Assembly (NCBI GenBank): GCA_017404325.1
Contig: JAFRCO010000012.1
Location: 1-64,000 of the forward strand
Source: Candidatus Saccharimonadota bacterium
GTDB lineage: Bacteria > Patescibacteriota > Saccharimonadia > Saccharimonadales > Saccharimonadaceae
Length of the DNA: 64,000 nt
Direction of reading: 5' to 3'
The position numbers were made by a program, and so were the translations under genes. This document shows positions 1 through 64,000 of the stretch, one piece after another. Positions within the stretch are counted from its first letter, which is position 1. Each line of letters begins with the position of its first letter. The notes below the pieces were generated by a model. That model was given only the letters and a program-made list of their open reading frames with translations. It made no database searches and was not told the origin of the DNA.

Positions 1-1406
1 CTTACCAACAAGACGTAGGCGTAAACTTTACTTTTAATTCAGCACTAAGTCTTACTCTATCTTCTTCAGATCTTCATATTTATAATCTAGCTCCTGGTAC
101 AGCTAATGATTCTAATGTGATTAATGTTAAAGTATTAACTAATTCAGTAGGAGGTTATACTTTGTCTGCTAGTGTAGGAAATAATAGTACTTATAATACA
201 CGTAATTTAAAACATAGTAATAGTAATATTAGTGATGTCTTTTCTAGCATAAACTATACTACTAGTCCAACTATCACTTCTAATACTGATTTAGGTACAG
301 ACAAATGGGGCTTTTCATTCTCATTAGATAATGGTGATAACTGGTCTAACTATAATGGATTACCATTATATAATGCCACTACTTGGGCTGTTCTAAAACA
401 AACTACTAGTCCGATCACTAATGAAACTGGTGATGATATTAAATTTAAGATTGCAGCTAAAGCTTCAGATACTAAACCTTCTGGAGACTATAATAACGTC
501 ATTAACTTTACCGTAGTAGCTTCCGTAGCACCAATGACGCTAGCTGATGTTTATGAAACTGCTGGTAAAACCCAACTCTATGGTTACTACCAAATGCAAG
601 ATATGGATAGCGTAATATGTGATTCGGTAGAAGTAGAAAATAGCGAGTTACAAGTTATAGATACTAGAGACAATAAAGTCTACTGGATTGCTAAACTGGC
701 TGATGGTAACTGTTGGATGACACAGAACCTAGATCACGATATTAGGACTGATACAGACTTCTATACTTATGACAATACTGATATTGGACATACTTCTGTT
801 GATTCAAGCGCAACGTGGACGGCAGAAGAAGGGACTAGTGCTATTGTTGGAATGTGGAATGCTACTTCAGTTGGGGCCAACATTCTTCAGTCTTATGACC
901 CAGGAGATTTATGTTGGAATGTGGCTTTTGATCATGAACATGGCGGAGTAACTCCAGAGGAGGGACTAACAAGTTGTACGAATGTAGATTACCATTATCA
1001 CATAGGTAATTATTATAACTGGCCGGCTGCTATAGCTAAGGAAACTGATGATAGCTATAATACGGTTGCCGTTGCAGATAATTCGATTTGTCCAGCCGGA
1101 TGGATGTTGCCACCTGGTGGTAATAATACTAATTCAAAGTCTTATGCCTACTTAGTTAATACGCTTAATCTAAGTTCCAATAATGTTGACGGGACTATTT
1201 ATCAACCTCCAGTATATTTTGTCTATGGTGGCTTATGGACTGGTAGTAATAGTACTATTGGAAACGTTGGGGCTTATTGGACATCAACTAATTATAACAG
1301 CATATATGCTTATGAATTAGGATTCAACGAAAATAGCTGGATGGCAGCGGGAAACGAAAGCATTGGTCGTTATGAAGGACTCAGTGTTCGGTGTGTAGCT
1401 AGATAA
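1..1406 (+). CDS. FISUMP-type surface protein, 5' end outside the window
   Basis: The frame is open from base 3 to the TAA at 1404-1406, so this is the C-terminal ~467 residues of a larger protein; the in-frame GTG at 117 is not a start. The N-terminal visible part is a Thr/Ser/Asn-rich beta-type region. The C-terminal ~200 residues match the Fibrobacter succinogenes major paralogous (FISUMP) pattern: VYWIAKLADGNCWMTQNL, then SICPAGWMLP, and the terminal SVRC. No C-terminal anchor is visible. Codon use is skewed to ACT, AGT, GCT and CTA, unlike the housekeeping neighbours, but like the paralogue at the right edge of the window. Probably an exported, host- or surface-interacting protein; its ligand is unknown. 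Confidence 0.8.
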   Translation, partial: YQQDVGVNFTFNSALSLTLSSSDLHIYNLAPGTANDSNVINVKVLTNSVGGYTLSASVGNNSTYNTRNLKHSNSNISDVFSSINYTTSPTITSNTDLGTDKWGFSFSLDNGDNWSNYNGLPLYNATTWAVLKQTTSPITNETGDDIKFKIAAKASDTKPSGDYNNVINFTVVASVAPMTLADVYETAGKTQLYGYYQMQDMDSVICDSVEVENSELQVIDTRDNKVYWIAKLADGNCWMTQNLDHDIRTDTDFYTYDNTDIGHTSVDSSATWTAEEGTSAIVGMWNATSVGANILQSYDPGDLCWNVAFDHEHGGVTPEEGLTSCTNVDYHYHIGNYYNWPAAIAKETDDSYNTVAVADNSICPAGWMLPPGGNNTNSKSYAYLVNTLNLSSNNVDGTIYQPPVYFVYGGLWTGSNSTIGNVGAYWTSTNYNSIYAYELGFNENSWMAAGNESIGRYEGLSVRCVAR

Positions 1407-1417
1407 GAATTGTTTGA

Positions 1418-1471
1418 TATAATATATCGTATGGATAAATCATAGACATTTTTAAAGATGTATGCTATAAT
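1418..1471 (+). promoter_or_regulatory. rpsL-rpsG promoter region
   Basis: TAGACA at 1443-1448 and TATAAT at 1466-1471 are separated by 17 nt. A second TATAAT lies at 1418-1423. The leader to rpsL is about 75 nt. Confidence 0.7.
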
Positions 1472-1487
1472 CTAGTGAAGAGTTTCG

Positions 1488-1518
1488 GCTTGTTTGTTAT
1501 TGCTGTAGACAAACGAGC
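1488..1518 (+). promoter_or_regulatory. rpsL leader hairpin
   Basis: GCTTGTTTGT (1488-1497) pairs with ACAAACGAGC (1509-1518) around an 11-nt loop, with one G-U pair. It sits in the untranslated leader between the -10 element and the AAGAGG ribosome-binding site of rpsL. There is no U-tract, so it is not a terminator; a regulatory or stabilising role is inferred. Confidence 0.5.
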
Positions 1519-1551
1519 ACCATATAATAATAATTATAAGAGGAATTTTTA

Positions 1552-1965
1552 ATGCCAACTATTAATCAGTTGATTCGTAAGCCTCGTAAGAAGGCTGCGA
1601 AAAAATCAAAATCCCCGGCTTTAGGGTCTATTGTTAATACCCTAAAAACGAAGCGCTATGAAAAAGCAGCGCCTTTGAAGCGTGGGGTTTGTATTAAAGT
1701 TACTACAAAAACCCCGAAGAAACCGAACTCAGCAATGCGTAAAGTTGCACGTGTCCGCTTAACCAACGGCCAAGAAGTTTGGGCTTATATCGGTGGTGAA
1801 GGTCATAACCTTCAGGAACACGCAGTCGTTTTAGTACGTGGTGGACGTGTACCGGATCTTCCGGGTGTTCGTTATCATGTCGTACGCGGTACTTTAGATT
1901 TACAAGGTGTCCAAGGTCGCAAACAAGGTCGTTCTAAATACGGCGCGAAGAAGGAGGGTAACTAA
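1552..1965 (+). CDS. rpsL: 30S ribosomal protein uS12
   Basis: Decoding-centre protein of the small subunit. The PKKPNS loop (Lys56/Lys57) and the [10 protein letters not shown] and DLPGVRYH segments are all present in 137 residues. The extra ~13 residues near position 30 resemble the Gram-positive form rather than that of E. coli. Pro101 replaces the near-invariant Lys of the RVKDLPG loop (E. coli Lys87, a streptomycin-resistance position); the Asp that RimO methylthiolates in many bacteria follows it. The start is fixed by AAGAGG 7-8 nt upstream. rpsG follows 2 nt after the stop, but fusA, usually next, lies 45 kb away. Confidence 0.97.
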
Positions 1966-1967
1966 TT

Positions 1968-2444
1968 ATGCCACGTAAAACTACTAAATCTCTCGTTCGT
2001 AAAGTTAATCCGGATCGTAAATATCAATCGATTATGGTTCAGAGATTGATTAATAAATCGATGTTGGATGGTAAGAAACAAGTCGCTGAACGTGCGGTTT
2101 ACTCCGCGATTGAAGGCGCAGCAAAGAAATTAAAATCTGAAAATCCGGTCGAAGTACTAGAAAAAGCAATTGCGAACATTTCACCAGATTTTGAAGTTAA
2201 ATCTCGTCGTGTTGGTGGCGCTAACTATCAAATTCCATTCCCAATTGCGGGACATCGCCAAATGCACTTTGCCTTTTCATGGCTGGTACAAGCAGCACGC
2301 GCTCGCAGCGGAATGCCTTATGCGAAGCGTCTTGAAGCCGAAATCGTTGATGCTTACAATGAAACTGGCGCAGCCTTCAAGAAGAAGGAAGATACGCATC
2401 GTATGGCCGAAGCGAACCGCGCTTTTGCTCATTTCGCTAGATAG
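1968..2444 (+). CDS. rpsG: 30S ribosomal protein uS7
   Basis: Primary 16S rRNA head-domain binder. 158 residues with the family order MPRK...NPDRKYQS, LINKSMLDGKKQ, GGANYQIP and MAEANRAFAHFAR. The GGAGGG site inside the end of rpsL precedes the ATG, so the two genes are translationally adjacent in one operon. A strong hairpin terminator begins at the stop codon, so the str operon stops here instead of continuing into fusA. Confidence 0.97.
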   Translation: MPRKTTKSLVRKVNPDRKYQSIMVQRLINKSMLDGKKQVAERAVYSAIEGAAKKLKSENPVEVLEKAIANISPDFEVKSRRVGGANYQIPFPIAGHRQMHFAFSWLVQAARARSGMPYAKRLEAEIVDAYNETGAAFKKKEDTHRMAEANRAFAHFAR

Positions 2445-2523
2445 AAAAAAAGAATATTCGCACTCGGAAGCGCTCAAGGGCGCTAGCCCAAGGATACTCC
2501 CTCGTGCTGAATATTCTTTTTTT
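2445..2523 (+). terminator. Long branched terminator after rpsG
   Basis: A ~19-bp stem with a one-base bulge pairs 2445-2463 with 2504-2523 (core GAATATTC on both sides) and ends in seven T. The ~40-nt apical part can form its own small stem (AGCGC/GCGCT). It starts directly at the rpsG stop. Confidence 0.85.
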
Positions 2524-2548
2524 ATCTCCAAAATAAGCGAATTCGTGT

Positions 2549-2554
2549 TATAAT
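2549..2554 (+). promoter_or_regulatory. -10 element for the gap operon
   Basis: TATAAT, 30 nt before the gap ATG; AGGAGG follows at 2574-2579. No clear -35 element. Confidence 0.65.
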
Positions 2555-2584
2555 AAGCGTAAGTAGATTTTTTAGGAGGTAAAA

Positions 2585-3589
2585 ATGGTAAAAGTAGCGA
2601 TTAACGGCTTCGGTAGGATTGGCCGTAACGCGTTAAAGATTTTATTGGATCGACGAGATGTCCAAGTTGTGGCAATAAATGATATCACAGATGCGAAAAC
2701 TTTAGCGCATCTTTTGAAACACGATTCCTCCTATGGTACTTATGACAAAAAAGTTACTTCAACCGAAAAATCACTAATTATTAATACACGCGAAATTCCA
2801 GTTTATGCCGAAAAAGATCCGGTGAATTTACCTTGGAAAAAATTAGGTGTTGATGTAGTAATTGAATCGACCGGATTCTTCACAAAACCGGAAGATGCGA
2901 AAGCACATTTAACCGCTGGAGCGAAAAAAGTCGTAATTTCGGCACCGGCGAAAGGTGAAGGTGCTAAGACCGTAGTGATTGGAGTAAATGAGGAAGTTGT
3001 AACAGCGGATGATAAGATTCTTTCAAATGCATCTTGTACGACGAATTGTATCGCGCCAGTTATGAAAGTTTTAGAGGATGAATTTGGGATTGAAAAAGCG
3101 ATGATGACGACGGTACACTCCTACACCGGGTCACAAAGAATTCTTGATGCGCCAGCAAAAGACCTCCGCGAAGCAAGAAGCGCAGCAGAAAACATTGTAC
3201 CGACTACAACTGGGGCGGCAAAGGCAACTGGATTAACAATTCCGAGTATTGAAGGTAAATTTAACGGGCTCTCGGTACGTGTTCCAACACCAGTTGTTTC
3301 ACTTTCTGATATCACGGCGATTTTAAAACGCGATACGACTAAAGAAGAATTAGTAAATCTCTTTAAAAAAGTTGCTAAAGAGCCATATTATGAAGGCATT
3401 ATTGGCGTAACTGAAGAAGAATTAGTTTCGTCCGATTTCATCGGCGATCCACATTCTTGTATCGTTGATTTGCCGTTAATCGACGTTGTTGCGGGGAATA
3501 TGGTAAAAGTGGTGGCTTGGTATGATAATGAGTGGGGCTATTCGAACCGGTTGGTTGAACTTGCAGTCGATTTTGGGAAGGAGAATTAA
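2585..3589 (+). CDS. gap: Type I glyceraldehyde-3-phosphate dehydrogenase
   Basis: Oxidises glyceraldehyde 3-phosphate to 1,3-bisphosphoglycerate in the cytoplasm. The Rossmann motif NGFGRIGR is at residues 7-14 and the catalytic Cys151 lies in SNASCTTNC; the active-site His is in HSYTG and the C-terminal WYDNEWGYSNR is intact. 334 residues is the normal length. Start chosen by AGGAGG 5 nt upstream. The stop TAA overlaps the next ATG by one base (TAATG), opening a five-gene sugar-phosphate operon. In that context it would oxidise the triose phosphate made by phosphoketolase. Confidence 0.97.
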   Translation: MVKVAINGFGRIGRNALKILLDRRDVQVVAINDITDAKTLAHLLKHDSSYGTYDKKVTSTEKSLIINTREIPVYAEKDPVNLPWKKLGVDVVIESTGFFTKPEDAKAHLTAGAKKVVISAPAKGEGAKTVVIGVNEEVVTADDKILSNASCTTNCIAPVMKVLEDEFGIEKAMMTTVHSYTGSQRILDAPAKDLREARSAAENIVPTTTGAAKATGLTIPSIEGKFNGLSVRVPTPVVSLSDITAILKRDTTKEELVNLFKKVAKEPYYEGIIGVTEEELVSSDFIGDPHSCIVDLPLIDVVAGNMVKVVAWYDNEWGYSNRLVELAVDFGKEN

Positions 3590-4038
3590 TGACGATATAT
3601 ATTGGCGCTGATTATCGTGGGTTTGAAAGGAAAAATCAATTATTAAAGTATTTAACTAGTTCCGACCAAGGAGTCGTAGATGTTGGAGCGTATTCTTATC
3701 ACGAAGGTGATGATTTTAACGATCCAGCAATTACGGTAGCAAGGAATGTGCGTGAAAATCATGGCAGTCGTGGAATTTTGATTTGCGATTCAGCACATGG
3801 AGTGACGATGCAAGCAAACCGTTTTAAAGGTGTTCGAGCAGCGCATTGCGATTCGGAAGAATCGGCTAAATTAGCGCGTGAACATGACGATGCAAATGTT
3901 TTGTGTTTGTCAGCGCATTTTATGGATGAAGAAAAAATGAGAAAAATCGTGGATGTATTTTTACAAACTGACTTCACGAGTTTAGAACGTCGAGTAAGAC
4001 GTATTAATCGTCTAGATGAAAGGGAGGATTATGATTAG
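3589..4038 (+). CDS. rpiB: RpiB/LacA-LacB-type sugar-phosphate isomerase
   Basis: 149 residues of the ribose-5-phosphate isomerase B fold: the N-terminal strand MTIYIGAD, catalytic-type Cys66, then NRFKGVRAAHC and REHDDANVL. Two motifs deviate: the usual DHAGF reads DYRGF (His to Tyr at residue 9), and the usual CGTGIG reads CDSAHG. The family and the pentose-phosphate context (rpe-like gene next, gap before) favour ribulose-5-P/ribose-5-P interconversion. The altered residues leave room for another aldose-ketose isomerase activity. Translationally coupled to gap (TAATG). Confidence 0.8.
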   Translation: MTIYIGADYRGFERKNQLLKYLTSSDQGVVDVGAYSYHEGDDFNDPAITVARNVRENHGSRGILICDSAHGVTMQANRFKGVRAAHCDSEESAKLAREHDDANVLCLSAHFMDEEKMRKIVDVFLQTDFTSLERRVRRINRLDEREDYD

Positions 4039-4687
4039 AACCGTATCGATTGTACCAACGATTCTGACGGACAATAAACAAGATTTTCGGGCGCAAGTCG
4101 AAAGGATTAATACTTTTACGCGCCGAGTTCAAATTGATATTACTGATGGGATTTTTACGCCAACTGCGACGCTCGATGTGACTAATATTTGGTGGCCAAA
4201 GAATTGGACTGCAGATATACATTTGATGGCCACTCGCCCGTCTGAACATTTAGACACGATTTTAAAACTTAATCCTGCACTTTGTATTTTACACGCTGAG
4301 GCGAGCGAAGATTTAATGCCAAGTTTGAAAGCTTTAAAAGAAGCCGGAATTAGAACCGGAGTAGCATTACTTCCGACTACCTTCCCGGGATATGTAAAGC
4401 ATTATATCGATGTCGTAGACCATGTATTAGTTTTTGCTGGGCAGATTGGAGTTCAGGGTAGTCAAGCCGATATGATGCAAATGGAAAAAATTCCTTTGAT
4501 CCGGAACATGAAACCGGAAGTAGAAATTGGTTGGGATGGTGGGGCAAATATGTCGAATATTCGGGCACTCGCGCATGCCGATCTTGATGTGATTAATGTT
4601 GGTTCGGCAATTGCTAGGGCTGAAAACCCAGCCGAGGCATTCCAAGAACTAGTAGCAGAAATTGATAAAAATGGAGTAGTATTATAA
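4031..4687 (+). CDS. rpe: Ribulose-phosphate 3-epimerase-like TIM-barrel protein
   Basis: 218 residues from ATG 4031 (preceded by AGGGAGG), overlapping the rpiB-like stop by 8 nt; the in-frame ATG at 4016 lacks a ribosome site. RPE landmarks are present: VPTILTDN at the start, DITDG (36-40), DIHLM with His64, WDGG with Asp169, and a GSAI phosphate loop. The first metal-ligand position, normally His, is Gln34, and the usual NPGFGGQ loop reads AGQIGVQGSQ. Function as ulose-5-P epimerase feeding phosphoketolase is inferred from the neighbours; the metal site is atypical. Confidence 0.78.
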   Translation: MIRTVSIVPTILTDNKQDFRAQVERINTFTRRVQIDITDGIFTPTATLDVTNIWWPKNWTADIHLMATRPSEHLDTILKLNPALCILHAEASEDLMPSLKALKEAGIRTGVALLPTTFPGYVKHYIDVVDHVLVFAGQIGVQGSQADMMQMEKIPLIRNMKPEVEIGWDGGANMSNIRALAHADLDVINVGSAIARAENPAEAFQELVAEIDKNGVVL

Positions 4688-5649
4688 TGGCAAGAATGGT
4701 TTCTTTAGGCTCAGCCTTACAAGATATTTATTTAATCGATCACGACGATTTAGTTCCGACCGAAATCGGGCATGATGCGATTCTCGGAAAAGTTTTAATC
4801 GGTACGAAAGTTGATATCGATAGAATTTCGTACGAAGTCGGCGGAGCGGGAATTAATTCGGCAATTACTTTTGCGAGACATGGACATGAAGTAGTTTTTA
4901 TTGGTAATATTTCACACGATCCAGGCGGCGGATTGATTGTTAAGACTCTAGATACCGAAGGTATTGATAGTAGTTATGTTAATTTTATTAGCAGGAAATT
5001 AACTGGCACTTCTGTAATCTTACTAGATACTAAAAGTGGAGAAAGAACGATTTTAACTTACCGTGGGGCCTCGCAACAATTCGGCAACCTGTCGGAAAAA
5101 GATTTAGATTTAATTCAACCTGATTATATGTATACCTCGACTTTACGTGGAGATCTCGAGACTTTGGAACGATTCTTTAAAAAAGCTAATCAAATCGGAA
5201 CAAAAGTCATGTTTAATCCGGGCGTGAAAGAATTAGCCCAAAAAGAAAAATTAATGAAACTATTTAAGTATGTTGATACCTTGATCGTTAATAAACATGA
5301 AGCCTCGCAGCTAGTTCCGGGTACGACTTTAACTGAACTACTTTATCATTTAAAAGATTACGCCAAAACCGTTATTATTACGGACGGAGCAATGGGTGGC
5401 ATTGCGACGAATGGGGAAGAAACTTATCGTTTCGGGTTGTATGAGAGCGTCCAGGCGAAAGATACGACTGGAGCGGGAGATGCTTTCGGCTCTGGGTTCT
5501 TAGCGCACATCGCTGATGGACATAGTTTTAAAGAATCGCTCATTTTCGCGTCGGCTAATTCAATTTCGGTGGTGATGAAATTCGGAGCCAATAAGGGTAT
5601 TATCGACGGCAATGTTAAACTTCATCCGATGCCAATTCAAAAAGTTTAA
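4687..5649 (+). CDS. PfkB/ribokinase-family sugar kinase
   Basis: 320-residue cytoplasmic carbohydrate kinase. It has the GGAGINSA substrate loop near residue 52 and the C-terminal signature DTTGAGDAFGSG near residue 260, whose Asp is the catalytic base in the family. Substrate cannot be assigned: ribokinase, adenosine kinase and fructose/tagatose-type kinases share these motifs. Its position after rpiB- and rpe-like genes suits a pentose or nucleoside substrate. The ATG overlaps the preceding TAA by one base. Confidence 0.85.
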   Translation: MARMVSLGSALQDIYLIDHDDLVPTEIGHDAILGKVLIGTKVDIDRISYEVGGAGINSAITFARHGHEVVFIGNISHDPGGGLIVKTLDTEGIDSSYVNFISRKLTGTSVILLDTKSGERTILTYRGASQQFGNLSEKDLDLIQPDYMYTSTLRGDLETLERFFKKANQIGTKVMFNPGVKELAQKEKLMKLFKYVDTLIVNKHEASQLVPGTTLTELLYHLKDYAKTVIITDGAMGGIATNGEETYRFGLYESVQAKDTTGAGDAFGSGFLAHIADGHSFKESLIFASANSISVVMKFGANKGIIDGNVKLHPMPIQKV

Positions 5650-5658
5650 AGGAGAAAC

Positions 5659-6369
5659 ATGGAAGGTCCGTATAGTGAATTATTAAAAAAATTATCAATT
5701 GAAGATTTGGAGCGCGCAAATGCCTATGCTAAGGATTTGACGATGGGGCTTCAAATTATCCGTTCGTTCCCGCAAGGTGTAACTGTTTTCGGCTCAGCGA
5801 GATTACCGCAGGATAATAAATACTGTAAACTGGCTTATAAACTAGGTGGGTTACTAGCTGAAAATGGGCATGCTGTAATTACCGGTGGTGGTCCTGGGAT
5901 TATGGAGGCGGCAAACCACGGAGCTTACGAAATCGGCGGACGATCGATTGGTCTTAACATTACACTTCGTCACGAACAACAACCAAATCCGTATTTAACC
6001 GATTGTATTACATTTGAATATTTCTTTGCGCGCAAGGTTTCACTCGCGATGGCTGCTAAAGTATTCGTCTTTTTCCCGGGTGGGTTTGGAACGATGGATG
6101 AGATTGCAGAAATATTATGTTTAATGCAAGAAAACAAAATGCCGAAAATGCCGGTCTTCCTAATTGGCACGGATTATTGGAAAAATTTCGATAAGATTAC
6201 TAAAAAGATGATTGAAATGAAAATGGTTTCGCCAGCTGATACGAAGATTTTTAAAGTAACTAACGATGTCGCGGAAGTAGTTAAAGCAGCGAACAAAATT
6301 GGACATCCAAAAATTTCCGAAAACTTTTACGATGGTTTTAAAGAAGCTAGTGCGCTAGGCCAAGCCTAG
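5659..6369 (+). CDS. LOG-family (lysine decarboxylase-like) nucleotide phosphoribohydrolase
   Basis: 236 residues with [17 protein letters not shown] and the diagnostic PGGFGTMDE motif, the catalytic signature of the LOG family. Characterised members cleave nucleoside 5'-monophosphates (cytokinin ribotides or AMP-like substrates) to base plus ribose 5-phosphate. In this operon such an activity would supply ribose 5-phosphate to the isomerase/epimerase pair; this is inference. AGGAG lies 8 nt before the ATG. Its last 23 bases overlap the 3' end of enolase on the other strand. Confidence 0.85.
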
Positions 6370-7621
6370 AATTACTTTCAGCAATTCGCATCAATTCATT
6401 GTATTTCGCAATACGCTCAGAACGGGAGAGGGAACCGGTTTTAATTTGACCAGTGCCAAGCCCGACGGCAAGATGCGCGATAGAAACATCTTCAGTTTCA
6501 CCGGAACGATGGGACATGACGGTTTTGTAACCAGCACCTTTTGCCATTAAAACAGCATCAATAGTTTCAGAAAGAGTGCCGATTTGGTTCGGTTTAATAA
6601 GAATTGCATTTGCAACGCCTTCTCGGATACCTTTTTCGAGAAGTTCAACGTTAGTAACAAACAAATCGTCTCCAACGAGCTGTGTAGTTTTACCCAATCT
6701 ATCAGTCATTTTGCGCCAGTTCTCCCAATCATCTTCAGCGAGGCCATCCTCGATTGAGGTTACTGGATAATTTTCGACAATCCAATCATACCAGTTTATT
6801 AAATCGTCAGCAGATTTCCAATCGCCATTAGTTTTTAGAACATAATGATCTTTGTCATAAAATTCACTCGCAGCAATATCCATCGCGATTGCAATATCTT
6901 CACCAAATTTAAGGCCCGTTTTTTCAACGGCAAGCTTAATGCATTCAAGTGGTTCATTATTACCGTCTCTTACTTTCGGGGCATAACCACCTTCGTCGCC
7001 AACAGTTGTTGGATAATCACGTTCTTTTAACACATCTTTTAGAGCATGGAAAACTTCTGCGCCATAGCGCACAGCCTCAGCAATATTTCCAGCGCCTTTC
7101 GGAATAATCATGTATTCTTGAAAATCAGTTGCCCAAGAAGCATGTTCACCACCATTCATCACATTCATCATTGGCATTGGAATTGACATTTCGTCAGTTG
7201 TCCCGGCAAGTTCAGCTACATATTCATAAAATGGCATCCTTAAAGCTTTTGCGTTTGCTTTCGCGTTTGCGAGCGAAACTGCAAGAATCGCATTTGCACC
7301 GAGGGATGATTTGTTTTTAGTACCATCTAATTCAAGCATCATTTGGTCGACCAGTTTTTGGTTTGAGGAATTACCTACAAGCACGTCTTTTATCTTCGAA
7401 TTGACATTCCAGACGGCTTTTAAGACGCCTTTACCGCCATATTTGGTTTTGTCTCCGTCACGAAGCTCTAAGGCTTCGCCAGAACCGGTCGAAGCGCCGG
7501 AAGGAACAATAGCCCGTCCAAACCCACCGTTTTCAAGAAGAACTTCGGCTTCAACAGTCGGATTACCACGCGAATCTAAAACTTGTCTTGCTTTGATATT
7601 TGAAATAATAAAATCATCCAT
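6347..7621 (-). CDS. eno: Enolase (phosphopyruvate hydratase)
   Basis: Converts 2-phosphoglycerate to phosphoenolpyruvate. 424 residues from [19 protein letters not shown], with GGEHA, the metal ligands in [11 protein letters not shown] and GDDLFVTN, and the signature HRSGETED near the C-terminus. The frame stays open another 180 codons upstream, but those codons lie across the promoter and antisense to the next gene. TATAAT ends 6 nt before this ATG, so the message should be leaderless, which fixes the start. The 3' end overlaps the LOG-family gene by 23 nt. Confidence 0.97.
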
Positions 7622-7627
7622 AAAATA

Positions 7628-7633
7628 ATTATA
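7628..7633 (-). promoter_or_regulatory. -10 element of eno (leaderless)
   Basis: TATAAT on the minus strand, followed by TATTTT and then the ATG: a 6-nt gap, so the transcript should begin at or within 1-2 nt of the start codon. Confidence 0.75.
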
Positions 7634-7656
7634 TATCATTTTTATAAAACTTATGC

Positions 7657-7662
7657 TAAAAT
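7657..7662 (+). promoter_or_regulatory. Putative extended -10 element
   Basis: TATGCTAAAAT (extended -10 form) precedes a ~26-nt leader with AAGGAG before the ATG at 7695. No good -35 is seen; it lies back to back with the eno promoter. Confidence 0.45.
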
Positions 7663-7694
7663 AGGCATAAGCATTAAAAAAGAAGGAGTTTTTT

Positions 7695-9110
7695 ATGAAT
7701 GAAAATTCGGGAGGAACGCCGAACCCTCTCAATCCAAGTCCGCTCGATGCTAATCCATCAGAGCCAATAGAGGAGATACACCAAGAACCGGTACAAGAAA
7801 AACCGGTTAGTGTTAATCCGGTTGAACCGGTACCAACGCCGGAACCGATACCGGAACCGGAATTAAAGCCGTTAGCGGAAGAGTTGGTACAAGAAAGCGT
7901 GATGGTTAATTCGCTTGATCCAGAAGGAAGACCGATGGAAAAAGCGGCTGAAACAACAGCAGTAGGGCCGAAGAAAAAGAAAACTAGTTTAATTGTCGGT
8001 TTAGTAATTTGTCTATTCATCGCCGTGGGTTGTGGGGTTGCAGCAATTTTGATGATGATGAATACGGCAAAAGATCCAGTTTCTGCCGCTGTAGAAAAAT
8101 TAATGAATGGAGACGTTCCAGCTAATTTAGGGATTAATGGCACGATTGAGGTTTTAACTAACGACACTACATCGCAAATCTCAAAAGCGACTATTACCTT
8201 AGATTCACAACTAAAAACTGGTTCGATGATTAATGCTTCGACCGCCGAAGTCGACTTAGTGATGGCTGATGCGAGCGAAATGTCATTTAAAGTTAGTGAA
8301 ATCTATGCGGATAGCCAAGATCTTTACCTCAAGGTAGAGAAAAAGGACCAAATCGTACTTGAGAACGAACAATTATTAGACGAAACTAATTGTATTGATG
8401 ACGAAAGTGGTGAAACTAATTGTTTAGTCGATACCGAAACGGTCACTGAAGAGGAAAGCAGTTTAGTCTCGGATGATTTGACGAGCATACTAGATGGCGT
8501 CATAGAAATGATCAACGGGCAATGGATTAGAATCGCAATGTCGACGGCTGACCAAATGTCTGGGAGCATTTCGGTTGATAGCGACGTGAGCTGTTTGATT
8601 AATGCAGCGAAAGACATGAATGCCAACAGTAATAGTTTGGCAGAATTCTATAACAAAAATCCATTTATTGGTTCGGCAACGGAAAATATTCCGGTTAATA
8701 GTAAATTAAATCAATTGCGCCAAGTAACGGTTGATGAAGAGAAATTCGTCAGCTTTGTAAACTCTATCCAAAACACATCCTTAGTTGATATGGTAAATGA
8801 ATGCTTAGGTTCAGAAGAAGGTACAACAATCACGACGGATGATGTAGTAAGCGCAGTTGGACAGTTACCGGCAATCTACGTCGAAGTTAATTCAGACAAT
8901 ACTTTCTCGAGACTTTACACGAAGGCTTTGAGTGAAGACCAAAAATATGTCTTTACAGTCGACCTTTCGTTCACTTATCCGACAAATATTAATGTTTCGG
9001 AGCCTACCGAATATACCGATTTAGAAACCTTGATGCAGGGTATGATGGGCTACGACGAACTTGATGAGGATACAGAAGTTGTTGAAGAAGAGGAAGAAGT
9101 CGAAGAATAG
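7695..9110 (+). CDS. Single-pass membrane protein with Pro/Glu-rich N-terminus, function unknown
   Basis: 471 residues, not recognised. Residues 1-95 are low-complexity, rich in Pro, Glu and Val (repeated PVEP/PEPIPEP), ending in a KKKK stop-transfer cluster. One transmembrane helix follows (about 100-122). The remaining ~350 residues look extracytoplasmic, with two Cys pairs ([13 protein letters not shown], and single Cys near 300 and 370), and end in an acidic tail EEEEEVEE. The AAGGAG site fixes the start. It stands alone between eno and uvrC. A surface or cell-envelope role is all that topology supports. Confidence 0.8.
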
Positions 9111-9118
9111 AGGCAAAC

Positions 9119-9147
9119 TTGACTTTTTAGGTGAAGTGTGCTATAAT
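9119..9147 (+). promoter_or_regulatory. uvrC-secG-SBP promoter (leaderless)
   Basis: TTGACT (9119-9124), a 17-nt spacer and TATAAT (9142-9147), then only 6 nt to the ATG. The near-consensus -35 shows that the ATG-proximal TATAAT is a real promoter element. Confidence 0.85.
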
Positions 9148-9153
9148 TAGAAG

Positions 9154-10407
9154 ATGAATGAGGCGTTAAAACAAAAACTTAGTAAACTCCCGGTGGACCC
9201 GGGAGTTTATTTTCATAAAAATGCTTCGGGAGAGATTATTTATGTCGGGAAGGCAGCGGTTTTAAAAAATCGGGTCCGGCAGTATTTTCAGAAGTCGAAA
9301 AAGGACCCGAAGACTGAAGCATTAGTTGCGGAAATTTATGATACGGATTGGATTGTCGTTGATACGGAAATGGATGCATTGTTTTTGGAAGCGGAAATGA
9401 TTAAGCGATATATGCCGAAATGGAACATTTTACTACGAGACGATAAGACGGTTTCTTATGTCCGAATTTCGATGAATGAAGAAGTGCCATATATTTCGTT
9501 TACGCGGACGCCGATGGATGATAAAGCGACTTATGTCGGTCCGTTTTATGGCAAAACGACGGTCGAAAGAGCATTAAGAATCCTAAGACACGTTTTTCCG
9601 TATTATGATAAACCGTATTCTGGAAAAAAGACTTTGAATACTGATCTCGGACTAACGCCGGGAATTGAGATTAAAAAAACAACGGCGAAGGATTACAAAC
9701 GAAATCTAAGAAAGTTAATTCGGTATCTCGAAGGTGACCGCGAAAAGTTGTTAAAAGAACTTGAAAAAACAATGAAAGAAGAAGCGAAGGTCGGGAATTA
9801 TGAACTCGCTGCTGAGGCACGTGATCAATTGTTCGGGCTGAGAGAATTAAAAAAACGAATTGTATTTTCGGATAAGGAATTTTTAGATATTTCGTCGGAT
9901 AAGGCCTTAGAGGAGCTGAAAGAGTTACTGGGGCTGCCGAAACCGCCGAGAAGAATCGAGGGTTACGACATTTCACACCAATCTGGAAAAGATACAGTTG
10001 GAAGTATGGTGGTGTTTTTGAACGGAGCGGCAGCGCGAAGTGAATATCGGAAATTTAAGATTAGAACCTCAACCAATGATGATTTAAAAAGCATGCAGGA
10101 AATAATTACGAGACGACTTAAACATAAAGAATGGGAACTTCCGGATTTAATTATTTTAGACGGCGGAAAGACTCAGGTTAATGCAGTTTTGCCCCTGGTT
10201 GAGCCGTTTGGAATTCCAGTAATCGGGCGCGATAAATCGGGCGACCATTCAAGGTCTGCAAAAGTTTGTCTAGTAGTTAAATCAGAGATTATAGAGTTAC
10301 CAAAATCTTCACATGTCTCGCGTTTAGTTGCGCGAATCGATGAGGAGTCGCACCGGTTTGCAATCACCTACCATTCTTTACTGAAAAGAAAAAGTATGTT
10401 AAAGTAG
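9154..10407 (+). CDS. uvrC: UvrC, excinuclease ABC subunit C lacking the HhH domain
   Basis: Makes the dual incisions in nucleotide excision repair with UvrA/UvrB (uvrB is at 30746). The GIY-YIG nuclease domain (GVY...IYVGKA, residues ~17-95) comes first, then a UVR motif (LEKTMKEEAKVGNYELAAEARDQ split across ~205-227) that binds UvrB. An RNase H-like endonuclease domain follows (GYDISHQSG, ILDGGKTQVNA), ending in HRFAITYHSLLKRK. The protein stops there at 417 residues: the C-terminal tandem helix-hairpin-helix domain (family length ~600) and the Cys-rich linker are absent. Leaderless start, see promoter. First gene of an operon with secG. Confidence 0.93.
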   Translation: MNEALKQKLSKLPVDPGVYFHKNASGEIIYVGKAAVLKNRVRQYFQKSKKDPKTEALVAEIYDTDWIVVDTEMDALFLEAEMIKRYMPKWNILLRDDKTVSYVRISMNEEVPYISFTRTPMDDKATYVGPFYGKTTVERALRILRHVFPYYDKPYSGKKTLNTDLGLTPGIEIKKTTAKDYKRNLRKLIRYLEGDREKLLKELEKTMKEEAKVGNYELAAEARDQLFGLRELKKRIVFSDKEFLDISSDKALEELKELLGLPKPPRRIEGYDISHQSGKDTVGSMVVFLNGAAARSEYRKFKIRTSTNDDLKSMQEIITRRLKHKEWELPDLIILDGGKTQVNAVLPLVEPFGIPVIGRDKSGDHSRSAKVCLVVKSEIIELPKSSHVSRLVARIDEESHRFAITYHSLLKRKSMLK

Positions 10408-10423
10408 AGGTAGGAGTTATTTT

Positions 10424-10651
10424 ATGTCACTAGGAAGTTTTTTAGAAACATTGACTTTTATCTCTGCGATTCTCGCAATTATTTTGATTCTTTTGCAACA
10501 ACGAGGAGCGTCTCTTGGGGCTGGTTCGGGAAGTTCCGGCGAATTATACACGACTAGGCGTGGGCTTGAAAAATCTTTGTTTGTAACTACGATATTTTTT
10601 GTAGTTGTATTTATTTTATCAATTTTAGGATTATTAATTTTACCAGTATAA
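10424..10651 (+). CDS. secG: SecG, preprotein translocase subunit
   Basis: 75 residues with two transmembrane helices joined by the SecG loop LLQQRGASLGAGSGSSGELY and TRRGLEK. Auxiliary subunit of the SecYEG channel that exports the many signal-peptide proteins of this window. GTAGGAG precedes the ATG by 6-7 nt; 16 nt after uvrC and one nt before the next gene, so clearly co-transcribed. Confidence 0.95.
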   Translation: MSLGSFLETLTFISAILAIILILLQQRGASLGAGSGSSGELYTTRRGLEKSLFVTTIFFVVVFILSILGLLILPV

Positions 10652-10652
10652 T

Positions 10653-12386
10653 ATGGCAAATTTCTTCAAAAAGCGTGGGCAAAAAATCTTCAACAAATTT
10701 TCTCGAGTGTCCCTTAAGGCCGGCGAAGAAGGCAAGGAGCATATAAAAGAAAATTTGATTGATCGTTTTTCGCATATTGAAAACGTGCGGCTTTTGATTC
10801 TAGAATGGGTGCTTTTAGTATTAGCTCTAGTGATGCTTGCGGCGACGCAAGCGTTTTGGTTTGGTGATTCTTATGCGGATAATGCCTTTACTACGGGCGG
10901 AATCTATACAGAAGCGACAGTCGGCGAAGTTAATTCGATGAATCCGTTATTCGCAACTACGAATAGCGAAAAAGTTTTGAGTCGTTTAATGTTCGCGACT
11001 ATTTCAATGAATGATTACTCTGGACATGCTGGAATTGGTTTAGCAGAATCTATTTCGCCAAGCGAGGATGGGAAAATCTGGAAAGTAAAATTACGGAAAG
11101 ATTTAAAATGGTCGGATGGAGAAGCTTTAACGAACGAAGATGTTCTTTTTACGATTGGTTTAATTAAAAATCCGGCAGTTAATTCAGTTTACGAAAGTAA
11201 TTTGAAAGGAGTAGAAGTTTCCGAGAGTGAAAGTGGCAGTATTATATTTACTTTGCCGTCAGCATACGCAGATTTTATTTCGGCATTGAATTTTCCGGTC
11301 TTGCCGAAACATATTTTAGGTGACGCTGACCCGAAAACTTTAGTTGAACATAGTTTTTCGAAATCTCCGATTACATCGGGCGCATTTACTTTTAATGCTA
11401 TGCAATCTGGAGCATCAGCAGAAGAGAGAATTTATTATCTCACGTCGAACCCGTATTTTTACAAAGGAAAAACTCTACTCAGCGGTTTTTCGGTTCATAC
11501 CTATCCGACTAAAGACAAAGTAATTAATGCGCTTAATTCGGGCGCAGTGACGGCAACAGCGGAGCTTTCGGAAATTGATAAAGATAAAATCGGCACAACG
11601 TTTTTAAGAAAAAACTCTAACCTTAGTTCGGGTGCATTTATTTTCTTTAATACGACAAAAGGTGTTACTAAGAATCTAGGTTTAAGACGAGCCATTAGAA
11701 GAGGAATCAGCCGAGAGAATTTAAGAGCAATGGCACCGGAAACTACAGCTTTAAATTATCCGCTACTTAAATCACAAATTAAGTTAAGTGATTATCCATC
11801 AATACCAGAAGAAGATTTTGAAGCTGCAAAAACAAGAATATCAGAAATCGCTGACGGAGAGGAGATTAGTCTAAATATCGTAACAGTAAATTCAGGATTT
11901 TTGCCGAAAGTCTCGGAAGAATTAGAACGAGAGTTAAAGGAACTCGGAATTAATGCAACAACAACAGTTTATGAAGAAGACCAGGATTTCGTGTCAAATA
12001 TAATTGCAAAACGAAATTATGATATTTTGATTTATGAAATTGAACTTGGTTCTGATCCGGATTTGTTGCCGTATTATCATTCTTCGCAAGCTTCAGCAAC
12101 TGGACTTAATTTATCAAATTATCGTAATGCTTTAGTTGATGATTTGTTGCTCGGAGCACGCGATACACTTGATAATGATTTAAGAATTAAGAAATATGAG
12201 TCATTTTTAAGTTATTGGGTTGACGATGTCCCAGCAATTGGCTTATACCAACCAAATCTAACCTATTATTATAATAAAAATGTACAGACGTTTGGCAATG
12301 ATGTTCGAATCGTAACCGCGCTTGACCGATTTAGCGATATAAACTCTTGGGCAGTAACTAAAACGACTAAGAACAAAACGCCATAA
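10653..12386 (+). CDS. Family 5 extracellular solute-binding protein (oligopeptide-binding type), N-terminally anchored
   Basis: 577 residues. A basic N-terminus and one hydrophobic helix (about residues 45-70, no lipobox Cys) precede an OppA/DppA-type fold: GEVNSMNPLF, LKWSDGEALTNEDV and the C-terminal lobe with PYYHSS. It should be tethered by an uncleaved helix rather than as a lipoprotein. No ABC permease or ATPase gene is in the window, so the transporter is either elsewhere or shared. Peptide uptake would suit an amino-acid auxotroph; that is inference. Follows secG by one nucleotide. Confidence 0.85.
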   Translation: MANFFKKRGQKIFNKFSRVSLKAGEEGKEHIKENLIDRFSHIENVRLLILEWVLLVLALVMLAATQAFWFGDSYADNAFTTGGIYTEATVGEVNSMNPLFATTNSEKVLSRLMFATISMNDYSGHAGIGLAESISPSEDGKIWKVKLRKDLKWSDGEALTNEDVLFTIGLIKNPAVNSVYESNLKGVEVSESESGSIIFTLPSAYADFISALNFPVLPKHILGDADPKTLVEHSFSKSPITSGAFTFNAMQSGASAEERIYYLTSNPYFYKGKTLLSGFSVHTYPTKDKVINALNSGAVTATAELSEIDKDKIGTTFLRKNSNLSSGAFIFFNTTKGVTKNLGLRRAIRRGISRENLRAMAPETTALNYPLLKSQIKLSDYPSIPEEDFEAAKTRISEIADGEEISLNIVTVNSGFLPKVSEELERELKELGINATTTVYEEDQDFVSNIIAKRNYDILIYEIELGSDPDLLPYYHSSQASATGLNLSNYRNALVDDLLLGARDTLDNDLRIKKYESFLSYWVDDVPAIGLYQPNLTYYYNKNVQTFGNDVRIVTALDRFSDINSWAVTKTTKNKTP

Positions 12387-12402
12387 AATATACTAAGATA
12401 CA

Positions 12403-12431
12403 TTGAAAATTGATTTTGGTTATGGTAATAT
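12403..12431 (+). promoter_or_regulatory. Promoter of the tandem surface-module operon
   Basis: TTGAAA (12403-12408), 17-nt spacer, TAATAT (12426-12431), then 6 nt to the ATG at 12438: leaderless layout. Confidence 0.6.
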
Positions 12432-12437
12432 GGTTGT

Positions 12438-12953
12438 ATGGAAGTTGGTGAGGTAAAAACTAAGAAAGGAAATAAAGGATTAATTATTTCTTTAATTATT
12501 CTTATCGTATTAATGATCGGCTTAGCTGTAGGATTAATACTTGTTTTTAAGAAGGATGAATCAGCACCCGAACAATCAAGTCTTATCATTCCTGAAGATA
12601 AGGTGAGTTTTTTGAGTGAACTTAGAGAAGAAGCAGATAGCGCCGAAAGCGAAGATGAGGCAATAGCGTTTTTTGATAGAAAAATTGAGGAATATAAAGA
12701 TACTGAATTCTTAGTGGGAATACAATTACAAAAAGCTAAATTTTTATGTGACGTTGGTAAATCCGCAGAGGCAATAGGATTGTTAGATAAAATATTAAAT
12801 GAGGAGCTTACCCCTACTGATAAAATGGAGGTGTATTTAACTTATGAATATGTTTATAGCGAAACTGGCGATGAACTAAAAGCAAAAGAATACAATCAAA
12901 AATATTGGAATGAATATGCAGAACGTTTTAATGGAGGAGAATCAATTGAGTAA
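12438..12953 (+). CDS. Module 1 small protein: membrane-anchored helical (TPR-like) protein
   Basis: 171 residues, not recognised as a named family. A short Lys-rich N-terminus is followed by one transmembrane helix (residues ~14-36) and a ~130-residue acidic, helical domain. Alternating helix pairs such as QLQKAKFLCDVGKSAEAIGL and KMEVYLTYEYVYSETGDE look tetratricopeptide-like. It is the paralogue of the gene at 16167 and, like it, sits directly upstream of a very large secreted protein; the stop overlaps the next start by 8 nt. A role as membrane anchor or assembly partner of that protein is inferred from the repeated pairing. Confidence 0.8.
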   Translation: MEVGEVKTKKGNKGLIISLIILIVLMIGLAVGLILVFKKDESAPEQSSLIIPEDKVSFLSELREEADSAESEDEAIAFFDRKIEEYKDTEFLVGIQLQKAKFLCDVGKSAEAIGLLDKILNEELTPTDKMEVYLTYEYVYSETGDELKAKEYNQKYWNEYAERFNGGESIE

Positions 12954-15900
12954 AAAAATAATTATAAAAATAATTACTTTAGTAGTTCTTTTTGGGGTTT
13001 GTTTAATAGTATCGCCGGTATTCGCTGAAGGAGGCAACGAGGGAGGTGATGGGGGTGGCAGTGACAGTTTAGATGGTTGTAAGGCAGCAAATGCTAGTTA
13101 TCCTGCATGGACGCTAGATACTTGCGTTGGTGCGGAATGGCGTTATTACAAGACTACCAGCAATAGTGTAACAATTCGTGGAAAGAACTCATCTTATGCT
13201 AAAGGTACAACTATCACTGGGTGCGCGTCTGCAGGGGGGTATTGGCGTTATGCTATGGTCGCAGGGAAAGCTGGGACATATTCAGGTGGAGATACTTATT
13301 CAAAAGGGGATCAAGTCGGCGTGATTGGTATGGCTGGGAACGATAGCACTACGTTTGACTCAACATATTGGGGCGGAGGAATGAATTATTACTCTGGCAA
13401 TACTAAAAGAGACGAGATGTTTAAAAAAGTCGGAGAAGAATATAAAAAGGCCCAGAAATTATGGCCAGATATTTTTACTAAAGGATGGAACAAGAATAGT
13501 GATCTATCATGGTTTTGCGCAGAGGATCCAACAACAGTTACCTACTACGCAGAATCAAATGTTTCAAATCGTTCTACAAAGACTGCCCCGGCAGATGGAA
13601 GTGGGGCTGTTTCGACTGGTATTGTAAAAGACGCGAAGACTACTAGGTCAGAGGATCGTACGGTAGAGGTTGGTGAAAAGGTGAGTGTAACTTTCTCTCA
13701 TAATTCTTACGCTGATCACTCTAAAAGTGGAGTTTCTTGGGGAGTAACAAGAACCGTAAAAATGCCGGAGGGAGGCAAGAAAAATGGTTTTAATCAGAAT
13801 ACTAATAGTACTATTTATTACATGATATCTTCTTCGCAGTCTAAGTATTCTTGGGGGACATTCGGGTCTTCACAGACTGGAACAGCCGATATAACTGAAA
13901 CAAGAACTGGGAAGCCTGAGTATATTGCGAAGGGAACTGGTAGTAGTAGCAGCCGCAAAAAAACCGATGGAACTAGATGGTATGTGTCGCGAGATTATTA
14001 TGAGATTACTTTTTTAGAAGCTGGGACTTATGATTTTTGTGAAACTTTTTCTGTCAACGGTAAAGCAATAACAACTGTTTGTTCAAAAATAGAAGTAGAA
14101 AGAGGGAAAATAACAGGGCCCGCCGAATGTAGAGGATTTGAACCCGCAAATTATAATCCTACTAGAGTTTCGGGAACATCGTGGGTAGTTTCAAAAGTAA
14201 AAAATTCTACAACTGGGACTGATTGGGAAAGTAGCGTCTATGCAAAGCCTGGTGATAAAACAAAATGGCGCCATTGTTATTATCCAGGCGCACAAATGGT
14301 AGCAAATACACCAGTAACTGAGGCATTAGACGCTTCTAATACGTTCGATGGACTACATGGCAAACATGACAGTACACTTGGGAGCGGTGGCACTACTAAT
14401 AACTCATATCGACCATTGAAAGATTTTTACGATTGGACAAGTGAACTTGAAATTATTGCTTCAGGTTTTAGAACTCCTGAAGACAATAAAAGTACTTACG
14501 ATATTGGTGACGCCAATGGTAAAATAATGAAAGATTCATACACCATAGAAAAAAGTAAAGTCGGAAAGACTCTAAAAGAAAAAGGGTATACTTATTTCCC
14601 GACTACTGCATCCGTAACTAGCCAAACGCATAATTGGGAATGTAATAGCGGTAAAAGTACTTGTACTCATGCCAATACTTACGTCTTAGGAAATGCATCT
14701 GGAACTTCTCGTTTTGGCCGAGCTGATGTATTAGTACCATATAACTTTAACAATACCGCTAGTATAGAGATAAAAGACAGTGTTGTCTATGCTGGCGAAA
14801 CAACTTCATTCTCTTCACTGGCCGTACATGTAGGAACTAGGACTAATGAAGTTACAAAAGGCGATTACGCAACTAAAGTATCTGGTGCGAAAATAAAGAT
14901 CATCAGCTACGCGTCTAGAACTGATCATGGCAACGAGAAAACTAACGTAAAAAGTAGCAATATCTGCGATGTGATAGAAGGGTCTATTAGTGGTTATTGT
15001 CATCAATTAGTCTATAAAACTGGCTTAACATTAAATTCCACCAACGAAAAAGAGGGCGCAACCACAGAAATAAGCAATTCAACATCATACAATGTTTACG
15101 ATTTACCGGCAGGTAATTACTATTGCGTGGTATTAGCTGTCTATCCGGCCAGTAGTGGCATTGACACAATGATGGAAACAACTGGTAGTGATTCTTGGTA
15201 TGTTTCGGCACCGTCTTGCGTTAAGATTGCCAAAAAACCTAATCTACAGGTTTGGGGATCGGGTATGTTCTCAAATGGTAGCGTTACTACTCCTTATGCA
15301 GAAAAACGCATAGTGAATGGTTACTGGGATTATAACACCACTAGTAAACAAAATATTACATTTGGTTCTTGGGTTGAACAAAACATAGTGACTAATGGTT
15401 TAGTAAGCATGGCTAGCGGAGCTTCGGATGGATTAGCGGGAAAGACTGCTCGTACTTATAATGGGACAAGCAATGGGAGCTTCAGCAATAATATCAATCA
15501 ACTTTGTATATTAAGTCCCCTTACTATGCCCAATAGTAAATGTTCTACCGCGATGGGGCCTGGGGGTAGTACTAATTCGATGGGTTCGCCAAATGACAAA
15601 TCGGCTCTTATAGCGAGGTTTACGACCAATGATAGTAGCGAAGATTTCGAATTACATAATACATGTACGTTAAACGGTGCGCCATCTCTAGGTCCTGATG
15701 ATGTAAAAACTCATGTGTACAAATGTAATGGCGATCTTAGTATAGGAGATGACATAATAGCGTTTACAGAAAATTATTCCAAACTAACTGAAATACCAAA
15801 AATCATTGTTTATGCAAAGAATATCAAAATTTCATGTAGAGTAAATAGAATTGATGCGGTCTTGATTGCGGATAGCGGAGTTTATACTTGTTCTGAAGTT

Positions 15901-16149
15901 CCAAAAGCCGGGGAAGCTTCGAATTATCAAATAGCATCAAATCGTTTAACGATTAACGGAACTGTTATTACTGACAAATTATATGCGTGGCGAACTTATG
16001 GTGCTGCTACCGGAGAGAGTTCTTATGAGGCAGCCGAAATAATTAATTATGACACTTCACTTTATCTTTGGGGTGCTCCGAGAGCCGATTTGACTGGTTC
16101 TGGGAAGCTCGAATCCGTCTACCAAACTGAATTAGCACCAAGATACTAG
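12946..16149 (+). CDS. Module 1 large secreted protein (about 1,067 aa)
   Basis: The start is taken as TTG 12946, because GGAGGAG lies 7 nt upstream and it yields a clean signal peptide (SKKIIIK, hydrophobic core, SPVFA then EGG). In-frame ATGs at 12910 and 12931 lack a ribosome site and spoil the signal peptide. The mature chain is Ser/Thr/Gly/Asn-rich with many Cys and no C-terminal membrane helix. Its C-terminal ~420 residues are closely matched in the protein at 16721: KIAKKP, QxWGSG, FGSWVEQNIV, SGASDGLAG, RLTINGTVI, AEIINYDTSLYLWG and terminal PRY. Family not recognised. The LTINGTVI...AEIINYD stretch recalls beta-helical bactofilin/pilus-tip-like repeats only vaguely. Confidence 0.82.
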   Translation: MSKKIIIKIITLVVLFGVCLIVSPVFAEGGNEGGDGGGSDSLDGCKAANASYPAWTLDTCVGAEWRYYKTTSNSVTIRGKNSSYAKGTTITGCASAGGYWRYAMVAGKAGTYSGGDTYSKGDQVGVIGMAGNDSTTFDSTYWGGGMNYYSGNTKRDEMFKKVGEEYKKAQKLWPDIFTKGWNKNSDLSWFCAEDPTTVTYYAESNVSNRSTKTAPADGSGAVSTGIVKDAKTTRSEDRTVEVGEKVSVTFSHNSYADHSKSGVSWGVTRTVKMPEGGKKNGFNQNTNSTIYYMISSSQSKYSWGTFGSSQTGTADITETRTGKPEYIAKGTGSSSSRKKTDGTRWYVSRDYYEITFLEAGTYDFCETFSVNGKAITTVCSKIEVERGKITGPAECRGFEPANYNPTRVSGTSWVVSKVKNSTTGTDWESSVYAKPGDKTKWRHCYYPGAQMVANTPVTEALDASNTFDGLHGKHDSTLGSGGTTNNSYRPLKDFYDWTSELEIIASGFRTPEDNKSTYDIGDANGKIMKDSYTIEKSKVGKTLKEKGYTYFPTTASVTSQTHNWECNSGKSTCTHANTYVLGNASGTSRFGRADVLVPYNFNNTASIEIKDSVVYAGETTSFSSLAVHVGTRTNEVTKGDYATKVSGAKIKIISYASRTDHGNEKTNVKSSNICDVIEGSISGYCHQLVYKTGLTLNSTNEKEGATTEISNSTSYNVYDLPAGNYYCVVLAVYPASSGIDTMMETTGSDSWYVSAPSCVKIAKKPNLQVWGSGMFSNGSVTTPYAEKRIVNGYWDYNTTSKQNITFGSWVEQNIVTNGLVSMASGASDGLAGKTARTYNGTSNGSFSNNINQLCILSPLTMPNSKCSTAMGPGGSTNSMGSPNDKSALIARFTTNDSSEDFELHNTCTLNGAPSLGPDDVKTHVYKCNGDLSIGDDIIAFTENYSKLTEIPKIIVYAKNIKISCRVNRIDAVLIADSGVYTCSEVPKAGEASNYQIASNRLTINGTVITDKLYAWRTYGAATGESSYEAAEIINYDTSLYLWGAPRADLTGSGKLESVYQTELAPRY

Positions 16150-16166
16150 AAAGGTAGTTTGGTGGT

Positions 16167-16724
16167 ATGAAGATAAATACAAAGAAAATCAAGAAAGGGA
16201 GTACTGGCTTAACTATTTCTTTGATTGTTCTCGGAATTATAATAATTGGATTGGTTGTTGGTGTAATCATCAATGTCTTGAATAAAAATGCCGCGGAAAT
16301 TAATGAGGCTGAAGCAGAATTGGAATCGTTAACTGAGCAGTCAGTTAGTTATTTAACCCATAGAGAATCAGATATAGATATTGAAGAAGTAGAAAGCAAA
16401 TTAGAAAATATTATAGAAAAATCTAAAGACCAAGATAAGTTAACGCAAGCCGCAATTATGTTATCTTCATTATATGGTGAAGAAGAAAAAGAAGTCTCGG
16501 TTTTGAAAGATTTGTTAAACAATAATCTTGATGATAAACATCGATATCGAATTTTATCTGCACTTTTAGTTACTTATAGAGATCTTGGTAAAGAAGATGA
16601 ATATAAAGAGACTCTAATTGAATTAGTGAACCTATCAGACGACATGGAATTAGAATACGAGGATTGGTCAATGATAAAGACGATGTATAAAGATGAATTA
16701 GAATCGTTAGAGGAGGGGCTATGA
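16167..16724 (+). CDS. Module 2 small protein: membrane-anchored helical protein
   Basis: 185 residues; paralogue of the 12438 gene. Lys-rich start (MKINTKKIKKGSTG), one transmembrane helix (~residues 14-37), then an acidic coiled or helical domain with TPR-like helix pairs. The gap to the upstream large gene is 17 nt, with AAAGG but no promoter, so the two modules form one transcription unit. TGA overlaps the next ATG (ATGA). Function unknown; see the module finding. Confidence 0.8.
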   Translation: MKINTKKIKKGSTGLTISLIVLGIIIIGLVVGVIINVLNKNAAEINEAEAELESLTEQSVSYLTHRESDIDIEEVESKLENIIEKSKDQDKLTQAAIMLSSLYGEEEKEVSVLKDLLNNNLDDKHRYRILSALLVTYRDLGKEDEYKETLIELVNLSDDMELEYEDWSMIKTMYKDELESLEEGL

Positions 16725-19165
16725 GAATGCGTTATAAGTTTATTCCAATAATCATGATATCGCTCTTAAGCATTTTAGCTATTAATAGTTTAGTTTTTGC
16801 TGATGGCGCCGAATGGGGAACTGGTGGCGGCAACGGATCAACGTCAGGATCTGGCAATCCTAACAACGACTCGTATTTCAATTGTTATACAATCGATCGT
16901 TGTCCGAGATGGATTAAAGTTACCCAAGAAGTGTATCAAACAATAATCAAAGAAAAAAGATGGCATCCAGATGGCAGTTATACTTTGCCAGATTGTTCTG
17001 ATGATGAATATGTGATAATAGTCGGTAATCAAAGGAATGATGGCTCTTTGCAAATAAAAAATTTCGTTCCGGAAAAGAGTGCCGTCGTTCCATATAAAAG
17101 CAGGTTTACTTATACTTCTGAGGCTACTTCCATATATAAGTCCGGGATTACAAACCATACAGTATCTGGCACATCGGACGAAGATCGTATGAAAAAGACT
17201 TTCATGGGCGATAAAGTCGAAGGGAAAGATTATACATATTATGATTTACTTAATGAAATCATAGAGTTATCTGGAGAAAAAGCCGAGAATATTGTAACCT
17301 TCTGTAGTTCGATGGTTGAATCAGATTATTATGCTTCTTCTAAGGTGTCTGTAAACGGATCGGTAGTAGCTAATACCGGAATAGTCAGTGAGCAAACTTC
17401 TAAAGAATCCAGCAATATATATGTAGATACTGGCAAAACCGCTATTAAGTTTACACATGATATTTATGCGGACGGGGAAGAAGAAAATGTTAGTTGGAGC
17501 GTAGGAAAAGCTTTCAAGAGAGGCAGTGGTTCTATTAGTTTATCTGGGGGGTCTGGAGGAACCACGAGTGGAACGGCAAATATTACTACTCCTTTCACTG
17601 GACATGATAAAGCGAAATTTATCTCTACAACCTCACCACAGTATGAAGACGCTTACGACAATAAATTAAACTTGGCGGCAACATATGAATTATGTGAATC
17701 GATGGCAGTGGATAATACAGAAAGCTTTTTGTCAAAAGTTTGTGCAAATATCAAAGTGCCATATAACTTTATTAATACTGCTAGTATTAACTTGGGAGAT
17801 ATAATGGTTTTTGCTGGCGAGACAGTAAATATTAGTATCAATGGAAAAGTGAAGGTCAATAAAAGGAAAAATAATGAAGTAAATAAGACTTATGCTACAA
17901 AAGTGAATCACGCTAGTATTAAAGTGGTGTCTTATCTTTCTAGTTCAAACGATACCGGAACAGACGGAAAGGAGGTGTCAGGAGATGATATCTGCGCCGC
18001 AATCGGAAGAACTTGTGACAATATAATAGATCGCACGAACTTAACCCTTAACGCAAGCGAAAATTTAAATGGTGAAGAAAAAGAACTGTCTTCAATACTC
18101 GGTAGCCATGCGACTACCGTAAATGTCTATGATGCGCCAGCTGGGACGTATTATTGTGTGGCAGTTGCTGTGTATCCGGCTAGTAGCGGAAGCGATAAAA
18201 TGATGAACTCATCCGGTAGCGAAACTTGGTATGTTTCAAGCCCAAGTTGTAAGAAGATTGCCAAAAAACCCAGTATCCAGATTTGGGGTTCAGGTTTGTT
18301 TACTGCTGGGGATATTGTAGTTTCTAATGCTGTAAAACATGTAGTAAAAGATCATTTAAATGATTATAACGCTACGAACAGACAGCATATTGTATTCGGC
18401 TCTTGGGTTGAGCAAAACATAGTAGCTAATGGTTTAGTAAATATAGCCAGTGGTGCTTCGGACGGATTAGCCGGCGACACTGGCCGTACTTTTAATGGTC
18501 TTAATGGAAGCTATAGCGGTAGCAATATTAACCAAATTTGCATTCTTAGCCCGCTGACTATGCCAAATTATAAATGTGGAGCAATGAATCCTGGCGGGAC
18601 CAGCGGATCGATGAGTGCCCCAACCGACAAAGAAGCATTATTGGATAGATTTGCCGACGAAGATTCATCTAGGTACGAATTACATAATGGAGTCTGCACA
18701 CTAAGTAGCGCTCCTTCGTTTGACGAAAAAAAGACCCATATATATAGATGTGATGGCAAATTTACTATTAGCGATGATTTGAAAGTTTTAGACACTACTT
18801 ATTCGTTATTGGCAGGTGTACCTAAGATTATCATTTATTCCAAGTCGGATATCGGTATCGCCTGTAATGTAGAGAGAGTTGATGCAGTTTTAATTGCTGA
18901 TGGCGTTGTCGATACTTGTGATGGCGATGAAGATATAAATAGTAAAGAACGTTCAAGACGGTTAACTATTAACGGTACCGTCATTGCAGATAAATTATTT
19001 GCAAAACGTACTTATGGCGCCGCCACCGGAGCAAGTTCTTACGAACCAGCTGAAATTATTAATTATGATACTTCACTCTATCTTTGGGGTGAGTTAGAAG
19101 CTGATGTAACTAATTCAGGAAAATTTGAAACAGTTTATCAAACCGAACTACCACCAAGATATTAA
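16721..19165 (+). CDS. Module 2 large secreted protein (814 aa)
   Basis: Starts MRMRYKF with a hydrophobic core and a signal-peptidase-like LVFA site; GAGGAGGGG lies just upstream and the start overlaps the preceding stop (ATGA). It aligns with the 12946 product in an N-terminal block (NTGIV, then F(S/T)H..YAD...VSW), a central PYNF(I/N)NTASI block, and through the C-terminal ~420 residues to the shared PRY end. It lacks about 250 residues of the module 1 protein in its first half. There is no membrane anchor or sorting motif. Likely a secreted surface or appendage component; not assigned to a family. Confidence 0.82.
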   Translation: MRMRYKFIPIIMISLLSILAINSLVFADGAEWGTGGGNGSTSGSGNPNNDSYFNCYTIDRCPRWIKVTQEVYQTIIKEKRWHPDGSYTLPDCSDDEYVIIVGNQRNDGSLQIKNFVPEKSAVVPYKSRFTYTSEATSIYKSGITNHTVSGTSDEDRMKKTFMGDKVEGKDYTYYDLLNEIIELSGEKAENIVTFCSSMVESDYYASSKVSVNGSVVANTGIVSEQTSKESSNIYVDTGKTAIKFTHDIYADGEEENVSWSVGKAFKRGSGSISLSGGSGGTTSGTANITTPFTGHDKAKFISTTSPQYEDAYDNKLNLAATYELCESMAVDNTESFLSKVCANIKVPYNFINTASINLGDIMVFAGETVNISINGKVKVNKRKNNEVNKTYATKVNHASIKVVSYLSSSNDTGTDGKEVSGDDICAAIGRTCDNIIDRTNLTLNASENLNGEEKELSSILGSHATTVNVYDAPAGTYYCVAVAVYPASSGSDKMMNSSGSETWYVSSPSCKKIAKKPSIQIWGSGLFTAGDIVVSNAVKHVVKDHLNDYNATNRQHIVFGSWVEQNIVANGLVNIASGASDGLAGDTGRTFNGLNGSYSGSNINQICILSPLTMPNYKCGAMNPGGTSGSMSAPTDKEALLDRFADEDSSRYELHNGVCTLSSAPSFDEKKTHIYRCDGKFTISDDLKVLDTTYSLLAGVPKIIIYSKSDIGIACNVERVDAVLIADGVVDTCDGDEDINSKERSRRLTINGTVIADKLFAKRTYGAATGASSYEPAEIINYDTSLYLWGELEADVTNSGKFETVYQTELPPRY

Positions 19166-19167
19166 AA

Positions 19168-19188
19168 AATAAACCTCTGGGGTTTATT
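19168..19188 (-). terminator. Terminator of tRNA-Leu
   Basis: AATAAACC pairs with GGTTTATT. The run of T follows on the minus strand only, so it ends the minus-strand tRNA; on the plus strand the tail is poor. Confidence 0.65.
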
Positions 19189-19203
19189 GGTTATGTTCTG
19201 TAA

Positions 19204-19294
19204 TGGTGCGCCTGACTAGACTCGAACTAGCACAGCCGTGAATCTGGCCACTACCACCTCAAGGTAGCGTGTCTACCAATTCCACCACAGGCGC
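19204..19294 (-). tRNA. tRNA-Leu (anticodon GAG)
   Basis: Minus strand: acceptor GCGCCTG (19288-19294) pairs with CAGGCGC (19208-19214), with discriminator A and an encoded CCA (19204-19206). The D-arm contains GGTAGAC, the anticodon stem CTACC/GGTAG encloses TTGAGGT (GAG), and there is the long class II variable arm expected for Leu plus a T-loop TTCGAGT. 91 nt in all. Confidence 0.95.
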
Positions 19295-19302
19295 ATGTTG
19301 CT

Positions 19303-19308
19303 ATTATA
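19303..19308 (-). promoter_or_regulatory. -10 element of tRNA-Leu
   Basis: TATAAT on the minus strand, 8 nt before the first base of the tRNA, so almost no 5' leader would remain to be trimmed. Confidence 0.65.
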
Positions 19309-19359
19309 ACATATTTTTGGGATTTTGAAGTTTTTTATTTCGAAACGGTTATCCTATGC

Positions 19360-19365
19360 TATAAT
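19360..19365 (+). promoter_or_regulatory. -10 element upstream of 19386
   Basis: TATGCTATAAT (extended -10 form) 20 nt before the ATG, with AAAGGAGG in between. Confidence 0.6.
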
Positions 19366-19385
19366 AGAGTAAACAAAGGAGGTAA

Positions 19386-20381
19386 ATGAAGAAAAATATT
19401 TCCAGATGGTGGATTGTTGCTCTAATAACATTGGTTTTTGGATTAAGTTTTATGCCTGTTAGTGTGCGTGCTGACGAAGAAGAGGCGACCGAAGAAACGG
19501 CTGAAACGACCACGGGTGGAACTAGTATTAGTCTCGAGCCAGTTAGTAAAATCTTACAAATTGCTTCTGGAGAAACCTATAAGAATGTTTTTAAAGTTAA
19601 TAACGATGGTGACGATGTTATGCGGATTGAGGTTTATGCAGCACCGTATTCCTATGTTTACTCGGATGAAGAAGAATCATACAAATTAGGTTTTACAAAT
19701 GAAAATAACTATACCCAAATGTCACGTTGGATTACTTTAAAAGATAGCAGTGGTAATTATGTAGAAAGACCAACTTTTGCAATCGAGCCTCATGAATCGC
19801 TTGAAATTACCTATAAGATCACTACCCCTAATAGTATACCGAGCGGTGGACAATACGCGGTAATCTTTGCACATGCCTTGAATACTGTGACAACTGTAAG
19901 TGGAGTCAGCACTGAACCAAGTTTAGGTATGATTATATATGGACGTTCTACCGAGGGGGAATCGATTATCGCGAGTGAATTTTCGGATTTGAAAATTGGA
20001 GAAGAAGATGGGAAGATTTTCGGAAGCGTAAAGGTAAAAAATACCGGTAATGTTGATTTTAGCGCAAAAGGCGTTCTAAAAGTTGACCCGATTATTGGCT
20101 TTGGTTCTTACGAGACGCCTATTAATACTGGACGAATTTCGGTAATCCCGGAAGCGGAGTTGGTACTGAGTAATGTCTGGGAAGAAACTCCTGGATTTGG
20201 AATTTACAGAGCTATTTTTACAGTTTCAGTAGGAGAGGAGACTGAGACAACTGTAAAAATTATGGTGCGTTTACCTCTGTTTGTAATAGTAACTATCATA
20301 ATACTCTTGACATTTTTAACCATATGGATTATAATCACGGTTAGGAAGCGTAAAGAGCGCCGATCTAGGCTAGCTGTTTAG
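19386..20381 (+). CDS. Membrane-anchored surface protein with DUF916-like beta-sandwich
   Basis: 331 residues. Signal peptide (MKKNISRWW...PVSVRA), an acidic/Thr linker, then an immunoglobulin-like region (residues ~45-180). Its opening, SLEPVSKILQIASGE followed by NNDGDD, resembles the peptidoglycan/WxL-binding DUF916 fold. A second beta domain follows (~195-285), and one C-terminal transmembrane helix (~297-318) with a basic tail RKRKERRSR. This is a type I membrane surface protein. The family link is by pattern only. AAAGGAGG fixes the start. The next gene is 74 nt downstream across a small hairpin (20388-20404). Confidence 0.75.
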   Translation: MKKNISRWWIVALITLVFGLSFMPVSVRADEEEATEETAETTTGGTSISLEPVSKILQIASGETYKNVFKVNNDGDDVMRIEVYAAPYSYVYSDEEESYKLGFTNENNYTQMSRWITLKDSSGNYVERPTFAIEPHESLEITYKITTPNSIPSGGQYAVIFAHALNTVTTVSGVSTEPSLGMIIYGRSTEGESIIASEFSDLKIGEEDGKIFGSVKVKNTGNVDFSAKGVLKVDPIIGFGSYETPINTGRISVIPEAELVLSNVWEETPGFGIYRAIFTVSVGEETETTVKIMVRLPLFVIVTIIILLTFLTIWIIITVRKRKERRSRLAV

Positions 20382-20455
20382 TTCGGTATCCGTTGCGAGC
20401 GGATCTTTACAAAACCAAAATAAAAAATTAAACATAAAAAAAGAGAGTGTAGAGT

Positions 20456-21343
20456 ATGAAGAAAACACCCAAAAAAGTGCTCGGATTTCTCGGGTTAGCT
20501 TTGGTGGCTGCAATGACTATTTTTGCAGCCGTCTTGCCGAACCCGGAAGCTTTGGCAGCTTCGAGCGTAGTAGACACCATCGTGGTGAGAGTCTTGTCTA
20601 GCTCGCCAGATGTTAATATTGACAGCCCCTCTAGCGGGTTAATTTTTGTCAATCCAAATCAGACAATCACCTTTGACTATTCAAAGACAAACGACGTAAT
20701 AGTAACAATGGAAAAGGAAATGCCATCGGGTACTCCTCAGGTTTATACCTTATTCTCAGCTAGCCCTGATCAAGCAGCGGGGAACGATTCGGTTAACTTA
20801 GATCTTTCCGAGACAATTTATGGATATGGTGAATATACGGTTCGTATACGAGGAAACAATGGAGGTGGAATCGTAGATGAGGACAGTATTAAGTTTTCGT
20901 ATGTTCCAGTGAGCGCAGAAACCGAAGAAGATGACGCAGGCAAAATTGAGACTATTTTAAACTATGACAATGACAGCGCCGATTTAGATCATTTTGTAAT
21001 TAACGTTTATGACGATCATGGAAATCTAGTTTCGGTATTATCGGATATTATCGTAGAAAAACCAACTAAAAAAGTTGAATTGCCATTTGCAAAAAATAAA
21101 ATTCCAGCTGGCAAATACACAGTTTCAGTCGGAGCATATGATGTGAACGGAGAATTAATTTATAAGACGTATGATGATGTTTTTGTGTATGATCCGGTCA
21201 GAGTACCTAATACTGGTGGACTCTTTAAATCATTGAATATTTCTAAATCAGATTATCTAGCCACTGGTCTTATCATATTCTTTACGTTTGGTATCACAGG
21301 TATAGTATTTATTATCAAGAACAAAAGGACCTCTAAGAAATAG
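20456..21343 (+). CDS. VPxTG-anchored surface protein with Ig-like domains
   Basis: 295 residues: signal peptide ending near EALA (residue ~34), two predicted Ig-like beta domains, and a C-terminal VPNTGG (about residue 250), hydrophobic helix and basic tail KNKRTSKK. That tripartite end is the layout of a sortase signal with Val replacing the Leu of LPxTG. No sortase gene lies in the window. Probably co-expressed with the 19386 product. Ends at a bidirectional terminator. Confidence 0.75.
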   Translation: MKKTPKKVLGFLGLALVAAMTIFAAVLPNPEALAASSVVDTIVVRVLSSSPDVNIDSPSSGLIFVNPNQTITFDYSKTNDVIVTMEKEMPSGTPQVYTLFSASPDQAAGNDSVNLDLSETIYGYGEYTVRIRGNNGGGIVDEDSIKFSYVPVSAETEEDDAGKIETILNYDNDSADLDHFVINVYDDHGNLVSVLSDIIVEKPTKKVELPFAKNKIPAGKYTVSVGAYDVNGELIYKTYDDVFVYDPVRVPNTGGLFKSLNISKSDYLATGLIIFFTFGITGIVFIIKNKRTSKK

Positions 21344-21366
21344 TTTTACAATAATCGTACTCTACA

Positions 21367-21397
21367 AAAAATGGACGCCGGTTAAGCGTCCATTTTT
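21367..21397. terminator. Bidirectional terminator
   Basis: AAAAATGGACGC pairs with GCGTCCATTTTT over a 7-nt loop, with A- and T-tracts on both flanks. It serves the plus-strand gene ending at 21343 and the minus-strand rpmE ending at 21411. Confidence 0.85.
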
Positions 21398-21410
21398 ATT
21401 TTTACAAAGA

Positions 21411-21740
21411 TTATTTTTTAGCTTCTTCGCGCTTTTTGGCTTCTTTAGCAGCTTTTTTAGCTTTATTCTCAAGAGCCTCTTTAAGTTTTTTCGCTTTAGC
21501 GGCACGAGCTTTAAAGCGGTCGACACGACCTTCAGTATCGATGATTTTTTCTTCACCGGTAAAGAATGGGTGGCTCTTGGAGGAAATTTGTACCTTAACT
21601 AAAGGATATTCGTTTCCATCTTCCCACTTAATAGTCTCTTCGCTTTTCGCGGTAGATTTCGTTAAGAACGAAAAACCAGCAGCTTCGTCAGAAAAAACGA
21701 CATAGCGATAATCTTTAGGATGTAATTCTTTTTTACTCAT
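21411..21740 (-). CDS. rpmE: 50S ribosomal protein bL31, type B (Zn-independent)
   Basis: 109 residues. The core has the type B signature: [33 protein letters not shown] and GRVDRF, without the zinc-binding Cys pair of type A. A ~35-residue Lys/Ala/Glu helical tail follows that most L31 proteins lack. TATAAT at 21752-21757 lies 11 nt upstream, giving a leader of only about 4 nt. Confidence 0.92.
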
Positions 21741-21785
21741 AATTAGCGCTTATTATATCAGAGATTATAAAAAATGTAAAGGAAA

Positions 21786-21806
21786 AGCCGGACTTTAGAT
21801 CCGGCT
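21786..21806 (-). terminator. Terminator of clpP
   Basis: AGCCGGA pairs with TCCGGCT over a 7-nt loop, followed by TTTTCC on the minus strand, just after the clpP stop. Confidence 0.75.
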
Positions 21807-21813
21807 CTTTGGG

Positions 21814-22461
21814 CTAGAGAATGGCGTCGATGTCGGTTATAATCTCATCAATAAATCCGCGCTCGAGTGCATCTTCCGGGAGAAGATAATACTCAACTCG
21901 TGCTAAAGCGTCATACTCGACGTCTTTCATATTGCTATAAGCAAGCACGTGAGGCTTAACTACTTCATTTTCGAAACGCTCTTCGAATTTGACTCGGTCC
22001 TGAACTTTGTTGGACGAACCGAGGGCACCCGAGAACCCATCATGAAGCAGAAAAGTCGAATGCGGGAAAGAGAATCTTTTATGACCCGTGATTCCGATTA
22101 GGAATGACATTGAACTCCATTGACCAATGTTAATGGTATAAACAGGTGTTTTCGAAAGCTTGATTGCGTCGATCAACGCAAAACCTTCATTTAAATTTCC
22201 GCCCGGAGAGTTAATGAAGAGTTTAATCGGCTCCCGTTCTTCAGGACTTTTACCGCGGTCTTCTCGATTATAATCGAGTATAAATTCGACTAGCTCTCCA
22301 GTCTTGGATGCGAAAGAGGTCATACCTTCTTCGTCGTCGAAGCCCGTTATCTCTCCATAAAGATAAAGCCTCCTTTTCGCTAGGTCGTGTAGTCTGCGTT
22401 TTTCTGGGATGCTGCAAGTTACCTTGACAGCGTCATCATTCTCAAACGGCATCTTTGCCAC
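21814..22461 (-). CDS. clpP: ClpP-family serine protease, divergent
   Basis: 215 residues. The ClpP core is visible: FINSPGG, the nucleophile Ser in GQWSSM, and His in FLLHDG. By alignment the third triad residue (Asp of RDRFxSA in E. coli) falls on Glu in VEYYLLPEDA. The N-terminus is longer and charged. No ClpX or ClpA gene is nearby. AAGGAGG lies 8 nt before the ATG. Probably a cytoplasmic tetradecameric peptidase; the altered triad makes full activity less certain. Confidence 0.85.
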   Translation of the reverse strand: MAKMPFENDDAVKVTCSIPEKRRLHDLAKRRLYLYGEITGFDDEEGMTSFASKTGELVEFILDYNREDRGKSPEEREPIKLFINSPGGNLNEGFALIDAIKLSKTPVYTINIGQWSSMSFLIGITGHKRFSFPHSTFLLHDGFSGALGSSNKVQDRVKFEERFENEVVKPHVLAYSNMKDVEYDALARVEYYLLPEDALERGFIDEIITDIDAIL

Positions 22462-22522
22462 CTCCTTGTAATAATACTACCTCCGTAGATGAAGGCGCTA
22501 AGGTGAATTCTACCAGAGATGC

Positions 22523-22551
22523 TTGATTTTTACAAGCATGTGTGGTATAAT
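22523..22551 (+). promoter_or_regulatory. rpsB-tsf promoter
   Basis: TTGATT (22523-22528), 17-nt spacer, TATAAT (22546-22551); leader about 75 nt. Confidence 0.8.
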
Positions 22552-22578
22552 GAAAGTATATATTAATTTAATGAAGCA

Positions 22579-22615
22579 GTTTTCGGGAGATTTCCTTATA
22601 GAAAGGCCCGAAAAC
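22579..22615 (+). promoter_or_regulatory. rpsB leader hairpin
   Basis: GTTTTCGGG (22579-22587) pairs perfectly with CCCGAAAAC (22607-22615). Inside it CCTT/AAGG forms a further 4-bp stem across a bulge. The structure ends just upstream of the AAGGAAAT ribosome site and has no U-tract. Its place fits the S2 autoregulation known from other bacteria; that role is inferred. Confidence 0.6.
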
Positions 22616-22633
22616 GAAGGGAAAGGAAATCAT

Positions 22634-23320
22634 ATGGCAGTAGATGTCGATATGAAAGCTCTGCTCGAAGCTGGTGCTCATTTTGGGCATAAAACGAGTA
22701 GGTGGCACCCGAAGATGGCTCCGTATATTCATTCGAAGCGCCAGGATGCACATATTATTAATTTAGAGAAGACCGTCGAAGGTCTTGAGAAGGCTTTACC
22801 GAAAATAACTGAAGTTGCTAAAAACGGTAAAAAGATTTTGTTTGTTGGTACTAAAAAGCAAGTCAAAGAGGTCGTAAAAGAAGCCGCTGAATCGGTTAAT
22901 ATGCCTTACGTCACGGTACGTTGGGTTGGTGGTACTTTGACTAACGTCGAGACAGTTAATCGCCAAATCAAAAAATTAAAAGATTTAGAGCGCAGAATGG
23001 CGTCGGGCGAGCTCGAAAATCGTTATTCGAAACTTGAGGTCCAAAGATTCCAAGAAGAGATTGATTTATTAAATGAGCGTTACGGCGGAATTAAGGAAAT
23101 GAGCGAACAACCAGCAATGATTATTGTTGTTGATGCGAATGAAGACAAGAATGCGGTTAAAGAAGCAAATGGCTTAAAGATTCCAGTAGTTGCGATGGTT
23201 GATACTAACGTTGATCCGACTCCGATTGATTACGTTATTCCGTGCAACGACGATTCTATTAAGGCGACAAAATTGGTACTTAATTATTTCGTCGAAGCGA
23301 TTAAAGAAGGTAAAAAATAA
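22634..23320 (+). CDS. rpsB: 30S ribosomal protein uS2
   Basis: 228 residues from MAVDVDMKALLEAGAHFGHK, the canonical S2 opening; the open frame extends back to 22523, but that part is promoter and leader. WHPKMAPYI, VRWVGGTLTN and VDTNVDPTPIDYVIP are family landmarks. AAGGA 8 nt upstream fixes the ATG. tsf follows 12 nt later in the usual rpsB-tsf operon. Confidence 0.97.
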   Translation: MAVDVDMKALLEAGAHFGHKTSRWHPKMAPYIHSKRQDAHIINLEKTVEGLEKALPKITEVAKNGKKILFVGTKKQVKEVVKEAAESVNMPYVTVRWVGGTLTNVETVNRQIKKLKDLERRMASGELENRYSKLEVQRFQEEIDLLNERYGGIKEMSEQPAMIIVVDANEDKNAVKEANGLKIPVVAMVDTNVDPTPIDYVIPCNDDSIKATKLVLNYFVEAIKEGKK

Positions 23321-23332
23321 TTAGGAGGCAAA

Positions 23333-23929
23333 ATGGCTAAAACTGAAATTACAATTGAACAGATCAAAAAATTAAAGGAGCTTTCTGGGGTCGGTTTGAC
23401 TGACGCGAAGCAAGCATTAGTCGAAGCTGATGGCGATTTCGACAAGGCTCTTGAAGCGATGCGAAAGAAAGGTTTAACGAAGGCTGAGAAGCGCGGTGAT
23501 CGCGAAACTCGTGAAGGTTTAATTGATGCTTACATCCATGATGGTCGTCTTGGCGCAATCGTAGAAGTTAACTGTGAAACTTCTTTCGTTGCAAAAACTG
23601 ACGAATTTAAGACTTTAGTCCATCAAATCGCGATGCAAGTTGCCTCGATGAACCCACTTTATGTTTCGGATGAAGATATTCCGGAAGATGTACGTAAAGC
23701 TAAGATTAAAGAGCTTGAGACTAACTTTAAGGGACCGGAAAACATGAAGGAAAAAATCCTTGAAGGCCAAATGAAGAAAGCTTTCGCGGATAAGGTTCTC
23801 TTAAATCAACCTTACATTTTAGATGATACGAAAACAGTTGAGCAATTTATTAAAGAAGCAATTGCAAAAACTGGTGAGAATATCACAGTTCGACAGTTCA
23901 AACGTATTGAGCTTGGCGTAACAGAATAA
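23333..23929 (+). CDS. tsf: Elongation factor Ts
   Basis: GDP-GTP exchange factor for EF-Tu (tuf at 53120). 198 residues, so the short form with one core subdomain. The N-terminal UBA-like part LKELSGVGLTDAKQAL and the EF-Tu-contact motif TSFVAKTDEF are present. AGGAGG lies 5 nt before the ATG. The gene ends in a strong terminator, separating it from frr; pyrH, often between them, is missing. Confidence 0.96.
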   Translation: MAKTEITIEQIKKLKELSGVGLTDAKQALVEADGDFDKALEAMRKKGLTKAEKRGDRETREGLIDAYIHDGRLGAIVEVNCETSFVAKTDEFKTLVHQIAMQVASMNPLYVSDEDIPEDVRKAKIKELETNFKGPENMKEKILEGQMKKAFADKVLLNQPYILDDTKTVEQFIKEAIAKTGENITVRQFKRIELGVTE

Positions 23930-23955
23930 AAAATAGCCCTTCGGGGCTATTTTTT
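23929..23955 (+). terminator. Terminator after tsf
   Basis: AAAAATAGCCC pairs with GGGCTATTTTT around a TTCG tetraloop. Confidence 0.92.
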
Positions 23956-23957
23956 GA

Positions 23958-23963
23958 TATAAT
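23958..23963 (+). promoter_or_regulatory. -10 element of frr-uppS
   Basis: TATAAT begins right after the tsf terminator T-tract. A ~17-nt leader carries AAGGAG before the frr ATG. Confidence 0.6.
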
Positions 23964-23986
23964 AAATATATAAATAAGGAGTTTTT

Positions 23987-24532
23987 ATGTTCGATACTAA
24001 AGATGACAAGAAAAAGATGGAGAGTGTCGTTGAACGTTTTAACAGTGAGATGAAAAAAGTACGAACTGGACGTGCACATCCAGATATGTTAGCCGGGATT
24101 AAGGTTGAAGCTTATGGACAATTCATGCCGCTTAATCAAGTTGCTAATGTCACTGCCGCAGATGCTACTTTACTCGTGATTACGCCTTTTGATCCGACAA
24201 ATATTAAATCTATTTCGGAAGCGATTAGGGGTGACCAATCACTCGGGTTAAATCCAGCAGATGATGGACGCGTGATTAGGGTTCCAATTCCGACATTAAC
24301 TGAAGAACGTCGTAAAGAAATCGTTAAAAATGCTTCAGCGAAGGTTGAGGAAGCTAAAGTCGCAATCCGAAATATCCGTGAAGACGCAAGGAAAGCGGTA
24401 AAGATTGCAAGTGAAATGAGTGAAGATGTAAAAAAGCGAGCGGAAAAGGAAATTGACGAACTCACTAAAGAGTTTAGCGATAAGATTGATGCTGAGTTTA
24501 AAAACAAATCTGACGAGATAATGAAATTATGA
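23987..24532 (+). CDS. frr: Ribosome recycling factor
   Basis: 181 residues; splits post-termination ribosomes with EF-G. Landmarks: RTGRAHPDML, VTAADATLLVITPFDP, IPTLTEERRKEIVK, and a long C-terminal three-helix-bundle strand. The stop TGA overlaps the uppS ATG (ATGA), so the two are coupled. Confidence 0.96.
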   Translation: MFDTKDDKKKMESVVERFNSEMKKVRTGRAHPDMLAGIKVEAYGQFMPLNQVANVTAADATLLVITPFDPTNIKSISEAIRGDQSLGLNPADDGRVIRVPIPTLTEERRKEIVKNASAKVEEAKVAIRNIREDARKAVKIASEMSEDVKKRAEKEIDELTKEFSDKIDAEFKNKSDEIMKL

Positions 24533-25197
24533 TTAACCACCTAGGAATCATTGCCGATGGGAATCGGCGGTGGGCAAAAGAAAACGGTTTGCCCAAAATC
24601 GAAGGACATAAAAGGGGATTAAAAACTATCGAAACTCTAGTTGCAGCGGCGGCGAAAGCAAATATTCCGTTTTTAACTTTTTACGTTTTTAGCACGGAAA
24701 ACTGGGGACGGGAAGAAGCAGAAGTTTCCTATATTATGAAACTTGCTGAAACTAAGATTATGAAGATGGCAAAGAAGATGGCCGAGAATAATGTTAGACT
24801 TCTAATTCTCGGAACTCGTGGTAAAGTAAATCCAACTTTGACTTCTCTCGGAGAAAAAGCGGAGAAAATAACAGAAAAATGTACTGGGACGACTGTATGT
24901 TTTTGTTTTAATTACGGCGGCGAACAAGAAATTGCTGACGCAGCAAATATCGCTCTAGAAGCGGACGGAGAAATTACTCCAGAAACAATCCGAAAGCATC
25001 TTTACCATCCGGAAGTGCCAGATCTAGATATGATTGTCCGAACTTCGGGAGAAGAAAGGATTTCTGGATTTATGCTCTGGCGAGCGGCCTACGCAGAGCT
25101 GATGTTTATCAAAAAATACTTCCCGGAAATGACCGGAGATGACATTAAAATAATCTTAAACGAATACGAAAAACGGAACCGTCGTTTCGGTAAATAA
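24529..25197 (+). CDS. uppS: Isoprenyl (undecaprenyl) diphosphate synthase
   Basis: Makes the C55 lipid carrier for peptidoglycan precursors. 222 residues with the catalytic IADGNRRWA (usually MDGNGRWA), FYVFSTENW, and the C-terminal RTSGEERISGF and YAEL signatures. Coupled to frr by ATGA. cdsA and dxr, which often follow uppS, are absent; rseP comes next under its own promoter. Confidence 0.95.
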   Translation: MINHLGIIADGNRRWAKENGLPKIEGHKRGLKTIETLVAAAAKANIPFLTFYVFSTENWGREEAEVSYIMKLAETKIMKMAKKMAENNVRLLILGTRGKVNPTLTSLGEKAEKITEKCTGTTVCFCFNYGGEQEIADAANIALEADGEITPETIRKHLYHPEVPDLDMIVRTSGEERISGFMLWRAAYAELMFIKKYFPEMTGDDIKIILNEYEKRNRRFGK

Positions 25198-25200
25198 TGA

Positions 25201-25206
25201 TATAAT
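25201..25206 (+). promoter_or_regulatory. -10 element of rseP (leaderless)
   Basis: TATAAT, 6 nt before the rseP ATG and 3 nt after the uppS stop. Confidence 0.7.
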
Positions 25207-25212
25207 GTTCTT

Positions 25213-26526
25213 ATGGATATATTAGTTGGCGTAATTGTTGGCCTTGTTGTTTTAATGTTCCTTGTAACTATACATGAGTTTGGGCATTTTTTGGCAGCAA
25301 GACGAAATGGAGTAAATGTTTTAGAGTTCGGGATCGGGTTTCCACCGCGGGCAGTAGCTTGGATTAAAGATGAAAAAACTGGCAAATGGCGAAAATTAAA
25401 GAGAGTTGAATGGAAAAAAGAGAAAGTTTCGAAGGTTGTTTATTCGAATGGAGAGAAAAATCTCGCACAAAAGGGAATGATTTTTAGCCTAAACTGGCTG
25501 CCGATTGGTGGATTTTGCCAGATGGACGGGGAGTCTGCAGAAGATTCGAGAAAAGGAACTTTCGGGAACGCAAAATTTTTAGCGAAAACGAAGATTTTGT
25601 TTGCTGGTGTAACGATGAATTGGTTAGTTGCGATCATAATTTTTACGGTACTAGCTTGGACCGGGATGCCAGAATTCATCGAGGGACAATTTACTATCAA
25701 AGAGGACACTATCGCAGAGGTGGTTCCAGTAGAGATTGTCGAAGTAGCAGAAGACTCGCCGGCAGAAAAAGCTGGAATTATGAGTGGAGATTTAATTGTA
25801 GCGGTAGATGGTAAAGAATTATTCCACGCTAGCGACATTACGGATTACAACGAAGAGCATGCCGGGGAAAAAGTGACTTACACAGTCCAACGCAAAGAAA
25901 CTGTTTGTGTGAATCAACCTCAATGCATCACAGCGCCATGTGACTGTTTAGAGGAAGAAGTTCAAACTAGCACCGTTAATACTGAAGTAACCTTGAATCC
26001 TGCTGGATCAGAATATCTACTTGGTGTTTCGATGGCTACAACACAAACACTCTCTTACTCCACATGGTCGGCGCCATTGGTTGGAGTCGGATTAACAGCG
26101 CAGTTGACGGGCGAGACTTTTAAAGGCGTCGGAATTATGCTCTGGAATCTAGTTTCTGGTACAGCGAAATTATTCAGCCCAGACGCCGGAGTGCGCGAAA
26201 GCGGCCAAGAAACGATTTCGTCGGTTGGCGATTCGATTTCGGGACCAGTTGGAATTATCGGGATTTTGTTCCCGGCATTTACGGCAGCCGGGCCAACCAA
26301 TTTAGCGTTTCTCGCAGCGCTTATTTCAGTTTCGCTTGCTTGTATGAATGTCCTCCCGATTCCAGCCTTAGATGGCGGAAGATGGCTTCTAATCGCAATT
26401 TATAAACTGCGTGGAAAAAAATTGACAAAAGAAGCAGAAGAAAAAATTGTTTCGCGTGCATTCGTAATTCTACTTGCCATCATCTTTATTGTGACCATAT
26501 TAGATATTATAAGGATCGCGAAATAA
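25213..26526 (+). CDS. rseP: RseP-type site-2 intramembrane metalloprotease
   Basis: 437 residues. Zinc motif HEFGH near residue 22, a PDZ domain around residues 175-225 (EVAEDSPAEKAGIMSGDLIVA split by the motif rules), and the second metal motif PIPALDGG near the C-terminus, between transmembrane helices. A ~20-residue Cys-rich insert (CVNQPQCITAPCDC) lies inside the PDZ-like region and is unusual. It would cleave membrane-bound regulators or signal-peptide remnants. The stop overlaps the next ATG by one base (TAATG). Confidence 0.93.
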   Translation: MDILVGVIVGLVVLMFLVTIHEFGHFLAARRNGVNVLEFGIGFPPRAVAWIKDEKTGKWRKLKRVEWKKEKVSKVVYSNGEKNLAQKGMIFSLNWLPIGGFCQMDGESAEDSRKGTFGNAKFLAKTKILFAGVTMNWLVAIIIFTVLAWTGMPEFIEGQFTIKEDTIAEVVPVEIVEVAEDSPAEKAGIMSGDLIVAVDGKELFHASDITDYNEEHAGEKVTYTVQRKETVCVNQPQCITAPCDCLEEEVQTSTVNTEVTLNPAGSEYLLGVSMATTQTLSYSTWSAPLVGVGLTAQLTGETFKGVGIMLWNLVSGTAKLFSPDAGVRESGQETISSVGDSISGPVGIIGILFPAFTAAGPTNLAFLAALISVSLACMNVLPIPALDGGRWLLIAIYKLRGKKLTKEAEEKIVSRAFVILLAIIFIVTILDIIRIAK

Positions 26527-27281
26527 TGGAGAAAAAAACGAAGGAAGCGCCTAAGGATTTGCCGAAAAAAGCCCGAAAAAATATTATTTTAAATGTTTTT
26601 TTGATGTTAATATGGGTCGGAGCTTCGACTATTGTTGCACAACTCGTGATTGGCTATTCAATGATTTGGCTTTTAGGGACTGACGAGTTCAATAAACCAG
26701 TTTGGACGGCAATCTATTCGGCGCTAGTATACGTAGTCACGATGCTGCTTGTTATCTTAGTTCCGAAAAGAAAAATAAGTAGGACTGAGCTTGGACTTAA
26801 GGGTTTACCGACCTGGACAGATATCGGATTAATGCCAGTAGGATTTATTGTTTATTTATTAATAGCAGCTGGATTGGTCGCCGTTTTCTCATTCTTCCCG
26901 TGGTTCAATGTAGATGAGGTCCAGGATGTTGGTTTTAATTTATATCTTATCGGCTTCGACCGAATCGTCGCTTTTATTACATTAGTGATAATCGCGCCGA
27001 TTGCAGAGGAGATTATTTTCCGTGGATGGCTATATGGAAAAATGAGGGGGAAGTTAAACGAAAAAGTTTCCGACCGAACATCGATGTTAATTTCAATACT
27101 CTTAGTTTCGTTACTATTCGGGGTTATACATCTTCAATGGAATGTGGGTGTAAATGTGTTTGCGATGTCGGTCGTGATGTGTGGTTTACGCGAAATAACT
27201 GGTACGATTTACTCTGGAATATTACTCCATATGATGAAGAATGGCGTGGCGTTTTATTTGCTGTATGTACTAGGAATATGA
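26526..27281 (+). CDS. CPBP-family intramembrane glutamic protease
   Basis: 251 residues with six or more hydrophobic helices. The CPBP/Abi motif EEIIFRG is near residue 160, a downstream FGVIH supplies the His, and the last conserved segment (SGILLHMMKN) is present. The family cleaves or processes membrane proteins and bacteriocin-like peptides. Substrate unknown. Coupled to rseP by TAATG, making a two-gene intramembrane protease operon. The proS promoter lies inside its last codons. Confidence 0.88.
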   Translation: MEKKTKEAPKDLPKKARKNIILNVFLMLIWVGASTIVAQLVIGYSMIWLLGTDEFNKPVWTAIYSALVYVVTMLLVILVPKRKISRTELGLKGLPTWTDIGLMPVGFIVYLLIAAGLVAVFSFFPWFNVDEVQDVGFNLYLIGFDRIVAFITLVIIAPIAEEIIFRGWLYGKMRGKLNEKVSDRTSMLISILLVSLLFGVIHLQWNVGVNVFAMSVVMCGLREITGTIYSGILLHMMKNGVAFYLLYVLGI

Positions 27282-27287
27282 TATAAT
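27282..27287 (+). promoter_or_regulatory. -10 element of proS (leaderless)
   Basis: TATAAT ending 7 nt before the proS ATG, overlapping the stop region of the CPBP protease gene. Confidence 0.75.
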
Positions 27288-27294
27288 AATCGGC

Positions 27295-28518
27295 ATGAGA
27301 TTCTCGAAAACTTTTATAAAAACCTTAAGAGAAGCGCCGAAAGACGAAACCGCGAAAAACGGGGCTCTACTTACGAGAGCTGGTTATATACATAAAGAAA
27401 TGGCGGGGGTTTATGATTTTTTGCCGCTAGGGCTTAAGGTAATTGAAAATATTAAAGCAATTATTCGTGATGAACTAAATAAACTTGGATGCGAAGAAGT
27501 TTTAATGTCGGCGCTCCAAAATCCTGAATTATGGGAAAAAACTGGGCGATTTTCGGATAGCGAAGTTGATGTCTGGTTTAAAACTGAGCTTTCGGCTGGC
27601 GGCATTTTAGGGCTTGCTCCAACGCACGAAGAGCCGCTTACAAATATGCTTCGAACCTATATTTCGAGCTATAAAGATTTACCGTTATATATTTATCAGT
27701 TTCAGACTAAATTCAGAAATGAACTTAGGGCGAAGTCGGGGATTTTACGTGGACGTGAGTTCTTAATGAAAGATCTGTATAGTTTCCATACTTCAGAAGA
27801 GGATTTAGATAAGTTTTATAGTGAAGTAGAAAAAGCCTACGGGCGAATTTTTGATCGTTTAGGTATCGGAGATGCAACTTTCGAGACTTTTGCATCGGGC
27901 GGAATCTTTTCAAAATATTCACATGAATTTCAAACCCTTTTACCGGTTGGCGAAGATACGATTTATTACAATGGAGACAAGTCAGTCGTTCTGAATAAAG
28001 AAGTATTGAATGATGAAGTCTTGGCGGATTTGAAAGTCTCACGAGATGAACTTTCGGAAACAACCGGAGCGGAAGTCGGTAATATCTTTAAGTTGAAATT
28101 TAAATATTCAGAACCCTTGGAGCTAAAATATATAGACGATAACAACACCCAAAAAACTGTTTATATGGGTTGTTATGGAATTGGGGTCTCGAGATTGATG
28201 GGAGTAATTGCAGAAAAATTTGCGGACGAGAAGGGGTTGGCCTGGCCGGAATCAGTCGCTCCATTTAAATATTACCTTGTCGGAATTGGCGAAGAAGGGA
28301 TTAAGAAGGCTGAGGAGTTTTACGAAGACCATTCTGAAGAAACCTTGTTCGATGATAGAGATTTAAGACCAGGTGAAAAATTTGCGGATAGTGAGTTGAT
28401 TGGAATTCCTTATCGCGTAGTAATCTCTAGTAAAACTCTTGAAAATGGATCAGCTGAAGTAACAAATCGAAAGACTGGCGAAACAAAAATAGTTAAGTTG
28501 GAAGAGTTAGAAAAATAG
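27295..28518 (+). CDS. proS: Prolyl-tRNA synthetase, short form without editing domain
   Basis: 407 residues. Class II motif 2 (TKFRNE, LRGREFLMKDLYSFH) is followed directly by motif 3 (GCYGIGVSRLMG) and an anticodon-binding domain (DDRDLRPGEKFADSELIGIPYR). The ~180-residue INS editing domain found between motifs 2 and 3 in most bacterial ProRS (~570 aa) is missing, so Ala-tRNA(Pro) would need another corrector. Leaderless start. Confidence 0.95.
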   Translation: MRFSKTFIKTLREAPKDETAKNGALLTRAGYIHKEMAGVYDFLPLGLKVIENIKAIIRDELNKLGCEEVLMSALQNPELWEKTGRFSDSEVDVWFKTELSAGGILGLAPTHEEPLTNMLRTYISSYKDLPLYIYQFQTKFRNELRAKSGILRGREFLMKDLYSFHTSEEDLDKFYSEVEKAYGRIFDRLGIGDATFETFASGGIFSKYSHEFQTLLPVGEDTIYYNGDKSVVLNKEVLNDEVLADLKVSRDELSETTGAEVGNIFKLKFKYSEPLELKYIDDNNTQKTVYMGCYGIGVSRLMGVIAEKFADEKGLAWPESVAPFKYYLVGIGEEGIKKAEEFYEDHSEETLFDDRDLRPGEKFADSELIGIPYRVVISSKTLENGSAEVTNRKTGETKIVKLEELEK

Positions 28519-28520
28519 GG

Positions 28521-28549
28521 TTGACGGAAAAACTGTTTTCGTGTAAACT
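28521..28549 (+). promoter_or_regulatory. greA promoter
   Basis: TTGACG (28521-28526), 17-nt spacer, TAAACT (28544-28549); about 23-nt leader to the ATG. Confidence 0.6.
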
Positions 28550-28578
28550 CTATAAAGATTGTTAAAAGTGGGATTTTT

Positions 28579-29025
28579 ATGATAAAGAAAAGTATAAATT
28601 TAACTGCTGAGGGCAAAAAGGAATTAGAGAAAGAGCTTGATGAGCTAATCAAAGGTCGTCCCGCAATCACGGAAAAGATTGCGACGGCGAGGGCTTTTGG
28701 TGATTTATCAGAAAATGAAGAATACAGCTCAGCAAGAGCAGAACAAAAAATGGCAGAAAGCCGAATCTTGGAGATTCAAGATATTTTGAAGAATGCAAAG
28801 ATTATTCGAGGTGGCAAGAAGGATAAAATTACGCTTGGTGCGGTAGTTTCTTTGGATATGGGTGGACGAAAAGTCGAATACACGTTGGTTGGCCCGACTG
28901 AAGCGAATCCTTTAGAGGGGAAAATTTCGAATGAATCGCCAATTGGCAAGGCTTTATTTGGACGAAAAGCGGGGGAAGAATTTGATTTTAATGGTAAAAA
29001 GGTTAAGATTGCTGAAATTAAGTAA
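28579..29025 (+). CDS. greA: Transcription elongation factor GreA
   Basis: 148 residues; rescues backtracked RNA polymerase by stimulating transcript cleavage. The N-terminal coiled coil carries the catalytic acidic tip (FGDLSENEEYSSA) and the C-terminal FKBP-like domain has ISNESPIGKALFGRKAGE. Starts after GGGA in a short leader. The lysS promoter lies immediately downstream. Confidence 0.95.
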   Translation: MIKKSINLTAEGKKELEKELDELIKGRPAITEKIATARAFGDLSENEEYSSARAEQKMAESRILEIQDILKNAKIIRGGKKDKITLGAVVSLDMGGRKVEYTLVGPTEANPLEGKISNESPIGKALFGRKAGEEFDFNGKKVKIAEIK

Positions 29026-29030
29026 CATGA

Positions 29031-29036
29031 TATAAT
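29031..29036 (+). promoter_or_regulatory. -10 element of lysS (leaderless)
   Basis: TATAAT, 7 nt before the lysS ATG. Confidence 0.75.
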
Positions 29037-29043
29037 ATAAGAT

Positions 29044-30492
29044 ATGTTACTTGAGGATTATCGAAACGAAAGATTAAAAAAATTAGAAGAGATTCGCGAA
29101 AAAGGAATTGATCCGTATCCTTCTAAGAGTTTTCGCAACACAAAAATTTCAGAAGTTATTAATCATTTTGACGAGAAGCAAGGTCAAGAAGTCACTATTT
29201 CTGGGCGCATTGTAGCGATTCGTTCGTTCGGCAAGTTGGTTTTCTTGAAAGTCCGCGATTATTTTGGCGAAGTACAAATCTTTATGAAGGGTGGCGAAGA
29301 AGTTCCGGAAGGTTACTTTGGGGTGAAAGATATTAGACTGCTTGATATCGGCGATTTTGTCGAAGCAACTGGAAAAGTTGATAAATCGCAAACTGGCGAA
29401 ATATCAGTTTTTGCTAATTATGTACGTTTATTAACTAAAACTTTAAGACCATTGCCAGAAAAATTCACTAATAAGGAAGAGAGATATCGCCGACGTTATG
29501 TAGATATGAACGTTAACCCGGAAATAAAAGAAAGATTAGTGAGAAGGTCTAGATTCTGGCAAGCGACGCGTGAGTTTATGAACGCACATGGATTTATAGA
29601 AATTAATATCCCAGTTCTCGAACATACGACTGGTGGTGCAGATGCAACTCCATTCGTAACTCATATGAATGCGCTTGATGAAGATTTTTATCTACGTATT
29701 TCCCATGAGTTACCATTAAAACGTTTACTTGGTGGTGGATTTGAAAAAGTTTACGACATTGGCCCAAGATTTAGAAATGAAGGTGTAGATGACGAACATT
29801 TGCCTGAGCACATTGCGTTCGAAGCTTATTCTGCATATGAGAATTATGAAGATGGTATGAAACTTTATGAAGAGATGATTAAATACGTCGCGAAAGAAAC
29901 CTGGGGAACTTTAAAGTTTAAAGTTAACGGATTTGATATCGATCTTGACTGCGAATGGCCGAGAATTAAATATGCGGACTTATTGAAAGAAAAATTTGAC
30001 GTGGATGTATTTAATCCGAATCACGAACAGTTAGTAAAAATCTTGAAAGAGAATGGCGTTGAAACAAACTTCGACGTTTCGGATGCTAGATTAATTGACT
30101 ATGTTTGGAAATTGATCCGAAAAACCTCAGCTGGGCCATATTGGTTGGTTGAGGAGCCGCTTAGCTTGTCGCCTCTAGCAAAGAAATGCGAAAATAATCC
30201 ATTAGTGACAGAAAGATTCCATCCCGTAATTGCTGGAACTGAGATGGGAAATGGTTTTTCCGAGCTTAATGATCCATTAGATCAATTAGAGAGATTTGAA
30301 GAACAACAAGCAGCACGTGATGCTGGCGACGATGAAGCACAAATGCTCGACCGTGATTTCGTAGAAATGCTTGAATATGGTATGCCGCCGGCATGTGGAT
30401 GGGGAAACTCTGAGCGCAATTTCTGGCTTCTAGAAGGCGTCCCGGGAAGAGAAGCGGTACCATTCCCAACAATGAAATCTAAAGAAGATTAA
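29044..30492 (+). CDS. lysS: Class II lysyl-tRNA synthetase, divergent
   Basis: 482 residues. The N-terminal OB-fold anticodon domain (ISGRIVAIRSFGKLVFLKVRD split) precedes the class II core: TTGGADATPFVTH, RISHELPLKRLL, and motif 2 with RFRNEGVDDEH. Motif 2 continues LPEHIAFEAY, where LysRS normally has NPEFT. Motif 3 reads GWGNSERN instead of GxGIGIDR, keeping the Arg. The fold and most substrate residues are recognisable, so LysRS remains the best call. The stop shares bases with the convergent DUF167 gene (TTAA). Confidence 0.87.
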   Translation: MLLEDYRNERLKKLEEIREKGIDPYPSKSFRNTKISEVINHFDEKQGQEVTISGRIVAIRSFGKLVFLKVRDYFGEVQIFMKGGEEVPEGYFGVKDIRLLDIGDFVEATGKVDKSQTGEISVFANYVRLLTKTLRPLPEKFTNKEERYRRRYVDMNVNPEIKERLVRRSRFWQATREFMNAHGFIEINIPVLEHTTGGADATPFVTHMNALDEDFYLRISHELPLKRLLGGGFEKVYDIGPRFRNEGVDDEHLPEHIAFEAYSAYENYEDGMKLYEEMIKYVAKETWGTLKFKVNGFDIDLDCEWPRIKYADLLKEKFDVDVFNPNHEQLVKILKENGVETNFDVSDARLIDYVWKLIRKTSAGPYWLVEEPLSLSPLAKKCENNPLVTERFHPVIAGTEMGNGFSELNDPLDQLERFEEQQAARDAGDDEAQMLDRDFVEMLEYGMPPACGWGNSERNFWLLEGVPGREAVPFPTMKSKED

Positions 30493-30704
30493 AACTCAAT
30501 TGTTTTAAGATGGGATTTTTGACCGCGAGTGATTCTGATGGTCGTTTTCGGGGTTTTAAAATATTTCGAAAGCAGTTTAATCAGCGCATCGTTTGCTTCA
30601 CCATCATGAGGCTTCGCGCGGAGATAAACTGTTAACTCATTTTCAGAAGTTTCAGTAACTTTTTCTTGCGAACTTCCAGTCTTAACGGTCACTTTATATT
30701 TCAT
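30489..30704 (-). CDS. DUF167/YggU-family small protein
   Basis: 71 residues with the DUF167 pattern: a [13 protein letters not shown] strand, [20 protein letters not shown], and the C-terminal [13 protein letters not shown]. Known only structurally; function unknown. Overlaps the lysS stop by 4 nt tail to tail. A TATAAT 6 nt before its ATG predicts a leaderless message, divergent from uvrB. Confidence 0.9.
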
Positions 30705-30710
30705 GTATAT

Positions 30711-30738
30711 ATTATATAATAATTTCCCGTGATATAAT
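30711..30738. promoter_or_regulatory. Divergent leaderless promoters, DUF167 gene and uvrB
   Basis: Minus-strand TATAAT at 30711-30716 (6 nt to the DUF167 ATG) and plus-strand TATAAT at 30733-30738 (7 nt to the uvrB ATG). The whole divergent control region is 41 nt. Confidence 0.75.
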
Positions 30739-30745
30739 AATAGAT

Positions 30746-32728
30746 ATGGCTAAATTCGAATTAGTGTCTAAATACCAGCCGACCGGTGACCAACCAAAAG
30801 CGATTAAACAACTCGTTGACGGGCTTAATAAGGGTGTCCACGAACAAACGTTGCTTGGGGTGACGGGTTCTGGAAAGACTTTTACGATGGCGAATATTAT
30901 TCAAAAAGTTCAGAGGCCGACATTAGTTCTCGCGCACAATAAAACTCTCGCGGCGCAGCTTTATTCCGAATTTCGAGAGTTTTTCCCGAAAAATGAAGTA
31001 CATTATTTTGTCTCGTATTTTGATTATTACCAGCCGGAAGCTTATATTGCGTCGACCGATACATATATTGAAAAGGATTCGGCAATAAACGACGAAATTG
31101 ATAGGTTGCGTCATGGCGCGACGGAAGCACTTTTGTCAAGGCGAGATGTGATTGTTGTTGCGTCAGTTTCCTGTATCTATGGTATTGGCTCGCCAGAACA
31201 TTATTCGGAAATGTCATTTTGGGCGAAACGCGGAGGGGAATTGTCTCAACTAGAATTCATTCGAAAACTGGTAAATATCCAATATCATCGAAACGACTTA
31301 GCGTTTGAGCGAGGCAATTTTCGTGTAATGGGCGATACGGTGGATTTATATCCGGCAAATGGCGAGTTTGGATATCGATTTGAGTTTGGGTTTGATACAT
31401 TAGAAGATATTAAGATTGTCGATCCTTTGACGTTCGACGTAAGGGAAAAACCGGAAAAGGTACATATTTTTCCAAACACTCATTACGCTACGCCAATGAG
31501 TCAGCTCGAAAAAGCGCTGATTACGATTCGAGCCGAGTTTGATGAGCGATTAGAATATTTTGAAAAACATCAGAAGTTTTTAGAAGCACAGAGACTTTCA
31601 CAACGGACTAAATATGATCTCGAAATGCTGAAGGAGACTGGATTTGTAAAGGGGATCGAAAACTATTCGAGGCATTTAGACGGGCGAAAGCCAGGTGAAC
31701 CGCCTTCAACTCTATTAGATTTCTTCCCGGACGACTTTTTGTTAATTGTTGATGAGTCACATATGACTTTACCGCAAGTGCGTGGGATGTACAATGGCGA
31801 TCATGCAAGAAAAGAAACTTTGGTAGAGTTCGGGTTTAGATTACCTTCGGCTTTAGATAATCGTCCTTTAACTTATGGTGAGTTCAATAAGCACATTAAC
31901 CAGGCGATTTATGTTTCAGCAACGCCGGGAGAATATGAGTTAGAACATTCGCCGGCGCCAGCTGAACAAGTAATTCGCCCGACTGGACTCTTAGATCCAG
32001 AGGTAGAAGTACGTGTAACGGAAGGTCAAATTGATAATTTATTGGAAGAAATCGATAAACGAATCGCAAAAGGCCAAAGGACTTTAGTTACGACTTTAAC
32101 CAAACGAATGGCAGAAGATTTAACCGACCATCTAAAAGAACGTGGCGTAAAGACCGCGTATATTCATTCCGACGTAGATACTTTAGAGCGGGGAGATATT
32201 CTTCGAGATTTGCGCGCCGGTGTTTACGATGTTTTAGTTGGAATTAATTTACTTCGCGAGGGACTCGATCTTCCGGAGGTGTCGCTAGTTGCGATTCTGG
32301 ATGCAGATAAAGAAGGGTTTTTACGGAGCGAGTCGGCTTTAATTCAGACTATTGGGCGTGCAGCACGGCATGTTGAAGGAAAAGTGATTATGTATGCTGA
32401 TATTATTACTGAAAGTATGGAAAAAGCAATATCGGAGACAAATCGGCGACGAGAAATCCAGAAAGAATATAACGAAAAAAATGGAATTACGCCAAAGTCG
32501 ATTGAAAAGGAAGTTTCGGAAGGACTTAGAGCGATTATCCCGGAGAAGGAAAAAGCGGACAAACTAGACATTAAACGGATTCCAAAAGATGAATTGCCAG
32601 CACTAATCAAACAGCTATCTTCTGAAATGCAACTCGCGGCGGCTAATTTAGAGTTCGAACGCGCAGCCCTACTTAGAGATGAGATTAAAAAGATAAAAGA
32701 TTTTATAGACGGAAAAAGTAAAGCTTAG
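30746..32728 (+). CDS. uvrB: UvrB, excinuclease ABC subunit B
   Basis: 660 residues. Damage-verifying helicase of excision repair. Walker [10 protein letters not shown] near residue 40, the beta-hairpin region [14 protein letters not shown]-type motif DESHMTLPQ, helicase motifs [14 protein letters not shown] and QTIGRAARH, and a C-terminal UVR motif ([15 protein letters not shown]) that would pair with the UVR of UvrC. Full length, unlike UvrC. Its TAG overlaps the stop of the convergent surface gene by 3 nt. Confidence 0.97.
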
Positions 32729-35058
32729 CTACCGGACATCATACATCTAACTGAATAACCATAATACTTTTGACCTATCGTACCAAAACCATAGTCGTTA
32801 TATTGAACGCGAACTATAGAGTCGGCATTTCTAGCACTACTTACGGTAGATAGCCAGTAATAGCCATTAGAACCTCTACTAGATATAGTACTCCCATTAA
32901 TATTCCCAGAATAAACAATATTATTCGGGTATTCGGGATTAGTAGTGTAGGTTAATGGCAATCTCCAACCAGATGGACAAATTGAAGTATTAGCGGCCAT
33001 AGAATCACTCCTCGATGCAAGATCAGAGATATTAGCTTTAGCTGCTGCCCAGGTATAATAATTTCCGTAACCATAGATATTAGAATCGTTTGAGGCTGGA
33101 CTGGTCGAAAGGAAAGTTATATTTGTATTATTATAACGTGGAAACCTATAACTTCGATTAGTACTAGAAATATTACTTGAGCTATATTTGCTGTTCGCCG
33201 TAGAAGTATTAGAAAAATTACTGGTTTCTGGATTGGCAAGACCGGAGAAGCCTCCTCCAAATCCCTGAGCTTTAGTGCCGTCGCTTGAATTAGTGGCTTC
33301 TAGCCTTAGGTTTTCAATCATCCAGCAATTGCCATCATCTAATTTAGCCACAGCGTAAGTTTGCCCATCTCTACTATCGGTAAGTGCAGTAACTTGACCT
33401 TCGCTTAAGCCAGAACAGCCAGACCAACCTTGGAGCGTACCGGCAGTCTGCACCCAAACAGCATAGAGAATGGCGTTATGTGCCTTTAGTTCACTCCCAG
33501 CAATTGTTTCATTAGGGCCAAATATTTTATTGACACTATTTACGGTGGCATTAGGATTCTCGCTCCAACCAGCAAAGCCATAGTTAGTTTTATAGAAATT
33601 TGGAGCAGTTAAGGTTACCTCATTGAAAGAATAATCAATGGTCTGGCTATAAGTACTCATGTTACCGGCTGTAGCATTATTCCCGTCATATGTAATATAA
33701 TATGGATAATAAGCATAAAGATGAATTGTTGCGCCTGTGGAATTAGGTTGATTTATCTCCAAATATTCTATTACATCACTTTCGCTATTAAACGTAATTA
33801 TTTCGGGTCCGTTTACGTTCAAATACCATTGGCCTTGCCAATTTACCGTAGTGTCGTAAGTTCCGCTCTTCGGTGTGGAACTAATTCTACAAACGGAGGC
33901 TTCTTGCGTCCCAGTGCGTTGGGTCTCATAAATTGGGTAAACTTGTGCAAAATAGCCCCAATTATTGTTTGATGAGTAAGATTGCCCACTAGACACAAAG
34001 TCAAAAGTTACCGTGTCACCATCTATATAAAATGTTTTAATTGCGGACCCTCCACTCGTCAAATAATTGTAATGATGATAATAGTCATAGGTACCGTTGG
34101 CGCATTTACTATAGTCCCAATCATCAATAAACGATTCTGACACTCCAAGACATATACTATCGCCGGCGTTGTATTTCAAAACAATCTTCAACATATTAGC
34201 GCCGGAAATCGTGATCGGATCAAGAGTATCGTTATTCTCGGTAAGTGAACTAATTACGTTACCTTCATTGTCCATATTACTCGTCTTGGAAATAGTTGGC
34301 GCTGTACGCTCGTACATCGTATCACACTCTTCTTCATAAACTACCTTATTGGTCCTATCTCCGTTAGAGAAAGTCGAACCACTTCCATCATATATAACTT
34401 CGTACTCATCTTTCGAGCCCTTATAAGTGTCATGTGGGTGCACCATAACATATTTAACTTTACCAACATAACGCCCGGCAGGTTGGCTATCAGAAATAAA
34501 TACTTGATAAGTAGTAGAAAGGGTTGCCCCAATGGCTCCTTGCCCCACATCGGTATTAGACGTCCTTTTAGCAACTAGTTCATAGTCGCTTGGAATTGTA
34601 TGATAAGCACCATAGTTATTCTGTAGAGTGATTGGATAAGTCGCTCCGCTATTGGTAGCTAGTTTTACGGCCCATTGAGAATTGCCAGAAGTTCCGGTTC
34701 CGGTAGCAATATCGTAAGTACTGCCTAAACTAACGCTAGATAGAACGTTTTTACCGTGAGAATTGTCAGTATATCCAATAGCATAAATCGAGAAGCCTTC
34801 GTTGTCATTACAAAAGGCTTGAATGGTAGTAGTGCCAATATCCGACTCATAGGTACCGTTGTTGATGGTAGCGGTATGAGAGCCCATACCGGAGCCGTTT
34901 ATAGTACAAGCTAGCGGGATACTAATATTAATATCATCTATTACGGTATCGTCAACGGCAGAAACAAAAGAAGAGGAAAGGATAAAACCAGAAAGAAGAG
35001 TAAAATTAACTAGAATCAATGCAGCAAGAAAACTCTTGTTACTATAAGGCCTTAACAT
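32725..35058 (-). CDS. FISUMP-type surface protein with InlB-like repeat
   Basis: 777 residues from [10 protein letters not shown]. The open frame reaches 35103, but TATAAT lies at 35065-35070, 6 nt before this ATG, so the shorter start is chosen; it gives a good signal peptide ending FVSA. Order: beta-type N-terminal domain ([31 protein letters not shown]), an unmatched middle, an InlB/Listeria-Bacteroides repeat (ITYDGNNA...[12 protein letters not shown]...LYAVWV), then a FISUMP domain ([30 protein letters not shown], terminal SVRC). Paralogue of the genes at both window edges. Exported adhesin-like protein; ligand unknown. Confidence 0.85.
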
Positions 35059-35064
35059 AAGCTT

Positions 35065-35121
35065 ATTATAGCATATATTTTCCATAAACAATATAATATT
35101 CAAAAGAGTTTATGCTATAAT
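35065..35121. promoter_or_regulatory. Divergent leaderless promoters, FISUMP gene and phosphoketolase
   Basis: Minus-strand TATAAT 35065-35070 and plus-strand TATAAT 35116-35121, each preceded by TATGC (extended -10 form) and each 6 nt from its ATG. Confidence 0.75.
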
Positions 35122-35127
35122 TGGTGT

Positions 35128-36066
35128 ATGAATACGGTGGGTATTTTGAGCATCGAAGAAATAAAACGTCGGATACAGATTTGTGATTATTTATGCGTAG
35201 CGCAACTCTTTTTGCAGGATAATATTTTGTTAGAAAGACCACTTGAATTTGACGATATTAAACCACGCTTACTTGGGCACTGGGGAACATGTCACGGGAT
35301 TAATGTCGCATATGCTAACTTAAAAGCAAAGTACAAAGACGATCCGAATTTTAGTTTTATTCTCGGTCCAGGCCACGGCTTCCCGGCTTTGCAGGCAAAT
35401 CTTTTTTTAGATGGTGAGCTTTTAAAGATAGACGAGAATGCAACTTTAACAAAAGAAGGGATAGATTATATTTGTCGGAATTTCTCATGGCCAGATGGGT
35501 TCCCGAGCCACGCTAGCCCATTTACGCCAGGAGTCATTACAGAGGGTGGGGAACTCGGTTATGCACTAGGGAACGCTTATGGATTCGCTTTGGGCCATCC
35601 GAAAAAAACTATCGCAGTTTTGATTGGTGATGGTGAACTTGAAACAGCAACGGCAATTGATTCTTTGAATTTACGTAATTTATTAAGTGGTTCTAAAAAT
35701 GGGAAAATTTTACCAATTTTACATCTGAACGGATATAAAATTTCTGGACCAACAATTTATGGACGGAAATCAGAAAGAGAACTAAACGAAATGATACGTG
35801 GGTTTGGTTTTACGCCGAGATCAATCGAAGGAGACCATACAGAAGATTTCCAGAAGGCCTTAAAAGAAGATATCGAATCGCCTTTCTACATTATGCGCAC
35901 AGAAAAAGGTTATGGTGGACCGAATCGTTATCATAAAGCACACCAAATTCCATTAAAAAATCCGAAGACTGACGAAAAAGAATTGAAAGAGCTTGAAGAA
36001 TGGTTAAAGAGTTACCGTCCGGAAGAAATCCTAACGGAAATTACGAAGGAGAGAAAAGATGATTGA
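35128..36066 (+). CDS. Phosphoketolase, N-terminal (TPP-binding) subunit
   Basis: 312 residues matching the N-terminal part of xylulose-5-P/fructose-6-P phosphoketolase (XFP): LGHWGTCHGIN, GPGHGFPA, the signature PSHASPFTPG then EGGELGYAL, and the thiamine-diphosphate motif GDGELETA with ILHLNGYKI. XFP cleaves xylulose 5-P with phosphate to acetyl phosphate and glyceraldehyde 3-P. Here the enzyme is one of two polypeptides: the second ORF overlaps by 8 nt and carries the rest. Leaderless start. Confidence 0.9.
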   Translation: MNTVGILSIEEIKRRIQICDYLCVAQLFLQDNILLERPLEFDDIKPRLLGHWGTCHGINVAYANLKAKYKDDPNFSFILGPGHGFPALQANLFLDGELLKIDENATLTKEGIDYICRNFSWPDGFPSHASPFTPGVITEGGELGYALGNAYGFALGHPKKTIAVLIGDGELETATAIDSLNLRNLLSGSKNGKILPILHLNGYKISGPTIYGRKSERELNEMIRGFGFTPRSIEGDHTEDFQKALKEDIESPFYIMRTEKGYGGPNRYHKAHQIPLKNPKTDEKELKELEEWLKSYRPEEILTEITKERKDD

Positions 36067-37225
36067 AAAAGTGGAAAAACCGGGTAAAGAACTGTTCTCG
36101 CCAGCAAAGAAAATTGGAGAATTATTGACCGAGGAGTTTAGAAAAGATCCGACGTTTTATTTCTTTTCTCCGGATGAAACGACATCAAATAGGTTTGATG
36201 AGATTTTTGAAGTCGAAAAACGAGCCTGGGGACTACCGAAGAAGGGGTGGGATTTACCAGAAAGCCCGAATGGGCGAATTATCGAAATGTTGTCAGAAAA
36301 TGTTTTGTTTTCCGTGATGACTGGTCATTTGATGAGTGGGGAGAAGGCGATGATGGGTAGCTATGAAGCATTCTTCCCGATTGTAACAGCACAAGTGTTA
36401 CAACAATTAAAATTCTTTAAGCAGGCTCGGCAAGTTTCTTGGCGCGAACCAATCCCGGCAGTAAATCTGCTTTCAACTTCAGTCTGTTGGCGGCAAGATC
36501 ATAATGGTTTTACTCACCAATCACCGGCTCTAATTTCTACTTTACTTAGCGTACCTTCAGGTCTTGCTAATTGTTTATTCCCAGTTGATGATGTCGCGGC
36601 GGAAGAAGCTTATCATTTTATGGTTAATTCAACAAATGTTGTAAATCTTACAACATTTGATAAGAATGAGCGGCCAAGATACATTGATTCACATCACGCA
36701 AAATTCCAATTCGATAACGGCGGAGCATCAATATTTGATTTTATTTCGGATAAAAATCCAGATTTTGTTTTGACGGCAGCTGGAGATATTGTTACGCACG
36801 AAACTATTGAAGCGATTAAACTTCTTAAAGAAGATCTACCGGAAGTAAAAATACGTTTTGTTGGGATTAACGCTTTGACTTATCGTGGAATCGGGACAAC
36901 CGACAATAAACTTTCTAAAGAAAAATTTGATGAATTGTTTACGACCGATAAACCGATTATTGCAAACTTTCATGGTTATCCAGAAACATTAGAAAATATT
37001 CTAGAAAACTACACTGAGAGACGAAGACTTAGAGTACATGGATTTAATGAAGAAGGTTCGACTACAACGCCATTTGAGATGCTGAGAAAAAATATGGCGT
37101 CAAGATATGATATCGCAATAGACGTGGCACGAGTAAAAAAGCGTGATGATCTTGTAAAAAAATACGAAGAGACTTTGAATCAGAACCATTTACATGCTTT
37201 AAAAACTAGTCTAGATTTAATATAA
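36059..37225 (+). CDS. Phosphoketolase, C-terminal subunit
   Basis: 388 residues matching the remainder of XFP: FSPDETTSNR (with the catalytic Glu), SYEAFFPIV, WRQDHNGFTHQSP and a C-terminal transketolase-like domain. ATG 36059 has its own AAGGAG 7 nt upstream and overlaps the first subunit's TGA, so this is a designed reading frame rather than a sequencing frameshift. The two together are ~700 residues against ~800 for one-chain XFP, so a linker or an edge region has been lost. Both subunits are needed for one active site. Its stop codon overlaps the next promoter. Confidence 0.9.
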   Translation: MIEKVEKPGKELFSPAKKIGELLTEEFRKDPTFYFFSPDETTSNRFDEIFEVEKRAWGLPKKGWDLPESPNGRIIEMLSENVLFSVMTGHLMSGEKAMMGSYEAFFPIVTAQVLQQLKFFKQARQVSWREPIPAVNLLSTSVCWRQDHNGFTHQSPALISTLLSVPSGLANCLFPVDDVAAEEAYHFMVNSTNVVNLTTFDKNERPRYIDSHHAKFQFDNGGASIFDFISDKNPDFVLTAAGDIVTHETIEAIKLLKEDLPEVKIRFVGINALTYRGIGTTDNKLSKEKFDELFTTDKPIIANFHGYPETLENILENYTERRRLRVHGFNEEGSTTTPFEMLRKNMASRYDIAIDVARVKKRDDLVKKYEETLNQNHLHALKTSLDLI

Positions 37226-37226
37226 T
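37221..37226 (+). promoter_or_regulatory. -10 element of PIN-TRAM gene (leaderless)
   Basis: TATAAT contains the TAA stop of the phosphoketolase C subunit (37223-37225) and lies 7 nt before the next ATG. Confidence 0.7.
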
Positions 37227-37233
37227 CTAGGTT

Positions 37234-37920
37234 ATGGAATTATTTATTTTATTATTTGTTTTAGCGATTTTTATCGAAACGACTTATTTAGTTTCGAAAA
37301 ATCGTTTGCCGAGAAGAACCGGCATGAGAAGAATTTATGTCGATACATCGGCATTAATCGACGGAAGAATTATTAATGTCGCCGAAACGGGATTTTTAGA
37401 CGGAGATTTAATTATTTTAAAAAGTGTTCTTAGAGAATTGCAGTTGCTTGCGGACGGAAAAGATGGAGAAAAGAGAGCGCGTGCTAGAGCCGGTTTAAAT
37501 AACGTCTCGGAGCTTGAACGGGTGGTGAATGTGAATACAGAAATATTCGACGATGGAGAAGGGAATAAAAAAGTTGATGAGGAACTTTTAAAATTCGCAA
37601 AAGAGAATAAGGGCGCAATTTTAACGATTGATTATAACTTAATCAAAGTTGCAGAGGCGGAAAGAATTGAGACATTAAATATTAATGATTTAGCACTTGC
37701 GGTAAGAACAGAATTTTTGCCGGGTGAAAAAATCGAAATTAAAATTACCGAAAAAGGTTCAAACCGCGGACAAGGTGTCGGACATTTGTCGGATGGTACG
37801 ATGGTAGTCGTGGATAGAGCTGCCAATAAAATCGGAAAAAATCTTACCGTAGAGTTCGTGAGATTTCACGAAACTTCTGCCGGTAAGATGATTTTCGCAA
37901 AAATCGCTAGAAAGCGTTAA
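37234..37920 (+). CDS. Membrane-tethered PIN-TRAM protein (YacL-like)
   Basis: 228 residues: one N-terminal hydrophobic helix (residues 1-20), a PIN nuclease domain (YVDTSALIDGR with the first catalytic Asp, KVDEELL, TIDYNLIKVA), and a C-terminal TRAM RNA-binding domain (GHLSDGTMVVVD). The order matches the YacL/PilT-N membrane RNase-like family, but with one rather than four membrane helices. Predicted membrane-associated ribonuclease; target unknown. The stop overlaps the convergent PBP stop by 4 nt (TTAA). Confidence 0.88.
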   Translation: MELFILLFVLAIFIETTYLVSKNRLPRRTGMRRIYVDTSALIDGRIINVAETGFLDGDLIILKSVLRELQLLADGKDGEKRARARAGLNNVSELERVVNVNTEIFDDGEGNKKVDEELLKFAKENKGAILTIDYNLIKVAEAERIETLNINDLALAVRTEFLPGEKIEIKITEKGSNRGQGVGHLSDGTMVVVDRAANKIGKNLTVEFVRFHETSAGKMIFAKIARKR

Positions 37921-40619
37921 GGCGTCACAGGAGCTTCAGGCTCTTCTGTGCTAGTCGGGGTCAAAGTCATTTCGCTAACTGCCGTATAACCAGCCGAGTC
38001 GGAGATCATTAACTTCACTGAACTCTCTTTTCCGGTTAAAGTATATCCGTTGATTGTTCCGTCCGAACCGACAGAAATACCACTTTTTTCAGAGCCATTA
38101 ATGTACAATGTATACCCAGAGATACTATAGCTACCCTTTTTAATTGTCGCAATAATTTTATTGCCGCTAATTGAAAGTGAAAGGCGAGGAGGTTCATAAT
38201 CACAAGTATCGTTCTTTTCGCGGTCATATGGTTCAGGAACGTTCAAAACGTCGGTTCCAGTCATCGGATCAGTGATTTTAGTGGCCTCAACTTCGATTTT
38301 GTACTCTTCTGGAGTACAACTAGCGGCTAGAAGATGGTTATAGCGGTTGAAAGTCAAAGTTTCTTTAGCAACGCCAGAGTTTTTAGAGGCATTGAACCAG
38401 CTTGGCCAAATGTCGGTTTTGCCATTGACGGTTAGAGTTTGGATGCCAGCCGGGCGAACTGGTTGATCACCATAGCTCCACTTACCATCAGGTTCATAAA
38501 CTTCTTTGTGTACACGCTCCATATAAGCGCCCGCAGTAAAGCGAGCAATGTCGTGGGTGTTAGATGAAACGGCGGAGCCGTCATGGTTACCATTCCAAAC
38601 GAAGGTTGAAATAGCAGTCGAGAAGCTCTCGAAGAGCGAATCTTTAGTTTCTGAGGCGTTGGCAGTCGTAGTTGTACCGGTTTTTGTACCAGTCCAAACA
38701 TCCGGAACTACGAACCCTTCATTGTTCCAATATCTAGCAGTGCGATCACCGAGGACGTTGGTTACCATGTAGGCGACCTGTTCATCTACTACGCGGGTGC
38801 CTTCTGAATCAGTCCAGGTCTCAATTACCTCACCAGAAGAGTTTTTAACTTCAAGAACATAGGAGATATCTTTATAGGTTCCGCCACGAGCAAGGGAAGC
38901 GTAGGCGTTAGCGTGTTCAACCATACGTACGTTACAGCCGGAGCCAATTGCAATAGAAAGGCCATAATTGTCTCGTCCTTCACAATAAGATTTATCGCCA
39001 AGGGCATGGGCTACTTCGAGAGAGTTCTCAATGCCATTAATATATAGAGCTTTAACTGCGGCAATGTTAAGAGAATTACCAAGCGAATAGCGGATTGTAA
39101 CGTTGCCATAGAACATACGCGAAGCATTTCTTAAGGCACAAGAACCAGAATAGCCTGCACAGTAAATGCGATCAATATTTTCGTCTTTTAGAACGGTACC
39201 AGGACCGTAGTTGATTCCTTCACGTTGCATGAAGAGCGGGGCGTAATCGAGAATTGGTTTGATTGAAGAACCTGGCTCAATTAGGGCGTCGGTCGTAACA
39301 TTTAATTCACCATAGGTTGTATTATAAAAATCTACTGAACCAACCATGGCAATGACTTGGGACGTTTCAACATCAAGCGAGACAAGAGCAATATTGTCAC
39401 TGTTGTTTAAGTAGGAATAACTTTGGCCAACGCGAACGGCGTCTTCAGCAATTTCCTGAGCACGATAATCAAGGGTGGTTTTAATAGTCCAGCCACCAGC
39501 ACGCATCGTCTGAATACCATATTTGTCTTCGAGTTGAGAACGAACTTCAAGTACGAAATGCGGAGCGAGCATGTTAGCATATTGGCTCGATTCCGGTTTG
39601 ATTGTATCGAGAATCGCGACTTCCTTCGCTTCTTCAGCTTCTTCTCGTGTAATGTAGCCCATAGAGACCATATCGTCTAAGACTTTATGCTGGCGTTCAA
39701 TCAACATTTCGTTCCCATAAGTATTGTATGGGTTTAAGACACCAGGATTGTTCGGGATAGCAGCAAGTAAAGCTGATTCCGCGAGATTCAAATCTTTCGC
39801 AGATTTTCCGAAATAGGTTTTCGCAGCAGACTCAACACCGTTACGACGGCCGCCATAAGGAGACTGGTTTAAGTACATAGTAATAATCTGCTCTTTTGAA
39901 TACATGCGCTCAAGTTCAACTGCAAGAATTAACTCTTTAATTTTACGAGCTAAGCCACCACGGTTCGCACTTTGAGCTTCGTCTGAGAAATAAACCTGTT
40001 TAATAAGCTGTTGGGTTAAAGTCGAACCACCTTGGACACCACGCCCTGAAAGAGTAGAAATAGTCGCACGAATTAAAGCCGTAAAGTCGACACCGATATG
40101 GTTATAGAAATTCTTATCCTCAATTGCGACGGTAGCTTGGTACATATACGGAGAAATATCATCTTTTTCAACTACTAGACGATAATCCTCGGTTCCAGTA
40201 TCTTTCCAAAGCACCACGCCATTACGGTCAAGATAAGTGTTTACGGTTTCAGAAATGGTCATTTCGTCAAGACGGATTTGGTCGAGGTCTTTTTTGTAAT
40301 AAAGGAAAAGTCCACCGATAAAGATGATACCGATTAAGAAACAGGCGGCAATAAACTTTAAAATCGCCTTTTGGCCACGCCAAGAAAACCACCATTTGAA
40401 AACTCGTTTGGGGTGTAAGCGTGCAAAAAAGCGTTTTACCGGCTCTTTCGGAAGCTTTGCGAGTTCCTCCGCTCGTTTTCTTGAATTAGCCTCTTTTCTA
40501 GTCTTGTAGTTATAGCTAAGACTAGAATAAAGATTCATATTTTTCTTCGCAGTTTTTTTCGAGGATTTTCTCGACTTCTTAGAAGACGGCAAAATAACCT
40601 CTTTCTTCTTTTTCTTCAT
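37917..40619 (-). CDS. Class A penicillin-binding protein (PBP1A type)
   Basis: 900 residues. Lys/Ser-rich cytoplasmic tail (~100 aa), one transmembrane helix (~105-130), GT51 glycosyltransferase domain (EDKNFYNHIGVD with the catalytic Glu, GGSTLTQQL), then the transpeptidase with SxxK in PGSSIKP, SxN in GNSLN and KTG in GTKTGTT. A ~120-residue C-terminal extension follows with an Ig-like part (SISGNKIIATIKKGSYSISG) and a Pro-rich end. It polymerises and crosslinks peptidoglycan with MurJ-supplied lipid II (murJ diverges from it). Leaderless start. Confidence 0.94.
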   Translation of the reverse strand: MKKKKKEVILPSSKKSRKSSKKTAKKNMNLYSSLSYNYKTRKEANSRKRAEELAKLPKEPVKRFFARLHPKRVFKWWFSWRGQKAILKFIAACFLIGIIFIGGLFLYYKKDLDQIRLDEMTISETVNTYLDRNGVVLWKDTGTEDYRLVVEKDDISPYMYQATVAIEDKNFYNHIGVDFTALIRATISTLSGRGVQGGSTLTQQLIKQVYFSDEAQSANRGGLARKIKELILAVELERMYSKEQIITMYLNQSPYGGRRNGVESAAKTYFGKSAKDLNLAESALLAAIPNNPGVLNPYNTYGNEMLIERQHKVLDDMVSMGYITREEAEEAKEVAILDTIKPESSQYANMLAPHFVLEVRSQLEDKYGIQTMRAGGWTIKTTLDYRAQEIAEDAVRVGQSYSYLNNSDNIALVSLDVETSQVIAMVGSVDFYNTTYGELNVTTDALIEPGSSIKPILDYAPLFMQREGINYGPGTVLKDENIDRIYCAGYSGSCALRNASRMFYGNVTIRYSLGNSLNIAAVKALYINGIENSLEVAHALGDKSYCEGRDNYGLSIAIGSGCNVRMVEHANAYASLARGGTYKDISYVLEVKNSSGEVIETWTDSEGTRVVDEQVAYMVTNVLGDRTARYWNNEGFVVPDVWTGTKTGTTTTANASETKDSLFESFSTAISTFVWNGNHDGSAVSSNTHDIARFTAGAYMERVHKEVYEPDGKWSYGDQPVRPAGIQTLTVNGKTDIWPSWFNASKNSGVAKETLTFNRYNHLLAASCTPEEYKIEVEATKITDPMTGTDVLNVPEPYDREKNDTCDYEPPRLSLSISGNKIIATIKKGSYSISGYTLYINGSEKSGISVGSDGTINGYTLTGKESSVKLMISDSAGYTAVSEMTLTPTSTEEPEAPVTP

Positions 40620-40625
40620 ATTATC

Positions 40626-40670
40626 ATTATAGCATTATTGTTTTAGAAATGGCAATTTTAATGTTACAAT
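40626..40670. promoter_or_regulatory. Divergent leaderless promoters, PBP1A and murJ
   Basis: Minus-strand TATAAT 40626-40631 (6 nt to the PBP ATG). Plus-strand TACAAT 40665-40670 (7 nt to the murJ ATG); an alternative TATAAT at 40670-40675 is too close to the ATG to act as its -10. Confidence 0.65.
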
Positions 40671-40677
40671 ATAATAT

Positions 40678-42318
40678 ATGCGGAAATTTAAGTTTAGATC
40701 GGTAGTTCAACTTGCAAATTTAAAGTTATCAGTTCAATCGGCGGCAATTGTCTTAGCGTCGTCGACTTTAATTTCGGCACTTTTAGGTCTTTTTCGAGAT
40801 CGACTTCTGAATTCATACTATCTCGGGACCTATCCGACGGGAATTGACGCCTATACGGCTGCTTTTACTATTCCAGATTTTATGTTTTTCATTTTAACCT
40901 CAGGAGCGCTCGCGGTTTCCTTTATCCCGGTTTTTAACCAGAGGCTCGCAACTGGAAATAAAAAATCTGCATGGGAACTTTCGTCTAGTTTAATTAATCT
41001 TTTTGCAATTATTACTTTAATTACAAGTGCATTAATTATGATTTTCGCTGATCCTTTAATTCGTTATGTTGTAAGCCCGGGACTAGATGAGTCGGGAATG
41101 GTACTCGCAATTAATATGACAAGAGTGATTGCAATGAATCCGTTTCTTTTCAGTATTGCCACAGTGCTTACTTCTATCCAACAAGCAGTCGGAAGATTCA
41201 TTTTCTACGCTTTTGCGCCTGCTATATATAATATAGGCATTATTATCGGAATCACTTGGTTTACTGGAGGGATTAACTTATTTGGTGTACAGATTTTTGA
41301 AGGTGGCATTATGGGAGTTGCACTCGGTGTGATTCTCGGCGCAATTATGCAACTTATTGTCGCTTTAATTGGTTTATTCGGGCTCGGAATGGATTATGAA
41401 TTCAAAATTTATTGGAAAAACCAAGGTTTTCGTTCAATCTTAAAATTACTCCCAGCGCGTTCGATGGACCAAGGAATTGATTATATTAACGGAATTGTGA
41501 ATACAAACCTTTCTTCAAGAATGGGCGTCGGTGCAGTTAGGTCGTTTAATCAAGCCACGACACTACACCAAATGCCAATTAGCCTAATCGGAGTAGCGAT
41601 TTCTACGGCATTCTTCCCGAAATTAACTGAGGAACTCGGAAGTGGAGATAAAGAAGAATTCTATAATACATTTAGACAAGCACTACGGGCGATTATCTGG
41701 ATTGCGTTACCAGTAACGGTGATAGCGTTTTTCGGACGAGGCTACGTTACAAGTTTCATTTCCAACATCGGTAATAACGACAGCAACGGGACAATTGCGT
41801 CGATTCTTGGAGCTTTGTGTATCGCAATTTTTGCACGATCGATTTTCCATATAGCTTCACGCGGATTTTATGCTTACCAAGACACAAAAACCCCGTTTAT
41901 TGTTTCGATTTTTGCAATTGGTTTAACAATCGCTCTATCGATTTGTTTCTATTTAATAAACTGGGGTGTTGACGGACTTGGTTTGGCGCAATCTATTGGT
42001 GCTGTGTTTGAAATAATTGTTTTGTTATTAATTTTACAAAAACGATCAGAAAACGAAATCTTAAATAAATCGTTCTTTAGAGCCTTTGCGCGGATGTTAT
42101 TTGCAGCCTTCATCACAGCATGCGTGGCATTTTCAATGACAAAGTTTATCCCATTAATGGCAACGGATAATTCTTTAGTAATTACGGTGCCGAAATTCTT
42201 ATTAATATCGGCGGTTTCGCTTGGGGCCTATCTCATCGCAAGCTATTTCTTAGATTTAAAAGAAGCAAAACCAGTTTTTAATTATATTAAAAAGATTTTG
42301 TTCCGAAACGCAAAATAA
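40678..42318 (+). CDS. murJ: MurJ/MviN lipid II flippase
   Basis: 546 residues, about 14 transmembrane helices. Family features: an opening SSTLISALLGLFRDRLL, a TIPDF segment followed by SGALAVSFIPVF, and the central ARSMDQGIDYINGIVN and FFPKLTEEL segments. It moves lipid II across the membrane for the PBP encoded divergently. Followed 17 nt later by gatC, which has its own -10 element. Confidence 0.94.
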   Translation: MRKFKFRSVVQLANLKLSVQSAAIVLASSTLISALLGLFRDRLLNSYYLGTYPTGIDAYTAAFTIPDFMFFILTSGALAVSFIPVFNQRLATGNKKSAWELSSSLINLFAIITLITSALIMIFADPLIRYVVSPGLDESGMVLAINMTRVIAMNPFLFSIATVLTSIQQAVGRFIFYAFAPAIYNIGIIIGITWFTGGINLFGVQIFEGGIMGVALGVILGAIMQLIVALIGLFGLGMDYEFKIYWKNQGFRSILKLLPARSMDQGIDYINGIVNTNLSSRMGVGAVRSFNQATTLHQMPISLIGVAISTAFFPKLTEELGSGDKEEFYNTFRQALRAIIWIALPVTVIAFFGRGYVTSFISNIGNNDSNGTIASILGALCIAIFARSIFHIASRGFYAYQDTKTPFIVSIFAIGLTIALSICFYLINWGVDGLGLAQSIGAVFEIIVLLLILQKRSENEILNKSFFRAFARMLFAAFITACVAFSMTKFIPLMATDNSLVITVPKFLLISAVSLGAYLIASYFLDLKEAKPVFNYIKKILFRNAK

Positions 42319-42322
42319 GTGA

Positions 42323-42328
42323 TATAAT
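42323..42328 (+). promoter_or_regulatory. -10 element of gatCAB operon (leaderless)
   Basis: TATAAT, 7 nt before the gatC ATG. Confidence 0.75.
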
Positions 42329-42335
42329 TCAAGAT

Positions 42336-42623
42336 ATGGAAATAAAACGCGAGGATATTTTGCATTTGGCAAATTTGTCGAATTTTTCGTTGTCGGAAAA
42401 AGAGGCTGGAGCCCTAGAAAAAGACCTTGGTGGAATTATTAAATATATTTCACAACTTGATGAATTAGATACTGAGGACGTCGAACCGACTTACCAGGTT
42501 TTTGAAATGGAAAATGTGTGGCGAGAAGATGAAATATTAGAACAAGACGCTTCGCGTGAAGAATTACTGAAGTTGTCAAAAGAAGTAATTGATAATCAAA
42601 TTAAGGTGCCGAAGGTTCTATAA
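42336..42623 (+). CDS. gatC: Asp/Glu-tRNA amidotransferase subunit C
   Basis: 95 residues with the GatC pattern: an opening EDILHLANLSNFSLSEKE, then LDELDTEDVEPTYQV and REDE. A scaffold that wraps GatA and GatB of the amidotransferase. The gatA ATG follows one base after its stop. Confidence 0.95.
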   Translation: MEIKREDILHLANLSNFSLSEKEAGALEKDLGGIIKYISQLDELDTEDVEPTYQVFEMENVWREDEILEQDASREELLKLSKEVIDNQIKVPKVL

Positions 42624-42624
42624 A

Positions 42625-43995
42625 ATGAAAATTGCAAATTCTAAAGTCACAGCTGAAAGATTAGTAAGAGACGCGCTCGAAAAAGCGAAACATTTTGATG
42701 ATTATCATATTTTCACGTTTATAGATGAGGAAGGTGCTATTAAAAAAGCCAAAGAAATCGATGCTAAAATAGCGCGTGGTGAAAAAGTTGGCAGGCTAGC
42801 TGGTGTGCCTTACGCTTTAAAGGACAATTTCTTAAGCCCACGTGGAGAAACAACAGCTTCGGCGCATATTTTAGAAGGATTTACTTCGCCGATCACTGCA
42901 ACGGCGGTTGAAAAATTAGAGGCCGAAGGAGCGATTATGATTGGAAGAACCAATCTTGATGCGTTCGCACATGGCTCATCAACGGAAAACTCCTACTACG
43001 GACCGACTTTGAACGCTTTTGATAAAAAACGAGTTGCAGGAGGTTCTTCTGGCGGCTCGGCAGTAGCAGTGGCTCTCGATATCGTAGAGTTTGCGACCGG
43101 AACAGACACAGGTGGTTCAATTCGTCAACCGGCTTCATTTAATGGAGTTTATGGGTTAAAGCCGACTTATGGCTGTATTTCTCGATATGGTGTTGTCGCA
43201 ATGGCAAGCTCAACGGATTGTATCGGGTTTTTCACGAAGAGTTCGGACGACATGGAGCTTTTGATGTCAGTCGCTTCAGGTCAAGATCCGAAAGATTTAA
43301 CGACGCTAGCTGATTATTATAATGATAGTGAAAACAAGAAAGCTAAAAAGGTTGGCATAATTAAAGATTTTGACAATGACTCTGTAGATAAAGAAATTAG
43401 GGAAGCTTTAAAGAAAAAATGTGAACTCTTAAAATCGAAGGGGTATGAGATTGTCGAACTTGAGATGCCAGCCTTAAAATATGCACTCGCAGCATATTAT
43501 ATTATCGTTCCGGCGGAAGTTGCGTCAAATCTTTCGCGTTACGACGGCGTGCGTTATGGATTTAGATCGGAAAAATCGGGAGATTTAGACAAATTATATG
43601 CGAATACGCGTGATGAAGGTTTTATGTCGGAGAACAAAAGGCGAATTATGATTGGAAACTTCGTACTTTCAAGCGGATTTTATGATGCGTATTTCTTAAA
43701 AGCGGCAAAAGCGCGAACTCTAATCGTCAAGGAATATGAAAAAGCCTTCAAAAAAGTTGACTATCTATTAACACCAGTTTCACCAAACCCAGCGTTTTTG
43801 CTTGGCGAAAAAGTAAACGATCCAATTGCGATGTATTTAGAAGACATGATGAGTGTATCTCTCAATCTCGCTGGGATACCGGGATTAGCAATTCCGGCAG
43901 GTATGAATAAGAATGGTTTGCCACTTGGTTTGCAATTAGTCGGGCCAAGGCGAAGTGATAAAAGTTTAATTGAATTTAGCAAGGAGCTAATCTAA
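42625..43995 (+). CDS. gatA: Asp/Glu-tRNA amidotransferase subunit A (amidase)
   Basis: 456 residues from MKIANSKV; the frame runs back to 42589, but that part overlaps gatC. Amidase-signature core: catalytic Lys in YALKDNF, GGSSGGSA with the cis-Ser and the nucleophile in DTGGSIRQPASF, then GLKPTYG. It releases ammonia from Gln for GatB. The C-terminus ends early at FSKELI, as in short GatA forms. The stop overlaps the next ATG (TAATG). Confidence 0.95.
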   Translation: MKIANSKVTAERLVRDALEKAKHFDDYHIFTFIDEEGAIKKAKEIDAKIARGEKVGRLAGVPYALKDNFLSPRGETTASAHILEGFTSPITATAVEKLEAEGAIMIGRTNLDAFAHGSSTENSYYGPTLNAFDKKRVAGGSSGGSAVAVALDIVEFATGTDTGGSIRQPASFNGVYGLKPTYGCISRYGVVAMASSTDCIGFFTKSSDDMELLMSVASGQDPKDLTTLADYYNDSENKKAKKVGIIKDFDNDSVDKEIREALKKKCELLKSKGYEIVELEMPALKYALAAYYIIVPAEVASNLSRYDGVRYGFRSEKSGDLDKLYANTRDEGFMSENKRRIMIGNFVLSSGFYDAYFLKAAKARTLIVKEYEKAFKKVDYLLTPVSPNPAFLLGEKVNDPIAMYLEDMMSVSLNLAGIPGLAIPAGMNKNGLPLGLQLVGPRRSDKSLIEFSKELI

Positions 43996-44414
43996 TGGAT
44001 GGTGGTGTAGTTACATTTATTATTTCAATTCTAATCGTTGCGGTTTTGGTTTTTGTAGCAATCTTATTAACTGGGAAACGAGGTTATCATTTTAATGTAG
44101 AAGCTTATCAAGCTAGATTTTTAGAAATTGAGAATAAATTGAAACAAGATAATCCAGCGAGTTTTCAAATGACGATTATAAATGGTGATAAATTACTTGA
44201 TAAAGCAATGGTCGAAATGGGAATAGCGGGGAAGACGATGGGCGATAGATTGAAAAAAGCGGGATCGAGGTTTTCGAATTTAAACGCGGTTTGGCGAGCA
44301 CATAAACTCAGGAACGCAATTGCGCACGAAACGGATCTCGAAGTTAGTTATAAACAGGCATTTAACGCGCTTCAGATATATAAGCAAGCTTTGAAGGATT
44401 TAGGAGCAATATGA
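43995..44414 (+). CDS. Membrane-anchored HEPN-like protein inside the gat operon
   Basis: 139 residues, not a gat subunit. One N-terminal transmembrane helix (residues ~6-26), then an all-helical domain whose segment WRAHKLRNAIAHE holds an R-x4-H pattern typical of HEPN domains. Start and stop both overlap the neighbours (TAATG with gatA, ATGA with gatB), so it is stoichiometrically translated with the amidotransferase. HEPN proteins are often RNases or nucleotide-binding helpers; the assignment rests on the motif and helicity alone. A role with tRNA is inference from context. Confidence 0.65.
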   Translation: MDGGVVTFIISILIVAVLVFVAILLTGKRGYHFNVEAYQARFLEIENKLKQDNPASFQMTIINGDKLLDKAMVEMGIAGKTMGDRLKKAGSRFSNLNAVWRAHKLRNAIAHETDLEVSYKQAFNALQIYKQALKDLGAI

Positions 44415-45823
44415 AATATATTCCGACCATAGGCATCGAATGCCACGTGCAGCTGTCAACAAAAACGAAATTATTTTCCGAGGTTGATAACGATGCGCGC
44501 GGGAAAGAACCAAATGCTTGCGTCTCGCCGGTAGATTTTGCATTGCCGGGAATGTTGCCGAGATTAAATGGCGAAGCAATTAGACTTGCGGTTTTAGCAG
44601 GACGAGCAATGAACTGCACAATTAATCCGAGTTCGAGATTTGATCGAAAGCATTATTTCTATCCCGATTCGCCGAAGGGTTACCAAATTACTCAGTTTTA
44701 TCATCCGATTATCGGAGAGGGGTATGTCGAGCTACCAAGCGGAACGAAAATTAGAGTTGAACATGCTCATCTAGAAGGAGATGCAGGAAAATTAACACAT
44801 TTTAGCTCATATTCATTAGTCGATTTAAACCGAGTTGACACCCCGTTAATTGAAATCGTTTCGATGCCAGACATTCATTCAGCAAAAGATGCCCATGATT
44901 ATTGTAAGGAACTTTGGCGATTGATGAGATTCGCGGGAGTTTCATACGGAGATTTATACAATGGCAATATGCGGTTTGATGTAAATATCTCGATTGCTCC
45001 GGAAGGTTCCGATAAACTCGGAACGAGAGCAGAAGTAAAGAATCTTAACTCGTTTAGATCGGTAGAAAGAGCAGTAGAATATGAGATTACGAGACAAACT
45101 AAGATTCTAGAATCTGGAGAAAAAGTAGTACAGGAGACGCGCGGATGGAATGACGCGACCGGTAAGACAACTGGCCAACGCTCAAAAGAAGAAGCGAAGG
45201 ATTATCGCTATATGCCGGAGCCAGATTTGCCGCCGATTAATCTCAGTACGGAATTTATTGAAACCGAGTCCAAAAAATTGCCGTCGATGCCGGTGGATTA
45301 TCGAAAAAAGTTTTCTAAAATTATAGCTGAAGATACTTTAGAGGTTCTACTCGATTATCCGGAGTTAATGAAAAAGCTCGAGGAGATTGACGAGAAACAT
45401 GTTAAGTTGATGTCGAATCTGTTTGCTTCGGTACTACTGGCGGAAGAAAAATCAGCGGAGTATTTGAATGATTTGCCGAGCGCTAACGACTTGAATGAAC
45501 TTTCGGAAATGAACGAAAAGAAAGAATTGTCATCCACGGCGATGAAGGAAGTGTTCTTAAGACTATTTGACCCGCAAATGAAGGGAAGGGGAGCGAAGAA
45601 TATTGCAAAAGAGTTAGGTTTGATTCAGGAAAATGATCTCGAAGCGCTAGAAAAGATTGTTGATATTGTCCTTGCTAAGCCAGAGACACAAAAGGCCCAA
45701 GCTGATTTTAACGCTGGTGAAGAAAAAGTAATCGGTTTCTTAGTTGGACAGGTGATGAAAGAATCGCACGGTAAAGCTAATCCTAGCGCCGTACAAGAGA
45801 TTCTCCGTAAAAAACTAGCTTAA
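44411..45823 (+). CDS. gatB: Asp/Glu-tRNA amidotransferase subunit B
   Basis: 470 residues: catalytic cradle with IGIECHVQLSTKTKLF, ALPGMLPRLN and RKHYFYPDSPKGYQI, a helical domain, and the C-terminal YqeY-like tail ending EILRKKLA. It transfers ammonia to Glu-tRNA(Gln) or Asp-tRNA(Asn). The presence of GatCAB suggests that GlnRS and/or AsnRS is missing from this genome. Confidence 0.96.
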   Translation: MKYIPTIGIECHVQLSTKTKLFSEVDNDARGKEPNACVSPVDFALPGMLPRLNGEAIRLAVLAGRAMNCTINPSSRFDRKHYFYPDSPKGYQITQFYHPIIGEGYVELPSGTKIRVEHAHLEGDAGKLTHFSSYSLVDLNRVDTPLIEIVSMPDIHSAKDAHDYCKELWRLMRFAGVSYGDLYNGNMRFDVNISIAPEGSDKLGTRAEVKNLNSFRSVERAVEYEITRQTKILESGEKVVQETRGWNDATGKTTGQRSKEEAKDYRYMPEPDLPPINLSTEFIETESKKLPSMPVDYRKKFSKIIAEDTLEVLLDYPELMKKLEEIDEKHVKLMSNLFASVLLAEEKSAEYLNDLPSANDLNELSEMNEKKELSSTAMKEVFLRLFDPQMKGRGAKNIAKELGLIQENDLEALEKIVDIVLAKPETQKAQADFNAGEEKVIGFLVGQVMKESHGKANPSAVQEILRKKLA

Positions 45824-45830
45824 GCTTTAG

Positions 45831-45859
45831 TTGACTTTTTTTCTATAGTGTGTTATAAT
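45831..45859 (+). promoter_or_regulatory. Promoter of the 45915 gene
   Basis: TTGACT (45831-45836), 17-nt spacer, TATAAT (45854-45859); about 50-nt leader with GGGGAGGAG before the ATG. Confidence 0.85.
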
Positions 45860-45914
45860 TACGAGATAGGTTGTTTTTGTATCCTAAAATTTACACTGGG
45901 GAGGAGTGGACAAA

Positions 45915-46487
45915 ATGCAAAAAGCTCATTTTAAAGTTGGCGGAGATTGGTATAAGCCTAAGGAATGGAGTGAGAAAGCTAGAGGAACTGGAATTCTGAT
46001 GGTCGTAACGAACAACAACAAACGCAGTGAAATCGTCATCAATAAGTATGACGGGGAACAATCGAAGAGATTGATGGAGGAATTGATAAACGATGTTTAT
46101 CGTTTCGACATCGCCCCGATAAAGCTGAAAAGATACGTGCAGCTGCTTGATATTAGACTGGAATTCGAACGCGGAATCAATAAAGTTCTCGAAAAATATG
46201 GGTCAATGAATATCCTGTATTTTGAAGACGGGATTAATCCTGATTGGAGTCTCGACTCGGAAAAGCTGATCATCGCTTATGGAGATAGACACACGCAAGT
46301 GTTGTTGACGCCCGAAAAAGGGTTTGGAATGCCGGTTAGGGAATTTTTAAGGTGGTATAAAGGCACCGAAGAACCTAACCTGACAATTTTGAGCGAATGG
46401 TCAGGTATTTCTTGCGACAACATGGAGCTGGTCTACCAGATAATCCTTAATCTCTTTATCACCTTTTTAAAGGACAACGCCATCTAA
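45915..46487 (+). CDS. Unknown cytoplasmic protein
   Basis: 190 residues from ATG 45915, chosen because GGGGAGGAG is 8-10 nt upstream; the GTG at 45906 lies inside that site. No signal peptide, membrane helix or motif that I recognise. It is a mixed alpha/beta, soluble, neutral protein with several Trp (GGDWYKPKEW, FLRWYKGTEE). It uses more CTG, ATC, AAC and GAC codons than its neighbours. It stands alone between gatB and a minus-strand lipoprotein, with its own near-consensus promoter and terminator, suggesting an acquired single-gene cassette. Confidence 0.75.
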   Translation: MQKAHFKVGGDWYKPKEWSEKARGTGILMVVTNNNKRSEIVINKYDGEQSKRLMEELINDVYRFDIAPIKLKRYVQLLDIRLEFERGINKVLEKYGSMNILYFEDGINPDWSLDSEKLIIAYGDRHTQVLLTPEKGFGMPVREFLRWYKGTEEPNLTILSEWSGISCDNMELVYQIILNLFITFLKDNAI

Positions 46488-46490
46488 ACT

Positions 46491-46517
46491 AAGCCTCGGA
46501 TTTTTTCTCCGAGGCTT
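46491..46517 (+). terminator. Terminator after 45915 gene
   Basis: AAGCCTCGGA pairs with TCCGAGGCTT over a 7-nt loop, followed by TTTATT. Confidence 0.9.
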
Positions 46518-46535
46518 TTTATTGGGCATGCAAAA

Positions 46536-46568
46536 AGGCAGGACCTTGCCTTTTGCGCTATCCTGCCT
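46536..46568 (-). terminator. Terminator of the lipoprotein gene
   Basis: On the minus strand AGGCAGGA pairs with TCCTGCCT, followed by TTTT. A competing inner hairpin (GCAAAA-GGCA/TGCCTTTTGC) overlaps it. Confidence 0.7.
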
Positions 46569-46574
46569 TATCTA

Positions 46575-47204
46575 TTATTTGATAATCAGTTTGTCTATTT
46601 CTTTGGAAATAGTTCTAAATGACGCATGTTCATCTAAACTGATTTCCGTAAAGGATGTAGGGGTGAACGAGTCTCCTCTAAACGGCATACCAACACTAGG
46701 GTAGTACCAGCCATCTTTTGCGGCTAAATCCCATGTTCCGTCTCCGTTTTCGTCGACGATAGTGTAGTAAGCTTTGTGTTTTTTGTCCCAACTTAATCGC
46801 ATCCCAACAATGTTTCCACTGTTTTCAGCAATCCCAAGCTCTTCGAGTTTATCTATAATTGCCAAAGTTAAATCTGCGTTCAATAGTGCACGATATTCCT
46901 TATTGTTCATAAACTCAGCTCGATCTTTAATCTGGAGGAGCGAATAAGTAGTGTGGGTCGTTACATCCTCGTAGAAAACTTCAAATCGATAATCAACGCC
47001 TTTATCGATTGTCCAGGCAACTAGTTCTGTTGCTTTATTAAAACCAGCTTTATCTTTAATATTGCTATTAGATAAAGCGACTCTGGCTTCTTCCACCCGT
47101 TCGCAATATGAATCGTAATATGCGCCGGGATAATTACTCTTATTCGGGTTGCATGCGGTGAGAATTAATAGTATCACGAAAAATAATAAAAAAGTTTTTT
47201 TCAA
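46575..47204 (-). CDS. Predicted lipoprotein of unknown function
   Basis: 209 residues with a TTG start. The N-terminus KKTFLLFFVILLILTAC is a lipoprotein signal peptide with lipobox LTAC, so the mature protein should be lipid-anchored outside the membrane. The rest is soluble and unmatched; a DENGDGTWD segment looks like an EF-hand-type calcium loop. It has its own promoter and a ~110-nt leader with a hairpin. No functional partner nearby. Confidence 0.75.
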   Translation of the reverse strand: MKKTFLLFFVILLILTACNPNKSNYPGAYYDSYCERVEEARVALSNSNIKDKAGFNKATELVAWTIDKGVDYRFEVFYEDVTTHTTYSLLQIKDRAEFMNNKEYRALLNADLTLAIIDKLEELGIAENSGNIVGMRLSWDKKHKAYYTIVDENGDGTWDLAAKDGWYYPSVGMPFRGDSFTPTSFTEISLDEHASFRTISKEIDKLIIK

Positions 47205-47262
47205 TATTTAATAAGCCTTTCTGATTTAATTCATGCATATTTCGACAGTTACTCTATAGAAA

Positions 47263-47288
47263 TTTTCCGAGGAGGTCCCCTAGGAAAA
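47263..47288 (-). promoter_or_regulatory. Leader inverted repeat of the lipoprotein gene
   Basis: TTTTCC and GGAAAA flank an interior in which AGGGG and CCTCCT can also pair, in the untranslated leader of the 47204 gene. The interior holds anti-SD-like CCTCCT. Function not known. Confidence 0.4.
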
Positions 47289-47314
47289 ACCGATTGTTAA
47301 AGTTCTATTCTTTC

Positions 47315-47343
47315 ATTATACCATAAATTTTTAAAAAAGTCAA
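47315..47343 (-). promoter_or_regulatory. Promoter of the lipoprotein gene
   Basis: Minus strand TTGACT (47338-47343), 17-nt spacer, TATAAT (47315-47320). Confidence 0.85.
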
Positions 47344-47385
47344 TGCTATTTATGTTTTTAGCCTCTTTATTTTTCTTGTAAATTG

Positions 47386-47414
47386 TTGGAGATTTTAAAG
47401 AAGTATGATATAAT
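47386..47414 (+). promoter_or_regulatory. fusA promoter
   Basis: TTGGAG (47386-47391), 17-nt spacer, TATAAT (47409-47414); about 63-nt leader with AAAAGGAG before the ATG. Confidence 0.7.
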
Positions 47415-47483
47415 GAATGAAACTATGTCTTATTTTTGAGCGTGGAGCTTAAAATGACAAAATAATAAATGTAAAAGGAGCAT

Positions 47484-49583
47484 ATGGCTACTGAAATTAA
47501 AGATTTGGCGAAATTGCGCAACATTGGAATTATTGCTCACATTGACGCCGGCAAAACTACGACTTCGGAAGCGATTTTGTATCGTACCGGTCTTAAACAT
47601 AAAATTGACCTAGTAAAGGGTGGTACTGGCGGTGCTGAAACCGACTGGATGGAACAGGAAAAGGAACGTGGTATCACGATTACTTCGGCTGCAGTTACGG
47701 TTTACTGGAAAAATCATCAAATCAACATTATTGATACCCCAGGGCACATCGACTTCACGGCGGAAGTTGAGCGTTCACTTCGCGTTCTCGACGGCGCGGT
47801 AGTAGTCTTCGACGGCAAAATGGGTGTCGAAGCTCAATCTGAAACCGTCTGGCGTCAAGCAACTAAATATGGTATTCCACGCATCTGTTTTGTCAACAAA
47901 ATTAACCAAATTGGTGGTGATTTTTATAAATCGCTTGATTCAATCCATAAGCGTTTGTCTAAGAACGCAGTAGCGATTCACCTCCCAATTGGATTTGAAA
48001 AAGATATCTGCGGCGTCGTCGATCTTATCGATATGAAGGCTTACACCTATAAAGATTATGCAGACCACGAATTAACGGTTGGTGAAATTCCGGCAGATAT
48101 GCTCGAAAAAGCGAAGAATGCTCGCTCAATGCTTGTTGAGGAAGCAGTTCAAGCTGATGAATCTTTGATGGAGAAATACTTTAACCAAGGCGAGGATGCG
48201 ATTTCAGAGGTCGAACTTAAGGCGGCACTCCGAAAACGCGTGCTTGAAGGTGATTTCTTCTTAGTCACTGGTGGTGATGGACGTGGTGTAATCGTCGAGA
48301 AGGTCCTCGATCTTATGACTGACTACCTTCCGTCTCCGCTTGATCGTGACCAAGGCCAAACCGTCGGTACCGATCCGAAGACTGGCGACCAAATCGTGAG
48401 AAAAGCTGATAATTCTGAGCCTCTTACCGCACTCGCATTCAAGATTGCAACTGACCCGTTTGTAGGTAAACTAATCTTTATCCGGGTTTATGCTGGCGTA
48501 CTTAAATCTGGCGATACAGTCTTAAATGCTTCGACTGGCGACAAGGAAAGAATTGGTCGTCTCGTACGAATGTATGCAAACGAGCGAAATGATATTACCG
48601 AGATTAAGGCGGGCGATATCGCAGCAATCGTCGGAATGAAGAATTGTACAACTGGTACAACGATTTGTAATCCGGCGCACCCAATTCTTCTTGAGTCGAT
48701 CGACTTCCCGGATCCTCCAGTATCAATCGCGGTCGAACCGAAAACTAAGGCTGATCAAGAGAAAATGGGTCTTGGACTTTCGAAACTCGCTGAAGAAGAC
48801 CCGACTTTCCGCGTTCATACCGATGAAGAAACTGGACAAACGATTATTTCAGGTATGGGTGAGCTACACCTCGAAATTATTATTGACCGTTTAAAGAGGG
48901 AACATGGCGTTGAGGCGAATACTGGCGCGCCACAAGTTGCTTACCGTGAAACCATTCGTGGCGTAGCAGAAGCCCAAGGTAAACACATCAAGCAGTCTGG
49001 TGGTCGTGGTCAATATGGTGACGTTTGGATTAAGTTTGAGCCAAACGAACCAGGCAAAGGCTTCGAGTTTATCGATCAAATTAAAGGTGGTGTCGTTCCT
49101 CAGGAATATCGTAAACCAGTTCAGAAAGGTGTCGAAGACACGTTGGCTGGTGGTGTTATCGCTGGATACCCAGTAGTTGATGTTAAGGCTACACTTTATG
49201 ATGGTTCTTACCACGATGTCGACTCGTCCGAACTCGCCTTCACCTTAGCAGGTGCACTCGCTACTCGCGAAGGTATTAAGAAAGCGAATCCGGTCTTACT
49301 AGAACCTGTAATGAAGATGGAAATTACTACTCCAGAAGAGTTCATGGGTGACGTAATTGGTGATATTAACTCTCGCCGAGGCCGCATCGATGAAATGGAA
49401 GATTTGAATGGTGGCGCGAAATTAATTAAGGCCTTCTGCCCGCTCGCTAATCTCTTCGGTTATACTGGCGATCTTCGCGGTATGACTCAGGGTCGTGCAG
49501 CTTCTTCGATGGAGCTCTTCGCTTATGAGGAAGTTCCGCCGAACGTTGCTCAAGAGATTATTGAGAAGAGAAATTCGAAATAA
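47484..49583 (+). CDS. fusA: Elongation factor G
   Basis: 699 residues, full length; catalyses translocation and, with RRF, recycling. G1 AHIDAGKTT near residue 18, switch [11 protein letters not shown]4 NKIN (in FVNKIN), and domains II-V down to [24 protein letters not shown] 5 nt upstream fixes the start. It is monocistronic here, not downstream of rpsG, with its own promoter and terminator. Confidence 0.98.
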
Positions 49584-49593
49584 CCTTCTCACA

Positions 49594-49625
49594 AAATAAC
49601 CGAGTCATCGACTCGGTTATTTTTT
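49594..49625. terminator. Bidirectional terminator after fusA
   Basis: AAATAACCGAGTC pairs with GACTCGGTTATTT over a 3-nt loop. T-runs on both strands serve fusA and the minus-strand adhesin. Confidence 0.9.
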
Positions 49626-49635
49626 GCTAAGATTT

Positions 49636-52272
49636 TTAGTGGAAGATTCTTCTTCTTGCCGATGCGCGCATCCAAAGATAACTGACGATGACAACAGTAG
49701 TAGATGCAACTATGAGAATAATCGGACTATTTTGTTTAGTGCCTTCGTTTGAGTCGGTGAAAGAACCGGTATCTGGAACTGGAGGAGCAACATCGACAGA
49801 TTCGTCCGCATTTTCAAAACTTTCGTGTTTTAAGAGTAGTTCTTCGTTTCGGTAGAGACTTTCGAAGATTACTAACCTAGTTCCACCAAGTCCAGTAGTA
49901 TTAAAAGTATAGTACATCTCAACTTCACCACATGCTTCTTCTGGAGTAATCGTAATCTCTTGTTGAACTGGTTCGTCGTCAATCAATAATTCTTTACCAG
50001 TCTCTTTGTTCATAACGACGCCTTTAATGACGTATTCGACTCCTGGTTTGAGACAGTACTTTACGGTGTCTTTGATTTTAACCTTTTCGTCAAGCGGAAG
50101 AATCTTTTCTCCCGTATCGTCGTTAGTGGCGTAAGTGTAAAGTTTAACTACTTCGACAGTCTGCGCTTCGTCGTTTATATCGTTATGTGAAACGACAATG
50201 TCATCTCTGTAATACATCGATTCGAATACGACTAGTTCGGCGCCGCCAAGTTTAGTTGCATCTATAGTGAAGACCATTTCCGTTTCGCCACATTCTTCTT
50301 CTGGAGTGATTTCGATTGACTGTTCGACCGGCTCGCCATTTTCTAGGTAAACTTCGCCAGTTTTCTTATCCATCAATATACCCTTAATAGTGAAACTCAT
50401 GTTCGGCTTAGCACAATAAGAAATTTTATCCTTAATTTTAGCTTCTTTGGTCGCTTCAACGTATTTATCATCATCTTCGGCATCAACCGCATTGGTTTCA
50501 AGACTGAATTTAGTACATGTATTATTCCAGTTGGCTAAATCGACTACTTGATTATTAGTATTGATTGTAATAGTAGCTTTTTGGTCCTTAATACCAGTAC
50601 AGAATAAGTTGGCACCGCATTTTAGCTCTTGGATAACGTAAGTACCGTATGGTAAAGCACCTAAATCGTCTTTAACTGGTAAGCTTTGGCCGTTATGATC
50701 TAGCCCAAACCATGTACCGTAGCCTAAGAAGGAAACTGGATCCGGTAAATCGTAAAGTTCATCATACCCGTTAGTATGGAAAGAGTGGAGCGCGAAACTT
50801 GAGGAAGTGTTGACTACACCATTTTGATTGCTAACCACGATATGCGTTTCGCCAAGTTGGTTGTTTTCATCTACTTCAGAAATACTGAATAAAACATCAC
50901 TCATTGGCGCATTATTGGCTTCGTCCATCTTAACAAACTTAACGTCGCCACGAATTATTTGGTTTTCTGCTGTAATGGTGACATGTAGGTTAGCATCGCC
51001 ATCATCCGGAATAGTAATGTTCCATGGAGTTGTATTAAGTACATAACCTTCAGCGGCAGCGGTTTCTTTGACAATATATTTACCGTATGGAAGATTAGAG
51101 AATTGAACGCTACAACTACCGTTGGCAAGGGTTTTAGTATCTACTACTGCACCTTTAGCTTTTGAAGAGCCATTGTAGTAAATCGCGCCATCAGAATCGT
51201 TGATGAGTTGGAAAGTTGTGCCGTTGAAAGACAAACCATTATATGGCGTACAGGTTTGAGAATCTGCGTCAACTTTATTGATTGTAATATCTCCATATAC
51301 AGGCGTGTTGTAGAATTTTAAGGATTTGGTATCACCACTACCATTTAAGGTAGTAGTCTGTTCTCCGGCAGTGAGTTCGTAGCTAGTGTTAGTAGAGGTT
51401 TCTACTACTTTATATGAAATATTGTTGGCGAGTAAGTTTGTAAAGCTGACTGCGCCATTAGCATTTGTAGTGCCAGTCGCGACTAAGGCCCCGTTTGCGT
51501 AAAACTGGTCTGTTTTCGGGTTATAAATCTTGCTGCCGGAATTGTTGTATACCTTAAAGACGATTCCGGAGAAATTTGCTTCACCTTGGGCCGAACAAGT
51601 ATTGGTTACTCCGTCACATTTTTGAACATTAATTCCACCATATTGATAATTATTCTCGATCCAAACTACATCTTGAACCCCACTACCATAACCTTTACCT
51701 ACGTATAATTGATAATTTTTAGCAATAGTCCAAGCATCACTGTTATTGTTGATATTGGTTCGAAGAGCTGAAATTGCGTTATTAATATTTGTCACCGCGG
51801 AAGAAGAAAGACTGTTATAGTCGTTATAGTAGATTGCACCAATAATAGCATGTGTCCACTGGAACAATTCGCCGGACGGGAAAGCTGAAAAGACTGCATT
51901 TCTGACGCTGGAAGTGTGTGAGTTGTTATTTTGATAAAGGAAGATGACAAACTTGATTAAATTGTTATTTTCAGTACTGCTTAATTTAGTGGCGGTTGTA
52001 GTACCGACTGGAGAACTAAGTGATGGCTGTGCACAAAAAGCTTCAAAGGTTTGACCATTCACTGCAACCTTATATTGACCGGTGGAATTGTCGCCATCAT
52101 ATGGAAGTTGCCCATCATTTGAGATAGTAATTGTAGCGCCATCGGCAGTAATTGCATTGGCTTGAATAATAGTATGATGAATAAAATGAAAGCTAGTTAA
52201 AAGAACCGCAATCAATCCGATGCTGGACAGTACGGACCTAATAATAAAGCTTTTCCGCGACAACTTAAACAT
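49636..52272 (-). CDS. Thioester/SpaA-like/VaFE adhesin with VPDTG sorting signal
   Basis: 878 residues from MFKLSRKS (AAGGAA upstream; the frame runs back to 52341 across the promoter). Order: signal peptide (~1-40); a thioester-type domain with Cys80 in TFEAFCAQPS and Gln200 in VQDVVW, the place of the TQxA(I/V)W motif; about three CnaB/SpaA-like domains (GITxNKxD starts, PYGKYIVKETAA, YVIQEL); two VaFE-type repeats, each ending VVFES or VIFES; VPDTG near residue 832, a hydrophobic helix and RRRIFH tail. In known families Cys-Gln thioesters bind host surfaces covalently and CnaB/VaFE domains self-crosslink by isopeptide bonds. Predicted covalent adhesin on the wall. Confidence 0.85.
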   Translation of the reverse strand: MFKLSRKSFIIRSVLSSIGLIAVLLTSFHFIHHTIIQANAITADGATITISNDGQLPYDGDNSTGQYKVAVNGQTFEAFCAQPSLSSPVGTTTATKLSSTENNNLIKFVIFLYQNNNSHTSSVRNAVFSAFPSGELFQWTHAIIGAIYYNDYNSLSSSAVTNINNAISALRTNINNNSDAWTIAKNYQLYVGKGYGSGVQDVVWIENNYQYGGINVQKCDGVTNTCSAQGEANFSGIVFKVYNNSGSKIYNPKTDQFYANGALVATGTTNANGAVSFTNLLANNISYKVVETSTNTSYELTAGEQTTTLNGSGDTKSLKFYNTPVYGDITINKVDADSQTCTPYNGLSFNGTTFQLINDSDGAIYYNGSSKAKGAVVDTKTLANGSCSVQFSNLPYGKYIVKETAAAEGYVLNTTPWNITIPDDGDANLHVTITAENQIIRGDVKFVKMDEANNAPMSDVLFSISEVDENNQLGETHIVVSNQNGVVNTSSSFALHSFHTNGYDELYDLPDPVSFLGYGTWFGLDHNGQSLPVKDDLGALPYGTYVIQELKCGANLFCTGIKDQKATITINTNNQVVDLANWNNTCTKFSLETNAVDAEDDDKYVEATKEAKIKDKISYCAKPNMSFTIKGILMDKKTGEVYLENGEPVEQSIEITPEEECGETEMVFTIDATKLGGAELVVFESMYYRDDIVVSHNDINDEAQTVEVVKLYTYATNDDTGEKILPLDEKVKIKDTVKYCLKPGVEYVIKGVVMNKETGKELLIDDEPVQQEITITPEEACGEVEMYYTFNTTGLGGTRLVIFESLYRNEELLLKHESFENADESVDVAPPVPDTGSFTDSNEGTKQNSPIILIVASTTVVIVSYLWMRASARRRIFH

Positions 52273-52312
52273 TTTTGTGTTCCTTTTTGTGTTTTTGACC
52301 TTTGTACTTATG

Positions 52313-52341
52313 ATTATTTCACAAGAAAGTTTAATTGTCAA
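52313..52341 (-). promoter_or_regulatory. Promoter of the thioester adhesin
   Basis: Minus strand TTGACA (52336-52341), 17-nt spacer, AATAAT (52313-52318). It starts about 15 nt after the upstream gene's terminator. Confidence 0.7.
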
Positions 52342-52355
52342 GACTTTTAAAGAAA

Positions 52356-52380
52356 AATCCCCCGAATTAATCGGGGGATT
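52356..52380 (-). terminator. Terminator of the 52930 gene
   Basis: AATCCCCCGA pairs with TCGGGGGATT over a 5-nt loop; TTTC follows on the minus strand. Confidence 0.85.
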
Positions 52381-52384
52381 ATTG

Positions 52385-52930
52385 TTAGGAAATTAGGAGA
52401 ATGTCTTTTAAACCATTCTCTATCATATTCCTAACCTCCGGAATGCTCCGGTTGGTGAAAATGGAACCTACGGGCAGAATTATGCCGTAAAATTCCGAAT
52501 TACCGAACCTGAAAGTCGTGGCACCTTTAGGTCCAGCATAGCCCTTCATCGGGCAGTCAGCATAGAACAGGAGACTGTCCGATTGCCGCTCATATGGCTT
52601 AGGTTCTGCGATGAAGTGGAATGAGCCATCACCATCGTAATAATAATTACCCGGAATTATTCCGTAAGCACGCTTGCGCCAATTCGGAACAACTCTCCGA
52701 GCAACCTCCTCGCTGAACCATTCGCCATACTGTGCCCAATTTGCCAGGAACAGTTTGTCGTCGGCCTTTTTCAGCATGCGGCGTGGTATTGTTACGATGA
52801 TCTTCGTATAACGGTCTCTCCGGCCAAATGCGCTCAGTTCAGAGTACACCGTCATGTCTCGAAGGTCATTTCTTCCGGCTGGGATAGAGACATGCCCTAC
52901 GTCGGAAATTGCAAATGTGGTCGTTTTCAT
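52385..52930 (-). CDS. Unknown cytoplasmic protein
   Basis: 181 residues; no signal peptide, membrane helix or recognised motif. Arg-, Tyr- and Phe-rich, with a GRRDRYTKIIVTIPRR strand and GNYYYDGDGSFHF. Higher G+C and codons such as CGG, CTG and AAC set it apart from its neighbours. It has a perfect-consensus promoter and its own terminator, and stands alone between tuf and the adhesin. Possibly a horizontally gained cassette; no function proposed. Confidence 0.72.
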   Translation of the reverse strand: MKTTTFAISDVGHVSIPAGRNDLRDMTVYSELSAFGRRDRYTKIIVTIPRRMLKKADDKLFLANWAQYGEWFSEEVARRVVPNWRKRAYGIIPGNYYYDGDGSFHFIAEPKPYERQSDSLLFYADCPMKGYAGPKGATTFRFGNSEFYGIILPVGSIFTNRSIPEVRNMIENGLKDILLIS

Positions 52931-52974
52931 GTTCGAGAAACCCCCTAGTTCTTAGTAAAATTGCCACTGTTCTA

Positions 52975-53003
52975 ATTATAGCACATAATTCCGTTTATGT
53001 CAA
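52975..53003 (-). promoter_or_regulatory. Perfect-consensus promoter of the 52930 gene
   Basis: Minus strand TTGACA (52998-53003), exactly 17 nt, TATAAT (52975-52980). About 38-nt leader with AGGGGG. Confidence 0.9.
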
Positions 53004-53022
53004 TATTTTAAGAAAAATCCTC

Positions 53023-53051
53023 TTTACAATTCACCGAAAATAGTCTAAAAT
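53023..53051 (+). promoter_or_regulatory. tuf promoter
   Basis: TTTACA (53023-53028), 17-nt spacer, TAAAAT (53046-53051); about 60-nt leader. Confidence 0.75.
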
Positions 53052-53064
53052 AGTAGGGTAGAGA

Positions 53065-53094
53065 TTTGGGGCTGGTTTTTATTAGCGCCCCAAA
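53065..53094 (+). promoter_or_regulatory. tuf leader hairpin
   Basis: TTTGGGGC (53065-53072) pairs with GCCCCAAA (53087-53094) over a 14-nt loop, near the predicted 5' end of the tuf mRNA and ahead of AAAGGAG. There is no U-tract; stabilising or regulatory role inferred. Confidence 0.5.
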
Positions 53095-53119
53095 CATTAA
53101 TAATATAAAAGGAGAATGA

Positions 53120-54304
53120 ATGGCAAATTTTGACCGTTCCAAGCCACATATTAATGTCGGCACCATGGGTCACGTCGACCATGGTAAAACCACTTTAACC
53201 GCTGCGATCACGAGCGTCCTCGCAAAGAGGTTGCCATCGGATGTGAACAAGCCGGTTGCTTATGATCAAATTGATAACGCGCCTGAGGAAAAGGCTCGTG
53301 GTATTACTATCGCGACTTCTCACCAGGAGTATGAATCTGAAAAACGCCACTATGCACACGTTGATATGCCGGGGCACGCAGATTACATTAAGAATATGAT
53401 TACCGGTGCTGCACAGGTTGATGGTGCTATCCTCGTCGTTGCGGCGAACGATGGCCCGCTTCCACAAACTCGTGAGCACGTACTTCTTGCTCACCAGGTG
53501 AACGTACCGAAGATTATCGTCTTCTTAAACAAGATGGATCTTGCTGATCCTGAACTCGTTGAGCTCGTCGAGATGGATGTCCGTGAACTTCTTAACAAGT
53601 ACGGCTTCGATGGCGACAATGCTCCTATCATCAAGGGTTCTGCTACTAAGGCGCTCGAAGGTGATAAGGAAAACGAAGATGCGATCATGGAACTCGTCCA
53701 TGCGATGGATGAATACTTTGATATTCCTGAACACGATCTAGACAAACCATTCTTGATGCCAATCGAGGATGTCTTCTCGATTAAAGGTCGTGGTACTGTC
53801 GCGACTGGTCGTATCGAACAAGGTGTCGTTAAATTGAACGATGAAGTTGAAATTGTCGGTCTTCGCGACACCCAAAAGTCGGTTGTAACCGGTATTGAAG
53901 CTTTCCACAAGACTCTCGACCAAGGTCAAGCTGGCGATAACGCTGGTTTACTCCTTCGTGGTATCGAGCGCGATCAAATTGAGCGTGGTCAAGTTATCGC
54001 AAAGCCAGGTTCAATCACTCCGCACACTGAATTTGAGGCACAAGTTTACATCCTTAAGAAAGAGGAAGGTGGACGTCACACTCCGTTCTCAAAGGGTTAC
54101 AAGCCGCAATTCTACTTCCGTACTACAGATGTTACTGGTGAAGTTGAACTTCCAGCTGACAAGGAAATCGTTATGCCTGGTGACCAAGTAACCTTTAAGG
54201 TTAAATTATTGGCCCCTGTCGCTATGAACGATAACGACCGCTTCGCTATTCGCGAAGGCGGCAAGACCGTTGGCTCCGGTGTCATCACCAAGGTTATCAA
54301 GTAA
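53120..54304 (+). CDS. tuf: Elongation factor Tu
   Basis: 394 residues. Carries aminoacyl-tRNA to the ribosome. G1 GHVDHGKTT, switch I RGITI, G3 DMPGHADY, G4 NKMD, domain 2 [13 protein letters not shown] and the C-terminal ending [18 protein letters not shown] fixes the ATG at 53120; the ATG 4 nt earlier is out of frame. Monocistronic, with its own promoter and terminator. Codon use is the most biased (CGT, CTC, GGT), as expected for high expression. Confidence 0.98.
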
Positions 54305-54317
54305 TTGATACTGAATT

Positions 54318-54348
54318 AAAAAATCTCCCCTTTAAGGGGAGATTTTTT
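54318..54348. terminator. Bidirectional terminator after tuf
   Basis: AAAAAATCTCCCC pairs with GGGGAGATTTTTT over TTTAA. It also ends the convergent surface gene at 54354. Confidence 0.93.
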
Positions 54349-54353
54349 GTTCC

Positions 54354-55697
54354 TTAATCGAAGTTAACTTTTCGTTTCGTAATACGAGGGAGATATCGGA
54401 TAAAGAGAGCTAGAGCTAGAATTCCAAGAACGGAAGCAGTAACTTGGGCAGCATTTATTTCCATAGTCGACGCACCAGTGTTCGGAACAGCCGGCGTTTC
54501 TTTATCATCATCGAAGACTGCCGTAAACTTAATGTCTCTATCTACTATAACTGTTTTAATTTGCTCATCAGTAATAGGATCACCTGCTTTTATTTCGGTC
54601 CCATCTTCTAAAACTACGTCTACATCGGCAACCCAGTGGGAAAATTTGAAGCTTTTGTTCGCTTTATATGAGGAGCCGCTAGCATTTTCGCCTGGTTTTA
54701 ATGTCTCATCTGTAATGCCAGTGATTTTGCCGTTTTCATCCGTGTTGTATTCTATTTTATAAAATTTAGCATAATACTCTATACTACTACCAGCGTTAGA
54801 CGTGAAACCAAAGACAAAGTGAACACCATCAGTCTGAGTATTGGATGTAATTTTTGTATAAATATTGGCTAAATCTGCGCTGTCTACCGTAGTTTTTTCT
54901 TCTTTATTAAACTCAGAATAGATATAGTTTCCGTTTGCAACATACATATTTCTCAAACCATCCGTGTTCGGCTGCAAGTCTTCAGCAGACTTAGCAAACA
55001 TGTTGGTTCGGCTAAAGGCGTTGCCAGTATTTAGGATTTTGTAAGATTGCGAAGCATCTATATCCGTAATGCCAAAATACATATCATCATTATAGTAGCG
55101 TTCAGGAGTTTCGCCATCTTTATAAAGAAGTGCTCTCATTTCAACAAATACTCTAGTTTCATCAGCAAGCCTCAGAGCTTTAATGCTATCATCGGTGTTT
55201 TCACAAGTTTCGTCTGGATAGATTTGTCGGCCAACATAGAAATAGTGCGAATCGGGTCTTACAGCAACCGCTATTGGTTCTCCATTTACGGTAGGCTGGA
55301 CTTCTCCGATAAATTCTGCACTCGTATCCAGTATTTCTACATCTATACGGTAATCGCCATTAGTCATGCTGAAGCCTGGAGCCGGGCCTATCGATTGCAA
55401 AACTGCACCGTAATTGGTTGTATAGTAATAGACCGGGAAGCATCCGTTTGAATTTTTATAATATCCCTCTTGCCAATATGATGCCGGAGTGACTGTAGTA
55501 GAGACGTTTACCCCATGGAATAACGGAGTAAGTGAATTGATAAGATCCGGATCGATATTAACGTTACTCGCACCAAGCGCTTCTCCCCCTGTATATTCGA
55601 TATTATATTGATTGGCTGCAAAAGCATTGGTGCCGCCTAGCTCAACGCCAATCAGGGCTACAACGAAAGCCGCTGACATAAATCTTTTTCTTTTCAT
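54354..55697 (-). CDS. VPxTG-anchored surface protein with InlB-like repeat
   Basis: 447 residues: signal peptide ending AFA (residue ~27), a ~290-residue region without a recognised family, one InlB/Listeria-Bacteroides-type repeat (~315-390; YKANKSFKFSHWVADVD...IKFTAVF), then VPNTGA near residue 404, a hydrophobic helix and a basic tail RITKRKVNFD. This is the sortase-substrate layout with a VPxTG motif. AAGGATAAC precedes the ATG. The promoter is embedded in the upstream gene's terminator hairpin. Confidence 0.82.
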   Translation of the reverse strand: MKRKRFMSAAFVVALIGVELGGTNAFAANQYNIEYTGGEALGASNVNIDPDLINSLTPLFHGVNVSTTVTPASYWQEGYYKNSNGCFPVYYYTTNYGAVLQSIGPAPGFSMTNGDYRIDVEILDTSAEFIGEVQPTVNGEPIAVAVRPDSHYFYVGRQIYPDETCENTDDSIKALRLADETRVFVEMRALLYKDGETPERYYNDDMYFGITDIDASQSYKILNTGNAFSRTNMFAKSAEDLQPNTDGLRNMYVANGNYIYSEFNKEEKTTVDSADLANIYTKITSNTQTDGVHFVFGFTSNAGSSIEYYAKFYKIEYNTDENGKITGITDETLKPGENASGSSYKANKSFKFSHWVADVDVVLEDGTEIKAGDPITDEQIKTVIVDRDIKFTAVFDDDKETPAVPNTGASTMEINAAQVTASVLGILALALFIRYLPRITKRKVNFD

Positions 55698-55741
55698 TTT
55701 GTTATCCTTGTTTATTTTTGTGTATGACTTTTTCTGGTTGC

Positions 55742-55770
55742 ATTATATAAAATGCTCTTGCTTTTGTCAA
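55742..55770 (-). promoter_or_regulatory. Perfect-consensus promoter of the 55697 gene
   Basis: Minus strand TTGACA (55765-55770), exactly 17 nt, TATAAT (55742-55747). The -35 lies in the loop and inner stem of the hairpin at 55749-55779, which also fills the spacer. Confidence 0.88.
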
Positions 55771-55779
55771 GAGCATTTT
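55749..55779 (-). terminator. Hairpin after the acyltransferase-like gene, overlapping a promoter
   Basis: AAAATGCTCTTG pairs with CAAGAGCATTTT: 12 bp with a 7-nt loop, followed on the minus strand by TTTTATAT. It looks like the intrinsic terminator of the gene ending at 55793. Confidence 0.75.
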
Positions 55780-55792
55780 AAAAGCTACGGAT

Positions 55793-56662
55793 TTAACGAA
55801 TTTCGTCGATGATAACTTTTTCGCTAGCCGGTTTTTCGAGCTCTTCGGGATGCGATAATAAGTACTGTAGCAAATCAGCAGATTTAGCGAAGTAATAGCC
55901 ATCAGCAATACGCTCGTCGAAGTTCATACCCCATTCGCAAATCTTTCTAACCTGTTTTTTGCCGTCAATAATGACTTCTTTTTCTTCAATTTCGCCCATT
56001 GTTAATAGGGAAGAAGAGTTACCAAAGTCAGTGATATTATGGAAAATCGCGCCACAACCGATCGAACCGAGGTTTGAGACAATCATTGTACTATAATAGA
56101 GGTTATCCTTCGCAAGAGAAGCTGGAAGCAAACCTTTCTTATCGGTCCATTTTAAAACCCCGACTACTGGGATACGTAAGAAGTTTGGCATTTTACCCAA
56201 AATATCAATCGCTGAGTTAGCGCCTTCCTTGTCGATATTATTAGCACGTTTTTTGCGGAAACTATCGACCTTCTTCTTCACTTTTTCGCCAATTGTATAA
56301 ATATTATCATTCTTTTCAATCGGCACCATGACCATCATCTCTTCAGAATGATCATCAAAGCTGACTTTTGCAACGAAAGAGAGAACGATTTGGTCGTGTT
56401 CCCAAACATGCCGGTTGCAAACAAAACGATTCATTTTCGGACGATTGTAAACCGTTTTACCGATAGCAGCTAAAAAGGCATGGAAATAGGTTACATTTTC
56501 ACCAGCCTTTTTCTTTTTTTCAATATATTTTGATAATTCTGTGAGGTCCATTCTTTGACAAATGTAGACATCACTAACACTTCGATGCGGCTTCAAATCG
56601 ATACTGATCTGAGTCATGCCGGTTATATCTTTGACCCTGTGGGCTCCTCCATATTTTTTCAT
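55793..56662 (-). CDS. 2-oxoacid dehydrogenase acyltransferase (E2)/CAT-like protein, catalytic His replaced
   Basis: 289 residues with the trimeric acyltransferase fold shared by E2 catalytic domains and chloramphenicol acetyltransferase: ICQRMDLTELSKYIEKK, VTYFHAFLAAIGKTVY, and MIVSNLGSIGCGAIFHNI. There is no lipoyl or E3-binding domain. The C-terminal DHRVxDG catalytic signature reads DERIADG, so the His is Glu and classical acyl transfer is doubtful. No E1, E3 or carrier gene is nearby. TATAAT 7 nt upstream predicts a leaderless message. Possibly a repurposed structural or CoA-binding protein. Confidence 0.8.
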   Translation of the reverse strand: MKKYGGAHRVKDITGMTQISIDLKPHRSVSDVYICQRMDLTELSKYIEKKKKAGENVTYFHAFLAAIGKTVYNRPKMNRFVCNRHVWEHDQIVLSFVAKVSFDDHSEEMMVMVPIEKNDNIYTIGEKVKKKVDSFRKKRANNIDKEGANSAIDILGKMPNFLRIPVVGVLKWTDKKGLLPASLAKDNLYYSTMIVSNLGSIGCGAIFHNITDFGNSSSLLTMGEIEEKEVIIDGKKQVRKICEWGMNFDERIADGYYFAKSADLLQYLLSHPEELEKPASEKVIIDEIR

Positions 56663-56669
56663 AGTATTT

Positions 56670-56675
56670 ATTATA
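56670..56675 (-). promoter_or_regulatory. -10 element of the acyltransferase-like gene (leaderless)
   Basis: Minus strand TATAAT, 7 nt before the ATG. Confidence 0.75.
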
Positions 56676-56682
56676 ACATAGC

Positions 56683-56711
56683 TTGATTTATCTCAAAATC
56701 TGTGGTATAAC
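56683..56711 (+). promoter_or_regulatory. rpsJ promoter
   Basis: TTGATT (56683-56688), 17-nt spacer, TATAAC (56706-56711); about 68-nt leader. Confidence 0.7.
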
Positions 56712-56736
56712 TAGAGCATTATTAAATAATTATCAA

Positions 56737-56771
56737 ATCTGAAAAACTCCATTCTTTCGAGGTTATCAGAT
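56737..56771 (+). promoter_or_regulatory. rpsJ leader hairpin
   Basis: ATCTGA (56737-56742) pairs with TCAGAT (56766-56771), enclosing AACTC/GAGGTT with one bulge. It ends just before the AGAAAGG ribosome site. Confidence 0.45.
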
Positions 56772-56784
56772 AAGAAAGGTCAAA

Positions 56785-57111
56785 ATGGCAGAAGCAAAAA
56801 AGCAAGAAGGATTAAAAATCCGTATCCGTCTTAAGGCTTACGATCATCGCGTAATTGATCAAAGCGCAAGACAAATTGTCGATACAGCAATCCGAACCGG
56901 AGCAAGTGTCTCGGGGCCAATCCCCCTACCGACAAAAAAGAGTACTTTCACGGTCGTAAAATCGCCACATGTCTATAAGACTGGGGGCGAGGCCTTCGAA
57001 ATGAAAGTCCATAAACGTTTAATCGATATTTCAAATGCTACTCCGAAAACGATTGAAAGCTTACAAAATCTTTCACTCCCAGCAGGCGTAGATGCCGAAA
57101 TTAAAATGTAA
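56785..57111 (+). CDS. rpsJ: 30S ribosomal protein uS10
   Basis: 108 residues: [34 protein letters not shown], then [20 protein letters not shown], the S10/NusE pattern. Also the NusE antitermination partner in bacteria. AGAAAGG precedes the ATG. A terminator follows, so it does not lead an S10-L3-L4 operon here. Confidence 0.97.
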
Positions 57112-57129
57112 TTAGAATAAAACTCAATA

Positions 57130-57152
57130 AATCCCCCGTTTGGGGGATTTTT
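57130..57152 (+). terminator. Terminator after rpsJ
   Basis: AATCCCCC pairs with GGGGGATT over GTTT, followed by TTT. The -35-like TTGATG of the next gene starts in its T-tract. Confidence 0.88.
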
Positions 57153-57172
57153 GATGCATATCTCAAATGTGC

Positions 57173-57178
57173 TATAAT
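57173..57178 (+). promoter_or_regulatory. -10 element of the envelope operon (leaderless)
   Basis: TATAAT, 6 nt before ATG 57185. TTGATG at 57151-57156 is a possible -35 with 16-nt spacing. Confidence 0.7.
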
Positions 57179-57184
57179 ATTTGC

Positions 57185-58456
57185 ATGAGCTTTAGTAAGT
57201 TAAAGAAGCGCTTTTATTTCGTTGCTGCAAAGTATTTTCGACATTTTGCCGACAAGGCTTTCCGACGTTGGAATCCGCGCGTAATAGCGATAACTGGTTC
57301 GGCAGGAAAGACAACGATGATGACGATGGTTGAGCACGAAATAGGCAAATTGGCGCATTATTCTCATGATGCAAACTCTGCTTTTGGTATACCTTTTGAT
57401 ATTTTAGGGTTAAAAGGTATTCGAGGGTCAAAACTACGCTGGATTTGGCTGTTTATCGCAGCGCCGTTCAAATCTGTATTTAAGAGACATAAAGAGAAGT
57501 TTTATGTAGTTGAAATCGATGGGGAAAGGCCGCATGAAACAGAATTCTTAGCAAAATGGTTAAAACCAGAGGTGACGATCTGGGTGTCAATCGGGCTTTC
57601 GCACGCGATTCAGTTCGAGAAGGAAGTTGAAGAAGGAAAATTCAAAAATGTCGGGGAAGCGATCACGGCAGAATTTGCAAACTTACCAGCTAATACATCG
57701 AAACGAGTTTATATTGACGCGGATTCGAAGATAATGGTCAAGGCGACGGCTAACATTAAGGCGAAAGTAGTGCCAATCAAGAAAGATGAATTAAAAAAAT
57801 ATGTAGTTTATGCGGATTCGACCGATTTTACTTATGGCGATACGACTTTTCATTTTAATCACCCAGAGCCAAAAGATATCGCGTTTAATCTATTCGTAGT
57901 TCAAGATTTAATGAAATATTTAAAACTGAAATTTAACCCAGATTTTTCAGATATCAAAATAGCGCCGGGACGAAGCTCTTTCTTTAAGGGTAAAAAAGGA
58001 ATTGATATTGTAGACAGTAGTTATAATGCTCATATGATTTCAATGGCATCGGTACTTGATATGGCAAAACGGATGCATGCAGAAGAAAAATGGTTGGTGA
58101 TTGGTGACATTGTCGATCAAGGGTCACTTGAGGAGGAAGAACATATTAAACTCGCAAAATTAATTGCAGCGGTAAAACCAGAAAAAGTAATTCTTGTCGG
58201 GAGAAGAACGAAGAAATATACTGCACCAGAATTAAAGAAGCTCGGAGTTTCAGCGGTAGCAACTCTAGACCCAAGAAAAGCGCTCGAATATATCGAGAAA
58301 AATATTAAAGGCAACGAAACTTTATTATTTAAGGGTAGCCAATATCTCGAATGGATAATCGAGAAACTTTTGGCAGACCCGAAGGATGCAAAAAAATTAT
58401 GTCGACGCGAGAAGGCGGCAGTCGCGCGACGGAAAGGATGGGGACTAGATGGCTGA
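57185..58456 (+). CDS. MurF-like Mur ligase family protein
   Basis: 423 residues from MSFSKLKKRFYF. The ORF reaches ATG 57167, but the codons in between are the -10 element. Mur ligase features: ATP loop ITGSAGKTT near residue 38, a VVEIDGERPHETE segment, and the C-terminal-domain motif DSSYNAH (MurF has DDSYNANP). It lacks a clear MurF N-terminal UDP-binding domain (MurF is ~450 aa), so the exact substrate is open; addition of a dipeptide or amino acid to a wall precursor is the likely role. First gene of a five-gene operon with the FemX pair. Confidence 0.83.
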   Translation: MSFSKLKKRFYFVAAKYFRHFADKAFRRWNPRVIAITGSAGKTTMMTMVEHEIGKLAHYSHDANSAFGIPFDILGLKGIRGSKLRWIWLFIAAPFKSVFKRHKEKFYVVEIDGERPHETEFLAKWLKPEVTIWVSIGLSHAIQFEKEVEEGKFKNVGEAITAEFANLPANTSKRVYIDADSKIMVKATANIKAKVVPIKKDELKKYVVYADSTDFTYGDTTFHFNHPEPKDIAFNLFVVQDLMKYLKLKFNPDFSDIKIAPGRSSFFKGKKGIDIVDSSYNAHMISMASVLDMAKRMHAEEKWLVIGDIVDQGSLEEEEHIKLAKLIAAVKPEKVILVGRRTKKYTAPELKKLGVSAVATLDPRKALEYIEKNIKGNETLLFKGSQYLEWIIEKLLADPKDAKKLCRREKAAVARRKGWGLDG

Positions 58457-59126
58457 TCTATATATAGTACATGGATGGACATATACAGTAGAGCCTTGGC
58501 GAAAAACTTTGGAATTATTACGAGAGAACGGAATAAGTGTAAAGATGTTAAGAGTTCCAGGCTTAACTGAAGACTCAAAAAAAGTTTTTACGATTGAAGA
58601 TTATGTAAAATGGGTAAATAAAGAAATCCCGGATGGGGCGATTGCTCTAGGACATTCGAACGGAGGCCGGATTTTACTTAATCTTTGTGCGAAAAAACCA
58701 GAAAAGTTGAAATATTTGATTCTGCTTGATAGCGCAGGAATTTATGAACCGTCAACGAAGAAGAAAATTGTTGAAAAACTCGCTAAACTCGGGAAACCAT
58801 TTAAGAAGGTCCCGTTAATCGATAAAGCTTTTCATAAAGTTACCGGTTCAACCGATTATTCAAAAGCGCCAGAAAACATGAAAGAGACCTTAAGGAATAT
58901 GTTAGCCTCGGATAAGGATTTAGATTTTTCGAAAGTAACAACAAACACTTTCATTCTTTGGGGGAAGAAGGATACCACTACACCACCAAGACAAGCGACA
59001 ACAATGTATGAAAAACTGCCTAATGCAGAGCTGAAGTTTTATACAAATTGGACACACGCACCGTATATCTCAAATCCAGATGAACTAGCGCGAGCTTTGA
59101 CTAATTTAGTGAAAAGGATAAAATAG
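58449..59126 (+). CDS. Alpha/beta hydrolase
   Basis: 225 residues: an opening YIVHGW (oxyanion), nucleophile elbow GHSNGG near residue 68, acid in WGKKDTTTP and His in NWTHAPY, so a complete triad. ATG overlaps the MurF-like stop by 8 nt. Lies in a wall-precursor operon; an esterase, amidase or peptidase acting on envelope material is plausible but unproven. Confidence 0.88.
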   Translation: MADLYIVHGWTYTVEPWRKTLELLRENGISVKMLRVPGLTEDSKKVFTIEDYVKWVNKEIPDGAIALGHSNGGRILLNLCAKKPEKLKYLILLDSAGIYEPSTKKKIVEKLAKLGKPFKKVPLIDKAFHKVTGSTDYSKAPENMKETLRNMLASDKDLDFSKVTTNTFILWGKKDTTTPPRQATTMYEKLPNAELKFYTNWTHAPYISNPDELARALTNLVKRIK

Positions 59127-60229
59127 TGCGGCATTACTTTTTAGGTTTAGCGAGTGGAAAAAATAGGAAGGAACGACAAGCCCAGCTCTTTTCACGCGGA
59201 AAAGAAGCTGATTATTTCGATTTGCAAAACTACATTCTGAGAGAGTATGGAGCGCATCAAGTTTTGATTACCAGGAATGGACGTTCGGCGATTGCGGCGG
59301 GACTAAAAGCTTATTTTGAAGATGGCGGCGAGGTGATTATTAACGGTTTTACTTGTCATGCTGTCACTCAAGGCATTAAGGCGGCTGGAATGACGCCAAT
59401 ATTCGCCGATATCGATCGCGAAACGCTTAATTTTACGGTTAAGACGATCGAAAAAGTAATGACGAAAAAGACGCGTGCAATTATGGTCCAAAACACTTTA
59501 GGGAATATGGTAGACATAAAGAAAATCGAAGCGTTTGCGAAGAAAAATAATCTAGTGATAATCGAAGATTTAGCACATTGTACTGGTCGGATGTATCCGG
59601 ATGGGAGAGAAGCAGGAACAGTTGGGCAAATTACAGTATTTTCATTCGGAAAGGAAAAGTCAATCGACGTCGGGAATGGCGGAGCAGTAGCGTTTCGTAA
59701 TTCGGTCGCACCAATGGTCAAAGTCCCGAAGTTACGACCGCCGGTAAGTGAAACTTTAAGAGCAAGATGGTATCCGACTTTCGGAGCAATGTATCGTGGA
59801 TTATCCTATGTTAAGTTAAATGGGGTATTCATGAGAATTTTACTCTCGTTAAAATGGATAAAGAAATCAGCAGACGGAGATGTAAATTTCGACCGGCATT
59901 TAAGTTATTTTCAAGCGAAACTTGCATTTAAACAACTAAAACAACGCGCGAGCATTGGGAAAAAACCTTTGCGAGAATTCTTCTTAGTCAATAATCGCGA
60001 AGAGGTAATGAAGGAACTTAACAAGGCTGGGTATTTCTTTAGCGGGTTTTGGTACGAAAAACCAGTTTCACCAGAAAGATATTACAAAAAAGCACATTTC
60101 CCGGAAAAAGAATGTCCGGAAGCAGTTTATGTATCTGAACATATTATTAATTTTCCAAACTATTATTCAAAGAAAGAATTGGAGCCAGCGCGTAAAATTG
60201 TGATGAAATATATGGAGGGTAAAAAATGA
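59126..60229 (+). CDS. DegT/DnrJ/EryC1/StrS-family PLP aminotransferase
   Basis: 367 residues with a GTG start overlapping the previous TAG (TAGTG). Family features: a TRNGRSAIAAGL opening, VIINGFTCHAV, EDLAHCTG, and the PLP-Lys region FSFGKEKSIDVGNGGA. Such enzymes aminate keto-sugars for envelope glycans or antibiotics. With MurF- and FemX-like neighbours, an amino sugar or amino-acid-like wall substituent is a reasonable guess. No other nucleotide-sugar genes are present. Confidence 0.87.
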   Translation: MRHYFLGLASGKNRKERQAQLFSRGKEADYFDLQNYILREYGAHQVLITRNGRSAIAAGLKAYFEDGGEVIINGFTCHAVTQGIKAAGMTPIFADIDRETLNFTVKTIEKVMTKKTRAIMVQNTLGNMVDIKKIEAFAKKNNLVIIEDLAHCTGRMYPDGREAGTVGQITVFSFGKEKSIDVGNGGAVAFRNSVAPMVKVPKLRPPVSETLRARWYPTFGAMYRGLSYVKLNGVFMRILLSLKWIKKSADGDVNFDRHLSYFQAKLAFKQLKQRASIGKKPLREFFLVNNREEVMKELNKAGYFFSGFWYEKPVSPERYYKKAHFPEKECPEAVYVSEHIINFPNYYSKKELEPARKIVMKYMEGKK

Positions 60230-61200
60230 ATTGGGAAGAAGTATTGAAAAAATATTCGGAAGCGAACTTTTTGCAATCTCCAATGTATCAAAAAATGAAT
60301 GAAATATTGGGGAATAAGACCGTAGTTTTGAATTTCGGAAAAGAAGGATATGCACTGGGAATCGTAAGAGACGCTAAACGTGGAAGATATTTGGAAATTC
60401 CATGCGGACCGTTGATTAACTGGAAAAATAAAAAGGTTACAGAAGAGGCTATTTCTAAAATTAAGGAAGCCGCAAAAAAGAATAATTGTGTCTTCGTTAG
60501 AATTCGTCCACAATTAACTGCGAGTTCGGAAAACTTAAAACTCCTAGAAGATTTAGGCTTAAAGAAATCGCCGATGCATCTCGCAGCGGAACATACTGTA
60601 ATGATTGATTTAACAAGTTCTGAGGAAGAATTATTAGCCAAGATGCGAAGACAAACTCGTTATGAGGTTCGAAGAGCCGATAAACTCGGTATAAAAGTAA
60701 CAAAAGATAATTCCGAAGAAATCTTTAAAGAGTTTCATAGCGTCCAAGTAGAGACGGCGAAAAGACAGAATTTCATTCCTCCAAATTTGAAGGTTTTAAT
60801 GGCGGAACGTGAAGCATTTGGAAAAAATATCACGATTTATACCGCAAAAACTGCCGAAGGAGAAATAATTGCGTATGGGATGATGATTTGGGATGGATTA
60901 GAAGGAGATTATTACGAAGCTGCTTCGACCGAATTAAACCGAAAACTGCCAGGAGCTTATGCGATTATTTGGCAAGCAATGAAAGATTTGAAAAAAGTGG
61001 GTTGTAAACGCTTTAATCTTTGGGGGATTGCGCCGGCGGGCCAGCCGAACCATCGTTATGCCGGAGTAACGACGTTTAAGACTGGGTTCGGCGGAGAAGT
61101 GATTGAATATGTTGCGGCGCATGATTTAATAATTTCAAAAGTAAGATATTTGAAAGATTTTGTAGTAGAAACGATCCGTAAAAAGAAGAGGCGCTTATGA
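60226..61200 (+). CDS. FemAB/FemX-like peptidoglycan bridge transferase, copy 1
   Basis: 324 residues of two GNAT-like halves: NFLQSPMY opening, LEIPCGPLINW, VFVRIRPQL, MRRQTRYEVRRADKLGI, and C-terminal RFNLWGIAP and RYAGVTTFKTGFG. FemX enzymes add aminoacyl residues from tRNA to the lipid II stem peptide. Start and stop overlap the neighbours (ATGA on both sides). Adjacent paralogue suggests two successive bridge positions. Confidence 0.9.
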   Translation: MNWEEVLKKYSEANFLQSPMYQKMNEILGNKTVVLNFGKEGYALGIVRDAKRGRYLEIPCGPLINWKNKKVTEEAISKIKEAAKKNNCVFVRIRPQLTASSENLKLLEDLGLKKSPMHLAAEHTVMIDLTSSEEELLAKMRRQTRYEVRRADKLGIKVTKDNSEEIFKEFHSVQVETAKRQNFIPPNLKVLMAEREAFGKNITIYTAKTAEGEIIAYGMMIWDGLEGDYYEAASTELNRKLPGAYAIIWQAMKDLKKVGCKRFNLWGIAPAGQPNHRYAGVTTFKTGFGGEVIEYVAAHDLIISKVRYLKDFVVETIRKKKRRL

Positions 61201-62216
61201 GAATAGAAGAAATTTTAGTTAAAGATGTTTGGGATAAATTTATAAAATCACATGAGGAAGCAAATTTTTTGCAATCGTGGGATTTTTACGAATTTCATAA
61301 AAAACGCGGAAAAAAAATCGTTCGAAGAGCAATCTTAAACGAAAAAGGTGATATTGTCGCAGCTTATGCGGGGGTTGTTGAGACGGCAAAACGCGGAAAA
61401 CATCTCGCGATTGCTGGGGGACCGATTTTAGATTGGGAAGATAAAAAACTTGTTAAAGAGATTTTTAAAGATATTAAAAAAGCCGGCGAGAAGAATGGTT
61501 GTGTTTTCGTTCGCGTACGTCCACAGTTATCACTTTCAGATAAATCTTTGAAATTAATGCGAGAACTAGGGCTGAAGAAAGCGCCGATGTATCTATCGGT
61601 CGAATATGCAGGGATTCTAGATTTAAAGAAGTCTGAAGAAGAAATTTTAGTTGGCGCTTCTCAAGGTTTTAGACGAAAACTTCGTAAAGCAGAAAAAGTT
61701 GGGATTGAAATTAAAGCCGAGACGAGTGACGAAGCAATTAGAGAATTTTGCAAGTTGGAGAAGAAGCACGCTGAAAGACAAAAATACGTAGCTTTCTCGA
61801 GCGATTTCTTAAAAAAGCAATTTGAGGCATTTCGAGAGGGAAACGAAATATTAATCTACTCAGCGCGTTATGAAAAAGAAATTCTTGCGATGAATTTTAT
61901 GATCTTTTACGGACCGGAAGCAAGCTATCATTATGGAGTGTCATCAGAGCTCGGAACGAAATACTCGGCAGCGCCACTACTCCATCTTGCGGCAATGGAA
62001 GAAGCGAGGAAGCGAGGATGTATCCGTTATAATTTGTGGGGGATTGTCGGACTGGAAGAAAAATCGCATCGTTTTTATGGAGTTTCGGAATTTAAACGCT
62101 CGTTTGGGTGTGAAGAATTGAAGTATACGCCGGCCCATGATTTGATTTTAAAACCGTTTTCATACCAAAAAACGAAAATAGTAGAAACGGCGAGAAAAAA
62201 GATTCGCCATGTCTAA
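61197..62216 (+). CDS. FemAB/FemX-like peptidoglycan bridge transferase, copy 2
   Basis: 339 residues, paralogue of the preceding gene with the same landmarks in the same order: NFLQSWDFYEF, IAGGPILDW, VFVRVRPQL, RRKLRKAEKVGI, RYNLWGI and FYGVSEFKRSFG. Coupled by ATGA. Tandem FemX genes usually act one after the other (as FemX/FemA/FemB or MurM/MurN do), so a bridge of at least two residues is predicted. Last gene of the operon. Confidence 0.9.
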   Translation: MRIEEILVKDVWDKFIKSHEEANFLQSWDFYEFHKKRGKKIVRRAILNEKGDIVAAYAGVVETAKRGKHLAIAGGPILDWEDKKLVKEIFKDIKKAGEKNGCVFVRVRPQLSLSDKSLKLMRELGLKKAPMYLSVEYAGILDLKKSEEEILVGASQGFRRKLRKAEKVGIEIKAETSDEAIREFCKLEKKHAERQKYVAFSSDFLKKQFEAFREGNEILIYSARYEKEILAMNFMIFYGPEASYHYGVSSELGTKYSAAPLLHLAAMEEARKRGCIRYNLWGIVGLEEKSHRFYGVSEFKRSFGCEELKYTPAHDLILKPFSYQKTKIVETARKKIRHV

Positions 62217-62225
62217 AATATGTGC

Positions 62226-62231
62226 TATAAT
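62226..62231 (+). promoter_or_regulatory. -10 element upstream of the HdeD-like gene
   Basis: TGTGCTATAAT (extended -10 form); ~20-nt leader with AAGGA 5 nt before the ATG. Confidence 0.6.
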
Positions 62232-62256
62232 AAGCTTAAGTTAAATAAGGATTTTT

Positions 62257-62874
62257 ATGGCGCATATAAATCGAAGATATATAGATAAACATTGGTTTGT
62301 TTTCATCATCCGCGGAATACTGGCTGGAGTATTCGGTCTTCTACTACTATTTGGTGGTTTGATGGATTTAGAAGGAGTGATTGCGACAATCAGCATCTTT
62401 TTACTTGTGATGGGAATTGTCGATTCGGCTGGTGCGCTTTATAATTCAACAAAGAAACGAGGTTGGGTTAATTCAGTCATTGATGCATTGATTGATGTGA
62501 TTGCAGCTTTAGCATTGCTCTTTTTTGCAAAGAGTGATTTAGTAATGAGTTTAATTATTATCTCGGTTTATGTCTTTATTTCTGGGGTTATTGATATCTT
62601 CCATGGATTCTTATCGACTGTCGATCCGACAGATCGCTTTATCCGAATTTTGACCGGTGTTCTAGGCTGTATTATGGGGGCAGTAATCCTAAATGCTGGG
62701 AATTTCGAAGTAATGACCTTCATTCGCTTCTTTGGTGTCTATATGATAATTGTTGGGGTTACAAGCATGATTTATGGTGTACATAATAATTCGCAAAATA
62801 TCGAAGACATAGTTGCGAGAAAAGAAATTAAGAAAAAGGGGACAAAGAAGAAAGGTGGCAAAAAGGCTAAATGA
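62257..62874 (+). CDS. HdeD/DUF308-like six-helix membrane protein
   Basis: 205 residues with six hydrophobic helices in three pairs, the DUF308/HdeD layout (RGILAGVFGLLLLF, FLLVMGIVDSAGALYN, RILTGVLGCIMGAVIL). The C-terminal tail is very Lys-rich (KKKGTKKKGGKKAK) and cytoplasmic. HdeD has been linked to acid resistance in E. coli; function here is not known. The stop overlaps the next ATG (ATGA), coupling it to a FISUMP surface gene. Confidence 0.82.
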   Translation: MAHINRRYIDKHWFVFIIRGILAGVFGLLLLFGGLMDLEGVIATISIFLLVMGIVDSAGALYNSTKKRGWVNSVIDALIDVIAALALLFFAKSDLVMSLIIISVYVFISGVIDIFHGFLSTVDPTDRFIRILTGVLGCIMGAVILNAGNFEVMTFIRFFGVYMIIVGVTSMIYGVHNNSQNIEDIVARKEIKKKGTKKKGGKKAK

Positions 62875-64000
62875 GAAGGATTTTACCAGCTTTAATTCTT
62901 TCTAGTTTAACTCTTTTCTCCTTTTTATTCCTCACTTCCTCTTTCGTTTCCGCAGACACTTCCGTCACCGCCACAGCCACAGTTCAAGTCGGTTCAGCTT
63001 GTTCATTTAACTCAGTAGTAAACTCAGCTCATGCTGCTACTATTCCATCTGGCACTAATCAAAGTGATATCGGACAAACTACTTTTACTGTTGTCTGTAA
63101 TGATACTGGTGGATATAGTATTTATGCTATAGGATACAGTAACTTTGAAGTAGGGAATACTAAACTCCTTGCTACAATTAATGGCGTACTAAACTCTACC
63201 TATGATATTAATACTGGATCTAATGCTTCCGGTACTCCATCCTCCTGGGCTATGAAACTAGCTCCTAGTACTAATTTAACTAGTAGTAATATTCTAAATG
63301 GCTATGGAAGTTATAGTGTAGTTCCTAGTAGTTATGTTAAAGTAGCTACACTTGTTCCTTCTTCTACTCCAGTTAGTTCTTCTAGTCTAACTGCTACCTA
63401 TAGAGTTAACATTGCTGCTACTCAACCTGCTGGTAATTATAATGGTAAAGTACGTTATGTATTAGTTAATCCTGCTACTAATGTGCCGAATGAACCGAAA
63501 ACTTGTGGTTCATTAAAAATTTGTTATTACCCGAACGCAGGCAACACAGTTACCGACACAATGGGAGATCAAACTATTAATTCGGCTGTAACTTCGACTG
63601 GATTATGGGCCTCCAACTTTCAAAGAGCTGGTTATGGTTTCGTTGGTTGGTCTGATGCCTATGATTATGTAGCTAATGTTGGCAGTGAGTCTAATCCAGA
63701 TGCTCATATTTATGGGCCTAATGAGACCATTTCTTTCACTGCCGGGCAATACTATGGTACTAATAAAGGTCTCTCGCTTTACGCCGTCTGGGTTAAATCA
63801 GAAGGCTTCTTACAAGGTTGGAATGGTTGTTCTAGTCTAGGTTCTGGTAAGGTTACTGCTCTTACCGATCAACGTGATGGCGATGTTTATGCTGTGGCTA
63901 AACTCGCTGATGGTAAATGTTGGATGATTGAAAACCTAAGACTTGATTATGATGCTAACTTCTCCGAATCATTATCGCAAGGGTTTGGTGGGGTGTTTGC
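62871..64000 (+). CDS. FISUMP-type surface protein with InlB-like repeat, 3' end outside the window
   Basis: ATG 62871 opens a frame with no stop to the window edge (376 codons). Signal peptide MRRILPALILSSL...VSA; beta-type domain (CNDTGGYSIYAIGYS, ATQPAGNYNGKVRYVLV) closely like that of the 35058 gene; an InlB-like repeat with YGFVGWSDAYD and LYAVWV; then the start of the FISUMP domain (DGDVYAVAKLADGKCWMIENL). Codons in 62940-63480 are almost all T- or A-ending (AGT, ACT, GCT, CTA); past about 63480 the CCG/TCG-containing usage of the other genes returns. Paralogous to the genes at 1 and 35058. Confidence 0.87.
   Translation, partial: MRRILPALILSSLTLFSFLFLTSSFVSADTSVTATATVQVGSACSFNSVVNSAHAATIPSGTNQSDIGQTTFTVVCNDTGGYSIYAIGYSNFEVGNTKLLATINGVLNSTYDINTGSNASGTPSSWAMKLAPSTNLTSSNILNGYGSYSVVPSSYVKVATLVPSSTPVSSSSLTATYRVNIAATQPAGNYNGKVRYVLVNPATNVPNEPKTCGSLKICYYPNAGNTVTDTMGDQTINSAVTSTGLWASNFQRAGYGFVGWSDAYDYVANVGSESNPDAHIYGPNETISFTAGQYYGTNKGLSLYAVWVKSEGFLQGWNGCSSLGSGKVTALTDQRDGDVYAVAKLADGKCWMIENLRLDYDANFSESLSQGFGGVF

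Follow-up and report, generated by a model that had tools for sequence, protein, structure and literature searches.

A predicted TIE-type surface protein with an apparently exchangeable thioester tip in a Candidatus Saccharimonadota bacterium

Background

Thioester-isopeptide-ester (TIE) proteins, which include BaTIE of Bacillus anthracis and SaTIE of Staphylococcus aureus, carry an N-terminal thioester domain (TED) on a stalk of CnaB and ester domains and end in a sortase anchor. The internal bond of one such protein, CpTIE of Clostridium perfringens, has been solved as a thioester between Cys138 and Gln267 (PMC4450167). The TED of SfbI targets a single lysine of fibrinogen, which becomes joined to the TED glutamine (PMC4450167). 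In characterised TEDs the motif TQxA(I/V)W is part of the central helix, and the bond requires neither the Gln nor the Trp of this motif. The bond-forming Gln belongs to a separate and weaker strand motif, hydrophobic-Q-polar-hydrophobic-hydrophobic (PMC4450167, PMC6194298).

TEDs can also act between bacteria. TIEpLS20 (p34), encoded by the conjugative plasmid pLS20 of Bacillus subtilis, likewise presents a TED on a CnaB stalk (PMC8092201). Efficient conjugation requires this adhesin, which is inactivated by the change Cys68Ser (PMC8092201).

Ultrasmall epibionts are tethered by type IV pili and are assumed to have additional adhesins that act at close range (PMC12206443). In culture, Saccharibacteria grow on Actinomycetales, and here too pili tether the cells and further close-range adhesins have been proposed (PMC12206443). 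The available text of a Tn-seq study in Southlakia names several adhesins, with no thioester protein among them (PMC10633639), and the available parts of the published pilus and Tn-seq studies together name T4P and other adhesins, not a TED protein. A literature search found no paper that links thioester domains with Saccharibacteria or Patescibacteria. Here we describe a TIE-type gene in a stretch of 64,000 nucleotides from a Candidatus Saccharimonadota bacterium (contig JAFRCO010000012.1), which we refer to as the window.

Results and discussion

Gene and domain architecture

The TIE-type gene (49636..52272, minus strand) is a single open reading frame that runs from an ATG at 52272 to 49636 and encodes an 878-aa surface protein, as assigned from its sequence and from Pfam and NCBIfam profiles. 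A near-consensus sigma-70-like promoter, TTGACA-17-AATAAT, lies upstream of the ATG on the same strand (52313..52341). It was recognised by consensus match, agrees at 11 of 12 positions and has a TG preceding the second hexamer. A hairpin at 52380-52356 is the terminator of the upstream gene.

The protein comprises a hydrophobic N-terminus, a TED, three CnaB/SpaA modules, two T-Q ester (VaFE) domains, a VPDTG motif, a membrane span and a tail, all encoded on the minus strand. By hydropathy, the N-terminal signal region covers residues 7-36 (52165..52254), with its hydrophobic core starting at residue 7, and the TED follows directly (residues 40-212; 51637..52155). Pfam TED_2 (PF20610) matches the protein with an E-value of 3.7e-7 and a score of 30.6 bits against a cut-off of 27. 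The stalk modules match SpaA (PF17802, 8.5e-30, four stretches), TQ (PF18202, 1.2e-38, two matches above the cut-off) and NCBIfam VaFE_rpt (1.2e-56), so the isopeptide and ester domains are both identified by profile, and the CnaB-like modules and two VaFE-like repeats that the initial annotation had read from the letters are borne out.

The same annotation had proposed a VPDTG anchor. This LPXTG-like sorting signal (residues 832-836; 49765..49779) is indeed followed by a hydrophobic stretch, predicted by hydropathy to span the membrane (residues 849-867; 49672..49728), and by a basic tail; the relatives have xP[DNE]TG in the same place. The genome (766 kb in 17 contigs) contains three sortase genes, one of which is about 17 kb from the TIE-type gene on the same contig. 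No further TED_2 or TQ matches were found in this 766-kb genome beyond this gene, and Pfam TED (PF08341) has no match in it, the matching model being its sister TED_2. Judged from its sequence, the 878-aa protein is a complete TIE protein. Its module order is that of BaTIE and SaTIE, and the ester domains are a feature that it shares with SaTIE (PMC6194298).

Fold and class of the thioester domain

The TED was modelled with AlphaFold2 from a 30-row alignment (pLDDT 93.1, pTM 0.88). The model runs from four strands through a helical middle to a hairpin; one strand ends at Cys80, His141 is part of a helix, and Gln200 is located just before the last long strand. A Foldseek comparison of the model with the PDB gave 16 matches with E < 1e-3, and all 16 are TEDs. 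VIA-align placed 13 TED entries at Z 9.6-12.5, and the next unrelated entry had Z 3.1. In the best fold match, residues 101-276 of CpTIE align with residues 9-172 of the model. The aligned range begins 37 positions before the thioester Cys of CpTIE and ends 9 positions after its thioester Gln, and the corresponding distances for Cys80 and Gln200 are 34 and 9.

Searching PDB sequences with the alignment of TEDs returned nothing up to E 10, so that membership in the TEDs rests on the fold and on one modest Pfam score. The thioester domain claimed in the initial annotation thereby gains the support of profiles and fold comparison, and also of the conservation described below. There were no viral fold matches below E 1e-3 and no relatives in viral contigs, and thus there is no sign of a phage origin.

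The best fold matches are class I TEDs, namely CpTIE (5a0g/5a0d; Z 12.5), Cpa (11.1) and SfbI (10.2). Compared with these, the TED of the window is only 11-16% identical, has THxxhG rather than TQxxhW, and shows in its model neither the N-terminal helical indel of class I (15-20 residues) nor a helix between the first strands. The Cys-Gln spacing is 119-149 in the 30 aligned TEDs, 129 in CpTIE and 152 in SfbI. The domain is not of class II, because the model has no beta-sandwich insert and the spacing is short in comparison with about 195 in BaTIE. Relative to BaTIE and SaTIE, it lacks the class II insert, is too distant for a sequence match to PDB chains, and is borne by a small-genome lineage. 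It may represent a smaller subgroup of its own.

Thioester residues and their conservation

Counted from the ATG, Cys80 (52033..52035, minus strand) lies in AFCAQP at the end of a beta strand and is the predicted thioester cysteine, as the initial annotation had claimed. The predicted thioester glutamine, Gln200 (51673..51675, minus strand), lies in VQDVVW. Most TED relatives are 22-43% identical to the TED of the window. In an unfiltered realignment of all HMM matches, in which some rows are near-duplicates, the residues are kept in the covered relatives as follows: Cys in 60 of 60, His in 60 of 60, Gln in 59 of 59 and Trp in 58 of 59. This count repeats, without a filter, one made on 30 relatives that had been chosen with a motif filter.

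In the filtered set of 30 (median pairwise identity 29%), the TED region has only five invariant columns: C80, H141, Q200, W204 and E206. The chance that five random columns of 175 would include both predicted bond residues is about 7e-4 for this motif-filtered set. Each of the 30 aligned TEDs contains exactly one cysteine, which rules out an intradomain disulphide for Cys80. FCAQ conforms to the motif [YFL]C-hydrophobic-polar and VQDVV to hQphh (motifs from PMC4450167).

The initial annotation had also equated Gln200 with the Gln of TQxA(I/V)W, a comparison that does not hold. Gln200 is still the correct residue, for a different reason: VQDVV fits the hydrophobic-Q-polar-hydrophobic-hydrophobic motif of the bond-forming strand. 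His141 (51850..51852, minus strand; helix 96-112 of the model), within WTHAIIGAIYY, seems to occupy the position that the TQ motif has in the central helix. The invariant His occurs where other TEDs have TQxxPhiW, as if TQxxhW had become THxxhG, an equivalence based on helix position and spacing, not on superposition. When its profile was compared with that of a classical TED from another genus (G010), which has TQLAIW, the match covered only 40 columns around the Cys with a probability of 2%, so the helix motif is not alignable by sequence.

Stalk

The stalk begins with CnaB/SpaA module 1 (residues 213-322; 51307..51636; this and all following stalk domains are on the minus strand), which is delimited by PF17802 and the stalk model and contains a candidate isopeptide Lys218-Asn322 with Glu291. 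Module 2 (residues 327-437; 50962..51294) includes the best PF17802 stretch, at 327-428, and a candidate Lys333-Asn437 with Glu403. The CnaB-like module 3 (residues 440-586; 50515..50955), delimited by profile and stalk model, has a low-confidence insert and candidate residues Lys448/Glu549/Asn583-584. All these Lys/Glu/Asn sets are candidates that were assigned by reading residue positions. The model of residues 207-830, built from a seven-row alignment, is almost entirely beta (pLDDT 85). Its best PDB matches are BaTIE (E 4.6e-17) and a streptococcal ancillary pilin, and it matches the ester repeats of Cpe0147 with E 1.8e-10.

The residue set of T-Q ester domains, with Thr as nucleophile, His as base, an Asp, and Gln as electrophile, is complete in domain 1 (residues 590-708; 50149..50505; PF18202 91.1 bits), as Thr593/His696/Asp701/Gln704. 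This is the Thr/His/Asp/Gln set of the Cpe0147 ester-bond domains, and the His-Asp-Gln spacing is equal (PMC12679949). Domain 2 (residues ~710-824; 49801..50145; 61.8 bits) differs from Cpe0147 in that its set, Thr713/His816/Asn821/Glu824, is partial, with Asn and Glu replacing Asp and Gln. Because a Gln-to-Glu change in Cpe0147 leaves 35% of cross-linking (PMC12679949), by analogy the membrane-proximal domain with its Glu824 may be only partly cross-linked. Domain 2 is a natural Thr-Glu version of the ester domain, and the same replacement of Gln by Glu is found again in the last ester domain of relatives.

The stalk also contains cysteines, at residues 219/226, 341/387, 552/558/586, 620/661 and 740/781. 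Those of module 3 and both ester domains (552, 558, 586, 620, 661, 740 and 781) are invariant in seven stalks. Disulphides may thus exist alongside the ester bonds.

Locus and distribution

The gene is located between fusA, which encodes EF-G (47484..49583, plus strand), and tuf, which encodes EF-Tu (53120..54304, plus strand). These flanks of the insertion site are 92-99% and 91-100% identical in relatives, respectively, and together 91-100% across genomes with TED loci. Of 23 loci (the window and 22 others), 17 have the TED gene in the fusA-tuf interval and opposite in direction to both neighbours; in two more a single flank was identified, and the remaining four are elsewhere. In members of the genus without a TED match, the fusA-tuf interval ranges from 167 bp to 8 kb and contains other genes, sometimes encoding other PDTG-type proteins. 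Within a cluster of translation genes, the interval is a site of variable cargo.

Several observations concern the content of this site and its surroundings. Intervals from genomes without a TED match (L110-L149) contain helicase-like, methyltransferase-like and other surface protein genes. Between the adhesin gene and tuf in the window is a 181-aa gene (52385-52930, minus strand) that has no family match in Pfam or NCBIfam and a perfect 12/12 promoter at 53003-52975. Just past tuf (54354-55697, minus strand) is a gene for a second sortase-type protein, of 447 aa with VPNTG; it has no family above the cut-off in Pfam or NCBIfam, and relatives that are 39-43% identical occur in the same neighbourhood in four other genomes. 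Two genomes, G305 (L109, 3354-10905) and G062 (L014, 5708-11489), have TED proteins in tandem pairs at the insertion site. Rfam detects nothing in the locus.

With a profile built from seven relatives, the TED is recognisable in 53 of the 174 genomes that represent the genus and is therefore not an attachment factor that all members share. In the samples searched with the same profile, the TED family is limited to one of 61 genera of the family and one of 281 of the phylum. A more divergent, classical TED (PF08341) is present in the other genus (G010). Among the contigs of named genomes there was one Lachnospiraceae match only, and it is to the stalk.

Exchange of the tip

The ester domains are better conserved than the TED in 23 of 24 comparisons, with medians of 47% and 36%, respectively. 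In one pair of species (G181 and G318), the leaders are 95% and the stalks 94% identical, and the TEDs only 37%. Divergence between the two starts right after the signal region and stops at VWIE, which follows the thioester Gln. Their DNA is 96.9% identical over the upstream 322 bp and 92.8% identical from the stalk onward, with no match in between. Similarly, the tandem proteins of G305 have C-terminal stalks that are 96% identical and TEDs that are 24% identical.

These sharp edges suggest recombination rather than gradual drift, and the sequences point to a TED tip that is swapped as a cassette while leader and stalk are kept. The exchange, across which the Cys and Gln are retained, would fit a changing attachment target.

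Proposed mechanism and target

In the mechanism that we propose, the N-terminal TED would form an internal Cys80-Gln200 thioester after secretion. The stalk of three CnaB modules (isopeptide type) and two VaFE domains (ester type) would hold the TED away from the cell, with VPDTG joined to the envelope by a sortase. When the cell meets its partner, a nucleophile in a protein on the partner's surface, probably the side chain of a Lys, would attack the thioester, and the resulting amide bond to Gln200 would fix the cell to its partner. This partner is most likely the host bacterium of the small-genome organism, probably a parasite or symbiont, which we infer from genome size and gene content to be an epibiont. 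Where relatives swap the tip as a cassette and retain leader and stalk, the target would change.

The steps of this proposal differ in strength. The Cys80-Gln200 thioester very probably forms. Perhaps this TED fold instead exists without a thioester, its Cys and Gln being kept for packing or for metal binding with His141, which is as invariant as they are. This is very improbable, given that a single unpaired cysteine of a surface domain is kept in 60 of 60 relatives together with a Gln in the bond-forming motif. Moreover, the structure of CpTIE is essentially unchanged by Cys138Ala (PMC4450167), so the Cys is not needed for folding. If the bond forms, covalent adhesion is its likely use.

Given covalent adhesion, a host bacterium is the target that we moderately favour. 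The chemistry might instead be aimed at an animal or environmental macromolecule, such as a mucosal, salivary or matrix protein, and thereby hold the cell in its habitat, not on a host bacterium. The characterised TED receptor, that of SfbI and FbaB, is fibrinogen (PMC4450167), and the presence of the TED in only part of the genus, along with tip exchange, would also fit different animal niches. We regard such a target as unlikely, because replication of cultured Saccharibacteria seems to require attachment to bacteria (PMC12206443). The thioester might also act between like cells or in DNA transfer, that is, in aggregation or mating contact, as TIEpLS20 does in mating-pair formation (PMC8092201). 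In contrast to TIEpLS20, which is plasmid-borne and has a class II TED, the gene of the window resides among translation genes, between fusA and tuf, and no conjugation genes were seen adjoining it, which makes this use quite improbable.

We estimate a probability of roughly 0.6 for the reading as a whole, in which the protein is a sortase-anchored TIE adhesin with a covalent, swappable tip that is probably aimed at the host bacterium. More tentatively, and at somewhat less than even odds, the fixed fusA-tuf site and its recombined tips might constitute a system of exchangeable warheads, by which each lineage becomes irreversibly bound to a different host surface protein. The tips would then be a TED subgroup at the level of the genus, with a His where the central helix usually has the TQ motif.

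Conclusions

The new element is tip exchange in a TIE protein, a known kind of protein in an unexpected lineage. If the proposed mechanism is true, this thioester adhesin is a concrete candidate for the irreversible step of attachment of an epibiont to its host. Testing this candidate would be simple, since a thioester marks the target to which it binds, so that the covalent adduct can be pulled out and sequenced. The exchanged tips would provide natural variants for asking what sets host range.
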